From the NCBI GenBank assembly GCA_024641135.1, contig JAHEDS010000001.1:1-43791 (forward strand): a DNA stretch of 43,791 nt, in the 5' to 3' direction. Of this stretch, positions 1 to 43,791 are shown piece after piece. Positions within the stretch are counted from its first letter, which is position 1; each line of letters opens with the position of its first letter. The position numbers and the translations under genes are program-made. This DNA comes from Flavobacteriales bacterium (lineage in GTDB: Bacteria > Bacteroidota > Bacteroidia > Flavobacteriales > Flavobacteriaceae). Below the pieces are notes generated by a model, which saw nothing but the letters and a program-made list of their open reading frames with translations, searched no databases and had not been told where the DNA came from.

Positions 1-475
1 CATTCATACTTGGAACTTGAGAAAGTTGATGCTTCAAGTCCTCTATATTCTCAACGTCTGTAGTTATGACAGCATTCATAGCACCATTATCTCTAATATA
101 ACTAACCAATGCCCTAGTATCAACATCTGAAATCGCAAATAAGTTATGGGTATTTAAGAAGTCCTCTAAGGAATTATCAGCAATTTCTCTAGAGTAATCA
201 TAACTAAAATTTTTACAGATTAACCCAGCTATTTTAATAGAATCAGATTCAACCTCATCTTTTTGAGTCCCATAATTACCAATATGTGCATTGGTAGTTA
301 CCATGAGCTGCCCAAAATATGAAGGGTCGGTAAAAATTTCCTGATAACCAGTCATTCCAGTATTGAAACATACTTCTCCAAAAGCTGTTCCTTGCTTGTT
401 TCCTACAGATTTCCCATAAAATATGGTTCCGTCTGCTAATAAAATAATTGCTTTTTGTCTTTTTTGATATTTCAT
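1..475 (-). CDS. carA: Carbamoyl-phosphate synthase small subunit, 5' part (runs off the left edge)
   Basis: Not in the ORF track because it has no stop inside the window. Reading the minus strand from the ATG at 475 gives an open frame of about 158 codons beginning MKYQKRQKAIILLADGT, with the CarA N-terminal hallmarks GEVCFNTGMTGYQEI, DPSYFGQ and, further in, DVDTRALVSYIRDNGA. This is the N-terminal domain of the small subunit, which channels ammonia from glutamine to CarB for pyrimidine and arginine synthesis. The C-terminal glutaminase domain with its catalytic Cys lies outside the window. It follows rplQ by 83 bases but is separated from it by a strong intrinsic terminator (502-535), so it probably depends on read-through or on a promoter I could not identify. 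Family call is confident. Confidence 0.93.
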   Translation of the reverse strand, partial: MKYQKRQKAIILLADGTIFYGKSVGNKQGTAFGEVCFNTGMTGYQEIFTDPSYFGQLMVTTNAHIGNYGTQKDEVESDSIKIAGLICKNFSYDYSREIADNSLEDFLNTHNLFAISDVDTRALVSYIRDNGAMNAVITTDVENIEDLKHQLSQVPSMN

Positions 476-501
476 TTTTTCGAAAGGTTTGGCAAAATTG
501 C

Positions 502-535
502 AAAAAAAAAGGATAAACTAAAAAAGTTTATCCTT
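502..535 (-). terminator. Intrinsic terminator after rplQ, end of the ribosomal cluster
   Basis: On the minus strand AAGGATAAACT and AGTTTATCCTT form a perfect 11-bp stem around a five-T loop, followed directly by a run of seven T. It lies 23 bases after the rplQ stop and before carA, which makes it the probable 3' end of the long ribosomal transcript. Confidence 0.85.
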
Positions 536-558
536 AAAATTATTAATGTTTATAACAT

Positions 559-1044
559 TTATTCTTCTTCATTTGAAGCCGGTTTTTCAACAACTGGAGT
601 TTCGGCTACTGGTTTCTCACTTTTGCTTCCACCTCTTCTACTTCTACGAGTTGTTTTCTTAACAGCTTTATCAGCGTTATATATTTCATTGTAATCAACC
701 AGTTCAATCATCGCCATATCAGCATTATCACCTAATCGGTTACCTAACTTAATGATTCTGGTATAACCACCTGGTCTATCTCCAACTTTTGCAGCTACAT
801 CTCTAAATAATTCCGCTACAGCCTCTTTTTGTCTCAAATCTTGCATAACAAGACGTCTGTTATGTGTAGTATCTTCTTTAGACTTTGTAATCATTGGCTC
901 TACAAATTGCTTTAAAGCTTTTGCTTTCGCTACAGTTGTATTAATACGCTTGTGTTCAATTAATGAACAAGCCATATTGGCCAACATTGCCTTTCTATGA
1001 GCTGTTTTTCTACCTAAATGGTTTATTTTTTTTCCGTGTCTCAT
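559..1044 (-). CDS. rplQ: 50S ribosomal protein L17
   Basis: bL17 of the large subunit, located near the peptide exit tunnel. The start [21 protein letters not shown] is the family signature and the conserved core runs to about residue 120 ([20 protein letters not shown]). At 161 residues it is longer than the roughly 120-residue E. coli form: it has a low-complexity tail with a basic RRSRRGG stretch followed by an acidic, Pro/Glu-rich end. Such tails are common in Bacteroidota L17 and are probably disordered. It is the last gene of the ribosomal cluster, 62 bases after rpoA and just before the terminator at 502-535. Confidence 0.98.
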
Positions 1045-1106
1045 GACATTTTTATTTAATCTTCATCTTGCATCAACCCACTATTGAGGAGCAAAATATG
1101 AAGTAA

Positions 1107-2099
1107 TTAATCTTTATCTAATTTATATTTACTTAAATCCATACCAAAATTAAGACCTTTAACAATAACAAGCTCTTCTAGCTCTGTCAAAGATTTTTTT
1201 CCAAAATTACGGAACTTCATTAAGTCATTTTTATTGAATGATACTAAGTCACCCAATGTATCAACTTCTGCAGCTTTTAAACAGTTTAATGCACGAACTG
1301 ATAAATCCATATCAATTAACTTAGTTTTAAGTAACTGTCTCATGTGAAGTGATTCTTCATCATAAGTTTCAGTCTGTGCAATTTCATCAGCCTCTAAAGT
1401 TATTCTTTCATCAGAAAATAACATGAAGTGGTGAATTAATGTTTTAGCAGCTTCTGTTAAAGCATCTTGTGGAGTAATTGAACCATCAGTAATGATTTCA
1501 AAAACTAATTTTTCATAATCCGTTTTTTGTTCAACACGATAGTTTTCAATACTATACTTAACATTCTTTATTGGAGTATAAATTGAATCCGTAAAAATAG
1601 TTCCTATTGGAGCTGAAGCTTTGTTGTTTTCTTCAGCAGGAACATATCCTCTACCTTTTTCAATAGTAATTTCCAAGTTAAAACTAACTTTAGGATCTAG
1701 ATTACAGATTACTAATTCTGAATTTAATACTTGAAATCCTGAAATAAATTTTTGAAAATCACCAGCTGTAATTTGCTCTTGACCCGAAATAGAAATTGAA
1801 ATTGATTCATTATCAATATCTTCAATTTGTCTTTTAAAACGAACTTGTTTTAAATTTAAAATAATTTCAGTTACGTCTTCAACTACACCTGAGATTGCAG
1901 AAAATTCATGATCTACTCCTTCAATTCTAACTGACGTGATTGCAAATCCTTCTAAAGATGATAATAAAACTCTTCTTAAAGCATTTCCTACTGTTAAGCC
2001 ATAACCAGGTTCTAAAGGTCTAAATTCGAATTTACCTTCAAAATCGGTTGAATCAATCATGATTACCTTGTCAGGCTTTTGAAAATTAAATACTGCCAT
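1107..2099 (-). CDS. rpoA: DNA-directed RNA polymerase subunit alpha
   Basis: The alpha subunit dimerises to nucleate RNA polymerase assembly. The N-terminal assembly domain (about residues 1-230) carries the signature [19 protein letters not shown] near residues 31-49. After a short linker (about 235-250) comes the C-terminal domain with [15 protein letters not shown] and [14 protein letters not shown], the helix-hairpin-helix that contacts UP elements and activators. At 330 residues it has normal length and looks complete. Placement between rpsD and rplQ is the standard alpha-operon order. The gap to rpsD is 98 bases, long for this cluster, and I saw no convincing promoter in it. Confidence 0.99.
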
Positions 2100-2197
2100 A
2101 TCTTTTTCTTCGTTTTGATTGTTATTAAGTTGCGCGGTTTAAAAGTTTGAAGAAGTACTAATAAACCCTTTAGCTCAATACCAATATTATTATTTAA

Positions 2198-2803
2198 TTA
2201 TTTAGAATATAATTCGACGATGAATTGTTCGTTGATGTTTTCTGGAATTTGAAGTCTAGAAGGAACAGAAACATACGTTCCTTTTTTAGTTTCAGTATTC
2301 CAAGTAATCCATTCGTAAACGGTACTTGAATTTGCTAATGATCTATCAATTGCTTCAAGTGATTTCGATTTTTCTCTAACAGCAATAACGTCACCTGCTT
2401 TTAATGAATAAGATGGGATATTTACCACTTCTCCATTTACAGTAATATGTCTGTGAGATACTAATTGTCTAGCACCACTTCTAGATGGAGATATTCCCAT
2501 TCTAAATACAACGTTATCTAATCTAGACTCACAAAGTTGTAAAAGCACCTCACCAGTAATACCTTGAGCGGCTCTTGCACGTTTAAACATATTTCTGAAT
2601 TGACGCTCTAATACCCCATAGGTATATTTTGCTTTTTGCTTTTCCATTAACTGGATTGCGTATTCAGATTTTTTTCCACGACGCTTATTTGCACCGTGTT
2701 GACCTGGAGGATAGTTTCTTTTCTCAAAAGACTTATCTTCTCCAAATATAGCTTCGCCAAATTTACGAGCTATTTTAGTTTTAGGACCAGTATATCTTGC
2801 CAT
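2198..2803 (-). CDS. rpsD: 30S ribosomal protein S4
   Basis: uS4 is a primary 16S rRNA binder that nucleates 30S assembly, and in other bacteria it represses its own operon. The start [17 protein letters not shown] is typical. The S4 RNA-binding domain is visible from about residue 93 ([17 protein letters not shown] and [14 protein letters not shown]). The zinc-binding cysteines of some S4 proteins are absent, as is usual in this phylum. At 201 residues the length is normal. It is preceded by an unusually long 123-base gap that carries nested RNA structure (2821-2874), a candidate autoregulatory target. Confidence 0.99.
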
Positions 2804-2820
2804 TTTAAAAATTTAGTTAT

Positions 2821-2874
2821 GAGAGTGTTTATGAATTAAGGTCTTAATCTTATCCTTCGATAAACGTTGATCTC
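2821..2874 (-). promoter_or_regulatory. Candidate structured leader (ribosomal-protein leader type) before rpsD
   Basis: In minus-strand RNA the rpsK-rpsD gap folds by eye into nested stems: GAGA (2874-2871) with UCUC (2824-2821); GUUUAU (2865-2860) with AUAAAC (2832-2827); and an inner hairpin AUUAAG-AC-CUUAAU (2848-2835). A smaller alternative, UUAUC-GAAG-GAUAA, competes with the second stem. The structure ends about 17 bases before the S4 start codon, so it could control rpsD translation. S4 is a known autoregulator in other phyla, and I recall that S4 leader candidates have been proposed for Flavobacteria, but I cannot confirm that this sequence matches one. No energy was computed. Confidence 0.5.
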
Positions 2875-2903
2875 CCGTTGATACTTGTTAATTAATTATT
2901 GTT

Positions 2904-2921
2904 AACTGAAAAATTTCAGTT
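2904..2921 (-). other. Perfect hairpin just after the rpsK stop codon
   Basis: AACTGAAA and TTTCAGTT form a perfect 8-bp stem with a 2-base loop five bases after the rpsK stop. There is no T-run behind it, so it is not a normal intrinsic terminator. It could be a 3'-end-protecting or processing hairpin, or part of the larger structure before rpsD. Confidence 0.45.
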
Positions 2922-2926
2922 TAAAC

Positions 2927-3310
2927 TTAAACTCTTCTACGTTTTGGAGGTCTACAACCATTATGTGGAAGTGGAGTAACATCAATAATTTCAGTTACTT
3001 CAATACCTGCATTATGAATTGAACGAATCGCAGATTCTCTACCATTTCCCGGACCTTTAACATACACTTTTACCTTCTTTAAACCAGCTTCTTGAGCTAC
3101 TTTTGAAGCATCTTCTGCTGCTAATTGAGCAGCATAAGGTGTGTTTTTCTTTGAACCTCTAAATCCCATTTTACCAGCTGAAGACCATGAAATTACGTCT
3201 CCTTTTTTGTTGGTAAGTGAAATAATGATGTTATTGAAAGAAGCAGTAACATGTGCTTCTCCAACAGAATCTACAATAACTTTACGTTTTTTAGTACTTG
3301 TCTTTGCCAT
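2927..3310 (-). CDS. rpsK: 30S ribosomal protein S11
   Basis: uS11 lies in the 30S platform and contacts the mRNA exit region. The core [20 protein letters not shown] and the C-terminal signature [17 protein letters not shown] are both present. Length is 127 residues, as usual. The Asn-Gly pair in PHNGCRPP is the place where isoaspartate has been found in E. coli S11. It sits 11 bases after rpsM and is followed by a perfect hairpin and a 123-base structured gap before rpsD, so this is an internal boundary of the alpha operon. Confidence 0.99.
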
Positions 3311-3321
3311 ATTACTAATTA

Positions 3322-3696
3322 TTATTTAGTTGCTTTTTTCTTGTTTGCAACTGTTTTTCTTCTACCTTTTCTAGTTCTAGAGTTGTTTTTTGTACGTTGT
3401 CCTCTTAATGGAAGACCAGCTCTATGACGAATTCCTCTGTAACAACCAATATCCATTAATCGCTTAATGTTTAATTGTGTTTCAGAACGCAATTCACCTT
3501 CAATGGTAAAAGATGACACAGCATCACGAATGTTTCCAATCTGATCGTCTGTCCAATCTTGCACTTTAATGCTTTCGTCTACTTTAGCAACAGCTAAAAT
3601 TTCTTTTGCTCTACTTCTACCTACTCCGTAGATATAAGTTAAAGAGATAACTCCTCTTTTGTTTTTTGGTATGTCTACACCTGCAATTCTTGCCAT
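3322..3696 (-). CDS. rpsM: 30S ribosomal protein S13
   Basis: uS13 sits in the 30S head and forms intersubunit bridges; its C-terminal tail reaches the P site. The start [20 protein letters not shown] and the helix-two-turn-helix segment [11 protein letters not shown] are typical, as is the signature [19 protein letters not shown] followed by a strongly basic tail ([18 protein letters not shown]). Length is 124 residues. It follows rpmJ by only 2 bases, so the two are probably translationally coupled. Confidence 0.99.
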
Positions 3697-3698
3697 AA

Positions 3699-3815
3699 CT
3701 ACCCTTGTCTTTGTTTGAATCTAGGATTCTTTTTGTTAATTACGTAAAGTCTACCTTTTCTACGCACGATTATACAATCTGCACTTCTTTTTTTAACTGA
3801 TGCTCTTACTTTCAT
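3699..3815 (-). CDS. rpmJ: 50S ribosomal protein L36 (zinc-ligand-poor form)
   Basis: Too short for the ORF track. The minus strand from the ATG at 3815 to the TAG at 3699-3701 encodes 38 residues: it starts [14 protein letters not shown] and ends NPRFKQRQG. This is bL36, a small late-assembly protein of the large subunit. In the zinc form four ligands (three Cys and one His) are expected. Here the first Cys is replaced by Ser (SADC), the third by Asn (VINK) and the His by Phe (PRFKQRQG), so only one Cys remains and zinc binding is not expected. It lies 4 bases after infA and 2 before rpsM, the usual location. Confidence 0.97.
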
Positions 3816-3819
3816 CGTA

Positions 3820-4035
3820 TTAGTATCTATAAGTTATTCGAGCCTTTGATAAATCATAAGGACTCATTTCTAATTTTACTTTGTCTCCTGGTAACAATTT
3901 GATATAATGCATACGCATTTTACCAGAGATATGCGCTGTCACAATATGACCATTTTCTAATTCAACACGAAACATAGCATTTGATAATGCTTCTATAATG
4001 GTTCCGTCTTGCTCTATTGCTGCCTGTTTTGCCAT
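3820..4035 (-). CDS. infA: Translation initiation factor IF-1
   Basis: IF-1 occupies the 30S A site during initiation together with IF-2 and IF-3. The 71-residue protein is a single S1-like OB fold with the expected motifs: [37 protein letters not shown] and [20 protein letters not shown]. It sits between secY (10-base gap) and rpmJ (4-base gap). No adk or map gene lies between secY and infA, unlike the arrangement in several other bacterial groups. Confidence 0.99.
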
Positions 4036-4045
4036 GGTATTTTAA

Positions 4046-5392
4046 TTAAGCTAAAGCTTTTCTGTTTTTACCAGTTTTCATCAAGCCATCATAATGTCTA
4101 TTTAACAAGTAAGAATTTACTTGTTGCATAGTATCAATAGCAACACCCACTAAAATGATTAATGAAGTTCCACCAAAGAATAGCGCCCAACCTTGTTGTA
4201 CATTCATAAGTTTAACTATAAACGCTGGGAACACAGCAATTAAAGCCAAAAATATAGATCCCGGTAAGGTTATTTGCGACATTATTTTATCTAAATATTC
4301 AGAAGTTTCAGATCCAGGTCTAATACCAGGAATAAAACCTCCACTACGTTTTAAGTCATCAGCCATTTTGTTAGTTGGTACTGTAATTGCTGTATAGAAA
4401 TATGTAAATACAATAATTAAAAAAGCAAAAACTACATTATACCAAAATCCAAAAATATCAGAAAATTGAGCTTGCATCCATGCTCCTGCCGCCGAATCCT
4501 TTAACAAAGCAGACCCTCCAATTAAACCAGGAACAAACATAATCGCTTGAGCAAAGATAATTGGCATAACACCAGATGCGTTAAGTTTTAATGGAATGTA
4601 TTGTCTTGAACCTGCCATAACATTCTTTTCATAACTTCCAGAAGCAGTTCGTCTAGCATATTGAACAGCAATTTTTCTAACCGCCATTACTAAAAGTATC
4701 GCAGCTAAAATAATTACAAACCAAATAACTAGTTCAAAAAGTATAAGCATCACATTATTACCTTCTAATCTGTTAGCTGCATTTTGAATGAATGAAGCCG
4801 GCATTCTAGCAATAATACCTACCATAATTAATAAGGAGATACCATTTCCAATACCTTTATCAGTAATTTTTTCTCCTAACCACATAGCAAATATACAGCC
4901 AGTTACTAAAATTGTAACAGAAGAGAAATAAAACAACGGACCACTACCTAAAAGGAATGCACTTTGAGGAATTCCTAAAGCTGGCAAACTTGCTAAATAA
5001 CCTGGTGCTTGTAACAAACAGATTGCAATTGTTAACCAACGTGTGATTTGATTTATTTTCTTTTGTCCGCTTGCTCCTTCTTTTTGCAGTTTTTGTAAAT
5101 AAGGAATCGCAATTCCCATTAATTGTACAACAATTGAAGCAGAAATGTATGGCATAATACCAAGAGCAAACACCGAAGCATTTGCAAATGCACCACCTGT
5201 AAAGGCATTAAGTAAACCCAGCAGACCAGAATCAGTACTATCTGATAATCCACCCAATTGAGCTGCATCTATACCTGGCAAGGTTACTTGAGCACCAAAT
5301 CGATACACTAATAATAAACCAAGTGTAACTACGATACGGTTTCTCAGTTCCTCTATTTTCCAAACATTTTTTATTGATTCTATAAATTTCAT
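4046..5392 (-). CDS. secY: Protein translocase subunit SecY
   Basis: SecY forms the inner-membrane channel of the general secretion pathway. The 448-residue protein has about ten hydrophobic segments. It opens with KNVWKIEELRNRIVVTLGLL, has the plug-region sequence VTLPGIDAAQL, the family signature with GIMPYISASIVVQL near residues 78-91, and FADDLKRSGG-like cytoplasmic loop residues (MADDLKRSGGFIPGIRPG). All of these are standard. It follows rplO by 14 bases, so channel synthesis is tied to ribosomal protein output. SecE and SecG are not in this window. Confidence 0.99.
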   Translation of the reverse strand: MKFIESIKNVWKIEELRNRIVVTLGLLLVYRFGAQVTLPGIDAAQLGGLSDSTDSGLLGLLNAFTGGAFANASVFALGIMPYISASIVVQLMGIAIPYLQKLQKEGASGQKKINQITRWLTIAICLLQAPGYLASLPALGIPQSAFLLGSGPLFYFSSVTILVTGCIFAMWLGEKITDKGIGNGISLLIMVGIIARMPASFIQNAANRLEGNNVMLILFELVIWFVIILAAILLVMAVRKIAVQYARRTASGSYEKNVMAGSRQYIPLKLNASGVMPIIFAQAIMFVPGLIGGSALLKDSAAGAWMQAQFSDIFGFWYNVVFAFLIIVFTYFYTAITVPTNKMADDLKRSGGFIPGIRPGSETSEYLDKIMSQITLPGSIFLALIAVFPAFIVKLMNVQQGWALFFGGTSLIILVGVAIDTMQQVNSYLLNRHYDGLMKTGKNRKALA

Positions 5393-5406
5393 ATACTAAT
5401 AAGATC

Positions 5407-5859
5407 TTAGATAGTTACAGCTTCTCCACCCGCAGCTTCAATAGCAGCTTTCGCTGTTGCTGTAAACTTATGAGCAGACACTTTTAATTTAGCTTTTAAT
5501 TCACCTCTTCCCATTATTTTAACCAGATCATTTTTTCCAGTTAACCTATTAGAGAATAAAGTATCTAAATCTACTGTATCTTTTATTTTCTTATCGTCTA
5601 CTAATTGTTGTAAAGTATCAAGATTAATTCCTTGATATTCTACACGATTAATATTTGTAAAACCAAATTTAGGAACACGTCTTTGAAGTGGCATTTGCCC
5701 ACCTTCAAAACCTATTTTCTTAGAATAACCAGAACGAGACTTGGCTCCTTTGTGACCTCTTGCAGCAGTACCACCTTTACCAGATCCTTGCCCTCTACCT
5801 ATTCTTTTTCCTTGATTTTTAACTGAACCTTCTGCAGGTTTTAAATTACTTAAATCCAT
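5407..5859 (-). CDS. rplO: 50S ribosomal protein L15
   Basis: uL15 is a late-assembly protein of the large subunit. The Gly-rich, basic N-terminus (RIGRGQGSGKGGTAARGHKG, about residues 21-40) threads into 23S rRNA, and the region GFEGGQMPLQRRVPKFGF matches the family. The globular C-terminal half ends AAIEAAGGEAVTI. Length is 150 residues, normal. It is 12 bases after rpmD and 14 before secY. Confidence 0.99.
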   Translation of the reverse strand: MDLSNLKPAEGSVKNQGKRIGRGQGSGKGGTAARGHKGAKSRSGYSKKIGFEGGQMPLQRRVPKFGFTNINRVEYQGINLDTLQQLVDDKKIKDTVDLDTLFSNRLTGKNDLVKIMGRGELKAKLKVSAHKFTATAKAAIEAAGGEAVTI

Positions 5860-5871
5860 TTCAGTATTTTA

Positions 5872-6054
5872 TTATTTAATTTCTTCAACAGAAACTAAGT
5901 GATTTACTTTACTTACCATACCAAGAATACTTGATGTAGCGTCGTGCTCTACTACTTGACCAATTTTTTTAAGACCTAAAGATTCTAAAATTCTTTTTTG
6001 TCTTAATGTACGATTGATTGCGCTTTTAACTTTAGTTACTTTAATTTTTGCCAT
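5872..6054 (-). CDS. rpmD: 50S ribosomal protein L30
   Basis: uL30, 60 residues, is a small large-subunit protein with the ferredoxin-like L30 fold. The signature KVKSAINRTLRQKRILESLG, then LKKIGQVVEHDATSSILGMV, spans most of the protein. It lies between rpsE and rplO, as in most spc operons, with gaps of 11 and 12 bases. Confidence 0.98.
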   Translation of the reverse strand: MAKIKVTKVKSAINRTLRQKRILESLGLKKIGQVVEHDATSSILGMVSKVNHLVSVEEIK

Positions 6055-6065
6055 CTCTATAATCC

Positions 6066-6590
6066 TTATGCGTTAAAAACTTTTTCAAGTGAAATTCCTC
6101 TATCTGAAGCTATTCTTTTAGCATCTCTTAATTGTAACAAAGCATCAAATGTAGCTTTTACCACATTATGAGGGTTTGATGAACCTTGAGATTTTGATAA
6201 TACATCATGTACACCAACTGCTTCAAGAACTGTTCTAACAGCTCCACCAGCAATAACTCCCGTACCGGCAGCTGCAGGAATAATATTTACTCTTGCTCCA
6301 CCATATTTACCTTTTTGTTCGTGTGGTAAAGTTCCTTTTTTAATAGGAATTCTAACAAGGTTTTTCTTAGCATCCTCAATAGCTTTTGCAATTGCACTCG
6401 CTACATCTTTAGATTTTCCTAAACCTTGACCAACAACACCAGCTTCATCACCAACTACTACAATTGCTGAAAAACCGAATGCTCTACCACCCTTAGTTAC
6501 TTTTGTAACTCTTTGTACACCAACTAAACGATCTTTAAGATCTAATCCACCTGGTTTTACTAACTCTGCGCTTTTGTATTTTCGATACAT
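6066..6590 (-). CDS. rpsE: 30S ribosomal protein S5
   Basis: uS5 shapes the mRNA entry site and influences decoding accuracy. The N-terminal double-stranded-RNA-binding-like domain carries [20 protein letters not shown] (about residues 33-52) and [17 protein letters not shown]; the C-terminal domain has [21 protein letters not shown]. Length is 174 residues. The loop sequence at the site where spectinomycin-resistance changes occur in other bacteria looks ordinary, but I would not predict a phenotype. It follows rplR by 6 bases. Confidence 0.99.
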
Positions 6591-6596
6591 AATTTC

Positions 6597-6953
6597 TTAG
6601 AATTTAAGTCCTGCTTCTCTAGCTCCTTCAGCTAATGATTTTACTCTACCGTGATATAAATATCCACCTCTATCAAAAGCGATGGTCTCTACACCTGCTT
6701 TTAAAGCTTTTTCAGCTACTGATTTACCTACCAACGCAGCCACCTCAGTTTTATTAGCTTTAGCAGAACTAATATCTTTATCTCTTGAAGATGCTGCACT
6801 GATAGTTTTACCAGTAACATCATCAACTATTTGAGCATAAATTTCTTTATTACTTCTAAAAACAGATAATCTAGGTTTAGCTTCTGTTCCAGAAACTATC
6901 TTGCGAATTCTGCTTTTAATTCTTATTCTTCTTTCGTATTTTGTCAATGCCAT
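6597..6953 (-). CDS. rplR: 50S ribosomal protein L18
   Basis: uL18 binds 5S rRNA together with L5 and L25. The signature [20 protein letters not shown] (about residues 26-45) and the C-terminal [23 protein letters not shown] are characteristic. Length is 118 residues, normal. Gaps are 10 bases from rplF and 6 to rpsE. Confidence 0.99.
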
Positions 6954-6963
6954 AACTTACTTA

Positions 6964-7506
6964 TTAAGCTGATTTACCTGCTTTTCTTCTTAATACCTCA
7001 CCAACAAACTTAATTCCTTTTCCTTTGTAAGGTTCTGGTTTTCTAAAACCACGGATTTTTGCAGCAATTTGTCCTACAAGTTGTTTGTCATGTGACGTTA
7101 ATTTAATGATAGGGTTTTTACCTTTCTCATTTACTGCTTCTACTTTAACTTCTGGAGCTAAACTCATTACAATATTATGAGAAAATCCTAAAGCTAATTC
7201 AAGAGTTTGACCTTGATTGCTAGCTCTATAACCTACACCTACTAACTCTAATTCTTTAGTCCATCCTTTTGAAACACCTTCAATCATATTACGTACTAAT
7301 GATCTGTATAGACCATGTTTTGCTTTTAGATCTTTAGTGTCAGCAGAACGCGTTACTAAAACATTTCCATCTTCAACTTTAATATCTACAGAATCATAAT
7401 TTTGAGTTAATTCACCCAACTTTCCTTTTACTGTAATTATTCCGTCTTTTATATCAACTGTAACACCATTTGGAATTACTACTGGATTATTTCCTATTCT
7501 TGACAT
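6964..7506 (-). CDS. rplF: 50S ribosomal protein L6
   Basis: uL6 sits at the base of the L7/L12 stalk near the factor-binding site. It begins MSRIGNNPVVIPNGVTVDI and has two similar beta/alpha domains; the C-terminal signature PEPYKGKGIKFVGEVLRRKAGK is complete. Length is 180 residues, normal. It follows rpsH by 11 bases and precedes rplR by 10. Confidence 0.99.
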   Translation of the reverse strand: MSRIGNNPVVIPNGVTVDIKDGIITVKGKLGELTQNYDSVDIKVEDGNVLVTRSADTKDLKAKHGLYRSLVRNMIEGVSKGWTKELELVGVGYRASNQGQTLELALGFSHNIVMSLAPEVKVEAVNEKGKNPIIKLTSHDKQLVGQIAAKIRGFRKPEPYKGKGIKFVGEVLRRKAGKSA

Positions 7507-7517
7507 TTCTTATATTT

Positions 7518-7916
7518 TTAGTAAACGTAACACAATACTTCACCACCTACATTGTCTCTTTTGGCTTGCTTACCAGTCATTACCCCATGCGAAGTAGAAA
7601 CTATGGCAATTCCAAGACCATTAAGAATTCTAGGTAATTCTTTTGAACTTGCGTATTTACGTAAACCTGGTTTACTTATTCTTTCAATTTTCTTAATTAC
7701 AGGTTCTTTTGTTTCCTTGTTGTACTTAAGAGCAATTTTAATTGTTCCTTGTACTCCAGAATCATCAAACTTGTAGCTTAAAATATATCCTTGCTCGAAT
7801 AATATTTTTGTGATGTCCTTTTTTAAATTAGAAGCTGGAATCTCTACCACTCTGTGGTTTGCACTCACCGCATTTCTAATTCTTGTTAAATAATCCGCTA
7901 TTGGATCTGTATACAT
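7518..7916 (-). CDS. rpsH: 30S ribosomal protein S8
   Basis: uS8 binds the central domain of 16S rRNA early in assembly; in E. coli it represses the spc operon by binding an rRNA-like site in its mRNA. Here the N-terminus TDPIADYLTRIRNAVSANHR and the C-terminal signature GIAIVSTSHGVMTGKQAKRD with GGEVLCYVY are present. Length is 132 residues. A 68-base gap separates it from rpsN, the only sizeable gap in the spc segment, and that gap holds a hairpin (7939-7960) that could be a regulatory target. Confidence 0.99.
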   Translation of the reverse strand: MYTDPIADYLTRIRNAVSANHRVVEIPASNLKKDITKILFEQGYILSYKFDDSGVQGTIKIALKYNKETKEPVIKKIERISKPGLRKYASSKELPRILNGLGIAIVSTSHGVMTGKQAKRDNVGGEVLCYVY

Positions 7917-7938
7917 AATGAATTGATTTTGTGATTTT

Positions 7939-7960
7939 GGTTTTCAACCTACGTTGAACC
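7939..7960 (-). promoter_or_regulatory. Small hairpin in the rpsN-rpsH gap, possible r-protein target
   Basis: On the minus strand TTCAAC-GTAG-GTTGAA forms a 6-bp stem with a tetraloop, extended by GG/CC across a 2-base bulge. It lies 23 bases before the rpsH start codon in the only wide gap of the spc segment. There is no T-run. Regulation by S8 is only an inference from E. coli, where the target lies elsewhere in the operon, and I could not match the hairpin to the known S8 site. Confidence 0.35.
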
Positions 7961-7984
7961 TTAAATCTGATTATTTAAATAATA

Positions 7985-8254
7985 TTACCAACTTGCTTTT
8001 CTTACTCCAGGGATAAGGCCTTGATTTGCCATTTCTCTGAAGGTAACACGTGAAATACCAAAATCTCTAATATATCCTTTTGGTCTTCCAGTTAATTTAC
8101 ATCTATTATGCATGCGAATAGGAGAAGCATTTTTTGGTAACTTTTGTAACGCTTCATAATCGCCAGCTTCTTTTAAAGCTTTACGTTTTTCAGCATACTT
8201 AGCTACTGTTTTAGCTCTTTTTACCTCACGGGCTTTCATTGATTCTTTAGCCAT
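7985..8254 (-). CDS. rpsN: 30S ribosomal protein S14 (long, zinc-free type)
   Basis: uS14 belongs to the 30S head near the A and P sites. It is the 89-residue long form: [20 protein letters not shown] at the start and the signature [20 protein letters not shown] followed by [18 protein letters not shown]. Only one Cys is present, so this is the type that does not bind zinc. It follows rplE by 3 bases. Confidence 0.99.
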
Positions 8255-8257
8255 ATC

Positions 8258-8809
8258 TTAGTTCTTTTGAAAAGGTAATCCTAATTCTGTTAATAATGAT
8301 TTTGCTTCTTTATCTGTTTCTGCAGAAGTTACAAATGTAATATCCATTCCTGAGATTTTATTAACTTTATCAATATTAATCTCTGGGAATATAATTTGCT
8401 CAGTAACTCCTAAATTGTAGTTACCTCTTCCATCAAATCCAGTTGCTTTTATTCCGTTAAAATCTCTTACACGAGGTAAGGCAGAAGTTACTAAACGATC
8501 TAAAAATTCATACATTTTTTCACCACGTAAAGTTACTTTTGCGCCAATTGGCATTCCTTTACGTAATTTAAATGCCGCAACGTCTTTTTTAGAGATCGTT
8601 GAAATAGCTTTTTGTCCTGATATAGTAGTTAATTCTTCTACAGCGTAGTCAATTAACTTTTTATCTGCAACTGCAGCTCCAACTCCTTTAGATATTACTA
8701 TCTTTCTAAGTTTTGGAACTTGCATTACATTTTTATATCCAAATTCGTCTGTAAGAGCAGCAATTACTTTGCTTTTATACTCTTCTTTAAGTCTAGGTGT
8801 ATATGCCAT
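8258..8809 (-). CDS. rplE: 50S ribosomal protein L5
   Basis: uL5 binds 5S rRNA and forms a bridge to the small-subunit head. Recognised by [20 protein letters not shown] (about residues 32-51), the [21 protein letters not shown] segment and [13 protein letters not shown] with [17 protein letters not shown] near the C-terminus. Length is 183 residues, normal. It is separated from rplX by 2 bases and from rpsN by 3. Confidence 0.99.
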
Positions 8810-8811
8810 AA

Positions 8812-9123
8812 CTAAATTACTTCATTAGATTTTTTAGAAAATCTTACTTTCTTCTCGCCTTCCATTTTAAATCCAACTCTTGTTGTTTCACCTTTTTTAG
8901 TTAACAACGATAAGTTTGAAATATGAATCGGCGCTTCTTTTTCTACGATTCCACCTTGAGGGTTTTTAGCACTTGGCTTAGTATGTTTTTTTACAACATT
9001 AATACCTTCAACGATCGCTTTGTTCTTATCTAACAATACCTTTTGTACTTTACCTTCAGATCCTTTGTGATCTCCAGCAATTACTTTTACGGTATCTCCT
9101 GATTTTATTTTAAGCTTTGTCAT
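8812..9123 (-). CDS. rplX: 50S ribosomal protein L24
   Basis: uL24 is an assembly-initiator of the large subunit and sits near the tunnel exit. The KOW motif [20 protein letters not shown] is at the N-terminus and [20 protein letters not shown] follows. The ORF track starts four codons earlier (9135, MNYK), where the ATG overlaps the rplN stop as TAATG. I prefer the second ATG at 9123 ([10 protein letters not shown], 103 residues), which matches the usual length and N-terminus of the family. The upstream start remains possible and would couple it to rplN. Confidence 0.95.
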
Positions 9124-9134
9124 CTTATAATTCA

Positions 9135-9503
9135 TTAAAGCACTTCAGGTGCTAATGATACAATTTTCATGAATTGTTTATCACGAAGTTCTCTAGCAAC
9201 AGGGCCAAAAACACGAGTTCCTCTCATTTCTCCTTGAGCGTTTAATAACACACATGCGTTATCGTCAAATCTGATATAAGATCCGTCTGGTCTTCTAACC
9301 TCTTTTGTTGTACGTACAACAACTGCAGTTGAAACAGCACCCTTTTTAACGTTACCGTTAGGTGTTGCATCTTTAACTGAAACAACAATTTTGTCTCCCA
9401 CAGAAGCATATCTTCTTTTAGTACCACCTAGAACACGGATAGTTAAAACTTCCTTTGCTCCAGTGTTATCTGCTACTTTTAATCTTGATTCTTGCTGTAA
9501 CAT
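9135..9503 (-). CDS. rplN: 50S ribosomal protein L14
   Basis: uL14 lies at the subunit interface and takes part in intersubunit bridging. It begins [19 protein letters not shown], and the family signature appears as [20 protein letters not shown] and [20 protein letters not shown]. Length is 122 residues, exactly typical. It follows rpsQ by 2 bases. Confidence 0.99.
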
Positions 9504-9505
9504 AA

Positions 9506-9763
9506 TTATTTAGCTCTTTCAATTATTTCAACTAATCTCCAACATTTAGATTTACTTAAAGGTCTTGTTTCCATGATTCTTACCGTATCTCCAATATTAC
9601 AATCGTTTGTTTCGTCGTGTGCAACATATTTTTTTGTTTTCAACACGAACTTACCATACATAGGATGTTTTACTTTTTTAACTTCTGCAACTACAATAGA
9701 TTTTTGCATTTTGTTACTTGTAACAACACCTATACGTTCTTTTCTTAAATTTCTTGTTTCCAT
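9506..9763 (-). CDS. rpsQ: 30S ribosomal protein S17
   Basis: uS17 is an OB-fold protein binding the 5' and central domains of 16S rRNA. Visible motifs are [39 protein letters not shown] and the signature [20 protein letters not shown]. Length is 85 residues. It is 12 bases after rpmC and 2 before rplN. Confidence 0.99.
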
Positions 9764-9775
9764 CTTTCAGCAGAA

Positions 9776-9967
9776 TTATTGTAATTCTCTTTTAGTTAAT
9801 TCGGTCGCAATTCTTGCTACGGTACGTCTAATACCACGTAATTGAATTGGATTTTCTAAAGGAGATATTGCATGAGCTAATTTTAGATCTGAATAACTCT
9901 TTCTAGTTTCACTAAGTTTCTCTTGTAACTCAGCTACAGATAATTCTTTAATTTCTGATTGTTTCAT
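9776..9967 (-). CDS. rpmC: 50S ribosomal protein L29
   Basis: uL29, 63 residues, is a two-helix protein beside the tunnel exit that helps dock SRP and trigger factor. The sequence ELSVAELQEKLSETRKSYSD, then NPIQLRGIRRTVARIATELT, covers the two helices and the family signature. It lies between rplP (13-base gap) and rpsQ (12-base gap), the usual place. Confidence 0.98.
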   Translation of the reverse strand: MKQSEIKELSVAELQEKLSETRKSYSDLKLAHAISPLENPIQLRGIRRTVARIATELTKRELQ

Positions 9968-9980
9968 AATATCAAATAAA

Positions 9981-10400
9981 TTATGCTTCGTAATCTCTAG
10001 CGATTATAAACTTAGTTTTTACAGGTAATTTTTGAGCGGCTAAACGTAATGCTTCTTTAGCAATATCTAACGGCACTCCTCCTACTTCAAAAAGTAGTCT
10101 TCCTGGTTTAACAACAGCTACCCAATATTCAACAGCACCTTTACCTTTACCCATACGTACTTCAAGAGGTTTCTTTGTAATTGGCTTATCTGGAAATATT
10201 TTAATCCAAAGCTGCCCTTCTCTTTTCATGTAACGTGTAGCGGCAATACGAGCTGCTTCAATTTGACGTGATGTTAAAAAATCTGAGTCTAGTGATTTTA
10301 TCCCAAAAGTTCCGTTTGAAAGTTGGTGACCTCTTTGAGAGATCCCTTTCATACGACCTTTTTGTTGTTTACGAAATTTTGTTCTTTTTGGCTGTAACAT
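9981..10400 (-). CDS. rplP: 50S ribosomal protein L16
   Basis: uL16 organises the A-site tRNA-binding region of the large subunit. It begins [19 protein letters not shown] and has the signature [20 protein letters not shown] (about residues 59-78) with [20 protein letters not shown]. Length is 139 residues, normal. It follows rpsC by 21 bases. Confidence 0.99.
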
Positions 10401-10421
10401 TTTTCTTTACTTTATAAAAAA

Positions 10422-11150
10422 TTACTTTCTACGACGTGGTTTACCAGTATTGGCTCCACCACGACCCGTTGCTCCACTTTTTCCTTGCTTTTTGGACATT
10501 CCAACTAGCGGAGAAAGCTCTCTTTTACCATATACTTCGCCTTTCATAATCCATACTTTAACACCCAATCTACCGTAAGTAGTGTGTGCCTCAACTAAAG
10601 CATAGTCAATATCGGCTCTAAAAGTTGATAAAGGAATACGTCCTTCTTTGTAGTGTTCTGAACGTGCCATTTCAGCACCATTTAAACGACCACTAATTTG
10701 AACTTTAATTCCTTCAGCATTCATTCGCATAGTCGCAGCAATTGCCATTTTTATAGCACGTCTATAAGAAATTCTATTCTCAATTTGACGAGCAATGCTT
10801 GATGCTACTAAAAATGCGTCAAGTTCAGGTCTCTTAATTTCAAAGATGTTAATCTGAACTTCTTTTCCAGTAATTTTCTTAAGCTCTTCTTTTAACTTGT
10901 CTACCTCTTGACCGCCTTTACCAATAATGATACCTGGACGAGCCGTTGTGATAGTAACGGTTACAAGTTTTAAAGTTCTTTCAATAATTACTCTTGATAC
11001 ACTAGCTTTAGATAAACGTACATGTACGTATTTTCTAATTTTATCGTCTTCGGCAAGCTTATCTCCATAATCATTACCTCCGTACCAGTTAGATTCCCAT
11101 CCTCTGATAATACCTAAGCGATTTCCGATTGGATTTGTTTTTTGTCCCAT
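10422..11150 (-). CDS. rpsC: 30S ribosomal protein S3
   Basis: uS3 lines the mRNA entry channel and has helicase-related residues. It begins [20 protein letters not shown]. The KH domain has [20 protein letters not shown] (about residues 70-89), and the C-terminal domain has the signature [20 protein letters not shown]. The end is a Gly/Lys/Arg-rich tail ([20 protein letters not shown]). Length is 242 residues. It follows rplV by 9 bases. Confidence 0.99.
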
Positions 11151-11159
11151 ACTTCTATC

Positions 11160-11567
11160 TTAGCTTTGTGTGTTATTGTTAGCTCCAACTACTAATGTAA
11201 CGTGGTTAGAACGTTTTCTAATTCTGTGTGCGCGACCTTGAGGTGCTGGACGTAATCTTTTTAACATTGCGCCTCCGTCAACTCTAATCTCTTTTACTAC
11301 TAATTCGGCATCTTCAATACTTGCTTCTTCGTTTTTAGACTGCCAGTTAGCAATTGCTGATAACAACAATTTTTCTAATTTACTTGAAGCTTCTTTTTGA
11401 TTGAATTTCAAAATATTAAGCGCTTTTTCTACGCGTTCACCTCTTACTAAATCGGCTACTAAACGCATTTTTCTTGGTGATGTAGGACAATTATTAAGTT
11501 TAGCAAAAGCAACTTGCTTGTTTGCTTCCTTAATAGCGTCTGCCATTTGTTTTTTACGACTTCCCAT
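11160..11567 (-). CDS. rplV: 50S ribosomal protein L22
   Basis: uL22 contributes a long beta hairpin to the exit-tunnel wall. The family core is [20 protein letters not shown] (about residues 24-43) and [20 protein letters not shown], with [13 protein letters not shown] at the end. At 135 residues it has an N-terminal extension of about 20 residues compared with the E. coli protein, as is usual in this family of bacteria. Gaps are 6 bases from rpsS and 9 to rpsC. Confidence 0.99.
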
Positions 11568-11573
11568 TGCTTA

Positions 11574-11852
11574 CTATTTTTTACCTTTATTTTTAGCACC
11601 AGCATGACCTCTAAATGATCTTGTTGGTGAAAACTCTCCTAATTTATGACCTACCATGTTTTCAGTTACATACACTGGTACAAACTGACGGCCATTATGA
11701 ACTGCTATTGTTTGACCAACAAAATCTGGAGTAATCATACTTGCTCTTGACCAAGTTTTGATTACTGTTTTTTTGTTTGATTCAACATTAACTGCTACTT
11801 TTTTATCTAATTTATAATGAACGTAAGGTCCTTTTTTTAATGATCTTGCCAT
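11574..11852 (-). CDS. rpsS: 30S ribosomal protein S19
   Basis: uS19 forms a complex with S13 in the 30S head. The start [19 protein letters not shown] and the signature [20 protein letters not shown] with [14 protein letters not shown] are standard. Length is 92 residues. It lies 3 bases after rplB, so translation is likely coupled. Confidence 0.99.
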
Positions 11853-11855
11853 GTC

Positions 11856-12680
11856 TTATTTCTTTCTACGTTCTACAATATATTTATTACTTGGATTCTT
11901 TTTAGAACGAGTTCTATATCCTTTTGCAGGAATACCATTTCTTGAACGTGGATGTCCTCCTGAAGATTTACCTTCACCACCACCCATTGGATGGTCAACA
12001 GGGTTCATTACTACTGGTCTAGTTCTCGGTCTTCTACCTAACCATCTTGTTCTACCTGCTTTACCAGATACTAACAATTGATGATCTGAGTTTGAAACAA
12101 CTCCAATAGTAGCTAAACAATTAACAAGTATTAATCTTGTTTCACCAGAAGGTAATTTAATTGTTGCAAACTTACCATCTCTTGCCATTAACTGAGCAAA
12201 AGCACCAGCACTACGAGCCATAATCGCTCCTTGACCAGGTCTTAACTCTACACAAGAAATAATAGTTCCTAAAGGAATTTGACTTAAAGGCATTGCATTT
12301 CCAATTTCCGGAGCAACATCGTCTCCTGAAACTACAGTTTGACCAACTTGTAAACCGTTTTGAGCAATGATATATCTTTTTTCGCCGTCTTGATAATTCA
12401 ATAACGCGATAAAAGCGGTTCTGTTTGGATCATATTCTATTGATTTCACTTCAGCAGGAATTCCTGCTTTGTTTCTTTTAAAATCAATAATACGATACTT
12501 TCTCTTGTGACCACCACCTATGTAGCGCATGGTCATTTTTCCTTGACTGTTTCTACCACCAGACCTTTTGTTCGGAGCTATTAAACTTTTCTCCGGCTTA
12601 TCAGTAGTAATGGCGTCAAATCCATTTACTACTCTAAATCGCTGTCCTGGTGTGATTGGTTTTAATTTTCTTACTGACAT
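11856..12680 (-). CDS. rplB: 50S ribosomal protein L2
   Basis: uL2 is one of the largest and most conserved 23S rRNA binders, needed for subunit joining and close to the peptidyl-transferase centre. It has the OB-fold part ([20 protein letters not shown], about residues 59-78), the SH3-like part, and the C-terminal signature [20 protein letters not shown] containing the conserved His of the active-site-proximal loop. Length is 274 residues, normal. It follows rplW by 10 bases. Confidence 0.99.
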
Positions 12681-12690
12681 TTTTGTCTAA

Positions 12691-12981
12691 TTACATGTTA
12701 CTGTATAAATCAATCATTTCACCTTCCGCCAGTTGTACAATTGCTTTTTTAACAGCATTTGTTTTACCATGTTGAATACCTGTTTTTGTATAACGGGTTC
12801 TTCTTTCTGGACGGACATTTATAGTACGAACTTTTTCAACAGAAACACCATAAACAGCTTCCACTGCTTTTTTAATTTCCACCTTGTTCGCCTTAGTATT
12901 CACAGCAAATGTATAGCAGTTGTTCACTTCGCTATTAGCAGTTGCTTTTTCTGTGATTATAGGTTTAATTAAGATACTCAT
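12691..12981 (-). CDS. rplW: 50S ribosomal protein L23
   Basis: uL23 sits at the tunnel exit and is the docking site of trigger factor and SRP. It is 96 residues long with IKPIITEKATANSEVNNCYT at the start and the signature VNTKANKVEIKKAVEAVYGV (about residues 28-47). It lies 7 bases after rplD and 10 before rplB. Confidence 0.98.
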   Translation of the reverse strand: MSILIKPIITEKATANSEVNNCYTFAVNTKANKVEIKKAVEAVYGVSVEKVRTINVRPERRTRYTKTGIQHGKTNAVKKAIVQLAEGEMIDLYSNM

Positions 12982-12988
12982 CTGTTCC

Positions 12989-13618
12989 TTATTTACTTAA
13001 ATTCGATTCAATTCCTTCTAAAGAGCTCTCTAAAAGCACAATCTGATTTGCATTTAAAATCTTGTAAGTGCTTAATTCTGTGTTAGTTATAACTTCAGAC
13101 CCTTTGAAATTGCGTGACGACAAATATACATTATTATTTGAAGCCCCCAACACAAAGAGAGATTTTTTGTTTTCTAAGTTTAAAGCTTTTAAAACCGCAG
13201 TGAAATTTTTGGTTTTTGGAGCATCAAAATTAAAGTCTTCTAAAACAACAATTGACTTCTCTCCTGCTTTAATACTTAAGGCTGATTTACGTGCTAAACG
13301 CTTTAAGCTTTTATTAAGTTTGAAGCTATAATTTCTTGGTCTTGGACCGAACATACGACCACCACCTTTAAAAACTCCTGACTTAATGCTACCAGCTCTC
13401 GCTGTACCAGTTCCTTTTTGCTTTTTAATCTTACGTGTACTTCCAGAAATCTCAGCTCTTTCTTTCGATTTATGAGTTCCTTGTCTTTGATTTGCTAAAT
13501 ATTGTTTAACATCCAAATATACCGCGTGATTATTAGGCTCAATAGCAAACACATCTTGAGAAAGCTCTGCTTTTCTACCTGTGTCTTTTCCGTTTATATC
13601 TAAAACTGCTACTTTCAT
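12989..13618 (-). CDS. rplD: 50S ribosomal protein L4
   Basis: uL4 lines the exit tunnel with an extended loop, here about residues 45-95 ([54 protein letters not shown]). In E. coli L4 represses the S10 operon by causing attenuation in the leader; the attenuator-like element between rpsJ and rplC (14268-14340) is two genes upstream here, so L4 is the first candidate ligand. Length is 209 residues. The start codon overlaps the rplC stop by one base, implying translational coupling. Confidence 0.99.
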
Positions 13619-14235
13619 TATTTTCTAATAATTACATAAGAGTTTTTATGTCCAGGTACACAACCTTTCACTACAAGTAGATTCTTTTCAGCAACTACTT
13701 TTAAAACTCTTAAATTTTCAACTTTTACATTATCACCACCCATTCTTCCTGCCATACGCATTCCTTTGAATACTCTAGAAGGATACGAAGATGCTCCTAC
13801 AGAACCAGGCGCTCTTAAACGGTTGTGTTGACCGTGAGTAGCTTGACCTACACCACCAAATCCATGGCGTTTTACAACACCCTGAAATCCTTTTCCTTTT
13901 GACACACCAGCGATGTCAACAAATTCACCTTCTATAAAGTGCTCAACAGTGATTGCATCACCTAATTTGTACTCCTTATCAAAACCTTTAAATTCAACGA
14001 TTTTGCGTTTTACAGAAGTCCCTGCTTTTTTAGCGTGACCTTGGTCAGCTTTAGTAGCACTTTTTTCTGTCGCGTCATCGAAACCTAACTGAACAGCTTT
14101 GTAGCCATCCACTTCTTCAGTTCTGACTTGGGTAACGATACATGGTCCAGCTTCAATAACTGTACAAGGAATATTTTTCCCGTTGCTATCAAAGATGCTG
14201 GTCATACCGATTTTTTTTCCAATTAACCCAGACAT
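13618..14235 (-). CDS. rplC: 50S ribosomal protein L3
   Basis: uL3 starts large-subunit assembly and reaches the peptidyl-transferase centre through its loop. It begins [20 protein letters not shown] and has the signature [20 protein letters not shown] followed by [20 protein letters not shown]. Length is 205 residues. It is the first gene after the attenuator-like element, with a 138-base gap from rpsJ, so it would open the part of the operon that this element controls. Confidence 0.99.
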
Positions 14236-14267
14236 AATTATTTATTTAATTTATTACTTACTTATTT

Positions 14268-14301
14268 AAAAAACTCAGGGTCGAAATACGTTCAACCCTG
14301 A
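14268..14301 (-). terminator. Intrinsic-terminator-like hairpin inside the S10 operon (rpsJ-rplC)
   Basis: In minus-strand RNA, UCAGGGUUGAA and UUCGACCCUGA pair over 11 positions (one U-G wobble) around the loop CGUAU, followed by G and six U. This has all parts of an intrinsic terminator but sits 32 bases before the rplC start codon, upstream of about 28 essential genes. It therefore must be bypassed most of the time, which suggests conditional termination. The overlapping hairpin at 14284-14309 would prevent it from forming. Confidence 0.7.
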
Positions 14302-14309
14302 ATGTATTT
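14284..14309 (-). promoter_or_regulatory. Alternative (antiterminator-like) hairpin overlapping the rpsJ-rplC terminator
   Basis: In minus-strand RNA AAAUAC pairs with GUAUUU (6 bp). Inside it, across one A-C mismatch, UUCA pairs with UGAA around the loop GGGU. The element uses both the left arm and the loop of the terminator stem, so the two folds exclude each other. Stem lengths were checked base by base; relative stability was not computed. Confidence 0.5.
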
Positions 14310-14319
14310 TTACCGTTTT

Positions 14320-14365
14320 TCCTTCGCTCGCAGCTTAGGACATGTTTTCAAGGAAACTCCCTTGA
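14320..14365 (-). promoter_or_regulatory. Structured segment upstream of the attenuator (possible ligand-binding site)
   Basis: Two more hairpins lie between the rpsJ stop and the terminator. The first (14348-14365) is UCAAGG-GAGUUU-CCUUGA. The second (14320-14340) is UCCU, an AA/GA internal loop, GCU-GCG-AGC and AGGA. A short stem interrupted by a small purine internal loop is the kind of element ribosomal proteins bind. No ligand can be named from sequence; L4, encoded downstream, is the first candidate by analogy with E. coli. Confidence 0.4.
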
Positions 14366-14373
14366 TATACTAA

Positions 14374-14679
14374 CTATACTTTAATCTCTACTTCTACACC
14401 ACTTGGCAATTCTAGTTTCATCAAAGCATCAATAGTTTTTGATGATGAACTATAAATATCAAGTAATCTCTTATAAGAACTTAACTGAAATTGCTCTCTA
14501 GACTTTTTATTTACGTGCGGAGAACGCAATACAGTGAAAATTTTCTTGTGAGTTGGTAATGGAATAGGACCTGTTACTACAGCACCAGTACTTTTTACCG
14601 TTTTTACAATCTTATCTGCAGACTTATCTACTAAGTTGTGATCGTAAGACTTTAATTTTATTCTTATTTTTTGACTCAT
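14374..14679 (-). CDS. rpsJ: 30S ribosomal protein S10
   Basis: uS10 is a 30S head protein that also works as the antitermination factor NusE with NusB. It begins [20 protein letters not shown] and carries the signature [20 protein letters not shown] (about residues 36-55). Length is 101 residues, normal. It follows fusA by 12 bases, while the next gene rplC is 138 bases away across a terminator-like element, so S10/NusE would be made even when the rest of the operon is attenuated. Confidence 0.99.
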
Positions 14680-14691
14680 TTTCTTAACTTT

Positions 14692-16818
14692 TTAAGATTG
14701 TACACCTTTAGCTTCTTTGATAACTTCTTCAGAAATATTTGAAGGTGTCTCAGCATAATGTGAAAACTCCATTGTTGATGTTGCACGACCAGAAGATAAT
14801 GTTCTTAATGTCGTTACATATCCAAACATTTCAGAAAGTGGCACTTCAGCTTTAATAGTTTTAGCACCTGCTCTATCACCCATATCATTAACTTGACCAC
14901 GACGACGGTTTAAGTCACCAACAATATCACCCATATTTTCTTCTGGCGTAATAACTTCAAGTTTCATGATAGGCTCAAGAATTACAGCCCCAGCTTGTTT
15001 AGCAACAGCTTTGAAACCTAACTTAGCTGCTAATTCAAATGATAATGCATCAGAATCCACAGCATGGAAAGATCCATCTGTAAGCGTTACTTTCATACTA
15101 TCTACTTCAAATCCTGCTAAAGGACCATTAGCCATGGCTTGTTTAAATCCTTTTTCAACAGAAGGGATATATTCTTTTGGTACGTTACCTCCTTTTACGT
15201 TGTTAACAAACTCAAGACCAACTTTTCCGTCTTCTGCTGGTTCCAATGTAAATACGATATCAGCAAATTTACCACGTCCACCAGATTGTTTTTTGTAAAC
15301 CTCTCTGTGGTTAGCAACTTTTGTAATAGCTTCTTTATATTCAACCTGTGGTTTACCTTGATTTACTTCAACCTTAAACTCACGTCTTAAACGATCAACA
15401 ATAATATCTAAGTGTAACTCACCCATACCAGAGATAATAGTTTGTCCACTAGCCTCATCTGTACGTACTTGGAAAGTAGGATCTTCTTCAGCTAATTTAG
15501 CTAAAGACATACCTAACTTATCAACATCTGCTTTTGTTTTAGGTTCAACCGCGATACCAATTACTGGCTCAGGAAACACCATACTTTCTAAAACAATAGG
15601 ATGTTTTTCAGAAGTTAATGTATCTCCAGTTTTAATATCTTTAAAACCTACAGCCGCACCTATATCTCCTGCTTCAATAAAATCAATAGCATTTTGCTTA
15701 TTGGCATGCATCTGATAGATACGTGAAATACGTTCTTTATTACCAGAACGATTATTTAATACGTAAGATCCAGCATCTAAACGACCTGAATAAGCACGGA
15801 AGAATGCTAAACGTCCCACGAAAGGATCGGTAGCAATTTTAAACGCTAACGCAGCAAATGGTTCCTTTACATCTGGCTTACGAATTTCTTGTTTTTCAGT
15901 ATCAGGATTAATACCAATAATACCTTCTTTATCCATTGGAGATGGTAAATAACGGCATACTGCATCTAATAAAAACTGAACTCCTTTATTTTTAAACGAA
16001 GAACCACAAATCATTGGAATGATTGCCATATCCATCACGGCAGCTCTTAAGGCTGCATGAATTTCATCTTCTGTGATTGAATTTTCATCTTCCATGAACT
16101 TCTCAAGTAAGTTCTCATCATAGGTAGCTACTTCTTCAATAAGTTTTGCTCTATATTCTTTAGCTTCAGCTTTTAATTCCTCAGGTATTTCAATAACATC
16201 AAACGTCGCTCCTTGTGTTTCATCATGCCACACAATAGCTCTGTTTTTTACTAAATCAACTACACCTTTAAAATCTATTTCTTCACCAATTGGTAAAACG
16301 ATAGGCACTGCATTAGAACCTAACATTTCTTTTACCTGAGTGTTAACCATCATAAAATCAGATCCTTGACGATCCATTTTGTTAACAAACCCAATTCTTG
16401 GCACTTTATAGTTATCAGCTAATCTCCAGTTAGTTTCAGATTGTGGCTCAACACCATCAACTGCACTAAATAAGAATACTAACCCATCTAATACACGTAA
16501 CGAACGGTTTACTTCAACCGTAAAGTCAACGTGACCAGGAGTGTCAATAATATTAAAATGGTAACTATTTGCATTGTCTGCAGGAACGCCATTTACTCTA
16601 GGAAATATCCATTCACAGGTTGTAGCCGCAGAGGTAATTGTAATACCACGCTCTTGTTCTTGCTCCATCCAGTCCATAGTTGCCGCACCATCGTGCACTT
16701 CACCTATTTTATGTGATACTCCGGTATAGTAAAGAACTCGCTCTGTTGTTGTTGTTTTACCAGCATCAATATGAGCAGCAATTCCTATATTTCTTGTATA
16801 TTTTAAATCTCTTGCCAT
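14692..16818 (-). CDS. fusA: Elongation factor G
   Basis: EF-G is the GTPase that drives translocation and, with RRF, ribosome recycling. G1 is AHIDAGKT at residues 15-22, G3 is DTPGHVD at about residue 91 and G4 is NKMD at about residue 145. Switch I contains [13 protein letters not shown]. The later domains II-V are complete, with the domain IV segment [16 protein letters not shown] and a C-terminal [20 protein letters not shown]. Length is 708 residues, normal for the housekeeping form. It follows rpsG by 6 bases; no tuf gene comes after it, and rpsJ starts 12 bases downstream. Confidence 0.99.
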
Positions 16819-16824
16819 TTCCTA

Positions 16825-17301
16825 TTAAAATCTAAAGTGAGAGAACGCTTTGTTTGCCTCTGCCATTTTATGAGTGTCAACTCGTTTCTTAACAGCTGCT
16901 CCTTCTTCTTTAGCTGCTGCTATAATTTCTGAAGCAAGTCTTTGTGACATTGATTTTTCATTTCTTTTACGTGAATAGCTAATAAGCCATTTCATAGCCG
17001 TTGAAACTTTACGGTCTGGACGTATTTGCATTGGAATTTGAAATGTAGCACCACCTACTCTACGACTACGTACTTCTACGTGAGGCATAACGTTAGATAA
17101 AGCATCTTTCCAAACTTCAAGAGCTGTTTTTTCTTCGTCCGTTTTCTTTGTTTCTACAATATCCATTGCATCATAGAACACTTTAAAAGCTACTGACTTT
17201 TTACCGTCCCACATCATCATGTTCACGAAACGAGTCACTAACTGATCGTTAAAACGTGGATCTGGTAAAAGCGGTCTTTTTTTCGCTTGTCTTTTTCTCA
17301 T
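16825..17301 (-). CDS. rpsG: 30S ribosomal protein S7
   Basis: uS7 nucleates assembly of the 30S head and contacts E-site tRNA. The signature [20 protein letters not shown] is near residues 14-33, followed by [20 protein letters not shown]. Length is 158 residues, normal. Gaps are 23 bases from rpsL and 6 to fusA. In E. coli S7 represses the str operon through the rpsL-rpsG gap; that gap here is too short for an obvious similar structure. Confidence 0.99.
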
Positions 17302-17324
17302 GTCTTCTTCTTAAAGTTTTTTAA

Positions 17325-17699
17325 TTACTTCTTAGGGCGTTTTGCACCATACTTAGATCTACGTTGTGTTCTACCTGCAACACCTGCTGTGTCTAAGGCA
17401 CCACGAACAATGTGATATCTAACTCCTGGTAAATCTTTTACCCTTCCACCTCTAACCAATACTATCGAGTGCTCTTGTAAATTGTGTCCTTCACCTGGGA
17501 TGTATGCGTTTACTTCATTACCATTAGTTAACCTAACCCTTGCAACTTTACGCATTGCTGAGTTTGGTTTTTTAGGTGTTGTCGTATAAACACGAGTACA
17601 TACTCCACGTCTTTGCGGACACGAATCTAAAGCAGCCGATTTACTCTTCTTGGTTATTTTGGCTCTTCCTATTCGTACTAATTGTGAAATTGTTGGCAT
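17325..17699 (-). CDS. rpsL: 30S ribosomal protein S12
   Basis: uS12 sits at the decoding centre. It begins [20 protein letters not shown] and has the conserved [20 protein letters not shown] and [20 protein letters not shown] segments. The lysines corresponding to the classic streptomycin-resistance positions (in TPKKPNS and GRVKDLPG) are unchanged. Length is 124 residues. It is the first gene of the ribosomal cluster, with a well-formed Bacteroidota promoter 44-74 bases before its start codon. Confidence 0.99.
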
Positions 17700-17742
17700 A
17701 TAATTTATATGTTTATTTAAATTACCTCTGTTTAGAGGGCTG

Positions 17743-17773
17743 CAAATGTAGAAATAAAAAAGTATTTTTCAAA
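17743..17773 (-). promoter_or_regulatory. Promoter of the ribosomal cluster (TTTG-N19-TACATTTG)
   Basis: On the minus strand a TTTG (17773-17770) is followed by exactly 19 bases and TACATTTG (17750-17743), which fits the Bacteroidota sigma-70 consensus TTTG-N19-TAnnTTTG perfectly. Transcription would start a few bases after the -7 element, leaving a leader of roughly 40 bases before rpsL. I found no comparable match in the longer internal gaps of the cluster. Confidence 0.85.
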
Positions 17774-17869
17774 CCCTAATTGATTAATTTTCAAGAGAAT
17801 TTAAAAATTACTAGATATGCTATATTATAAATGCTGTTTTTCCGTTAGTTTTACACTGTATAAATCCTA

Positions 17870-19573
17870 ATGATAGTTGTGCAAAAAACCATACTTTTTC
17901 TTTTTACCATTTGCCTGCTTTTTTCATCAAAAGTATTTTCTCAAAACCTAAATCTTAAACTCAACAGTAGTAATGAAAGGGAGAATCAAGTGATTGATTC
18001 TATTGGATATTTAAAAATTCATAAAAATTACAGCTCTATTATTTCTGAATTAGATTCCATTCAAAGCAAACTTTTTAAAATTGGTTATATTGAAAGTACC
18101 TACTCGGAAATTCAAAAAGAAAACGACTCATTATTATTGGTGAAATTCGATTTAAAAAAGAAATTTCACACCATATATATATATTACAACCAAAAAGAAA
18201 TAAACCACGCTCTTTTAAAGTCTGTTTCAAAAAAAATAAATCCATCCTACTTTGAGTTGCCAGTATCACAAATTGAAAAAGCTTTAAATTTATTAAACAG
18301 TAAAATTTCTGATAAAGGCGACCCCTTTTCAAAATTAACTTTATCAAATATTAAAACGGATGCTAGCGGTATTATAGAAGCAGATTTAATAGTAAATTCT
18401 AAAGATCAAAAAAGAAATATTAATTCTATCATCATTAAAGGGTATGAAAAATTCCCAAGATCGTTTTTAAACCAATATCTAAAAATTAAACCAAAGCAAT
18501 CCTTTGATTTAACAACCATCAAAAAGAAAGCAGAAAAATTAAACACCCTAAGATTTGTTAAACAAATAAAACAACCTGAAGTTTTATTTACAAAAGACTC
18601 TACTATATTATATATGTATATTGAAAAATCAAAAAGCAATATGTTTGATGGGTTTTTAGGGTTTGGAACCAACGAAGACACCAATAAACTGGACTTTAAC
18701 GGTTATTTAAATTTAAATCTTGTTAATAATTTAAATTACGGAGAATCTTTAGGGCTACAATATAAAAGTACGCAAGGCAATCAAAAGTTTTTTCAGACTG
18801 ATATAAGCATGCCATATTTATTAAAAACACCTCTTGGGATTGATTTACAACTTTACATTTTTAAACAAGATTCAACTTTTACTACCATCAACCAATCTGC
18901 TAAAATTAATTACCAAGTAACTTCAAACCATAAATTATTTACTGGCATTAAAGCAACGGAATCTAATAATCTTTTAAATACTGCAACCACCAAACCCATA
19001 TCGGACTACAAATCTAATTACTTCACAGTTGCTTATCAATACACCTTACCTCAATATTACAATTTACTATTTCCTGTAAATTCAAGTTTTTATATTGAAA
19101 CAGGATTTGGAAAAAGAAAAACTTTTGAATCTGGTATTAAACAAACGCAATTACAAATTGATGCTTTTAAAATTTTTAATTTGAATCAAAAGAACAGTTT
19201 TTATTTACGTTTTAATGGTTCGAGTCTTGTATCAGAAAATTACTTTGAAAATGAATTATATCGCTTTGGTGGTATTAATTCAATAAGAGGGTTTAATGAA
19301 AACAGCATCATAGCTACATCTTATGCCTTTGTAAATACAGAATACAGATTACTTTTAAGTCCTACCATTTATATTCATTCATTAATTGATGTTGCCTCTT
19401 TTGAAAATAAAATCACAACTACAAAAGAAAAATTATTTGCATATGGTTTCGGACTGGGTATTTTATCAAAAGGGGGCTTGTTAAAACTTAACTTTGCCAA
19501 TGGCAAAACGAATACACAAAAATTTAAGTTCTCAAACTCTCAAATTCACCTAAGCCTCACATCAAATTTTTAG
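17870..19573 (+). CDS. Omp85/BamA-like outer-membrane beta-barrel protein
   Basis: The 567-residue protein has a signal peptide (hydrophobic ILFLFTICLLFSS, cleavage probably after VFS at about residue 24). A soluble N-terminal part of about 220 residues has at least one recognisable POTRA-like stretch (INSIIIKGYEKFPRSFLNQY and the strand after it), then a barrel of about 300 residues rich in alternating aromatic strands. Near residue 465 lies YRFGGINSIRGFNENS, matching the RGF/Y motif of the Omp85 superfamily that sits inside the barrel. Omp85 proteins insert or export proteins or lipids at the outer membrane. It is shorter and has fewer POTRA domains than housekeeping BamA, so a specialised paralogue (TamA-, FhaC- or patatin-associated type) is more likely. 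It diverges from rpsL. Confidence 0.8.
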   Translation: MIVVQKTILFLFTICLLFSSKVFSQNLNLKLNSSNERENQVIDSIGYLKIHKNYSSIISELDSIQSKLFKIGYIESTYSEIQKENDSLLLVKFDLKKKFHTIYIYYNQKEINHALLKSVSKKINPSYFELPVSQIEKALNLLNSKISDKGDPFSKLTLSNIKTDASGIIEADLIVNSKDQKRNINSIIIKGYEKFPRSFLNQYLKIKPKQSFDLTTIKKKAEKLNTLRFVKQIKQPEVLFTKDSTILYMYIEKSKSNMFDGFLGFGTNEDTNKLDFNGYLNLNLVNNLNYGESLGLQYKSTQGNQKFFQTDISMPYLLKTPLGIDLQLYIFKQDSTFTTINQSAKINYQVTSNHKLFTGIKATESNNLLNTATTKPISDYKSNYFTVAYQYTLPQYYNLLFPVNSSFYIETGFGKRKTFESGIKQTQLQIDAFKIFNLNQKNSFYLRFNGSSLVSENYFENELYRFGGINSIRGFNENSIIATSYAFVNTEYRLLLSPTIYIHSLIDVASFENKITTTKEKLFAYGFGLGILSKGGLLKLNFANGKTNTQKFKFSNSQIHLSLTSNF

Positions 19574-19603
19574 TGACACCCCAACAAAAACTAAAAACAT
19601 CCT

Positions 19604-19620
19604 AAAAACACCGGTTTTTT
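19604..19620 (+). terminator. Weak AT-rich terminator-like hairpin after the Omp85-like gene
   Basis: AAAAAC-ACCG-GTTTTT makes a 6-bp stem 30 bases after the stop codon and runs into a T6 stretch. The stem is weak and could arise by chance in this AT-rich DNA, but the position is right for a transcript end before the susC gene. Confidence 0.35.
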
Positions 19621-19649
19621 ATCAAAAAATGAAGATTTTAACCAATAAA

Positions 19650-19785
19650 AATTGTTTAATTAACTTTTTATTAGGATTTTTACAAAGACTAATTCAAAAA
19701 AATTAAAAATGAAAACAAAGTTTAGTGGAATTCTAACGCTATTACTGGCGTTTGTTGTGCAACTAACATTTGCACAAGAAAAAAC
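19650..19785 (+). repeat. Shared susC 5' block, copy 1
   Basis: From AATTGT at 19650 through the signal-peptide codons of the first susC this block is almost identical to 25484-25620. About 45 of 49 aligned untranslated bases match, including the unbroken 18-mer TTAATTAACTTTTTATTA, and 74 of the first 77 coding bases match. Identity drops once the mature protein begins. Confidence 0.85.
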
Positions 19786-22700
19786 TATTTCAGGAACGAT
19801 AACAGATGATGCTGGTATTCCTCTTCCTGGTGTTAGTGTTGTAATTAAAGGAACAACTAAAGGTACTCAAAGTGATTTTGATGGTAAATATTCCATCACT
19901 TCGCAAACTGGGGATGTCTTAATGTTTAGATACTTAGGTATGCAATCACAAGACCTTACCGTTGGTGCTTCAACAACAATGGATGTTATGATGTTAACAG
20001 ACATTGCTGCATTAGATGAAGTATTAGTTGTTGGTTACGGTACTGCGACAAAACAATCTTTTGCTGGAACAGCCAAAACTGTTGGAAGCGAATTGCTTGA
20101 AATTAAAAACGTTTCTAACGTTTCTCAAGCTCTTGCTGGTGAGGTTGCGGGTGTTACAGTTATTAATACGTCTGGACAACCAGGAACAACATCTACAATT
20201 AGAATTAGAGGTTACGGATCTGTAAATGGAAATCGTGACCCTCTTTATGTTGTGGATGGCGTGCCTTTTGGAGGAAGTATTAACTCCATTAACCCTTCTG
20301 ATATAAAAAGTACAACGGTATTAAAAGATGCAACGGCTACTGCAATATATGGTGCCAGAGGATCTAACGGTGTTATCTTAATTACTACAAAAGGTGGAGC
20401 TGCTACTGAAGATTATATTGAAATTGATGTTAAAAGTGGTATCAATGCTCAGATAATACCTCGATATGATGTGGTTACTTCTCCTGAAGAATATATAGGA
20501 TATGTTTGGGAAGGTCTTTATAATCGTGGTGCAATCGACGGTGTAAACCCAGTAGATTATGCAAACAATACGTTATTTACAGATGCCTATGTAAACCCTG
20601 GCTACAATCTGTGGAATGTGGCTGATGCCAGTGAATTAATTGATCCTGTAACTCATACTGTAAGAAGTGGTGTAACAAGACGTTATACCCCAGAATTATA
20701 TAAAGATTATGCTTTTGATTCAGCTTTCAGAAATGAAGGAAATTTACGTATGGGTGGCGGAGATGAAAAGACAAAATACTATGCGTCATTTGGTTATTTA
20801 AATGATGATGGTTATGTTATCAGAACCAGTTATGATCGTTATACTACACGTTTGAACGTTAACTCAAATGTTAAGGAATGGCTGAATGTTGGTGCTAATA
20901 TTGGATATGCTTACTCTGCAAGTGCTAATAATGGACAAACCAATGGGTCGGAAAACTTAACTGAATTTTCTGATAAAATGGCGCCTATTTTCCCGGTATT
21001 TTTAAGAGATGCTAATTATAATCTGGTTCCCGATCCTATTTTTGGTGGGTATCGATATGATTATGGTGCAGTTTCAGGAAAACCGCGTCCTAACGCCAAT
21101 AACCTGAACCCTATTGCTTCTACATTATTTGATGATGTTGCTTCTAAGCGTCATGAATTGAACGGTAACTTTTCAATGAATATTAAATTCAATGATAATT
21201 TAACGTTAGAAGGACGTTATGGTTTACAATATTCAAATGACCGTTATAAGTCTTATACCAACCCATTTTACGGTACCGCAGTGGGAGATGGTGGTAATTT
21301 ATTTGCTCGAGATGCTGAAAGACTATCTCAAAACTTCTTACAATTGTTACGTTACAAAAATCAATTTGGAGATCATTCCCTGGAAGTTTTGGCTGCGCAT
21401 GAAAGCACCGAATATACCTATAGTGAAGATAGCCAATACAAAGGTTTAGTTATTGTTGATGGTTTGTTAGAATTAGACAATTTTGTAAATCCACTAGGAC
21501 CACCGTCTGGTTATAGTGAAGGTTTTTCTATTGAATCCTATTTTGGTCAAGTAAACTATGACTTTGGTGATAAATACTATTTAACTGGTTCTGTTCGTCG
21601 TGACGGTTCTTCAAGATTTATAAATGAAAAATGGGGTACTTTTTACTCTGTTGGTGGTGCATGGGTCATGTCAAACGAATCTTTCTTAAAAGGAAGTAAT
21701 TTATTTACTTTCTTAAAGCTTAAAGCTTCTTATGGTGTTACTGGTGATCAAGCAGGTGTTGGCTACTATTCAGGCTATGACACTTATAATTCAAGTTTTT
21801 TAAATGGTATTTCTATATCGCCAAGATCTAATGGAAATCCAGATTTAACCTGGGAAGAATCAAAAATGTTTCAAACAGGTGTTGAATTTGGACTTGGAAA
21901 TTTCATCGATGGTTCTGTAGATTATTACGTCAAGAAAACAGATAACTTAATTTTTGATCGTAGAGTTGGACCATCTCAAGGTATCGCCATTATTACAGTT
22001 AATGATGGACAACTTCAAAACCAAGGGATTGAATTTGATTTAACAGGTCATCTATTTAACACGCCAAATTTTAAATTAGACCTTACTGTGAATGGTGAAA
22101 TAATTAATAACGAAATTACAACCATGCCATTAGAGCCTTCTACTGGATTGCCAAGAATTGTAGATACCTCTGTTTCTCCATATGGCTATTCAAAAGGTAG
22201 TTCAATTTATGACTTTTACACGCGTGAATGGGCTGGTGTTGATCCAGCAGATGGTGCACCAATGTGGTACCAATATTTCAATGATTTAAATGGAAACGGC
22301 ATCTTAGATAGCGGTGAAGATTCTATTCTTTCAATGACTAATTATCTAGATGAAAACCCGGATGCAATTGTAGCTAAACAAGTTACTAAAACCTATGCTT
22401 CTGCAACCAATAAATATGTTGGTTATTCAGCTATTCCAGATGTACGTGGTGCAATGCGTTTAGCCGGTCAATTAGGCGATTTTAATTTCTCTACACAATT
22501 CACTTATAGTATAGGTGGGTGGGCATTAGATAATCAATACGGCGAATTAATGAGTGACCGTTTTGGTGCTGCTGGAAACAATTTCCATAAAGATATAGCA
22601 AACAGATGGATGCAACCAGGCGATATTACTAATGTTCCTCTACTTTCGGATAACAAGATTGTTAATGGTACATCTGGTTCAACAAGATTCTTAACTAAAA

Positions 22701-22927
22701 CAGATTATCTTGCACTTAATAATGTAATGATAGGATATACCCTTCCTTCAAAATTCTTAGCTAACACTGGTCTTAGTTTAGTAAATATCTGGGCATCTGG
22801 TGATAATCTTTTTGTTAAAACTGCAAGAGCTGGGTTTAATCCACAAACTAGTGAAACTGGAAGTTCAGGGCGTGCATTATATGCCCCATTAACAACTTTT
22901 ACTTTAGGTGTTAGAGTTAAATTTTAA
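19709..22927 (+). CDS. SusC/RagA-family TonB-dependent outer-membrane transporter (pair 1)
   Basis: 1072 residues. SusC proteins form the barrel of TonB-driven uptake systems for glycans, peptides or other oligomers. Signal peptide: MKTKFSGILTLLLAF, cleaved about after TFA (residue 22). A carboxypeptidase-regulatory-like domain follows (TISGTITDDAGIPLPGVSVV, about residues 26-110), then a TonB-box-like LDEVLVVGYG, the plug domain with TSTIRIRGYGSVNGNRDPLY and VLKDATATAIYGARGSNGVI, and a 22-strand-type barrel ending TTFTLGVRVKF. It is intact. susD follows after 11 bases. Substrate cannot be told from sequence: no glycoside hydrolase or peptidase gene is next to it. Its 5' block is almost identical to that of the second susC. 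Confidence 0.96.
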   Translation: MKTKFSGILTLLLAFVVQLTFAQEKTISGTITDDAGIPLPGVSVVIKGTTKGTQSDFDGKYSITSQTGDVLMFRYLGMQSQDLTVGASTTMDVMMLTDIAALDEVLVVGYGTATKQSFAGTAKTVGSELLEIKNVSNVSQALAGEVAGVTVINTSGQPGTTSTIRIRGYGSVNGNRDPLYVVDGVPFGGSINSINPSDIKSTTVLKDATATAIYGARGSNGVILITTKGGAATEDYIEIDVKSGINAQIIPRYDVVTSPEEYIGYVWEGLYNRGAIDGVNPVDYANNTLFTDAYVNPGYNLWNVADASELIDPVTHTVRSGVTRRYTPELYKDYAFDSAFRNEGNLRMGGGDEKTKYYASFGYLNDDGYVIRTSYDRYTTRLNVNSNVKEWLNVGANIGYAYSASANNGQTNGSENLTEFSDKMAPIFPVFLRDANYNLVPDPIFGGYRYDYGAVSGKPRPNANNLNPIASTLFDDVASKRHELNGNFSMNIKFNDNLTLEGRYGLQYSNDRYKSYTNPFYGTAVGDGGNLFARDAERLSQNFLQLLRYKNQFGDHSLEVLAAHESTEYTYSEDSQYKGLVIVDGLLELDNFVNPLGPPSGYSEGFSIESYFGQVNYDFGDKYYLTGSVRRDGSSRFINEKWGTFYSVGGAWVMSNESFLKGSNLFTFLKLKASYGVTGDQAGVGYYSGYDTYNSSFLNGISISPRSNGNPDLTWEESKMFQTGVEFGLGNFIDGSVDYYVKKTDNLIFDRRVGPSQGIAIITVNDGQLQNQGIEFDLTGHLFNTPNFKLDLTVNGEIINNEITTMPLEPSTGLPRIVDTSVSPYGYSKGSSIYDFYTREWAGVDPADGAPMWYQYFNDLNGNGILDSGEDSILSMTNYLDENPDAIVAKQVTKTYASATNKYVGYSAIPDVRGAMRLAGQLGDFNFSTQFTYSIGGWALDNQYGELMSDRFGAAGNNFHKDIANRWMQPGDITNVPLLSDNKIVNGTSGSTRFLTKTDYLALNNVMIGYTLPSKFLANTGLSLVNIWASGDNLFVKTARAGFNPQTSETGSSGRALYAPLTTFTLGVRVKF

Positions 22928-22938
22928 AAAAAAAAATT

Positions 22939-24417
22939 ATGAAAAAATTATTTAAATTAACATTTGTCACAGCTGGTCTGCTATTTGTTTTTAGCTGTGC
23001 TGAGGACTTTTTGGTCAAAGAACCGACTCAGTTTATTACCACAGGTCAAATTGGTGAAGCTGCCTCAAAAAATCCTGATGTAATTGCAGGAACCATGACC
23101 GGTATTTATAAATTAATGGTTGAAACCGGTACTGGCGGAACAACTGGACATGATGACTTTGGACAAAAAGCATATGATGTATTTGCAGATATGCTTTCTA
23201 GTGATATGGCCTTATCTGTTAGTACTTATGGATGGTATAGAGCGAGTATTACTGAATATCAGTGTACACAAGATTATACTTATACAGACAACTATCAAGT
23301 ATGGCGCTACTACTACCGTATCATTCGTTCAGCAAATACGGTAATTGAAGCTTTAGGTGGTAATGATGCTGCTCCTGAATTAGATGAAAACAAATGGATT
23401 TTAGGTCAAGCAAAAGCAATAAGAGCCCATTCATACTTTTATTTAACTCAATATTTCCAAAAAACATATGATCCTGCAGAACTTATTTTACCGTTTTACG
23501 ACGATTTACAAGATCAAAACGGACCAAAAGTAGCTGCTTCAGAAATCTATGATTTTATTGAAAGTGATTTATTGGGTGCTATCGATTTATTAGCAAACTT
23601 TAACAGAAATGATAAAGTGCAAATTAACCAAGATGTTGCTAAAGGTATTTTAGCTTACGTTTATGGCGCCATGGGTAATAATTTGGCCGTTAAAAAATTG
23701 ACGGGGGAAGTTATGGGTAAATACCCAGTTATGGATGAAGCTGAAGTTTTAGGTGGCTTTAATGATGTTAATACGCCTGCATGGATGTGGGGTCTTGATA
23801 TTACTTCAGACACTGAATTAGACTTGGTATCATGGTGGGGTCAAATTGACTATTATTCTTACAGTTATGCTGCTTATGGCGATGCTAAAGCAATTGACTC
23901 TGATTTATATGCTGCAATTCCTGCGAACGATGTAAGAAAAGGTCAGTTTTATACTGGAACAAGTGCTTACCGTCAGTTAATGCCATTAAATAAATTTTAT
24001 GATGCACAACGTGTACCTGCAGGAGCAAGTACCACTGTAACGGCTGATTATGTTTATATGAGAGTTGAAGAAATGTATTTACTTAATGCAGAAGCTTCTG
24101 CAAAAACAGGTGATGAACCTGGGGCGCGTACTTCGCTGAAAGCTGTATTAGATAAACGTCTTGATGACACATCTTATGTAAATGCCCTTACTGGTACTGC
24201 ATTATTAGATGAAATCTATTTACAACAAAGAATTGAATTATGGGGTGAAGGTAAAACTTACTTAAACCTAAAAAGAAATAAACGAAGTACTAAAAGAGGT
24301 GCAAACCATTTATCTTTTGTAGGTGAAGTTATTCAATATAACGATGAGCGTCTTACTTTTGAAATTCCGGAAGCTGAGATTCAAAATAACCCATTCATAA
24401 GTGACCAAAATAACTAA
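22939..24417 (+). CDS. SusD/RagB-family substrate-binding lipoprotein (pair 1)
   Basis: 492 residues. SusD proteins are surface lipoproteins that cap the SusC barrel and capture the ligand. The N-terminus MKKLFKLTFVTAGLLFVFSC has a lipobox with Cys at residue 20. The TPR-like helical fold is indicated by YYRIIRSANTVIEALG, LGQAKAIRAHSYFYLTQYFQ (about residues 155-174) and, near the C-terminus, RVEEMYLLNAEASAKTGDEP plus LQQRIELWGEGKTYLNLKRN, all SusD/RagB hallmarks. It starts 11 bases after susC and is followed by a lipoprotein gene 45 bases on, probably the same transcript. Confidence 0.95.
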   Translation: MKKLFKLTFVTAGLLFVFSCAEDFLVKEPTQFITTGQIGEAASKNPDVIAGTMTGIYKLMVETGTGGTTGHDDFGQKAYDVFADMLSSDMALSVSTYGWYRASITEYQCTQDYTYTDNYQVWRYYYRIIRSANTVIEALGGNDAAPELDENKWILGQAKAIRAHSYFYLTQYFQKTYDPAELILPFYDDLQDQNGPKVAASEIYDFIESDLLGAIDLLANFNRNDKVQINQDVAKGILAYVYGAMGNNLAVKKLTGEVMGKYPVMDEAEVLGGFNDVNTPAWMWGLDITSDTELDLVSWWGQIDYYSYSYAAYGDAKAIDSDLYAAIPANDVRKGQFYTGTSAYRQLMPLNKFYDAQRVPAGASTTVTADYVYMRVEEMYLLNAEASAKTGDEPGARTSLKAVLDKRLDDTSYVNALTGTALLDEIYLQQRIELWGEGKTYLNLKRNKRSTKRGANHLSFVGEVIQYNDERLTFEIPEAEIQNNPFISDQNN

Positions 24418-24462
24418 ATCATTATTTAGTGTTTATCATTAATTAAACAAAATTTAAATTTT

Positions 24463-25194
24463 ATGAAAAAAATAATATATCTTTTTATAGCATGTTTGTC
24501 CTTCACATTTTTACAAAATTGTGAAGACACTTATGTGCCAGATAGCCCAGCCTATGTAACATTTGCGAAATTCGCTTATTCTACTGGAGTTGATCCTGGA
24601 GCATCAACGAGTTACGATATTAAGGTTTTTACCGCTGATGTAACTGGAGCTGATCGTTCTTTTGATTTAACTGTAGATGGTTCAGGAGCTGCTTCTGGAT
24701 CTTATACAGTACCAGCCTCTGTTACAATTCCTGCTGGATCAAACGAGGCAACTTTCACTGTAGCATTATCAGATACCAACTTAGGAATAGGGGTTAACAA
24801 AATTTTAATAAGTTTTGACCATGCAGATGGCTATTCTAATAGTAAAGCGACTACTCTTAGTTATATTCAAAATTGTACTGAAATAACAGGAACTTTAGAT
24901 TTCAACTTCGATTATTATTCTAGTGAGACTGGTTGGTATATCACGGATGCATTAGATGGTGTTGTAGTTGAAAAAGCAGAAGGATCTTACGCTGATGGAC
25001 AATGGACAGCCTCAGAATCAATAACTCTTTGTGCTGGAAGAGATTACACACTTCATGTTACAGATTACTATAGTGATGGAATGAACGATGGAACTAACCT
25101 AGGTGATTATACATTAACAATTGGTGGTGTTGTAAAAGTTACAGGAGGTGGTAATTTTGGAGCAATAGAATCTACTGCTTTTGACACAAATTAA
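24463..25194 (+). CDS. Two-domain surface lipoprotein of SusCD locus 1
   Basis: 243 residues, with a lipoprotein signal (IACLSFTFLQNC, lipid-accepting Cys about residue 20). Residues about 28-135 look like a Calx-beta or DUF1735-type immunoglobulin-like domain (VTIPAGSNEATFTVALSDTN). Residues about 138-240 resemble the all-beta repeat found in other secreted Bacteroidota proteins: GWYITDALDGVVV, the acidic DYYSDGMNDG and the closing GGNFGAIESTAF. Third genes behind susD often encode accessory binding lipoproteins, so ligand capture at the cell surface is a reasonable inference; no enzyme motif is seen. A strong terminator lies 17 bases after the stop, closing a susC-susD-lipoprotein unit. Confidence 0.75.
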   Translation: MKKIIYLFIACLSFTFLQNCEDTYVPDSPAYVTFAKFAYSTGVDPGASTSYDIKVFTADVTGADRSFDLTVDGSGAASGSYTVPASVTIPAGSNEATFTVALSDTNLGIGVNKILISFDHADGYSNSKATTLSYIQNCTEITGTLDFNFDYYSSETGWYITDALDGVVVEKAEGSYADGQWTASESITLCAGRDYTLHVTDYYSDGMNDGTNLGDYTLTIGGVVKVTGGGNFGAIESTAFDTN

Positions 25195-25211
25195 AAACTG
25201 ATTTAATTTTT

Positions 25212-25248
25212 AAAAAAAAAGATTGCCAAATTGGCAATCTTTTTTTTT
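25212..25248 (+). terminator. Strong intrinsic terminator after SusCD locus 1
   Basis: GATTGCC-AAATT-GGCAATC, flanked by A9 on the left and T9 on the right, gives a long stem and a T-run. Because it is symmetrical it could work in both directions, but only the plus strand has a gene ending here. Confidence 0.9.
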
Positions 25249-25483
25249 ATCCTAGATTATAAATTTAACTTCCAATAAATCCAATAATTAATCAACTTAA
25301 AGGATATTTTGAATATTTCTAAAAAAGATAATTCAATTATTTTATCTGTTTAACTAAAACTCAAAATATTCTCTAAAAAACGTTCAAAATTTCAATATAT
25401 TCATAAAAAGACCTTCTTTTTAGCAAGAAAAAAAGCCGAATTATAAATAATAATCACATTGAACAAAAAATTTAACCTTATTT
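25249..25483. other. AT-rich gap before the second susC, no gene seen
   Basis: Between the terminator and the shared susC block there is no open frame with recognisable content on either strand. I found no TAnnTTTG promoter element and no strong hairpin, only AT-rich sequence. Together with the shared block this makes a 349-base gap between genes; transcription of the second SusCD unit must begin in it unless the terminator leaks. Confidence 0.6.
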
Positions 25484-25620
25484 AATTGCTTAATTAACTT
25501 TTTATTAAGATTTTTACACCGACTAATTCAAATAAATCATAAAATGAAAACAAAGTTTAGTGGAATTCTAACGCTATTACTAGCGTTTGTTGTGCAACTA
25601 ACGTTCGCACAAGAAAAAAC
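25484..25620 (+). repeat. Shared susC 5' block, copy 2
   Basis: The second copy of the block described at 19650-19785. It differs by single bases in the untranslated part (for example GCTTAA against GTTTAA, and CACCGAC against CAAAGAC) and by three silent changes in the signal-peptide codons, so the first 29 residues of the two SusC proteins are identical. Confidence 0.85.
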
Positions 25621-28600
25621 AATATCAGGTGTTGTATCGGATAATTCCGGTCTTCCTATTCCTGGTGTTAACATCCTTGTACAAGGAACTACAAACGGAA
25701 CTCAATCTGATTTTGATGGAAAATACTCTATCAATGCAAAATCAGGAGACGTTTTAGTTTTTTCGTATTTAGGATTAAAATCCCAGCAGGTTACTGTTGG
25801 TGCCTCAAATACAGTTAGTGTAACCATGCTGGAAGATGCAGCCGTATTAGACGAAGTGGTTGTAACTGCATTAGGTATTAAAAGAGAAAAGAAAAGTTTA
25901 GGTTACGCAACACAAGAAGTTAAAGGTGATGCGGTAGCGGCTGTAAAAAGTCAAAACTTTGTTAACTCTTTATCTGGTAAAGTTGCCGGTTTAGACATTA
26001 AAACTTCTGGAAACCTTGGTGGTTCTACCAACGTGGTTATTAGAGGTAATAACTCTATTGCAGGTAATAACCAAGCTTTATTCGTTGTTGATGGTATTCC
26101 TGTTGATAACAGTAACAGTAACTCAGGTGGCCAAAAAACTGGTCGTGGTGGTTATGATTATGGTAACGCTGCATCAGACATTAACCCAGACGACATTGAA
26201 TCTATTAACGTGTTAAAAGGAGCTGCTGCAACAGCACTTTACGGTTCAAGAGCTTCAAATGGTGTTGTAATGATTACAACTAAAAAAGGTACAACTCAAA
26301 AAGGAATTGGTGTAACTGTAAATTCTAGTATTACTATGGGTAATGCTGACAAAGAAACATTAGTAAAATACCAAAACAAATATGGTGCTGGTTACGGTCC
26401 TTATTATGATGGTCCTGGTGGATACTTTGGATTATATGATGTTGATGGAGATGGAGTTGATGATTTAACAACTGTTTTTACTGAAGATGCTTCTTATGGT
26501 GCTGCTTTTGATGAAAACTTATTGGTGTATCAATGGACTTCTATTTATCCAAATTTAGATGGTTACAAAGTAGCAACTCCATGGGTAGCTGGTAAAAATG
26601 ATCCTAATTATGTTTGGGGTACTAGTGTAACTGCTGTTAACTCTGTATCTTTAGATGGTGGAACTGATAAAAGTTCTTTCAGATTAGGTGTTACCAATTT
26701 AAACCAAACAGGTAACTTACCAAACAGTATTCTTAAAAGAAATACGGTTTCTTTCAATGGATCTCACAATTTATCTGATAAATTAACTGCTTCTACTTAT
26801 TTTAACTATGTTAAAACAGATGGTAAAGGTAGAAATGGTACTGGTTATGATTCAAATAACTCAATGCAACAATTCAGACAATGGTTCCAAATGAACGTTG
26901 ACTTAAAAGAGCAAAAAGATGCTTATTTCGCAACAAGAGATAACACAACTTGGAATGCTTACGCATGGGATGATACTGCTCCTATATATTCAGATAACCC
27001 TTACTGGACATACTACGAAAATTACCAAACAGATACAAGAAGCAGATTCTTTGGAAACTTCGCATTAGACCTTGAACTAAATGATTGGTTAAATGCCATG
27101 GCTAGATTCTCTTTTGATACTTATGCCGAATTACAAGAAGAAAGAACAAATGTTGGAAGTTCTAACGTATCTTCTTATTCAAGATTCAATAATAATGTTT
27201 CTGAGTATAACTATGACTTTATGTTAAACTTCAATAAAGATTTAACAGATAAATTAAACTTAGAAGGTAACATAGGATTAAACTTAAGAAGAAACGTAAA
27301 CAACAGTATATTTGCTGCAACAAACGGAGGTTTAAACTTAAAAGGGTTATATGCACTTTCAAATAGTGTAAATCCTATTAACGCTCCAGGTGAATATGAT
27401 GCAACAAGTATGGTGGATGGTGAATATATCAGAGCTAGTTTAGGTTATGATAATTTCGCATATATAGAAGGATCTTTCAGATCTGACCGTTCTTCAACTT
27501 TACCTAAAGCTGATAACAGATACAACTATTTCTCAGTTTCTGGAAGTTTAATTTTTTCTCAATTAATTGAGGCAGATTGGTTAACTTTTGGTAAACTTAG
27601 AGCTAACTACGCTGAAGTTGGTAGTGATACAAATCCTTACAGAGTATTCAATACGTTCGGAATTGGTACACCTTTCAATGGAAATGGTATCGCTTCTAAC
27701 CCTGGTGCTCAGGCTAACTTAAATCTTTTACCAGAAAGACAAGAAAGTTATGAAGTTGGTTTAGAAATGGCTTTCTTAGACAGAAGAGTAAGTTTTGATA
27801 TTTCTTACTATAATAATCAAAACATTAATCAAATTACAAGTATCCCATTATCAACTGCAACTGGATATACTTCAGCTGTGTTAAATGCTGGTACTATTGA
27901 AAATAAAGGTGTTGAAATTCAATTGAATGTAACTCCTATAAAATCTGCTGATTTCCAATGGGATATCACTGCAAACTGGGCTCAAAACAAAAGTTTAGTA
28001 GTTGAGTTATTAAATGGTATTGATAATTTACAATTAGGAGCTTTCCAAGGTGGTATTTCTATTAATGCGACTCCAGGTGAGCCTTATGGAACTATTAGAG
28101 GATCTGATTTTATTTATGCAGATAATGGTGGACGTATTGTTAACCAAACTGGTTCAGCAAGTAGAATTGGTACTTACCAAAGAACTGGTGATAGCAACCA
28201 TGTAATTGGTGATATTAACCCAGATTGGAAAGCGGGTGTTTTCAACACATTTAAATATAAAAACCTTAGTTTAGGATTCTTAATTGACATCCAAAAAGGT
28301 GGAAACGTTTTCTCTTTAGATACTTGGTATGGTTATGCAACAGGTATGTATGACTGGTCAGCTAAAGATAACGAATTAGGTAACCCTATGAGAGATCCAG
28401 TTACTGGTACTCCAGGAAACTATGGTGCTGATACTGGTGGTTTAATCATTGATGGTGTTGCTCCTGACGGAACTAAGAATGAAGTAAGAGGTAACTTTAA
28501 CATTTATGCAAACCCTTACGGTTATGCACGTGCTCCTAACGCGTTACACGTTTATGATGCTGGTTACGTTAAATTACGTGAAGCTAACTTAACTTATAAC

Positions 28601-28801
28601 TTCGACCAAAAATTCATTGATAAAACACCATTTACTGCGGCTTCAATATCAATTATTGGAAGAAACTTATGGATAATAGACAAGTCTACTCCATATTCAG
28701 ATCCTGAAGCAGGTTTAAGTTCTGGTAACATTCAAGGATACCAATCTGGAGCTTATCCTTCTATAAAAGAATTAGGAGCAAGTATTAAATTACAGTTTTA
28801 A
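25544..28801 (+). CDS. SusC/RagA-family TonB-dependent outer-membrane transporter (pair 2)
   Basis: 1085 residues with the same layout as the first SusC: signal peptide to about residue 22, carboxypeptidase-regulatory-like domain (GVVSDNSGLPIPGVNILVQG), plug with TNVVIRGNNSIAGNNQALFV and VLKGAAATALYGSRASNGVV, and a barrel ending YPSIKELGASIKLQF. The TonB-box region reads LDEVVVTALGIKREKKSLGY, the hallmark of the large subgroup that pairs with SusD-like_2 proteins and different from the VVGYG type of the first SusC. An aspartate-rich loop (DVDGDGVDDL, about residue 301) could bind calcium. It is intact, with susD 12 bases downstream. Confidence 0.96.
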   Translation: MKTKFSGILTLLLAFVVQLTFAQEKTISGVVSDNSGLPIPGVNILVQGTTNGTQSDFDGKYSINAKSGDVLVFSYLGLKSQQVTVGASNTVSVTMLEDAAVLDEVVVTALGIKREKKSLGYATQEVKGDAVAAVKSQNFVNSLSGKVAGLDIKTSGNLGGSTNVVIRGNNSIAGNNQALFVVDGIPVDNSNSNSGGQKTGRGGYDYGNAASDINPDDIESINVLKGAAATALYGSRASNGVVMITTKKGTTQKGIGVTVNSSITMGNADKETLVKYQNKYGAGYGPYYDGPGGYFGLYDVDGDGVDDLTTVFTEDASYGAAFDENLLVYQWTSIYPNLDGYKVATPWVAGKNDPNYVWGTSVTAVNSVSLDGGTDKSSFRLGVTNLNQTGNLPNSILKRNTVSFNGSHNLSDKLTASTYFNYVKTDGKGRNGTGYDSNNSMQQFRQWFQMNVDLKEQKDAYFATRDNTTWNAYAWDDTAPIYSDNPYWTYYENYQTDTRSRFFGNFALDLELNDWLNAMARFSFDTYAELQEERTNVGSSNVSSYSRFNNNVSEYNYDFMLNFNKDLTDKLNLEGNIGLNLRRNVNNSIFAATNGGLNLKGLYALSNSVNPINAPGEYDATSMVDGEYIRASLGYDNFAYIEGSFRSDRSSTLPKADNRYNYFSVSGSLIFSQLIEADWLTFGKLRANYAEVGSDTNPYRVFNTFGIGTPFNGNGIASNPGAQANLNLLPERQESYEVGLEMAFLDRRVSFDISYYNNQNINQITSIPLSTATGYTSAVLNAGTIENKGVEIQLNVTPIKSADFQWDITANWAQNKSLVVELLNGIDNLQLGAFQGGISINATPGEPYGTIRGSDFIYADNGGRIVNQTGSASRIGTYQRTGDSNHVIGDINPDWKAGVFNTFKYKNLSLGFLIDIQKGGNVFSLDTWYGYATGMYDWSAKDNELGNPMRDPVTGTPGNYGADTGGLIIDGVAPDGTKNEVRGNFNIYANPYGYARAPNALHVYDAGYVKLREANLTYNFDQKFIDKTPFTAASISIIGRNLWIIDKSTPYSDPEAGLSSGNIQGYQSGAYPSIKELGASIKLQF

Positions 28802-28813
28802 AAAAAATAAATT

Positions 28814-30265
28814 ATGAAAAAAATATTATTAACCGTACTATCTCTAATTGCATTAGTGTCATGTCAATCAGACGACGCTTATGAAAATTTAAACAGAGAT
28901 CCGAAAAATCCAACTCAGGTTGATGCGAGTTTTTTATTCAACTCAGCAACCAAGAGTTTGTATGATCAAATGACGAGTACTAATGTTAACACTAATATTT
29001 ATAGAATGTTAGGACAACATTGGACTGAAACTACGTATGTTGATGAAGCTAATTACGATTTCAACAACAGAAACATTCCTGCTAATCACTGGTCAGAAAT
29101 GTACAGAGACGTATTATTAGATTTAACTACAGCTAAAGAAATAGTAAGTGCTGTTCCAGAATTAACTCAAGCTGAAAAAGATTCTAGATCTGCTCAAATT
29201 GAAGTATTAATGGTATACACATGGGCTCAATTAGTGGAAACTTTTGGAGACATTCCTTATTCTCAAGCTTTAAATGCAAGTGAATATGTATTACCAGCTT
29301 ATGATGACGCCGGTATTATCTATCTTGATCTTTTAGACCGTTTAACTGCTGCTATTCCAGATTTAACTGGTTCAGGTTTTGGTTCAGCTGATCCAATCTA
29401 TGGTGGTGACGCTGCAGCTTGGAAGAAATTTGGTAACTCCTTATTGCTAAGAATGGGATTAAGAGTTATTGATGCTAATGGATTTACAGTTAGAGCTACG
29501 GCTGCTATTAATACCGCTATCACTGGAGGTGTTTTCACTTCTAATGCTGACAATGCTGCTTTACATTACGCTGGATCAACACCTAACACAAACCCTGTTT
29601 GGGTTGACTTAGTACAATCAGGTCGTGCAGATTTCGTTGCTGCTAATACCTTAGTAGATTTTATGAATAATTTAAGCGATCCTAGACGCGCTGATTATTT
29701 TGACCAAAATTTAGGTCCTGACACTTATGATGGTGGTCCTTATGGAGATAACAATAGTTTTGGCGCATATTCTCATGTAAGAGGTTATGATGATGGTACT
29801 GCAATGCACGATCCAACTAATCCAGCCTGCTTAATAGATTTTGCTGAAGTATGTTTTTATAGAGCAGACGTAGCTGAAAGATCAATTGTTGGAACGCCTG
29901 CTACTGCTGGTGCATTCTATACTGCTGGAATTACAGCTTCTTTTGACTATTGGGGTTCAACAGGATTGGTTGCTTATTTAGCTAATCCAGACGTAGCATA
30001 TGCAACGGCTCCTGGTACTTGGAAAGAAAAAATTGGTAATCAATTATGGTTAGCTATGTATAACAGAGGTTTTGAAGCTTGGACTTCTTGGAGAGTTTAT
30101 GATACTCCAACATTCAACTTACCTGCTGTTAGTGGTAAACCAGTTCCTACTAGATATACGTATCCAATTAGTGAACAAAACTTAAATGAAGCAAACTGGA
30201 CTGCTGCATCAACTGCTATTGGTGGTGATGAGCAAACAACCAAATTGTTTTTTGATGTAAACTAA
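28814..30265 (+). CDS. SusD-like_2 family substrate-binding lipoprotein (pair 2)
   Basis: 483 residues. Lipobox Cys at residue 18 (SLIALVSC). The N-terminal part YENLNRDPKNPTQVDASFLF and QHWTETTYVDEANYDFNNRN, the central QIEVLMVYTWAQLVETFGDI PYSQ region and the C-terminal IGNQLWLAMYNRGFEAWTSW are characteristic of the SusD-like_2 group, distinct from the classical RagB/SusD group of pair 1. It would cap the barrel of the second SusC. Only 12 bases separate it from susC, and a strong terminator follows, so this is a two-gene unit. The substrate is unknown. Confidence 0.94.
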   Translation: MKKILLTVLSLIALVSCQSDDAYENLNRDPKNPTQVDASFLFNSATKSLYDQMTSTNVNTNIYRMLGQHWTETTYVDEANYDFNNRNIPANHWSEMYRDVLLDLTTAKEIVSAVPELTQAEKDSRSAQIEVLMVYTWAQLVETFGDIPYSQALNASEYVLPAYDDAGIIYLDLLDRLTAAIPDLTGSGFGSADPIYGGDAAAWKKFGNSLLLRMGLRVIDANGFTVRATAAINTAITGGVFTSNADNAALHYAGSTPNTNPVWVDLVQSGRADFVAANTLVDFMNNLSDPRRADYFDQNLGPDTYDGGPYGDNNSFGAYSHVRGYDDGTAMHDPTNPACLIDFAEVCFYRADVAERSIVGTPATAGAFYTAGITASFDYWGSTGLVAYLANPDVAYATAPGTWKEKIGNQLWLAMYNRGFEAWTSWRVYDTPTFNLPAVSGKPVPTRYTYPISEQNLNEANWTAASTAIGGDEQTTKLFFDVN

Positions 30266-30284
30266 TTTTTATATCATATATATT

Positions 30285-30317
30285 AAAAAGGGTGTTTTTA
30301 TAAAACACCCTTTTTTT
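30285..30317 (+). terminator. Strong intrinsic terminator after SusCD locus 2
   Basis: GGGTGTTTT-TAT-AAAACACCC gives a perfect 9-bp stem flanked by A5 and T7, 24 bases after the SusD stop codon. It separates the SusCD unit from the hydrolase gene. Confidence 0.92.
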
Positions 30318-30376
30318 ATGCCTTGTAACAAAGAATAAAATAAATCGTCTAAAAAATAATACTACCTTTAATATAA

Positions 30377-31222
30377 ATGATGATAAAAATGAATAAGATT
30401 GAAACTTACATTATATTTATTTTAATTTTCATACTTAATTCGAGCTGCAATAATCCTAACCCCAATTTTGTTGATGGGTTAAATAACAATGGTGAAGAGA
30501 CTGAAAATTCACCCAGAACTGCAGATGACGTTAGAACTGATTTTCAGAATTTTGATTTTACACCAGGAATCAATGATGTATCACTCGAATCTACAACCGA
30601 AGGCCTATTCTGGGATTTTAGAATTATTGTTCCGGAAGATGCGACCAATCAAAATAAAAAACCTTTAATTTTTAATTTACATGGAGGGGCGCAGAATATT
30701 TCTCCTAATTCACATAAATCGACCGATTGTTTAATTACTCCAGGATTAGACGGTATAGTCGATGCGTTTATTATTAGCCCTAACAGTCAAGGTAAACTTT
30801 GGTATGACCAATTTAATCAAATACAGATTTTAGCGCTGTTTGATTTAGCTACTAACTATTTACCAATAGATTTGAACAAAACAGCTATAACTGGTTACAG
30901 TGATGGCGGAAATGGCTCTTGGTTTTATGCACAATACTTTTCAAGTATGTTCTCAGCAGCTATTCCTATGGCTACATCTTATAATACCGCCAAAAGCAAT
31001 GGGAACATTGAAAAAATCTTAATTCCGCTATATGTTATTCATGGACAAGATGATTTGTTATTCCCTGTAGTAACAACTCAAGGCTTTGTAGACGAATCAA
31101 TTGCTGCCGGCTCTGATATACAATTTATTATTGCACCTGGATTAGATCATTATCAAGTTTGTGACTACACTCCTTATTTACGTGAGGCTGCCCAATGGTT
31201 AGTAAGCTATGTTTGGAATTAA
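30377..31222 (+). CDS. Lipoprotein alpha/beta hydrolase (esterase/depolymerase-like)
   Basis: 281 residues with a lipoprotein signal (IIFILIFILNSSC, Cys 24), so probably anchored in the outer membrane. The fold is shown by the oxyanion motif LHGG (residues 101-104), the nucleophile elbow GYSDGG with Ser 175, the acid HGQDD (Asp 225 or 226) and a His at 258 in LDHYQ: a complete Ser-Asp-His triad. The layout resembles the PHB-depolymerase/feruloyl-esterase (LpqC-like) branch, but the substrate cannot be assigned. It follows the SusCD units in the same direction, although a terminator lies between. Three in-frame ATGs (residues 1, 2 and 5) are possible starts. Its stop is one base from the end of the convergent T9SS gene. 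Confidence 0.8.
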   Translation: MMIKMNKIETYIIFILIFILNSSCNNPNPNFVDGLNNNGEETENSPRTADDVRTDFQNFDFTPGINDVSLESTTEGLFWDFRIIVPEDATNQNKKPLIFNLHGGAQNISPNSHKSTDCLITPGLDGIVDAFIISPNSQGKLWYDQFNQIQILALFDLATNYLPIDLNKTAITGYSDGGNGSWFYAQYFSSMFSAAIPMATSYNTAKSNGNIEKILIPLYVIHGQDDLLFPVVTTQGFVDESIAAGSDIQFIIAPGLDHYQVCDYTPYLREAAQWLVSYVWN

Positions 31223-31223
31223 A

Positions 31224-33968
31224 CTAAATTTTTAAAGTAAAATGACCTTTATAAACTTCCCCATTAGGTAATTCCATAACATACCAATAATCATCTGGGG
31301 TTAATAGAAATCCATTGAAGGTCCCATTCCACCCATTTGAAGTTAAAGGATTAAATGTTTTTATAAGTTTTCCATAACGATCATAAATTTTTATAAATAT
31401 GGTTTCAGATATAAATTGCTTAGGATTTAAACCATACACATTCCAAGTATCATTAACACCATCATTATTTGGAGTAAAATATTTTGGAAAACCAAATATG
31501 TAAAAACTACGTGAAATAGTTTCACAACTATTAATGTCCTTAATAAACACTTCGTGTTGCCCTTCAGGAATATTTAAAAACAAATTACTTTCCTGATAAA
31601 CACCATTAACATCATCCAGAGAAAAAAGATAAACTTCTTCAGAATTAATAATTACCCTAATACTATGACCGTCAATTACTAATTCTTGGATGTCTGGTAT
31701 TACATTTTGCTTTACTGTAACTGTCACGATATCTTCACAATTTAAGATTTCATCATATACTTTAACTTCATAAATACCAGCCTCATTCACCGTGATTTCA
31801 TTCGAAATCTCATTAGTATTCCAGCTATATTTAAAATCGGCCATTTGATTACTATTAATGCCAGAACTTATATTAATTGGGAAATCATCTTGACAAACAC
31901 TTATAATTTGATCATTTAATTGAGGAAAAGATTTAACTATTAATGTTAAAACCCCGTCTCCATAACAAGCATTATCACTTTCTGCACGTACATATAAATT
32001 CCTGTTACTCGAAACATATAAATTAGGTAATGCATTTACACCAACGGCTGCATCACTTTCTTTTTCGAAAAATGTGATTGATACTTGTGACGGTAAACTT
32101 AATAGATTAGCAATTCTAATTCCTTCCGCTTCTAAATCAAATTCGGCTGCATTATCATTATCATAATCGCAGGCCGATAACTCTTGCATACCAATATCAA
32201 CAGGTTGTGTTGTTTTTAACCTAACTGTAGCTAAATTATAACATTCTGTATTTGCCCTATAAACTTTAGCATATAAAAGCTCATCTTGACTTTGATTAAC
32301 ATAAATATATGGTATAGAATTTATATTCAAAATATCATTTGAAGCATCTGCCTGTGAATGGTAATAATAAACCTGAATTGCTTCATTAGTATTTAAACTT
32401 ATAGGCGCATTCGCTTGTTGCAAATTAAAGGTAGCCTTCCCATCATTTGGATTACTATCAAAAGAATCACACTGAACTAAATCATAAATACCATTAAAAA
32501 CCATTGGTGGCTCTGAAATAATAACTTGCTTAATTAAAGGGTCTCTTTGGATGCCATTTAATGACATAGTAAGACTTACAGAAAACACCCCTGAAGAAGC
32601 ATATGTATGCAATGGTTCTTCTTCTGTTGATGTTTGTCCGTCTCCAAAATTCCACAAAACAGAATCATAAGGTTCCTCTGATGTTATATAAAAATGTGTC
32701 TGATCTCCAAAACAAGTGAACTCGTAATCAAAGGTGTACAAAAATATTGATTGCACAAATGGCGGCAGTCCAAGTTTTGAGGCCCTACCTCCTAGATTAA
32801 CCGAATTCTCCGAATACTCACAAGCCGATCCGATAACATTGGGTTTTTTGATTACAGAGATATCTAAACCAACTCCAGATAATCTATAACCAGCTCTATA
32901 TATTTTTCCATTGATAGCTAGTTGAAGTGCTCCCGCTATATTTTGGGAAGTAACAATAGTCTGTTTTGAACCAGAAATATTTGAACTTTCTAAATTGTAC
33001 TGATACATTTCACCATTCATAAAAATATCTGCTTCGTCAAAAACATTATTGGTGACATATAATAATTTTGAGTTTGGCGAAAACTCTATACCGTAAGGAT
33101 AGGCCCCTGACAAAATCTCTGATTCATTCGAAACTTTTCCAGTTGAATTATTAAAATTATAAAGAAATACTTTACCTGATTTTTTCTTTCCGGACTTTGG
33201 GCTTCCAATTGTTGTTGAGCTATGGGCAATAGCGATTTTCTTACCATTTGGAGAGACTTTTAAATAACCTATCGCCGATATATTAGCACCATCATCATTT
33301 ATAACAGGCTTTATTGTTTGTTGAACAGTTGAAATAATAGGAGTAGTATTTACACCATTAAAATCAACTAAAAACGAATAAAATCTATTCATAAAATAGG
33401 TGATGACCCATATAGAACTACCGTCACCATGAGTTACAGCCGTAATTTTTTCTGTAGACTTATATTTACTTTCAAGTGCGTCATTCGTATTATATGTAAC
33501 CAAATGAATATTTTTCATTACATCAATAACATCACCGTAGCCATTATTTAAAGCTAAATCAACTTCAGAAAAATTAACTCCATGTATTTCAGGTATATCC
33601 TTTAAATAATAACTAGGCTGATCGATTGTAACTACATAAAACCTTGATTTACTACCTGGTTTAGGAATAATTAATGCTGACTCGGTACTCGAACTATGCC
33701 CCTTTAACCCACTTCCATTAGGCATCACTTGGTGTCGCCTATCCCAAATAGTTACACCATCGGTATAAAATAATAAATTTCCATTCGGATCAGAAATGGT
33801 AGCACACCCTTCACTTGTAACTAATTTACCATTTAAAAGTGGCACAGGATTGTTAGTGTTAAAACTTAAACCTGCCAATTCTCCAAAATACCAATTAGCT
33901 GATTCCTTTTGCGAAAACAACAATGTTGTATTAATAAAAAGAAATAATATTATAAGATTAACCCTCAA
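31224..33968 (-). CDS. Large secreted protein: beta-propeller-like, PKD domain, T9SS type B sorting domain
   Basis: 914 residues. A signal peptide (LIILFLFINTTLLFS) is followed by ANWYFGELAGLSF and about 380 residues with propeller-like repeats (GNLLFYTDGVTIWDRRHQVM, YLKVSPNGKKIAIAHSS, GIEFSPNSKLLYVTNN). A PKD domain (VLWNFGDGQTSTEEEP and HTYASSGVFSVSLTM, about residues 437-480) comes next, then Ig-like modules common in such proteins, and finally the type B C-terminal sorting domain PKYFTPNNDGVNDTWNVYGL with FIKIYDRYGKLIKTFNP and GWNGTFNG. This domain directs export by the type IX secretion system linked to gliding motility. It has no enzyme motif; adhesion or surface-layer roles are guesses. 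Monocistronic. Confidence 0.88.
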   Translation of the reverse strand: MRVNLIILFLFINTTLLFSQKESANWYFGELAGLSFNTNNPVPLLNGKLVTSEGCATISDPNGNLLFYTDGVTIWDRRHQVMPNGSGLKGHSSSTESALIIPKPGSKSRFYVVTIDQPSYYLKDIPEIHGVNFSEVDLALNNGYGDVIDVMKNIHLVTYNTNDALESKYKSTEKITAVTHGDGSSIWVITYFMNRFYSFLVDFNGVNTTPIISTVQQTIKPVINDDGANISAIGYLKVSPNGKKIAIAHSSTTIGSPKSGKKKSGKVFLYNFNNSTGKVSNESEILSGAYPYGIEFSPNSKLLYVTNNVFDEADIFMNGEMYQYNLESSNISGSKQTIVTSQNIAGALQLAINGKIYRAGYRLSGVGLDISVIKKPNVIGSACEYSENSVNLGGRASKLGLPPFVQSIFLYTFDYEFTCFGDQTHFYITSEEPYDSVLWNFGDGQTSTEEEPLHTYASSGVFSVSLTMSLNGIQRDPLIKQVIISEPPMVFNGIYDLVQCDSFDSNPNDGKATFNLQQANAPISLNTNEAIQVYYYHSQADASNDILNINSIPYIYVNQSQDELLYAKVYRANTECYNLATVRLKTTQPVDIGMQELSACDYDNDNAAEFDLEAEGIRIANLLSLPSQVSITFFEKESDAAVGVNALPNLYVSSNRNLYVRAESDNACYGDGVLTLIVKSFPQLNDQIISVCQDDFPINISSGINSNQMADFKYSWNTNEISNEITVNEAGIYEVKVYDEILNCEDIVTVTVKQNVIPDIQELVIDGHSIRVIINSEEVYLFSLDDVNGVYQESNLFLNIPEGQHEVFIKDINSCETISRSFYIFGFPKYFTPNNDGVNDTWNVYGLNPKQFISETIFIKIYDRYGKLIKTFNPLTSNGWNGTFNGFLLTPDDYWYVMELPNGEVYKGHFTLKI

Positions 33969-34143
33969 ATTTCCAACAATTAGTTTTGGTAAATATAGCC
34001 ATAAATCATATTAGTGCTCACAATTAATGATTTTTAACACTCAAATTTTAATTCAAAAAATCAATAATGTACATGGAAATCATTTTATTAAAAGTTTCGA
34101 AAATCAAACTTAATTTCATTTCATATGAGTAACTACTTTTATA

Positions 34144-34151
34144 TACCTTTG
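34144..34151 (+). promoter_or_regulatory. -7 promoter element directly before rlmB (possible leaderless mRNA)
   Basis: TACCTTTG matches the Bacteroidota -7 consensus TAnnTTTG and ends only 4 bases before the rlmB ATG. Transcription would then begin at or next to the start codon. A matching TTTG at the -33 position is not clear, so the promoter is incomplete or relies on an activator. Confidence 0.5.
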
Positions 34152-34155
34152 CACT

Positions 34156-34890
34156 ATGCAAGATCAAACACAAATATTTGGAATTCGAGCCATTATTGAA
34201 GCTATAAACGCCAATGAAACTATTGATAAAGTATTTCTTCAAAAAGGACTAAAGGGAGAACTCTTTACCGAATTAGAAAGTCTTTTGAGAAAAAAGTCCA
34301 TTAACTGTTCTTATGTACCAGTTGAAAAACTAAATAGACTTACTAAAAAAAATCATCAAGGAGCAGTTGCACAAATATCGCCCATTGAATTCCATGATTT
34401 GGAACACTTGGTTATGAATGTTATAGAATCTGGAAAAACACCCTTATTTCTATTACTCGACCAATTAAGTGATGTTAGAAATTTTGGTGCCATAATAAGA
34501 ACGGCCGAGTGTACCGGAGTAAACGGCATTATAATTCAAAAAAAAGGTGGGGCGCCGGTTAATGGCGATACCATCAAAACCAGTGCAGGAGCCGTCTTTA
34601 AAGTGCCTATTTGTAAAGTTGATCATATTAAAGATGCTGTATTTTATATGCAGTCTTCTGGAATAAAAGTGATTGCCGCTACCGAAAAAACGGAAAACAC
34701 CCTTTATGATATCTCTTTCAAAGAACCTTGTGCTATTATTATGGGGTCTGAAGACAGAGGAATTAATCCTTCTATTTTAAAAGTTGTTGATGAGAAAGCT
34801 AAATTACCTTTACTAGGTGAGATTGAATCATTAAACGTTTCTGTTGCATGTGGCGCTTTTCTTTATGAAGTAGTAAGACAAAGGCTTTAA
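34156..34890 (+). CDS. rlmB: rRNA (guanosine-2'-O-)-methyltransferase, RlmB/TrmH family
   Basis: 244 residues, normal for RlmB, which methylates the ribose of a guanosine in the peptidyl-transferase loop of 23S rRNA using SAM. Residues about 1-75 form the L30e-like substrate-binding domain (IFGIRAIIEAINANETIDKV). The SpoU catalytic domain has motif 1 SDVRNFGAIIRTAECTGVNG (Asn 109, Arg 115), motif 2 AIIMGSEDRGINPSIL and motif 3 SLNVSVACGAFLYEVVRQ, which build the trefoil knot. Other family members (TrmH on tRNA) cannot be fully excluded, but the N-terminal domain favours RlmB. Its end overlaps the convergent rhomboid gene by 4 bases. Confidence 0.92.
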   Translation: MQDQTQIFGIRAIIEAINANETIDKVFLQKGLKGELFTELESLLRKKSINCSYVPVEKLNRLTKKNHQGAVAQISPIEFHDLEHLVMNVIESGKTPLFLLLDQLSDVRNFGAIIRTAECTGVNGIIIQKKGGAPVNGDTIKTSAGAVFKVPICKVDHIKDAVFYMQSSGIKVIAATEKTENTLYDISFKEPCAIIMGSEDRGINPSILKVVDEKAKLPLLGEIESLNVSVACGAFLYEVVRQRL

Positions 34891-35618
34891 TCCTTTTTTT
34901 CCTTATAGGTATAATTGATCGTAGTATTAGATTGCTCCTCTTCCATTTTATTAATTTCAATAAAATTTCCATGTTCATCAAACTGTTTTAAAAAAGGGTC
35001 GTCTTGGGCATTATAACTATCTTCTTCCCATGGATATTTTTTTGCTTTAGGAATTTTCTTTTTAAAATATAATGCGAATATCAATCCTGTAATTAATCCC
35101 GATAAATGACCTTCCCATGACACTTTTTCTTCTATTGGAAATACATACCAAATCATACTCCCGTATAAAAATATAACCAGTAAGGATAAAGCTACTAATC
35201 TAAAATATTTAGTGAAAATACCCTTAAAAAAAATAAAACTTACCAGCACATAAATCAAACTACTTGCGCCTATATGATAGGATGGCCTGCCAATACTCCA
35301 GGTAAGTAAACCTGATATTAAAATTCCAAAAAAAATAATTTTCCAAGCTATGGGTCTGTAAAAATAAAATAAGGCCATTAACAACACTAATAGTGGTATG
35401 GTATTATGGTATATGTGTTGTATATCACCATGAATAAATGGACTAAATATAATACCTCGTAATCCTTTAAATTCAAGAGGGTAAATACCAAATTTAGAAA
35501 AATTAAAACCAAAACGTACTTCAAACCAAAAGACAATCCATATAAACAATATGAAAAATAGTGGGTAAGCTACTACGCCATTTGAGAATTTAAAATGTTC
35601 ATGGTCTTTCATAATCAT
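34887..35618 (-). CDS. Rhomboid family intramembrane serine protease
   Basis: 243 residues with about six hydrophobic segments between residues 15 and 195 and a soluble, charged C-terminal tail of about 50 residues. The catalytic pair is visible: Ser in HIGASSLIYV (residue 119) and His 171 in WEGHLSGLITG; HNTIP (Asn 72) supplies the oxyanion residue. Rhomboids cleave membrane proteins within or near transmembrane helices; the substrate is unknown. The ORF starts MIMKDHEH; the second Met (35612) fits the usual N-terminus better. It is probably monocistronic, divergent from rarA and overlapping the end of rlmB. Confidence 0.9.
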   Translation of the reverse strand: MIMKDHEHFKFSNGVVAYPLFFILFIWIVFWFEVRFGFNFSKFGIYPLEFKGLRGIIFSPFIHGDIQHIYHNTIPLLVLLMALFYFYRPIAWKIIFFGILISGLLTWSIGRPSYHIGASSLIYVLVSFIFFKGIFTKYFRLVALSLLVIFLYGSMIWYVFPIEEKVSWEGHLSGLITGLIFALYFKKKIPKAKKYPWEEDSYNAQDDPFLKQFDEHGNFIEINKMEEEQSNTTINYTYKEKKD

Positions 35619-35734
35619 AAAAATAGCAAATAGTCAACCAATTGTATCAAAAATGCTAAAATGTCAGTTTAATATCCTATTTATTTTGTGAAAGCTGAGT
35701 AAAAAACTTAAATATTTAATTTAATTTTACGATT

Positions 35735-37012
35735 ATGAATGAACCTTTAGCTGAACGATTAAGACCTAAAACACTGGACGACTATTTATGTCAATCTCAC
35801 CTTGTAGGCGAGCATGGTGCTTTAACTCAGCAAATCAAACAAGGTCTCATTCCTTCCATGATTTTTTGGGGGCCTCCAGGTACTGGAAAAACAACACTCG
35901 CCAACATTATTGCTACAGAATCGGGTCGGCCATTTTATACTTTAAGTGCTATAAACTCTGGTGTTAAAGATATTCGTGATGTAATTGACAAAGCCAAACA
36001 AAGTGGTGGTCTATTCACAACAAAAAATCCTATCTTATTTATTGATGAAATACATCGATTTAGTAAATCCCAGCAAGATTCGCTATTACAAGCGGTTGAA
36101 AAAGGCTGGATAACATTAATAGGAGCCACGACGGAGAACCCTAGTTTTGAGGTTATTTCTGCCCTTTTATCACGCTGTCAGGTTTATATATTAAATGCCT
36201 TTGAGAAAAGCGATTTAGAAACTCTTTTAAGGCGTGCGATTGAGAAGGATGCCTTGTTATCTACAAAAAAGATCCAGCTTAAAGAAACGAGTGCCTTATT
36301 AAAATTATCGGGTGGTGATGCCAGAAAATTATTAAACATATTTGAACTTATTATAAATTCAGAAGAAACTGATAAAATAATAGTTACAGATGAGGCTGTG
36401 TTAACAAAAGTCCAAAATAATACAACCAGATATGACAAAACAGGGGAACAGCATTATGATATCATTTCGGCATTTATAAAATCTATTCGTGGAAGTGACC
36501 CAAATGCAGCAGTCTATTGGTTAGCAAGAATGATTGAGGGTGGTGAAGATGTTAAATTTATTGCCAGGCGATTACTTATATTAGCTAGTGAAGATATTGG
36601 TAATGCTAACCCAACGGCTTTAGTCATTGCTAATAACACCTTTCAGGCAGTTGCTACTATAGGGTTTCCAGAATCGAGAATTATACTAAGTCAATGTGCC
36701 ACCTATTTGGCCTGTTCACCTAAAAGCAATGCGGCTTATATGGCTATTAATAAGGCTCAGCAATTAGTGAAGGATACAGGTGATTTATCAGTCCCATTAG
36801 AAATTAGAAATGCTCCAACAAAATTAATGAAAGAGCTAGGGTATGGTGACAACTATAAATACGCGCATCATTATGAACAGAATTTTGCTAATCAAGAATT
36901 TATGCCCGATGAATTAAAAGGTATTAAAATCTATGACCCCGGAAATAATGCCCGAGAAAAAGGGTATCAGGAATTTCTTAAACAACGCTGGAAAGACAAG
37001 TATAATTATTAA
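35735..37012 (+). CDS. rarA: Replication-associated recombination protein A (AAA+ ATPase)
   Basis: 425 residues, the normal size for RarA/MgsA, a clamp-loader-like ATPase that acts at stalled forks with SSB. The N-terminus PLAERLRPKTLDDYLCQSHL is characteristic. Walker A is GPPGTGKT (residues 46-53), Walker B is FIDEIHRF (102-109), sensor 1 is GATTENPSFEV, and sensor 2 is in LSGGDARKLLN. The C-terminal MgsA domain is complete (YHDISAFIKSIRGSDPNAA-type segment: DIISAFIKSIRGSDPNAAVY, and KEKGYQEFLKQRW-like end). It is convergent with the secreted protein gene 11 bases downstream. Confidence 0.95.
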   Translation: MNEPLAERLRPKTLDDYLCQSHLVGEHGALTQQIKQGLIPSMIFWGPPGTGKTTLANIIATESGRPFYTLSAINSGVKDIRDVIDKAKQSGGLFTTKNPILFIDEIHRFSKSQQDSLLQAVEKGWITLIGATTENPSFEVISALLSRCQVYILNAFEKSDLETLLRRAIEKDALLSTKKIQLKETSALLKLSGGDARKLLNIFELIINSEETDKIIVTDEAVLTKVQNNTTRYDKTGEQHYDIISAFIKSIRGSDPNAAVYWLARMIEGGEDVKFIARRLLILASEDIGNANPTALVIANNTFQAVATIGFPESRIILSQCATYLACSPKSNAAYMAINKAQQLVKDTGDLSVPLEIRNAPTKLMKELGYGDNYKYAHHYEQNFANQEFMPDELKGIKIYDPGNNAREKGYQEFLKQRWKDKYNY

Positions 37013-37023
37013 TACTTAAAAAG

Positions 37024-37836
37024 TTAAAACTTAATATTTAAAGTTTCCTGTTTAAAGTTATTGTTTTCATAAAACTCTAAAATCCAGTTTCCGTCCTTTT
37101 CATACAACACTCCATTTTTACCGGCTACTAAAAACACATTATTCAAACCTGTTTTTTGAATTTTATAAACCACTTTTGGAGAACTATCTACTAATTGAAA
37201 TCCATTTTCTGTGGCTTGTGCATACAAAATGTTTGATACATTAATTTCGTTGGAAGGTTTATTTGTAGATTCAATAACAGCCAATGCTGGCACAGCAATC
37301 GCTTTTGTCTCGTTGGTCGGAATTTCTACTACACTACTTTCCTCCTTTAAAGATTCCTTTGTTAAATCTTCATTCCCTTGCAGAGATTCTTTGTTTTCTT
37401 TTGGTTCGTATTTATAGGATACCGTTTCAAAAGATATGAACGCATTACGCAGGGCTTCTGTATAGGCCTTACCAAAATCCTTTTCTCTGGTTTCACCAAA
37501 CTCACTTGAATAAACCACTTGGTTATTACAATCTTTTAACTCAACTTTCAGTTTGGTTTTAAAAAGTCCCGAATCATTTATGACATCAGATTTTAATGCC
37601 AAACATCGGTCTCTAAGTAAATCATCCGGATAATTTTCACCTTCCATTAAAGTTGAAAATTTATGTTTTTCAAATAAAAATTTTGTTAACTCATTCAATC
37701 TAAATTGATTTTCTTCCTTTAAAAAATCATATTTTTTAGGAACTATCACATATTTATAATTATTTAAATTAGATTGTGAAAATGCCTCAAAAATAAATAT
37801 GAGGGATATGATAATAGTGAATATTTTATTCTTCAT
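37024..37836 (-). CDS. Secreted protein of unknown function
   Basis: 270 residues with a signal peptide (IFTIIISLIFIFEAFS, cleavage before QSNLNNY). I do not recognise a named family. Residues about 25-130 look like a compact alpha/beta domain (YKYVIVPKKYDFLKEENQFR, LKVELKDCNNQVVYSSEFGE, KAYTEALRNAFISFE). A charged, low-complexity linker (about 135-165, rich in Glu, Lys and Ser) leads to a C-terminal domain (ATENGFQLVDSSPKVVYKIQ, VAGKNGVLYEKDGNWILEFY). The N-terminal domain recalls proteins that compute envelope or lipoprotein-like folds, but this is not enough for a function. It lies 81 bases after the HAD gene and may be its cotranscript. Confidence 0.75.
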   Translation of the reverse strand: MKNKIFTIIISLIFIFEAFSQSNLNNYKYVIVPKKYDFLKEENQFRLNELTKFLFEKHKFSTLMEGENYPDDLLRDRCLALKSDVINDSGLFKTKLKVELKDCNNQVVYSSEFGETREKDFGKAYTEALRNAFISFETVSYKYEPKENKESLQGNEDLTKESLKEESSVVEIPTNETKAIAVPALAVIESTNKPSNEINVSNILYAQATENGFQLVDSSPKVVYKIQKTGLNNVFLVAGKNGVLYEKDGNWILEFYENNNFKQETLNIKF

Positions 37837-37917
37837 TTTTTTTATAATCTTTATTTAAATTGTTAATAACACTATTGATTTAAGTCTAATTTACCAATAT
37901 TTCTATTAATTGTAATC

Positions 37918-38607
37918 TTATAAATAGTTTTTAAGTTGAATTAAATCATCAATCTGTTTAATATTATGCTCGTTACTTTGATTGTTAATATTAAAGAAAA
38001 TCGTGTTCATTCCAATATGGTGTGCGCCTAAAATGTCAGCCTCATAATTGTCCCCTATCATAATACTTTCGCTAATATGCGTTTCAGCGCATTCAATTGC
38101 ATAATTAAAAATCTTGGGATTAGGTTTTTTTACACCAACTTTTTCTGAGTAAGTAATTGTCTTAAAATAATGGTCAATATTGGAACTTACCAGTTTTTTC
38201 ATTTGAACCTCTTCAAAGCCATTAGTTATAATATGCAATCTATATTTAACACTTAAATACTTTAAAACATCAATTGTATTATTAAAAAGATGATTAAAGC
38301 TTGTAAGATGTAATATATAATCTTCTGAAAGTTTATTAATAGTTTCCCTTTCTATGTGCATATTTATAGCCAGAAACGCATCATTTAATCTTCCAAACCT
38401 GAGAGAAGATTTATCAATTTTTTCCTCGCGATAAAGTTTCCAATAATTAAGATTAATGGGTTCGTACGAGTTCAAAAACTCACTAATATTTACGTTAACT
38501 CCATTTAATTCAAAAATCTTCTCAAAAGTCAAAGCTGAGTTTTTATCAAAATCCCATAATGTATGGTCCAAATCAAAGAACACGTCTTTTATATTTTCAA
38601 TTTTCAT
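37918..38607 (-). CDS. HAD-superfamily hydrolase, YjjG-type nucleotidase
   Basis: 229 residues. HAD motif I is FFDLDHTLWDF (nucleophile Asp 12, general acid Asp 14); motif II is around LHIITNGFEEVQ; motif III includes VGVKKPNPKIF with the conserved Lys; motif IV is MIGDNYEADILGA. The TLWDFDKNS cap-entry region is the mark of the YjjG group, which removes phosphate from non-canonical pyrimidine nucleotides and cleans the nucleotide pool. The start overlaps the end of the preceding gene by 11 bases, so the two are cotranscribed. Precise substrate uncertain. Confidence 0.88.
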   Translation of the reverse strand: MKIENIKDVFFDLDHTLWDFDKNSALTFEKIFELNGVNVNISEFLNSYEPINLNYWKLYREEKIDKSSLRFGRLNDAFLAINMHIERETINKLSEDYILHLTSFNHLFNNTIDVLKYLSVKYRLHIITNGFEEVQMKKLVSSNIDHYFKTITYSEKVGVKKPNPKIFNYAIECAETHISESIMIGDNYEADILGAHHIGMNTIFFNINNQSNEHNIKQIDDLIQLKNYL

Positions 38608-39898
38608 TTGCTGATTCTATTATCATATTAAACAACTCCTTAAAGCCTTTCCACCGGTCTAAATCGCTAAAGGTATAATTATGAAAAACTGGTACAAATT
38701 CACCATCTACCTTTTTCACCTCATCAATAATTTCATTTAAAACTTTCTTTTTATCTAAAAGAGAATTTGTTTTTAACAAAGCATAATCCAATATATGGTA
38801 CGTCCATATTTTTAATGGTGTTTGAATTTCGTAATCCAGATCATAAAATAAAAATGGCGTACAAGTGCCCGCTCTAAAACCAATCTGATTGACATAACCC
38901 ATCGTATAATCTTCCTGAATTTCAAGCTCAATCAGATTCCTGTAAGACTCTGGTAAATTCAGTTTTGAAAAAGAATTTCTTGAAGCAGTTAAATCTGTAT
39001 TTATAATGGATTCCATTCTTTGTTTTTCCTTTTTTAATATCAAAGGATCGTGAATTGCAAAATAAGAAGCTTTTAAACCCACTTTACAATAATCGGCTAC
39101 TTGTTTTATTAGAGAAACAAATTTCTTTTTATTTGGATTGATTCCTTTATCGTAAGTTGAGTAGGCTCCAATTAAAAAAAAGAACAGAAATTTATATTTT
39201 GTTTGCTTTTGCTTGTTTATTATATATTTGAAAGTATCAAAAGGATCATGCTTAAATCCAAAGATAACCATGTACCTATAATAAAGGCGCTTTAATTTAA
39301 ATTCTGCTAAATCTTTAATAGTACCTCCAAAAGTTCTTAAAATTCCTTTTAATTTAAAACTATAGGCCGATGGTACATCAATAATTGGTTTAATACTATA
39401 AACTCTTTGGGGGAATTTAAATTTAGGATACATGCTTTGTAGCTTTTCTCTAAATTTATAAGCCCAAATATCCACTACTGGCTGATTTAAAAACCCATAT
39501 TTATATGCAATACTCTCTGAAGCTGAAAATCTGCCATATTCGTCATTAACATGAGGTAAATATTCCTCATAACGTGAAAGCAAGTAAAAAGAAGCTGCAA
39601 AAATATCAAATGGAATAGTGCTTTTTTCACCATTATAAAAGAAGCATTTTGTATTGTCCCAATCATGAACATTTATCTCTATATCAGACAATCCTTGTTC
39701 AAAAAGTATCTCATGACATTTAATAAAGAACTCATTACCAAGTTGTTGTTTGGTATATGACATTTTTAAACTGTCATGAGCAATAAACTCTTCAATGGTA
39801 GTTGTAAAAGAAACCTCAATACCTAAAATTCGAGTACAAATATGCTTAAAAACATATCTTAATCTTGGTGTTATTTTATGAGTATAAACTAAAAGCAT
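38597..39898 (-). CDS. Polysaccharide-deacetylase-like protein with DUF7033-type N-terminal domain
   Basis: 433 residues from the ATG at 39898, which overlaps the radC stop as TGATG. The ORF track's first codon, at 39901, is a GTG. The N-terminal domain (LLVYTHKITPRLRYVFKHIC, DIFAASFYLLSRYEEYLPHV) and the C-terminal segment (NQIGFRAGTCTPFLFYDLDY, PVFHNYTFSDLDRWKGFKEL) fit a conserved Flavobacteriia protein usually annotated as polysaccharide deacetylase family. In the homologues I recall, the metal-binding Asp pair sits in a motif of the form T-[YF]-D-[IV]-D; here the matching place reads PIIDVPSAYS, so one Asp seems missing. The His in YFAIHDPLIL is kept. It may be an altered or inactive member. 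Cotranscribed with radC and the YjjG-type gene. Confidence 0.75.
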   Translation of the reverse strand: MLLVYTHKITPRLRYVFKHICTRILGIEVSFTTTIEEFIAHDSLKMSYTKQQLGNEFFIKCHEILFEQGLSDIEINVHDWDNTKCFFYNGEKSTIPFDIFAASFYLLSRYEEYLPHVNDEYGRFSASESIAYKYGFLNQPVVDIWAYKFREKLQSMYPKFKFPQRVYSIKPIIDVPSAYSFKLKGILRTFGGTIKDLAEFKLKRLYYRYMVIFGFKHDPFDTFKYIINKQKQTKYKFLFFFLIGAYSTYDKGINPNKKKFVSLIKQVADYCKVGLKASYFAIHDPLILKKEKQRMESIINTDLTASRNSFSKLNLPESYRNLIELEIQEDYTMGYVNQIGFRAGTCTPFLFYDLDYEIQTPLKIWTYHILDYALLKTNSLLDKKKVLNEIIDEVKKVDGEFVPVFHNYTFSDLDRWKGFKELFNMIIESANEN

Positions 39899-40596
39899 CA
39901 CAACAGGTTTTCATCTACAAAACTAAAGTATGCCTTTTCAGTCACAATTATATGATCCAGCACTTTTATATCTAAACTTTCTGAAGCCTTTTTAAGTTTA
40001 TTGGTAAGTTGCTTATCTGCTTCACTTGGCTTTAGATTCCCTGAAGGATGGTTATGAACCAAAATTATACTCGTTGCACCAACTTCAAGTGCGTTTTTAA
40101 GAACCAGCCTAACATCAACCAAAGTACCAGTAATGCCTCCTTTACTCAACTGGTTTTTTTGAATAACCTTATTGGAATTATTTAAATAAATTATCCAAAA
40201 CTCTTCATGCATAAGTTCACCAATAACAGGCTGCATTAATTCAAAAACAGATTTACTTGAATTTATTTTCTTCTTTTCAAGAGCATCTTCACTCCTGCGT
40301 CTTCTTCCCAATTCTAAGGCAGCCATAATAGTAATGGCCTTGGCTTCCCCAATTCCTTTAAAATCCATCAATTGTTTTATTGATAACTTTCCTAGCTCGC
40401 TCAAATTATTCTCAACGCTTCCTAGTATCCTTTTTGATAAATCAACCGCACTTTCTTCTCGATTTCCAGAACCAATTAAAATGGCAATTAATTCTGCATC
40501 ACTTAAAGCAGTTTTACCTTTATGAATTAATTTCTCTCTTGGTTGGTCATCTTGTGACCAGTTTTTGATGGAAAACGAGTTCGGTTTTTCTTGCAT
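39898..40596 (-). CDS. radC: RadC family JAB-domain protein
   Basis: 232 residues, normal length. The N-terminal helix-hairpin-helix region is at about residues 74-96 (IKQLMDFKGIGEAKAITIMA). The C-terminal JAB/MPN domain has the full metal site: Glu in HEEFWIIYLN (about residue 131), HNHPSGNLKPSEAD with His 181, His 183 and Asp 194. RadC was named for DNA repair, but the role is unsettled and the JAB site suggests a metallopeptidase-like activity. First gene of a three-gene minus-strand set with the deacetylase-like and HAD genes; divergent from the PaiB-like gene. Confidence 0.95.
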   Translation of the reverse strand: MQEKPNSFSIKNWSQDDQPREKLIHKGKTALSDAELIAILIGSGNREESAVDLSKRILGSVENNLSELGKLSIKQLMDFKGIGEAKAITIMAALELGRRRRSEDALEKKKINSSKSVFELMQPVIGELMHEEFWIIYLNNSNKVIQKNQLSKGGITGTLVDVRLVLKNALEVGATSIILVHNHPSGNLKPSEADKQLTNKLKKASESLDIKVLDHIIVTEKAYFSFVDENLL

Positions 40597-40659
40597 TTGC
40601 TAAAGATAAATATTGTAATTTTATAAATCAACAATCCATTATTTAAAATATTTATCAGC

Positions 40660-41259
40660 TTGAATTATCCACCAAAACATCACCAGGACAATAACATAAA
40701 TCATATGTTAGAAGTAATTAAAAACTACCCTTTGGCTACTTTAATCTCTGTAAAAAACAACGAACCATTGATTACCCATTTACCCCTGATTTATGATGAA
40801 ACAACTGGGAATTTAATTGGACATATTGATATATACAATCCACAAGCTGAATTGTTAAATAACGATTTTCCTGTTACGGTTATCTTTTCTGGTCCCCAAT
40901 GTTATATTTCACCTAGTATTTATACTACTACCCAGTTACCGACCTGGAATTATATAAAAGTACATTTAAAAGGTTATGTTAAATCCATAATTGACCCTTC
41001 AGAAATAAAAAGTACTATGATAAAAATGACTGAGTTTTTAGAAAAACCAAATCATAACTACGTTTTAGAACCGGATAATCCTAGAATGGAAAGGGCTATT
41101 AATTATGTAAAAGGTTTTGAAATAATCATTACAAATTGGGAAGGTAAGTTTAAGCTTTCTCAAGATAAAACGGCTAAAGATATTGCCAATGCTAAAACAC
41201 AACTTATTAAATCTAATCAAGCAAGTATAGCTGACTTCTTAGAAAGTGTTTTTGAATAA
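40660..41259 (+). CDS. PaiB-like FMN-binding protein (putative transcriptional regulator family)
   Basis: 199 residues. PaiB-family proteins have a split-barrel flavin-binding fold; in Bacillus PaiB was described as a negative regulator of sporulation and protease genes, which does not carry over directly. Signature segments are NYPPKHHQDNNINHMLEVIK, NYPLATLISVKNNEPLITHL, HIDIYNPQAELL, ISPSIYTTTQLPTWNYIKVH and LKGYVKSI. The ORF's first codon is TTG, not ATG. The next ATG is codon 16, which would remove the conserved N-terminal PPKHH strand, so I accept the TTG. Convergent with the VF530-type gene, with a 2-base gap. Confidence 0.88.
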   Translation: MNYPPKHHQDNNINHMLEVIKNYPLATLISVKNNEPLITHLPLIYDETTGNLIGHIDIYNPQAELLNNDFPVTVIFSGPQCYISPSIYTTTQLPTWNYIKVHLKGYVKSIIDPSEIKSTMIKMTEFLEKPNHNYVLEPDNPRMERAINYVKGFEIIITNWEGKFKLSQDKTAKDIANAKTQLIKSNQASIADFLESVFE

Positions 41260-41261
41260 TT

Positions 41262-41492
41262 CTACTTTCTCCTTTGTTTCTTAACCATTTGTAGATACAT
41301 GTTTTCAACTTTTTCTCTTGCCCAGGGTGTTTTACGTAAAAAGGTTAAACTTGATTTTATTGAAGGATTAGTTGTAAAGCATTTTATTTTAATAGTATAC
41401 CCCATATACTCCCATCCATAATGTGATACCAAATCATTTATAATTTTCTCTAAAGTGATACCATGTAAAGGATTGTTTGGTTGGGATTCCAT
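41262..41492 (-). CDS. VF530-family small protein
   Basis: 76 residues. The sequence [20 protein letters not shown] followed by [20 protein letters not shown] covers nearly all of the VF530 (DUF2132) domain, a small helical fold proposed to bind DNA. It begins only 6 bases after the rhlE stop, so it is almost certainly on the same transcript. A link with RNA or DNA metabolism is suggested by that placement but is not shown. Confidence 0.88.
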
Positions 41493-41498
41493 TTCTTT

Positions 41499-42779
41499 TT
41501 AATTTCTTCTATCGTTACTAGGCCTTTGATTGTTTCTTTTCGGTTTTCTAGATTTACTATTATTGGAGTTATTAGACACCCTTTGGTTATTAGACCTATT
41601 CCTTCCTTGTCTTTGCTGTTTTTTTTCGGGTTCTGTAGATGCATTAGGATCTGGTTCGAATCCTTCAATAATTTCAACTGGAAGTTTTAACCCTACCAAT
41701 TTTTCAATATCTCGCAAAAAGACAGTTTCATCTGCACTTACCAAAGATAAGGCTTCTCCACTGGCTCCTGCCCTACCTGTTCTTCCAATTCTATGCACGT
41801 AATCCTCAGGAATATTTGGTAACTCAAAATTAATAACATGAGGTAAAAGAGGAATATCCAATCCACGTGCTGCGATATCTGTAGCGACTAAAACGCGAAC
41901 GTTTCCTGTTTTGAAACCTCCTAAGGCTTTCGTCCTGGCACCTTGACTTTTATTTCCATGAATGGCGGCTGCAGAAATTCCAGCCTTTACCATTTTTTCA
42001 CAAAGCTTATTGGCACCGTGTTTTGTTCTTGTAAAAACTAGTACTTGTTTCCAATTACCATCAGCAATTAACTTAATAATCAAACCGGTTTTAAGTCCTT
42101 TTGCTACTCTATATACCTTCTGATAAATTGCATCCACCGTAGTATTTTCAGGAGTAGCTTCCACTTGTACCGGATGATGTAAAATACCATGAGCCAGTTT
42201 CTTGATATCATGAGAAAATGTTGCGGAAAACATCAAGTTTTGTCTTTTAGAAGGCATTAACTTCATTATTCGTTCTATGTCGCGCAAAAAGCCCATATCT
42301 AACATACGATCGGCCTCATCGAGAACAAGTATTTCGATTTTGGAAAGTGACAATAGCCCCTGATTATGTAAATCTAATAAACGACCAGGTGTCGCCACTA
42401 ATATATCAACACCATGTCGCAATTGGTTGACTTGTGGTTTTTGGTTCACACCACCAAATATTACGGCAGAGCGTAACTCTAAAAATGTACTGTATTCCTT
42501 AACATTTTCAAATACCTGAGCAGCCAATTCGCGCGTTGGTGTTAGTACTAAAGCCCTCACGGGACGCTGTCTTAAAGTTTGGCCTTGAGACAATAATTGT
42601 AATAAAGGTAATGTAAAACCTGCCGTTTTACCAGTTCCTGTCTGAGCCGAAGCTAATATATCTTTACCTTCTAATATTGGAGGAATGGCTTTTTGTTGAA
42701 TAGGGCTAGGCGTTGTATAGCCTTTTTTGCTAATAGCTTTTAGCAAGGCTTCTGATAAACCTAATGAGTTAAATGACAT
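41499..42779 (-). CDS. rhlE: DEAD-box RNA helicase, RhlE type
   Basis: 426 residues from the ATG at 42779 ([20 protein letters not shown]), which fits the family N-terminus; the ORF track begins 8 codons earlier. Motifs in order: Q motif (SPIQQKAIP), I (AQTGTGKT), Ia (PTRELAAQV), Ib (TPGRLLDL), II (DEAD in VLDEADRML), III (SAT), V ([12 protein letters not shown]) and VI (HRIGRTGR). The C-terminal tail of about 60 residues is low-complexity and rich in Arg, Asn and Ser ([20 protein letters not shown]), typical of RhlE-like helicases and able to bind RNA. These helicases help ribosome assembly and mRNA decay, particularly in the cold. It has its own promoter (42836-42865). Confidence 0.94.
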
Positions 42780-42835
42780 AGTAATTATTTGGTAAATGAC
42801 CATCTAATTGTTAGCGTCATTCTATTTTTAAGCCG

Positions 42836-42865
42836 CAAAGGTATGGTTATTTATCTTATAACAAC
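42836..42865 (-). promoter_or_regulatory. Probable promoter of the rhlE-VF530 unit
   Basis: On the minus strand TACCTTTG (42843-42836) is a full match to the -7 consensus TAnnTTTG. GTTG (42865-42862) lies 18 bases upstream, close to the expected TTTG at 19. The transcript would have a leader of about 50 bases before the preferred rhlE start. Confidence 0.65.
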
Positions 42866-42995
42866 CATAAGTTTGATAATGTGACTCTAATTAGTTAACT
42901 TGGATATAGAGAGGAAATTAAATCCTTTTAATTTTTTAAATACTTTTATTTTTAAATGTTAAATAATCGCTCTATTTAAATAAAAATATATCTCT

Positions 42996-43649
42996 ATGAA
43001 AAATAACCTTTACCCCATTCTATTTTGTTTAATAATGATGACTTCTTATGGACAAGTGGGATCTGTCGGGATCACTCATTACGCCCTTCCTGAATTTACA
43101 GTGGGAGAAATTTTGATGAATAATGGACAAAATATTAGGGCATTGCTAAATTACAATATACTATCTGAAAAAATGATTTTTGAAGAAAATGGAAAAAAAC
43201 TAGCAATTACTGAAACCCAACTAAATCAAATTGATACTGTTTTTATAAAAAACAGAAAGTTTTGTCGGAAAGAAGATAAGTTTTTAGAATTATTATACTT
43301 TTCAAAAAGTGCGCTTTATGCTGAATACAAATGTCGTTTGGAAGCACCTGGTACGGCAAATGGCTATGGAGGCTCTTCTCAAACATCCTCAAGCTCATCA
43401 TTTTCATCAATTGAAGATAGAGGGATTCAATACGAATTATCACTTCCAGACGGTTATAAAGCCAAACCATATACTATTTATTGGCTAAAAACCAACGCGA
43501 AAATGAGTAGTTTTAAAAATATGAAGCAATTGATGAAATTATATGGCAATAAAAAAGATTTAATTAAAACTTATAAAAAAACTCATGATGTAGATTATAA
43601 CAATCAAGAAAGTATAATCAAGCTTGTGGCTTTTTTGGATACAAATTAA
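42996..43649 (+). CDS. Secreted protein of unknown function
   Basis: 217 residues with a signal peptide (YPILFCLIMMTSYGQ, cleavage about residue 20). I recognise no named family. The N-terminal half has a beta-rich pattern (FTVGEILMNNGQNIRALLNY, NILSEKMIFEENGKKLAITE) seen in other uncharacterised exported Bacteroidota proteins. It is followed by a Gly/Ser-rich linker (GYGGSSQTSSSSSFSSIED, about residues 123-141) and a basic helical C-terminal part (MSSFKNMKQLMKLYGNKKDL). The N-terminal motif suggests a surface-associated structural role at most. The stop overlaps the convergent partial gene by 4 bases. Divergent from rhlE. Confidence 0.72.
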   Translation: MKNNLYPILFCLIMMTSYGQVGSVGITHYALPEFTVGEILMNNGQNIRALLNYNILSEKMIFEENGKKLAITETQLNQIDTVFIKNRKFCRKEDKFLELLYFSKSALYAEYKCRLEAPGTANGYGGSSQTSSSSSFSSIEDRGIQYELSLPDGYKAKPYTIYWLKTNAKMSSFKNMKQLMKLYGNKKDLIKTYKKTHDVDYNNQESIIKLVAFLDTN

Positions 43650-43791
43650 AAATATTCGCGATACTGCATTACCCTAAAATCAAAAGTATTAAAATCTGGG
43701 TTGGTGTTTTTAAGTTGCTGATACAATGGCATACTTCCAATAGCCCTATTCGCACTACCTGAAGCCGATGTTAAAGATACTGTTTTTATTA
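43646..43791 (-). CDS. 3' end of an unidentified gene (runs off the right edge)
   Basis: Not in the ORF track. The minus strand stays open from the right edge to a TAA at 43648-43646, about 48 codons, ending NPDFNTFDFRVMQYREYF and with TSASGSANRAIGSMPLYQQL before it. Codon use is normal for the region and the convergent 4-base overlap with the upstream gene matches the compact style seen at rlmB/rhomboid, so I believe it is a real coding end. The fragment is too short to name a family. Confidence 0.55.
   Translation of the reverse strand, partial: IKTVSLTSASGSANRAIGSMPLYQQLKNTNPDFNTFDFRVMQYREYF

Follow-up and report, generated by a model that had tools for sequence, protein, structure and literature searches.

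Why does an intrinsic terminator stand inside a ribosomal-protein operon, between rpsJ and rplC, ahead of the large rplC...rplQ block? The S10-spc-alpha genes account for about half of all ribosomal proteins. We examined this locus in a stretch of 43,791 nucleotides from a Flavobacteriales bacterium (contig JAHEDS010000001.1, positions 1 to 43,791), here called the window, for which an attenuator-like switch had been proposed from the sequence (the original prediction).

Anatomy and folding of the rpsJ-rplC gap

The gap is 138 nt long and contains a conserved element of 81 nt, in which ACAUGUC, the hairpin P1, GGAAAAACGG and an antiterminator/terminator pair follow one another from 5' to 3'. 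The features of the locus, all on the minus strand, are listed below together with the basis of each assignment.

17742..17773 (-): Bacteroidota-type promoter (TTTG...TACATTTGC) before rpsL; pattern scan
14374..14679 (-): rpsJ (uS10), the upstream gene; NCBIfam rpsJ_bact
14348..14365 (-): upstream hairpin P0, outside the conserved element; folds in the window
14268..14348 (-): whole conserved element; match to covariance model R1, 86.2 bits, E 1.3e-17
14338..14345 (-): near-invariant strand ACAUGUCC, which adjoins the 5' side of P1 and extends into it
14320..14340 (-): P1 hairpin, UCCU...AGGA, whose internal loop in this genome is of the UAA/GAA type; fold and covariation
14313..14322 (-): near-invariant GGAAAAACGG 3' of P1; alignment A1
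14284..14309 (-): antiterminator hairpin, outer stem AAAUAC/GUAUUU, inner stem UUCA/UGAA; prefix folding and strand swapping
14268..14303 (-): intrinsic terminator, 13-pair stem and U6, exclusive with the antiterminator; folding, terminator scan and covariation
13618..14235 (-): rplC (uL3), the first controlled gene; NCBIfam L3_bact
12989-13618 (-): rplD (uL4), next after rplC; NCBIfam rplD_bact

The gap folds to -33.1 kcal/mol (z = -3.8), and none of 200 shuffled sequences reached so low an energy. Both the fold and the terminator scan confirmed the full intrinsic terminator with U6 of the original prediction; its stem had been given as 11 bp and comes to 13 pairs when G-U is counted (14303-14291 / 14285-14273), with 5 G-C pairs and a loop of 5. 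Among the terminator-like sites on both strands between 500 and 17900, it has the most pairs and the most G-C pairs, and the sole other strong minus-strand terminator in that interval is the operon-end site at 535-509. The overlapping hairpin exists as proposed, with AAAUAC (14309-14304) paired to GUAUUU (14289-14284) and UUCA (14302-14299) to UGAA (14294-14291), and it shares bases with the terminator. When folding was followed along the growing transcript, the antiterminator had the lowest energy for as long as the 3' arm of the terminator had not emerged. The idea of two near-equal states had to be given up: the predicted stabilities are about -5.7 kcal/mol for the antiterminator vs about -18 kcal/mol for the terminator. 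Because the antiterminator is lowest in energy first and the terminator afterwards, the two states are sequential and exclusive, and with the terminator about 12 kcal/mol ahead, read-through must be kinetic or assisted.

Two further hairpins had been described upstream. Both fold as described; P1 (14340-14320) is conserved and P0 (14365-14348) is not a part of the conserved element, since some relatives have merely about 10-12 nt 5' of the element, where P0 would sit. An AA/GA internal loop had been suggested as the protein site. The invariant bases instead border P1: across the 77 aligned sequences the A, AUG, U and C of the ACAUGUCC strand are unchanged on the 5' side, and GGAAA..ACGG is found on the 3' side. 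The top of P1 is variable, with UAA/GAA-like internal loops as the commonest type, full Watson-Crick stems (UCCUUAAC/GUUAAGGA) in others, and a third type besides. As Watson-Crick pairs replace the AA/GA loop in other lineages, this loop is not essential for binding; the unpaired invariant bases next to P1 have the look of a recognition site. We also considered whether the invariant CGG pairs with the 3' arm of the terminator, which is possible in the window and fails in four loci (L089, L105, L123 and L130), where the arm changes while CGG stays constant.

Conservation, covariation and linkage to rplC

Gaps between rpsJ and rplC were taken from about 140 loci of Bacteroidota. One common element, composed of (A)ACAUGUC, P1, GGAAAAACGG and the antiterminator/terminator, was present in nearly all Flavobacteriaceae gaps outside the genus Flavobacterium, and the Bacteroidales gaps, most of them just 20-45 nt long, were without it. 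In the resulting alignment of 77 distinct sequences (A1), the covariation score of P1 was 0.264 vs 0.119 after shuffling (0/500 as high). For the terminator, 93.6% of the cells were paired, 9 of the 12 modelled pairs had both-side changes, and the score was 0.384 vs 0.215 after shuffling (0/500). RNAalifold, run unguided, recovered the same two stems.

The MAFFT columns (A2) put the antiterminator out of register, and it was therefore tested by swapping strands between genomes. Strands from the same genome gave a duplex energy of -3.61 vs -2.68 (sd 0.15) for permuted pairs, better than all 5,000 permutations, and their helix score beat all 10,000 permutations (z 6.8), both sets being uncorrected for shared descent. 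With the 25 most divergent sequences, 1 of 10,000 permutations equalled the own pairing. Both-side changes from AAAUAC/GUAUUU were seen to AACAAA/UUUGUU, AAAUAA/UUAUUU and AAUAUA/UAUAUU, and the inner stem UUCA/UGAA is replaced by UCUA/UAGA in one locus (L091). P1, terminator and antiterminator thus all covary.

The covariance model (R1) matched 243 of 301 Flavobacteriaceae genomes, nearly always in single copy; the filters of these large scans were strict, and failure to find the element in a single genome does not prove that it is absent. By genus the figure was 191 of 237, and among good genomes 219 of 251; the next-best match in the window had E 0.15. The check in relatives therefore came out in favour of the original prediction, in that the terminator/antiterminator pair ahead of the rplC...rplQ block is conserved and its hairpins covary. 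Scans of the order (298 genomes) and of the phylum (248) gave few and weak matches outside the family (best E ~2e-4), none of them convincing. No R1 match came from genus g129, presumably Flavobacterium, and the rpsJ-rplC gaps of named Flavobacterium loci are without the element; this genus and some small-genome lineages do without it. A small RNA switch precedes the main ribosomal-protein genes in most marine flavobacteria. The Flavobacterium gaps (L094, L096, L098 and L101) contain a terminator and a promoter, together with a conserved 5' UTR of a different sequence, CUCCCUGUUUGGAAAUUUCUGUUAUUUUCAAAUUGAAGGGAA, which is perhaps another leader.

In the window, the pattern scan detected no -7 box between rpsJ and rplC, and the promoter before rpsL, the only plausible Bacteroidota-type one in the upstream part of the operon, likely supplies the transcripts that enter the element. 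The element accordingly lies inside a long operon here, after rpsJ, as had been stated. Ten other element-bearing loci have gaps of about 290-520 nt in which a TA(n)TTTGC box precedes the element by 42-73 nt, which turns the element into the 5' leader of rplC there; several of these gaps also carry a terminator after rpsJ. In one genome (G124, locus L185), 8.4 kb of genes, two of them with GH18 chitinase domains, split rpsJ from rplC. The element has kept its place some 35 nt ahead of the start of rplC and is preceded by a promoter-like TAAATTTGC; by eye, rpsJ is followed by a terminator-like hairpin of its own. All element-bearing loci that were read have the element immediately 5' of rplC. 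Since the linkage survives new promoters and the 8.4-kb insertion, the conserved partner is rplC and the genes downstream of it, and the element goes with rplC rather than with the rpsJ-rplC junction. This speaks against the purpose first proposed, that of separating S10 and EF-G from the rest, because the element stays with rplC behind a new terminator and promoter or behind the insertion. Its loss in Flavobacterium and the repeated gain of promoters before it offer natural comparisons.

Several side observations were made on the surroundings of the element. The insertion in G124 (L185 2507-10814) breaks the str-S10 gene order. In loci of the Polaribacter/Tenacibaculum type (L089, L105, L107, L123 and L130), a second hairpin that is conserved (AGACGCGCUGGAUAA...UAUCGUCU) follows the terminator and precedes the start codon of rplC; the window is without it. 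Palindromic intergenic repeats such as GGACAAGTCGCGACTTGTCC flank the element in L014, L033 and L103, and repeats of the CCTGAGCGCAGTCGAAGG type do so in other loci. The window also contains an S4-Flavobacteria r-leader (RF03141) before rpsD at 2827-2865 (-), which brings the RNA control points inside the operon to at least two.

Proposed mechanism, candidate ligands and alternatives

A conserved sensing domain followed by an antiterminator and a terminator is the anatomy of an attenuation-type ribosomal-protein leader (r-leader). We favour the reading that the element is an autogenous r-leader controlling the rplC...rplQ block by transcription attenuation, at a probability of roughly 0.72; conditional read-through, protein binding, the direction of the effect and the ligand are what we infer. 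RNA polymerase would leave rpsJ, or in other lineages start at a promoter in the gap. In the nascent RNA, P1 would form first and then the antiterminator, sequestering the 5' arm of the terminator; without a timely intervention the polymerase would pass the U-tract, and the ribosomal-protein genes would be made. An excess ribosomal protein of the operon would bind the invariant single strands and P1 (ACAUGUC-P1-GGAAAAACGG). Binding would disfavour the antiterminator, whose 5' strand comes directly after GGAAAAACGG, and the terminator would form. The purpose would probably be to shut off ribosomal-protein synthesis during excess.

By analogy with E. coli, uL4 is our tentative candidate for the ligand, with somewhat less than an even chance, and uL3 and the other operon proteins would rank behind it. 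A comparison of R1 with rRNA, in which an imitation could point to the ligand, gave nothing convincing in 23S and no match in 16S. The uL4 region of 23S, at the location that we assume for it, shares just the variable letters of P1, and neither for uL4 nor for uL3 did the element convincingly imitate the rRNA site. The flavobacterial 23S segment CAUGUCCGAGAGGGAAAGAAC, presumably in helix 39, resembles the invariant bases AUGUC...GGAAAAAC. The 23S segment CATGTCCGAGAGGGAAAGAACC (L152) resembles the invariant bases and fits a strict pattern that occurred in 4/2000 shuffles and a looser one that occurred in 82/2000; both patterns were chosen post hoc, and the segment is therefore kept as a lead only. 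It seems unlikely, if worth bearing in mind, that this new r-leader family answers to a protein not known to autoregulate, which would recognise AUGUC...GGAAAAAC. If true, the RNA would imitate rRNA and be recognised by a protein of the operon that is not uL4, in the largest ribosomal-protein operon and throughout a whole bacterial family. A likeness of AUGUC...GGAAAAACGG to the rplC start (AUGUCUGGG...GGAAAAAAAAUCGG), noticed by eye, was set aside as probably due to chance, because the L3 N-terminus is conserved.

Alternatively, binding could promote read-through, and a positive effector is the main alternative on the direction of the effect. A ribosomal protein, Nus factor or other ligand would then bind the P1 region, favour the antiterminator and turn the operon on. 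Such assisted read-through is plausible, since the terminator is by far the lower-energy state; however, known r-leaders mostly repress (PMC7247131), and no boxA-like sequence was seen on inspection by eye, which leaves this alternative rather improbable.

The same full and thermodynamically dominant terminator inside the operon might instead act constitutively, as a partial terminator that lowers the transcript level of the genes after rpsJ and needs no ligand. Such a device would leave the invariant ACAUGUC/GGAAAAACGG, the covariation of P1 and that of the antiterminator unexplained, as well as the retention of the element directly behind rplC-specific promoters, and we give it little credence.

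Translation-coupled attenuation fares worse still. Here the invariant AUG of ACAUGUC, which has an A-rich context, would open a short upstream reading frame that decides the fold, and AUG-UCC/UCU-stop does occur in 29/77 sequences. The frames nevertheless vary in length (2, 4, 6, 10, 11, 16, 17, 21, 23 or 24 codons, or no stop), and the bases downstream of the AUG track P1 pairing and not codons. We rejected a leader-peptide attenuator, as the AUG is conserved but the frame and its length are not, and regard the reading as very improbable. A small-molecule riboswitch for a growth signal, whose layout would likewise place a conserved domain ahead of an antiterminator and a terminator, is the least credible, given that one short hairpin and about 17 conserved bases are unusually small for an aptamer, that the apical part of P1 is freely replaced and that the element is tied to a ribosomal-protein operon alone.

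Comparison with known regulators

The autogenous r-leader that we favour has one of its closest known counterparts in the E. coli S10 operon, where uL4 causes Rho-independent termination in the RNA leader (PMC10931766). That leader controls rplC, rplD and further genes, as the present element would; it precedes rpsJ, whereas the present element follows rpsJ and precedes rplC. Searched with R1 up to E 10, the rpsJ region of E. coli (L190) yielded nothing. We know of no antiterminator of the present form in E. coli. Position and sequence therefore set the element apart from the uL4 leader family of E. coli, although it may work like the E. coli leader.

In Rfam 15 no family scored above its gathering threshold for the element, and a search of the gap under strict and permissive settings returned matches at chance level alone; Rfam is not exhaustive here, because the E. 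coli S10 leader is also without a match. The S4-Flavobacteria r-leader (RF03141) shares operon, genome and lineage with the present element and differs from it as a short lone hairpin with a 33-position model. Candidate leaders before rplC or S10-operon genes have been proposed in the form of the Archaeoglobi L4 and Firmicutes S10 r-leaders (PMC7247131), which belong to other lineages. Eckert and Weinberg list leaders in Flavobacteria for S4, S15, S16 and L19, with none before rplC (PMC7247131). In L20 or rpsL leaders, ribosomal-protein binding or leader folding decides on an intrinsic terminator (PMC7247131; PMC2965389); the mode would be the same, while genes and sequences are different and the present element has no Rfam match. 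The literature and RNA catalogues that we searched describe neither this element nor any regulator of the main S10-spc-alpha block for Flavobacteriaceae.

What was found at the locus, namely a covarying RNA structure, a position upstream of ribosomal-protein genes and an expression platform of a terminator with an exclusive antiterminator, is what an r-leader would show, and we class the element as a probable new family of this known kind. As a small RNA of <85 nt it is readily testable, and its ligand could be found by simple binding assays. A compact attenuator present in about 190 sampled genera would fill the regulatory gap for the main block in Flavobacteriaceae, and set beside the E. coli leader it would show once more that regulation of the S10-spc-alpha operon was invented separately in different lineages.
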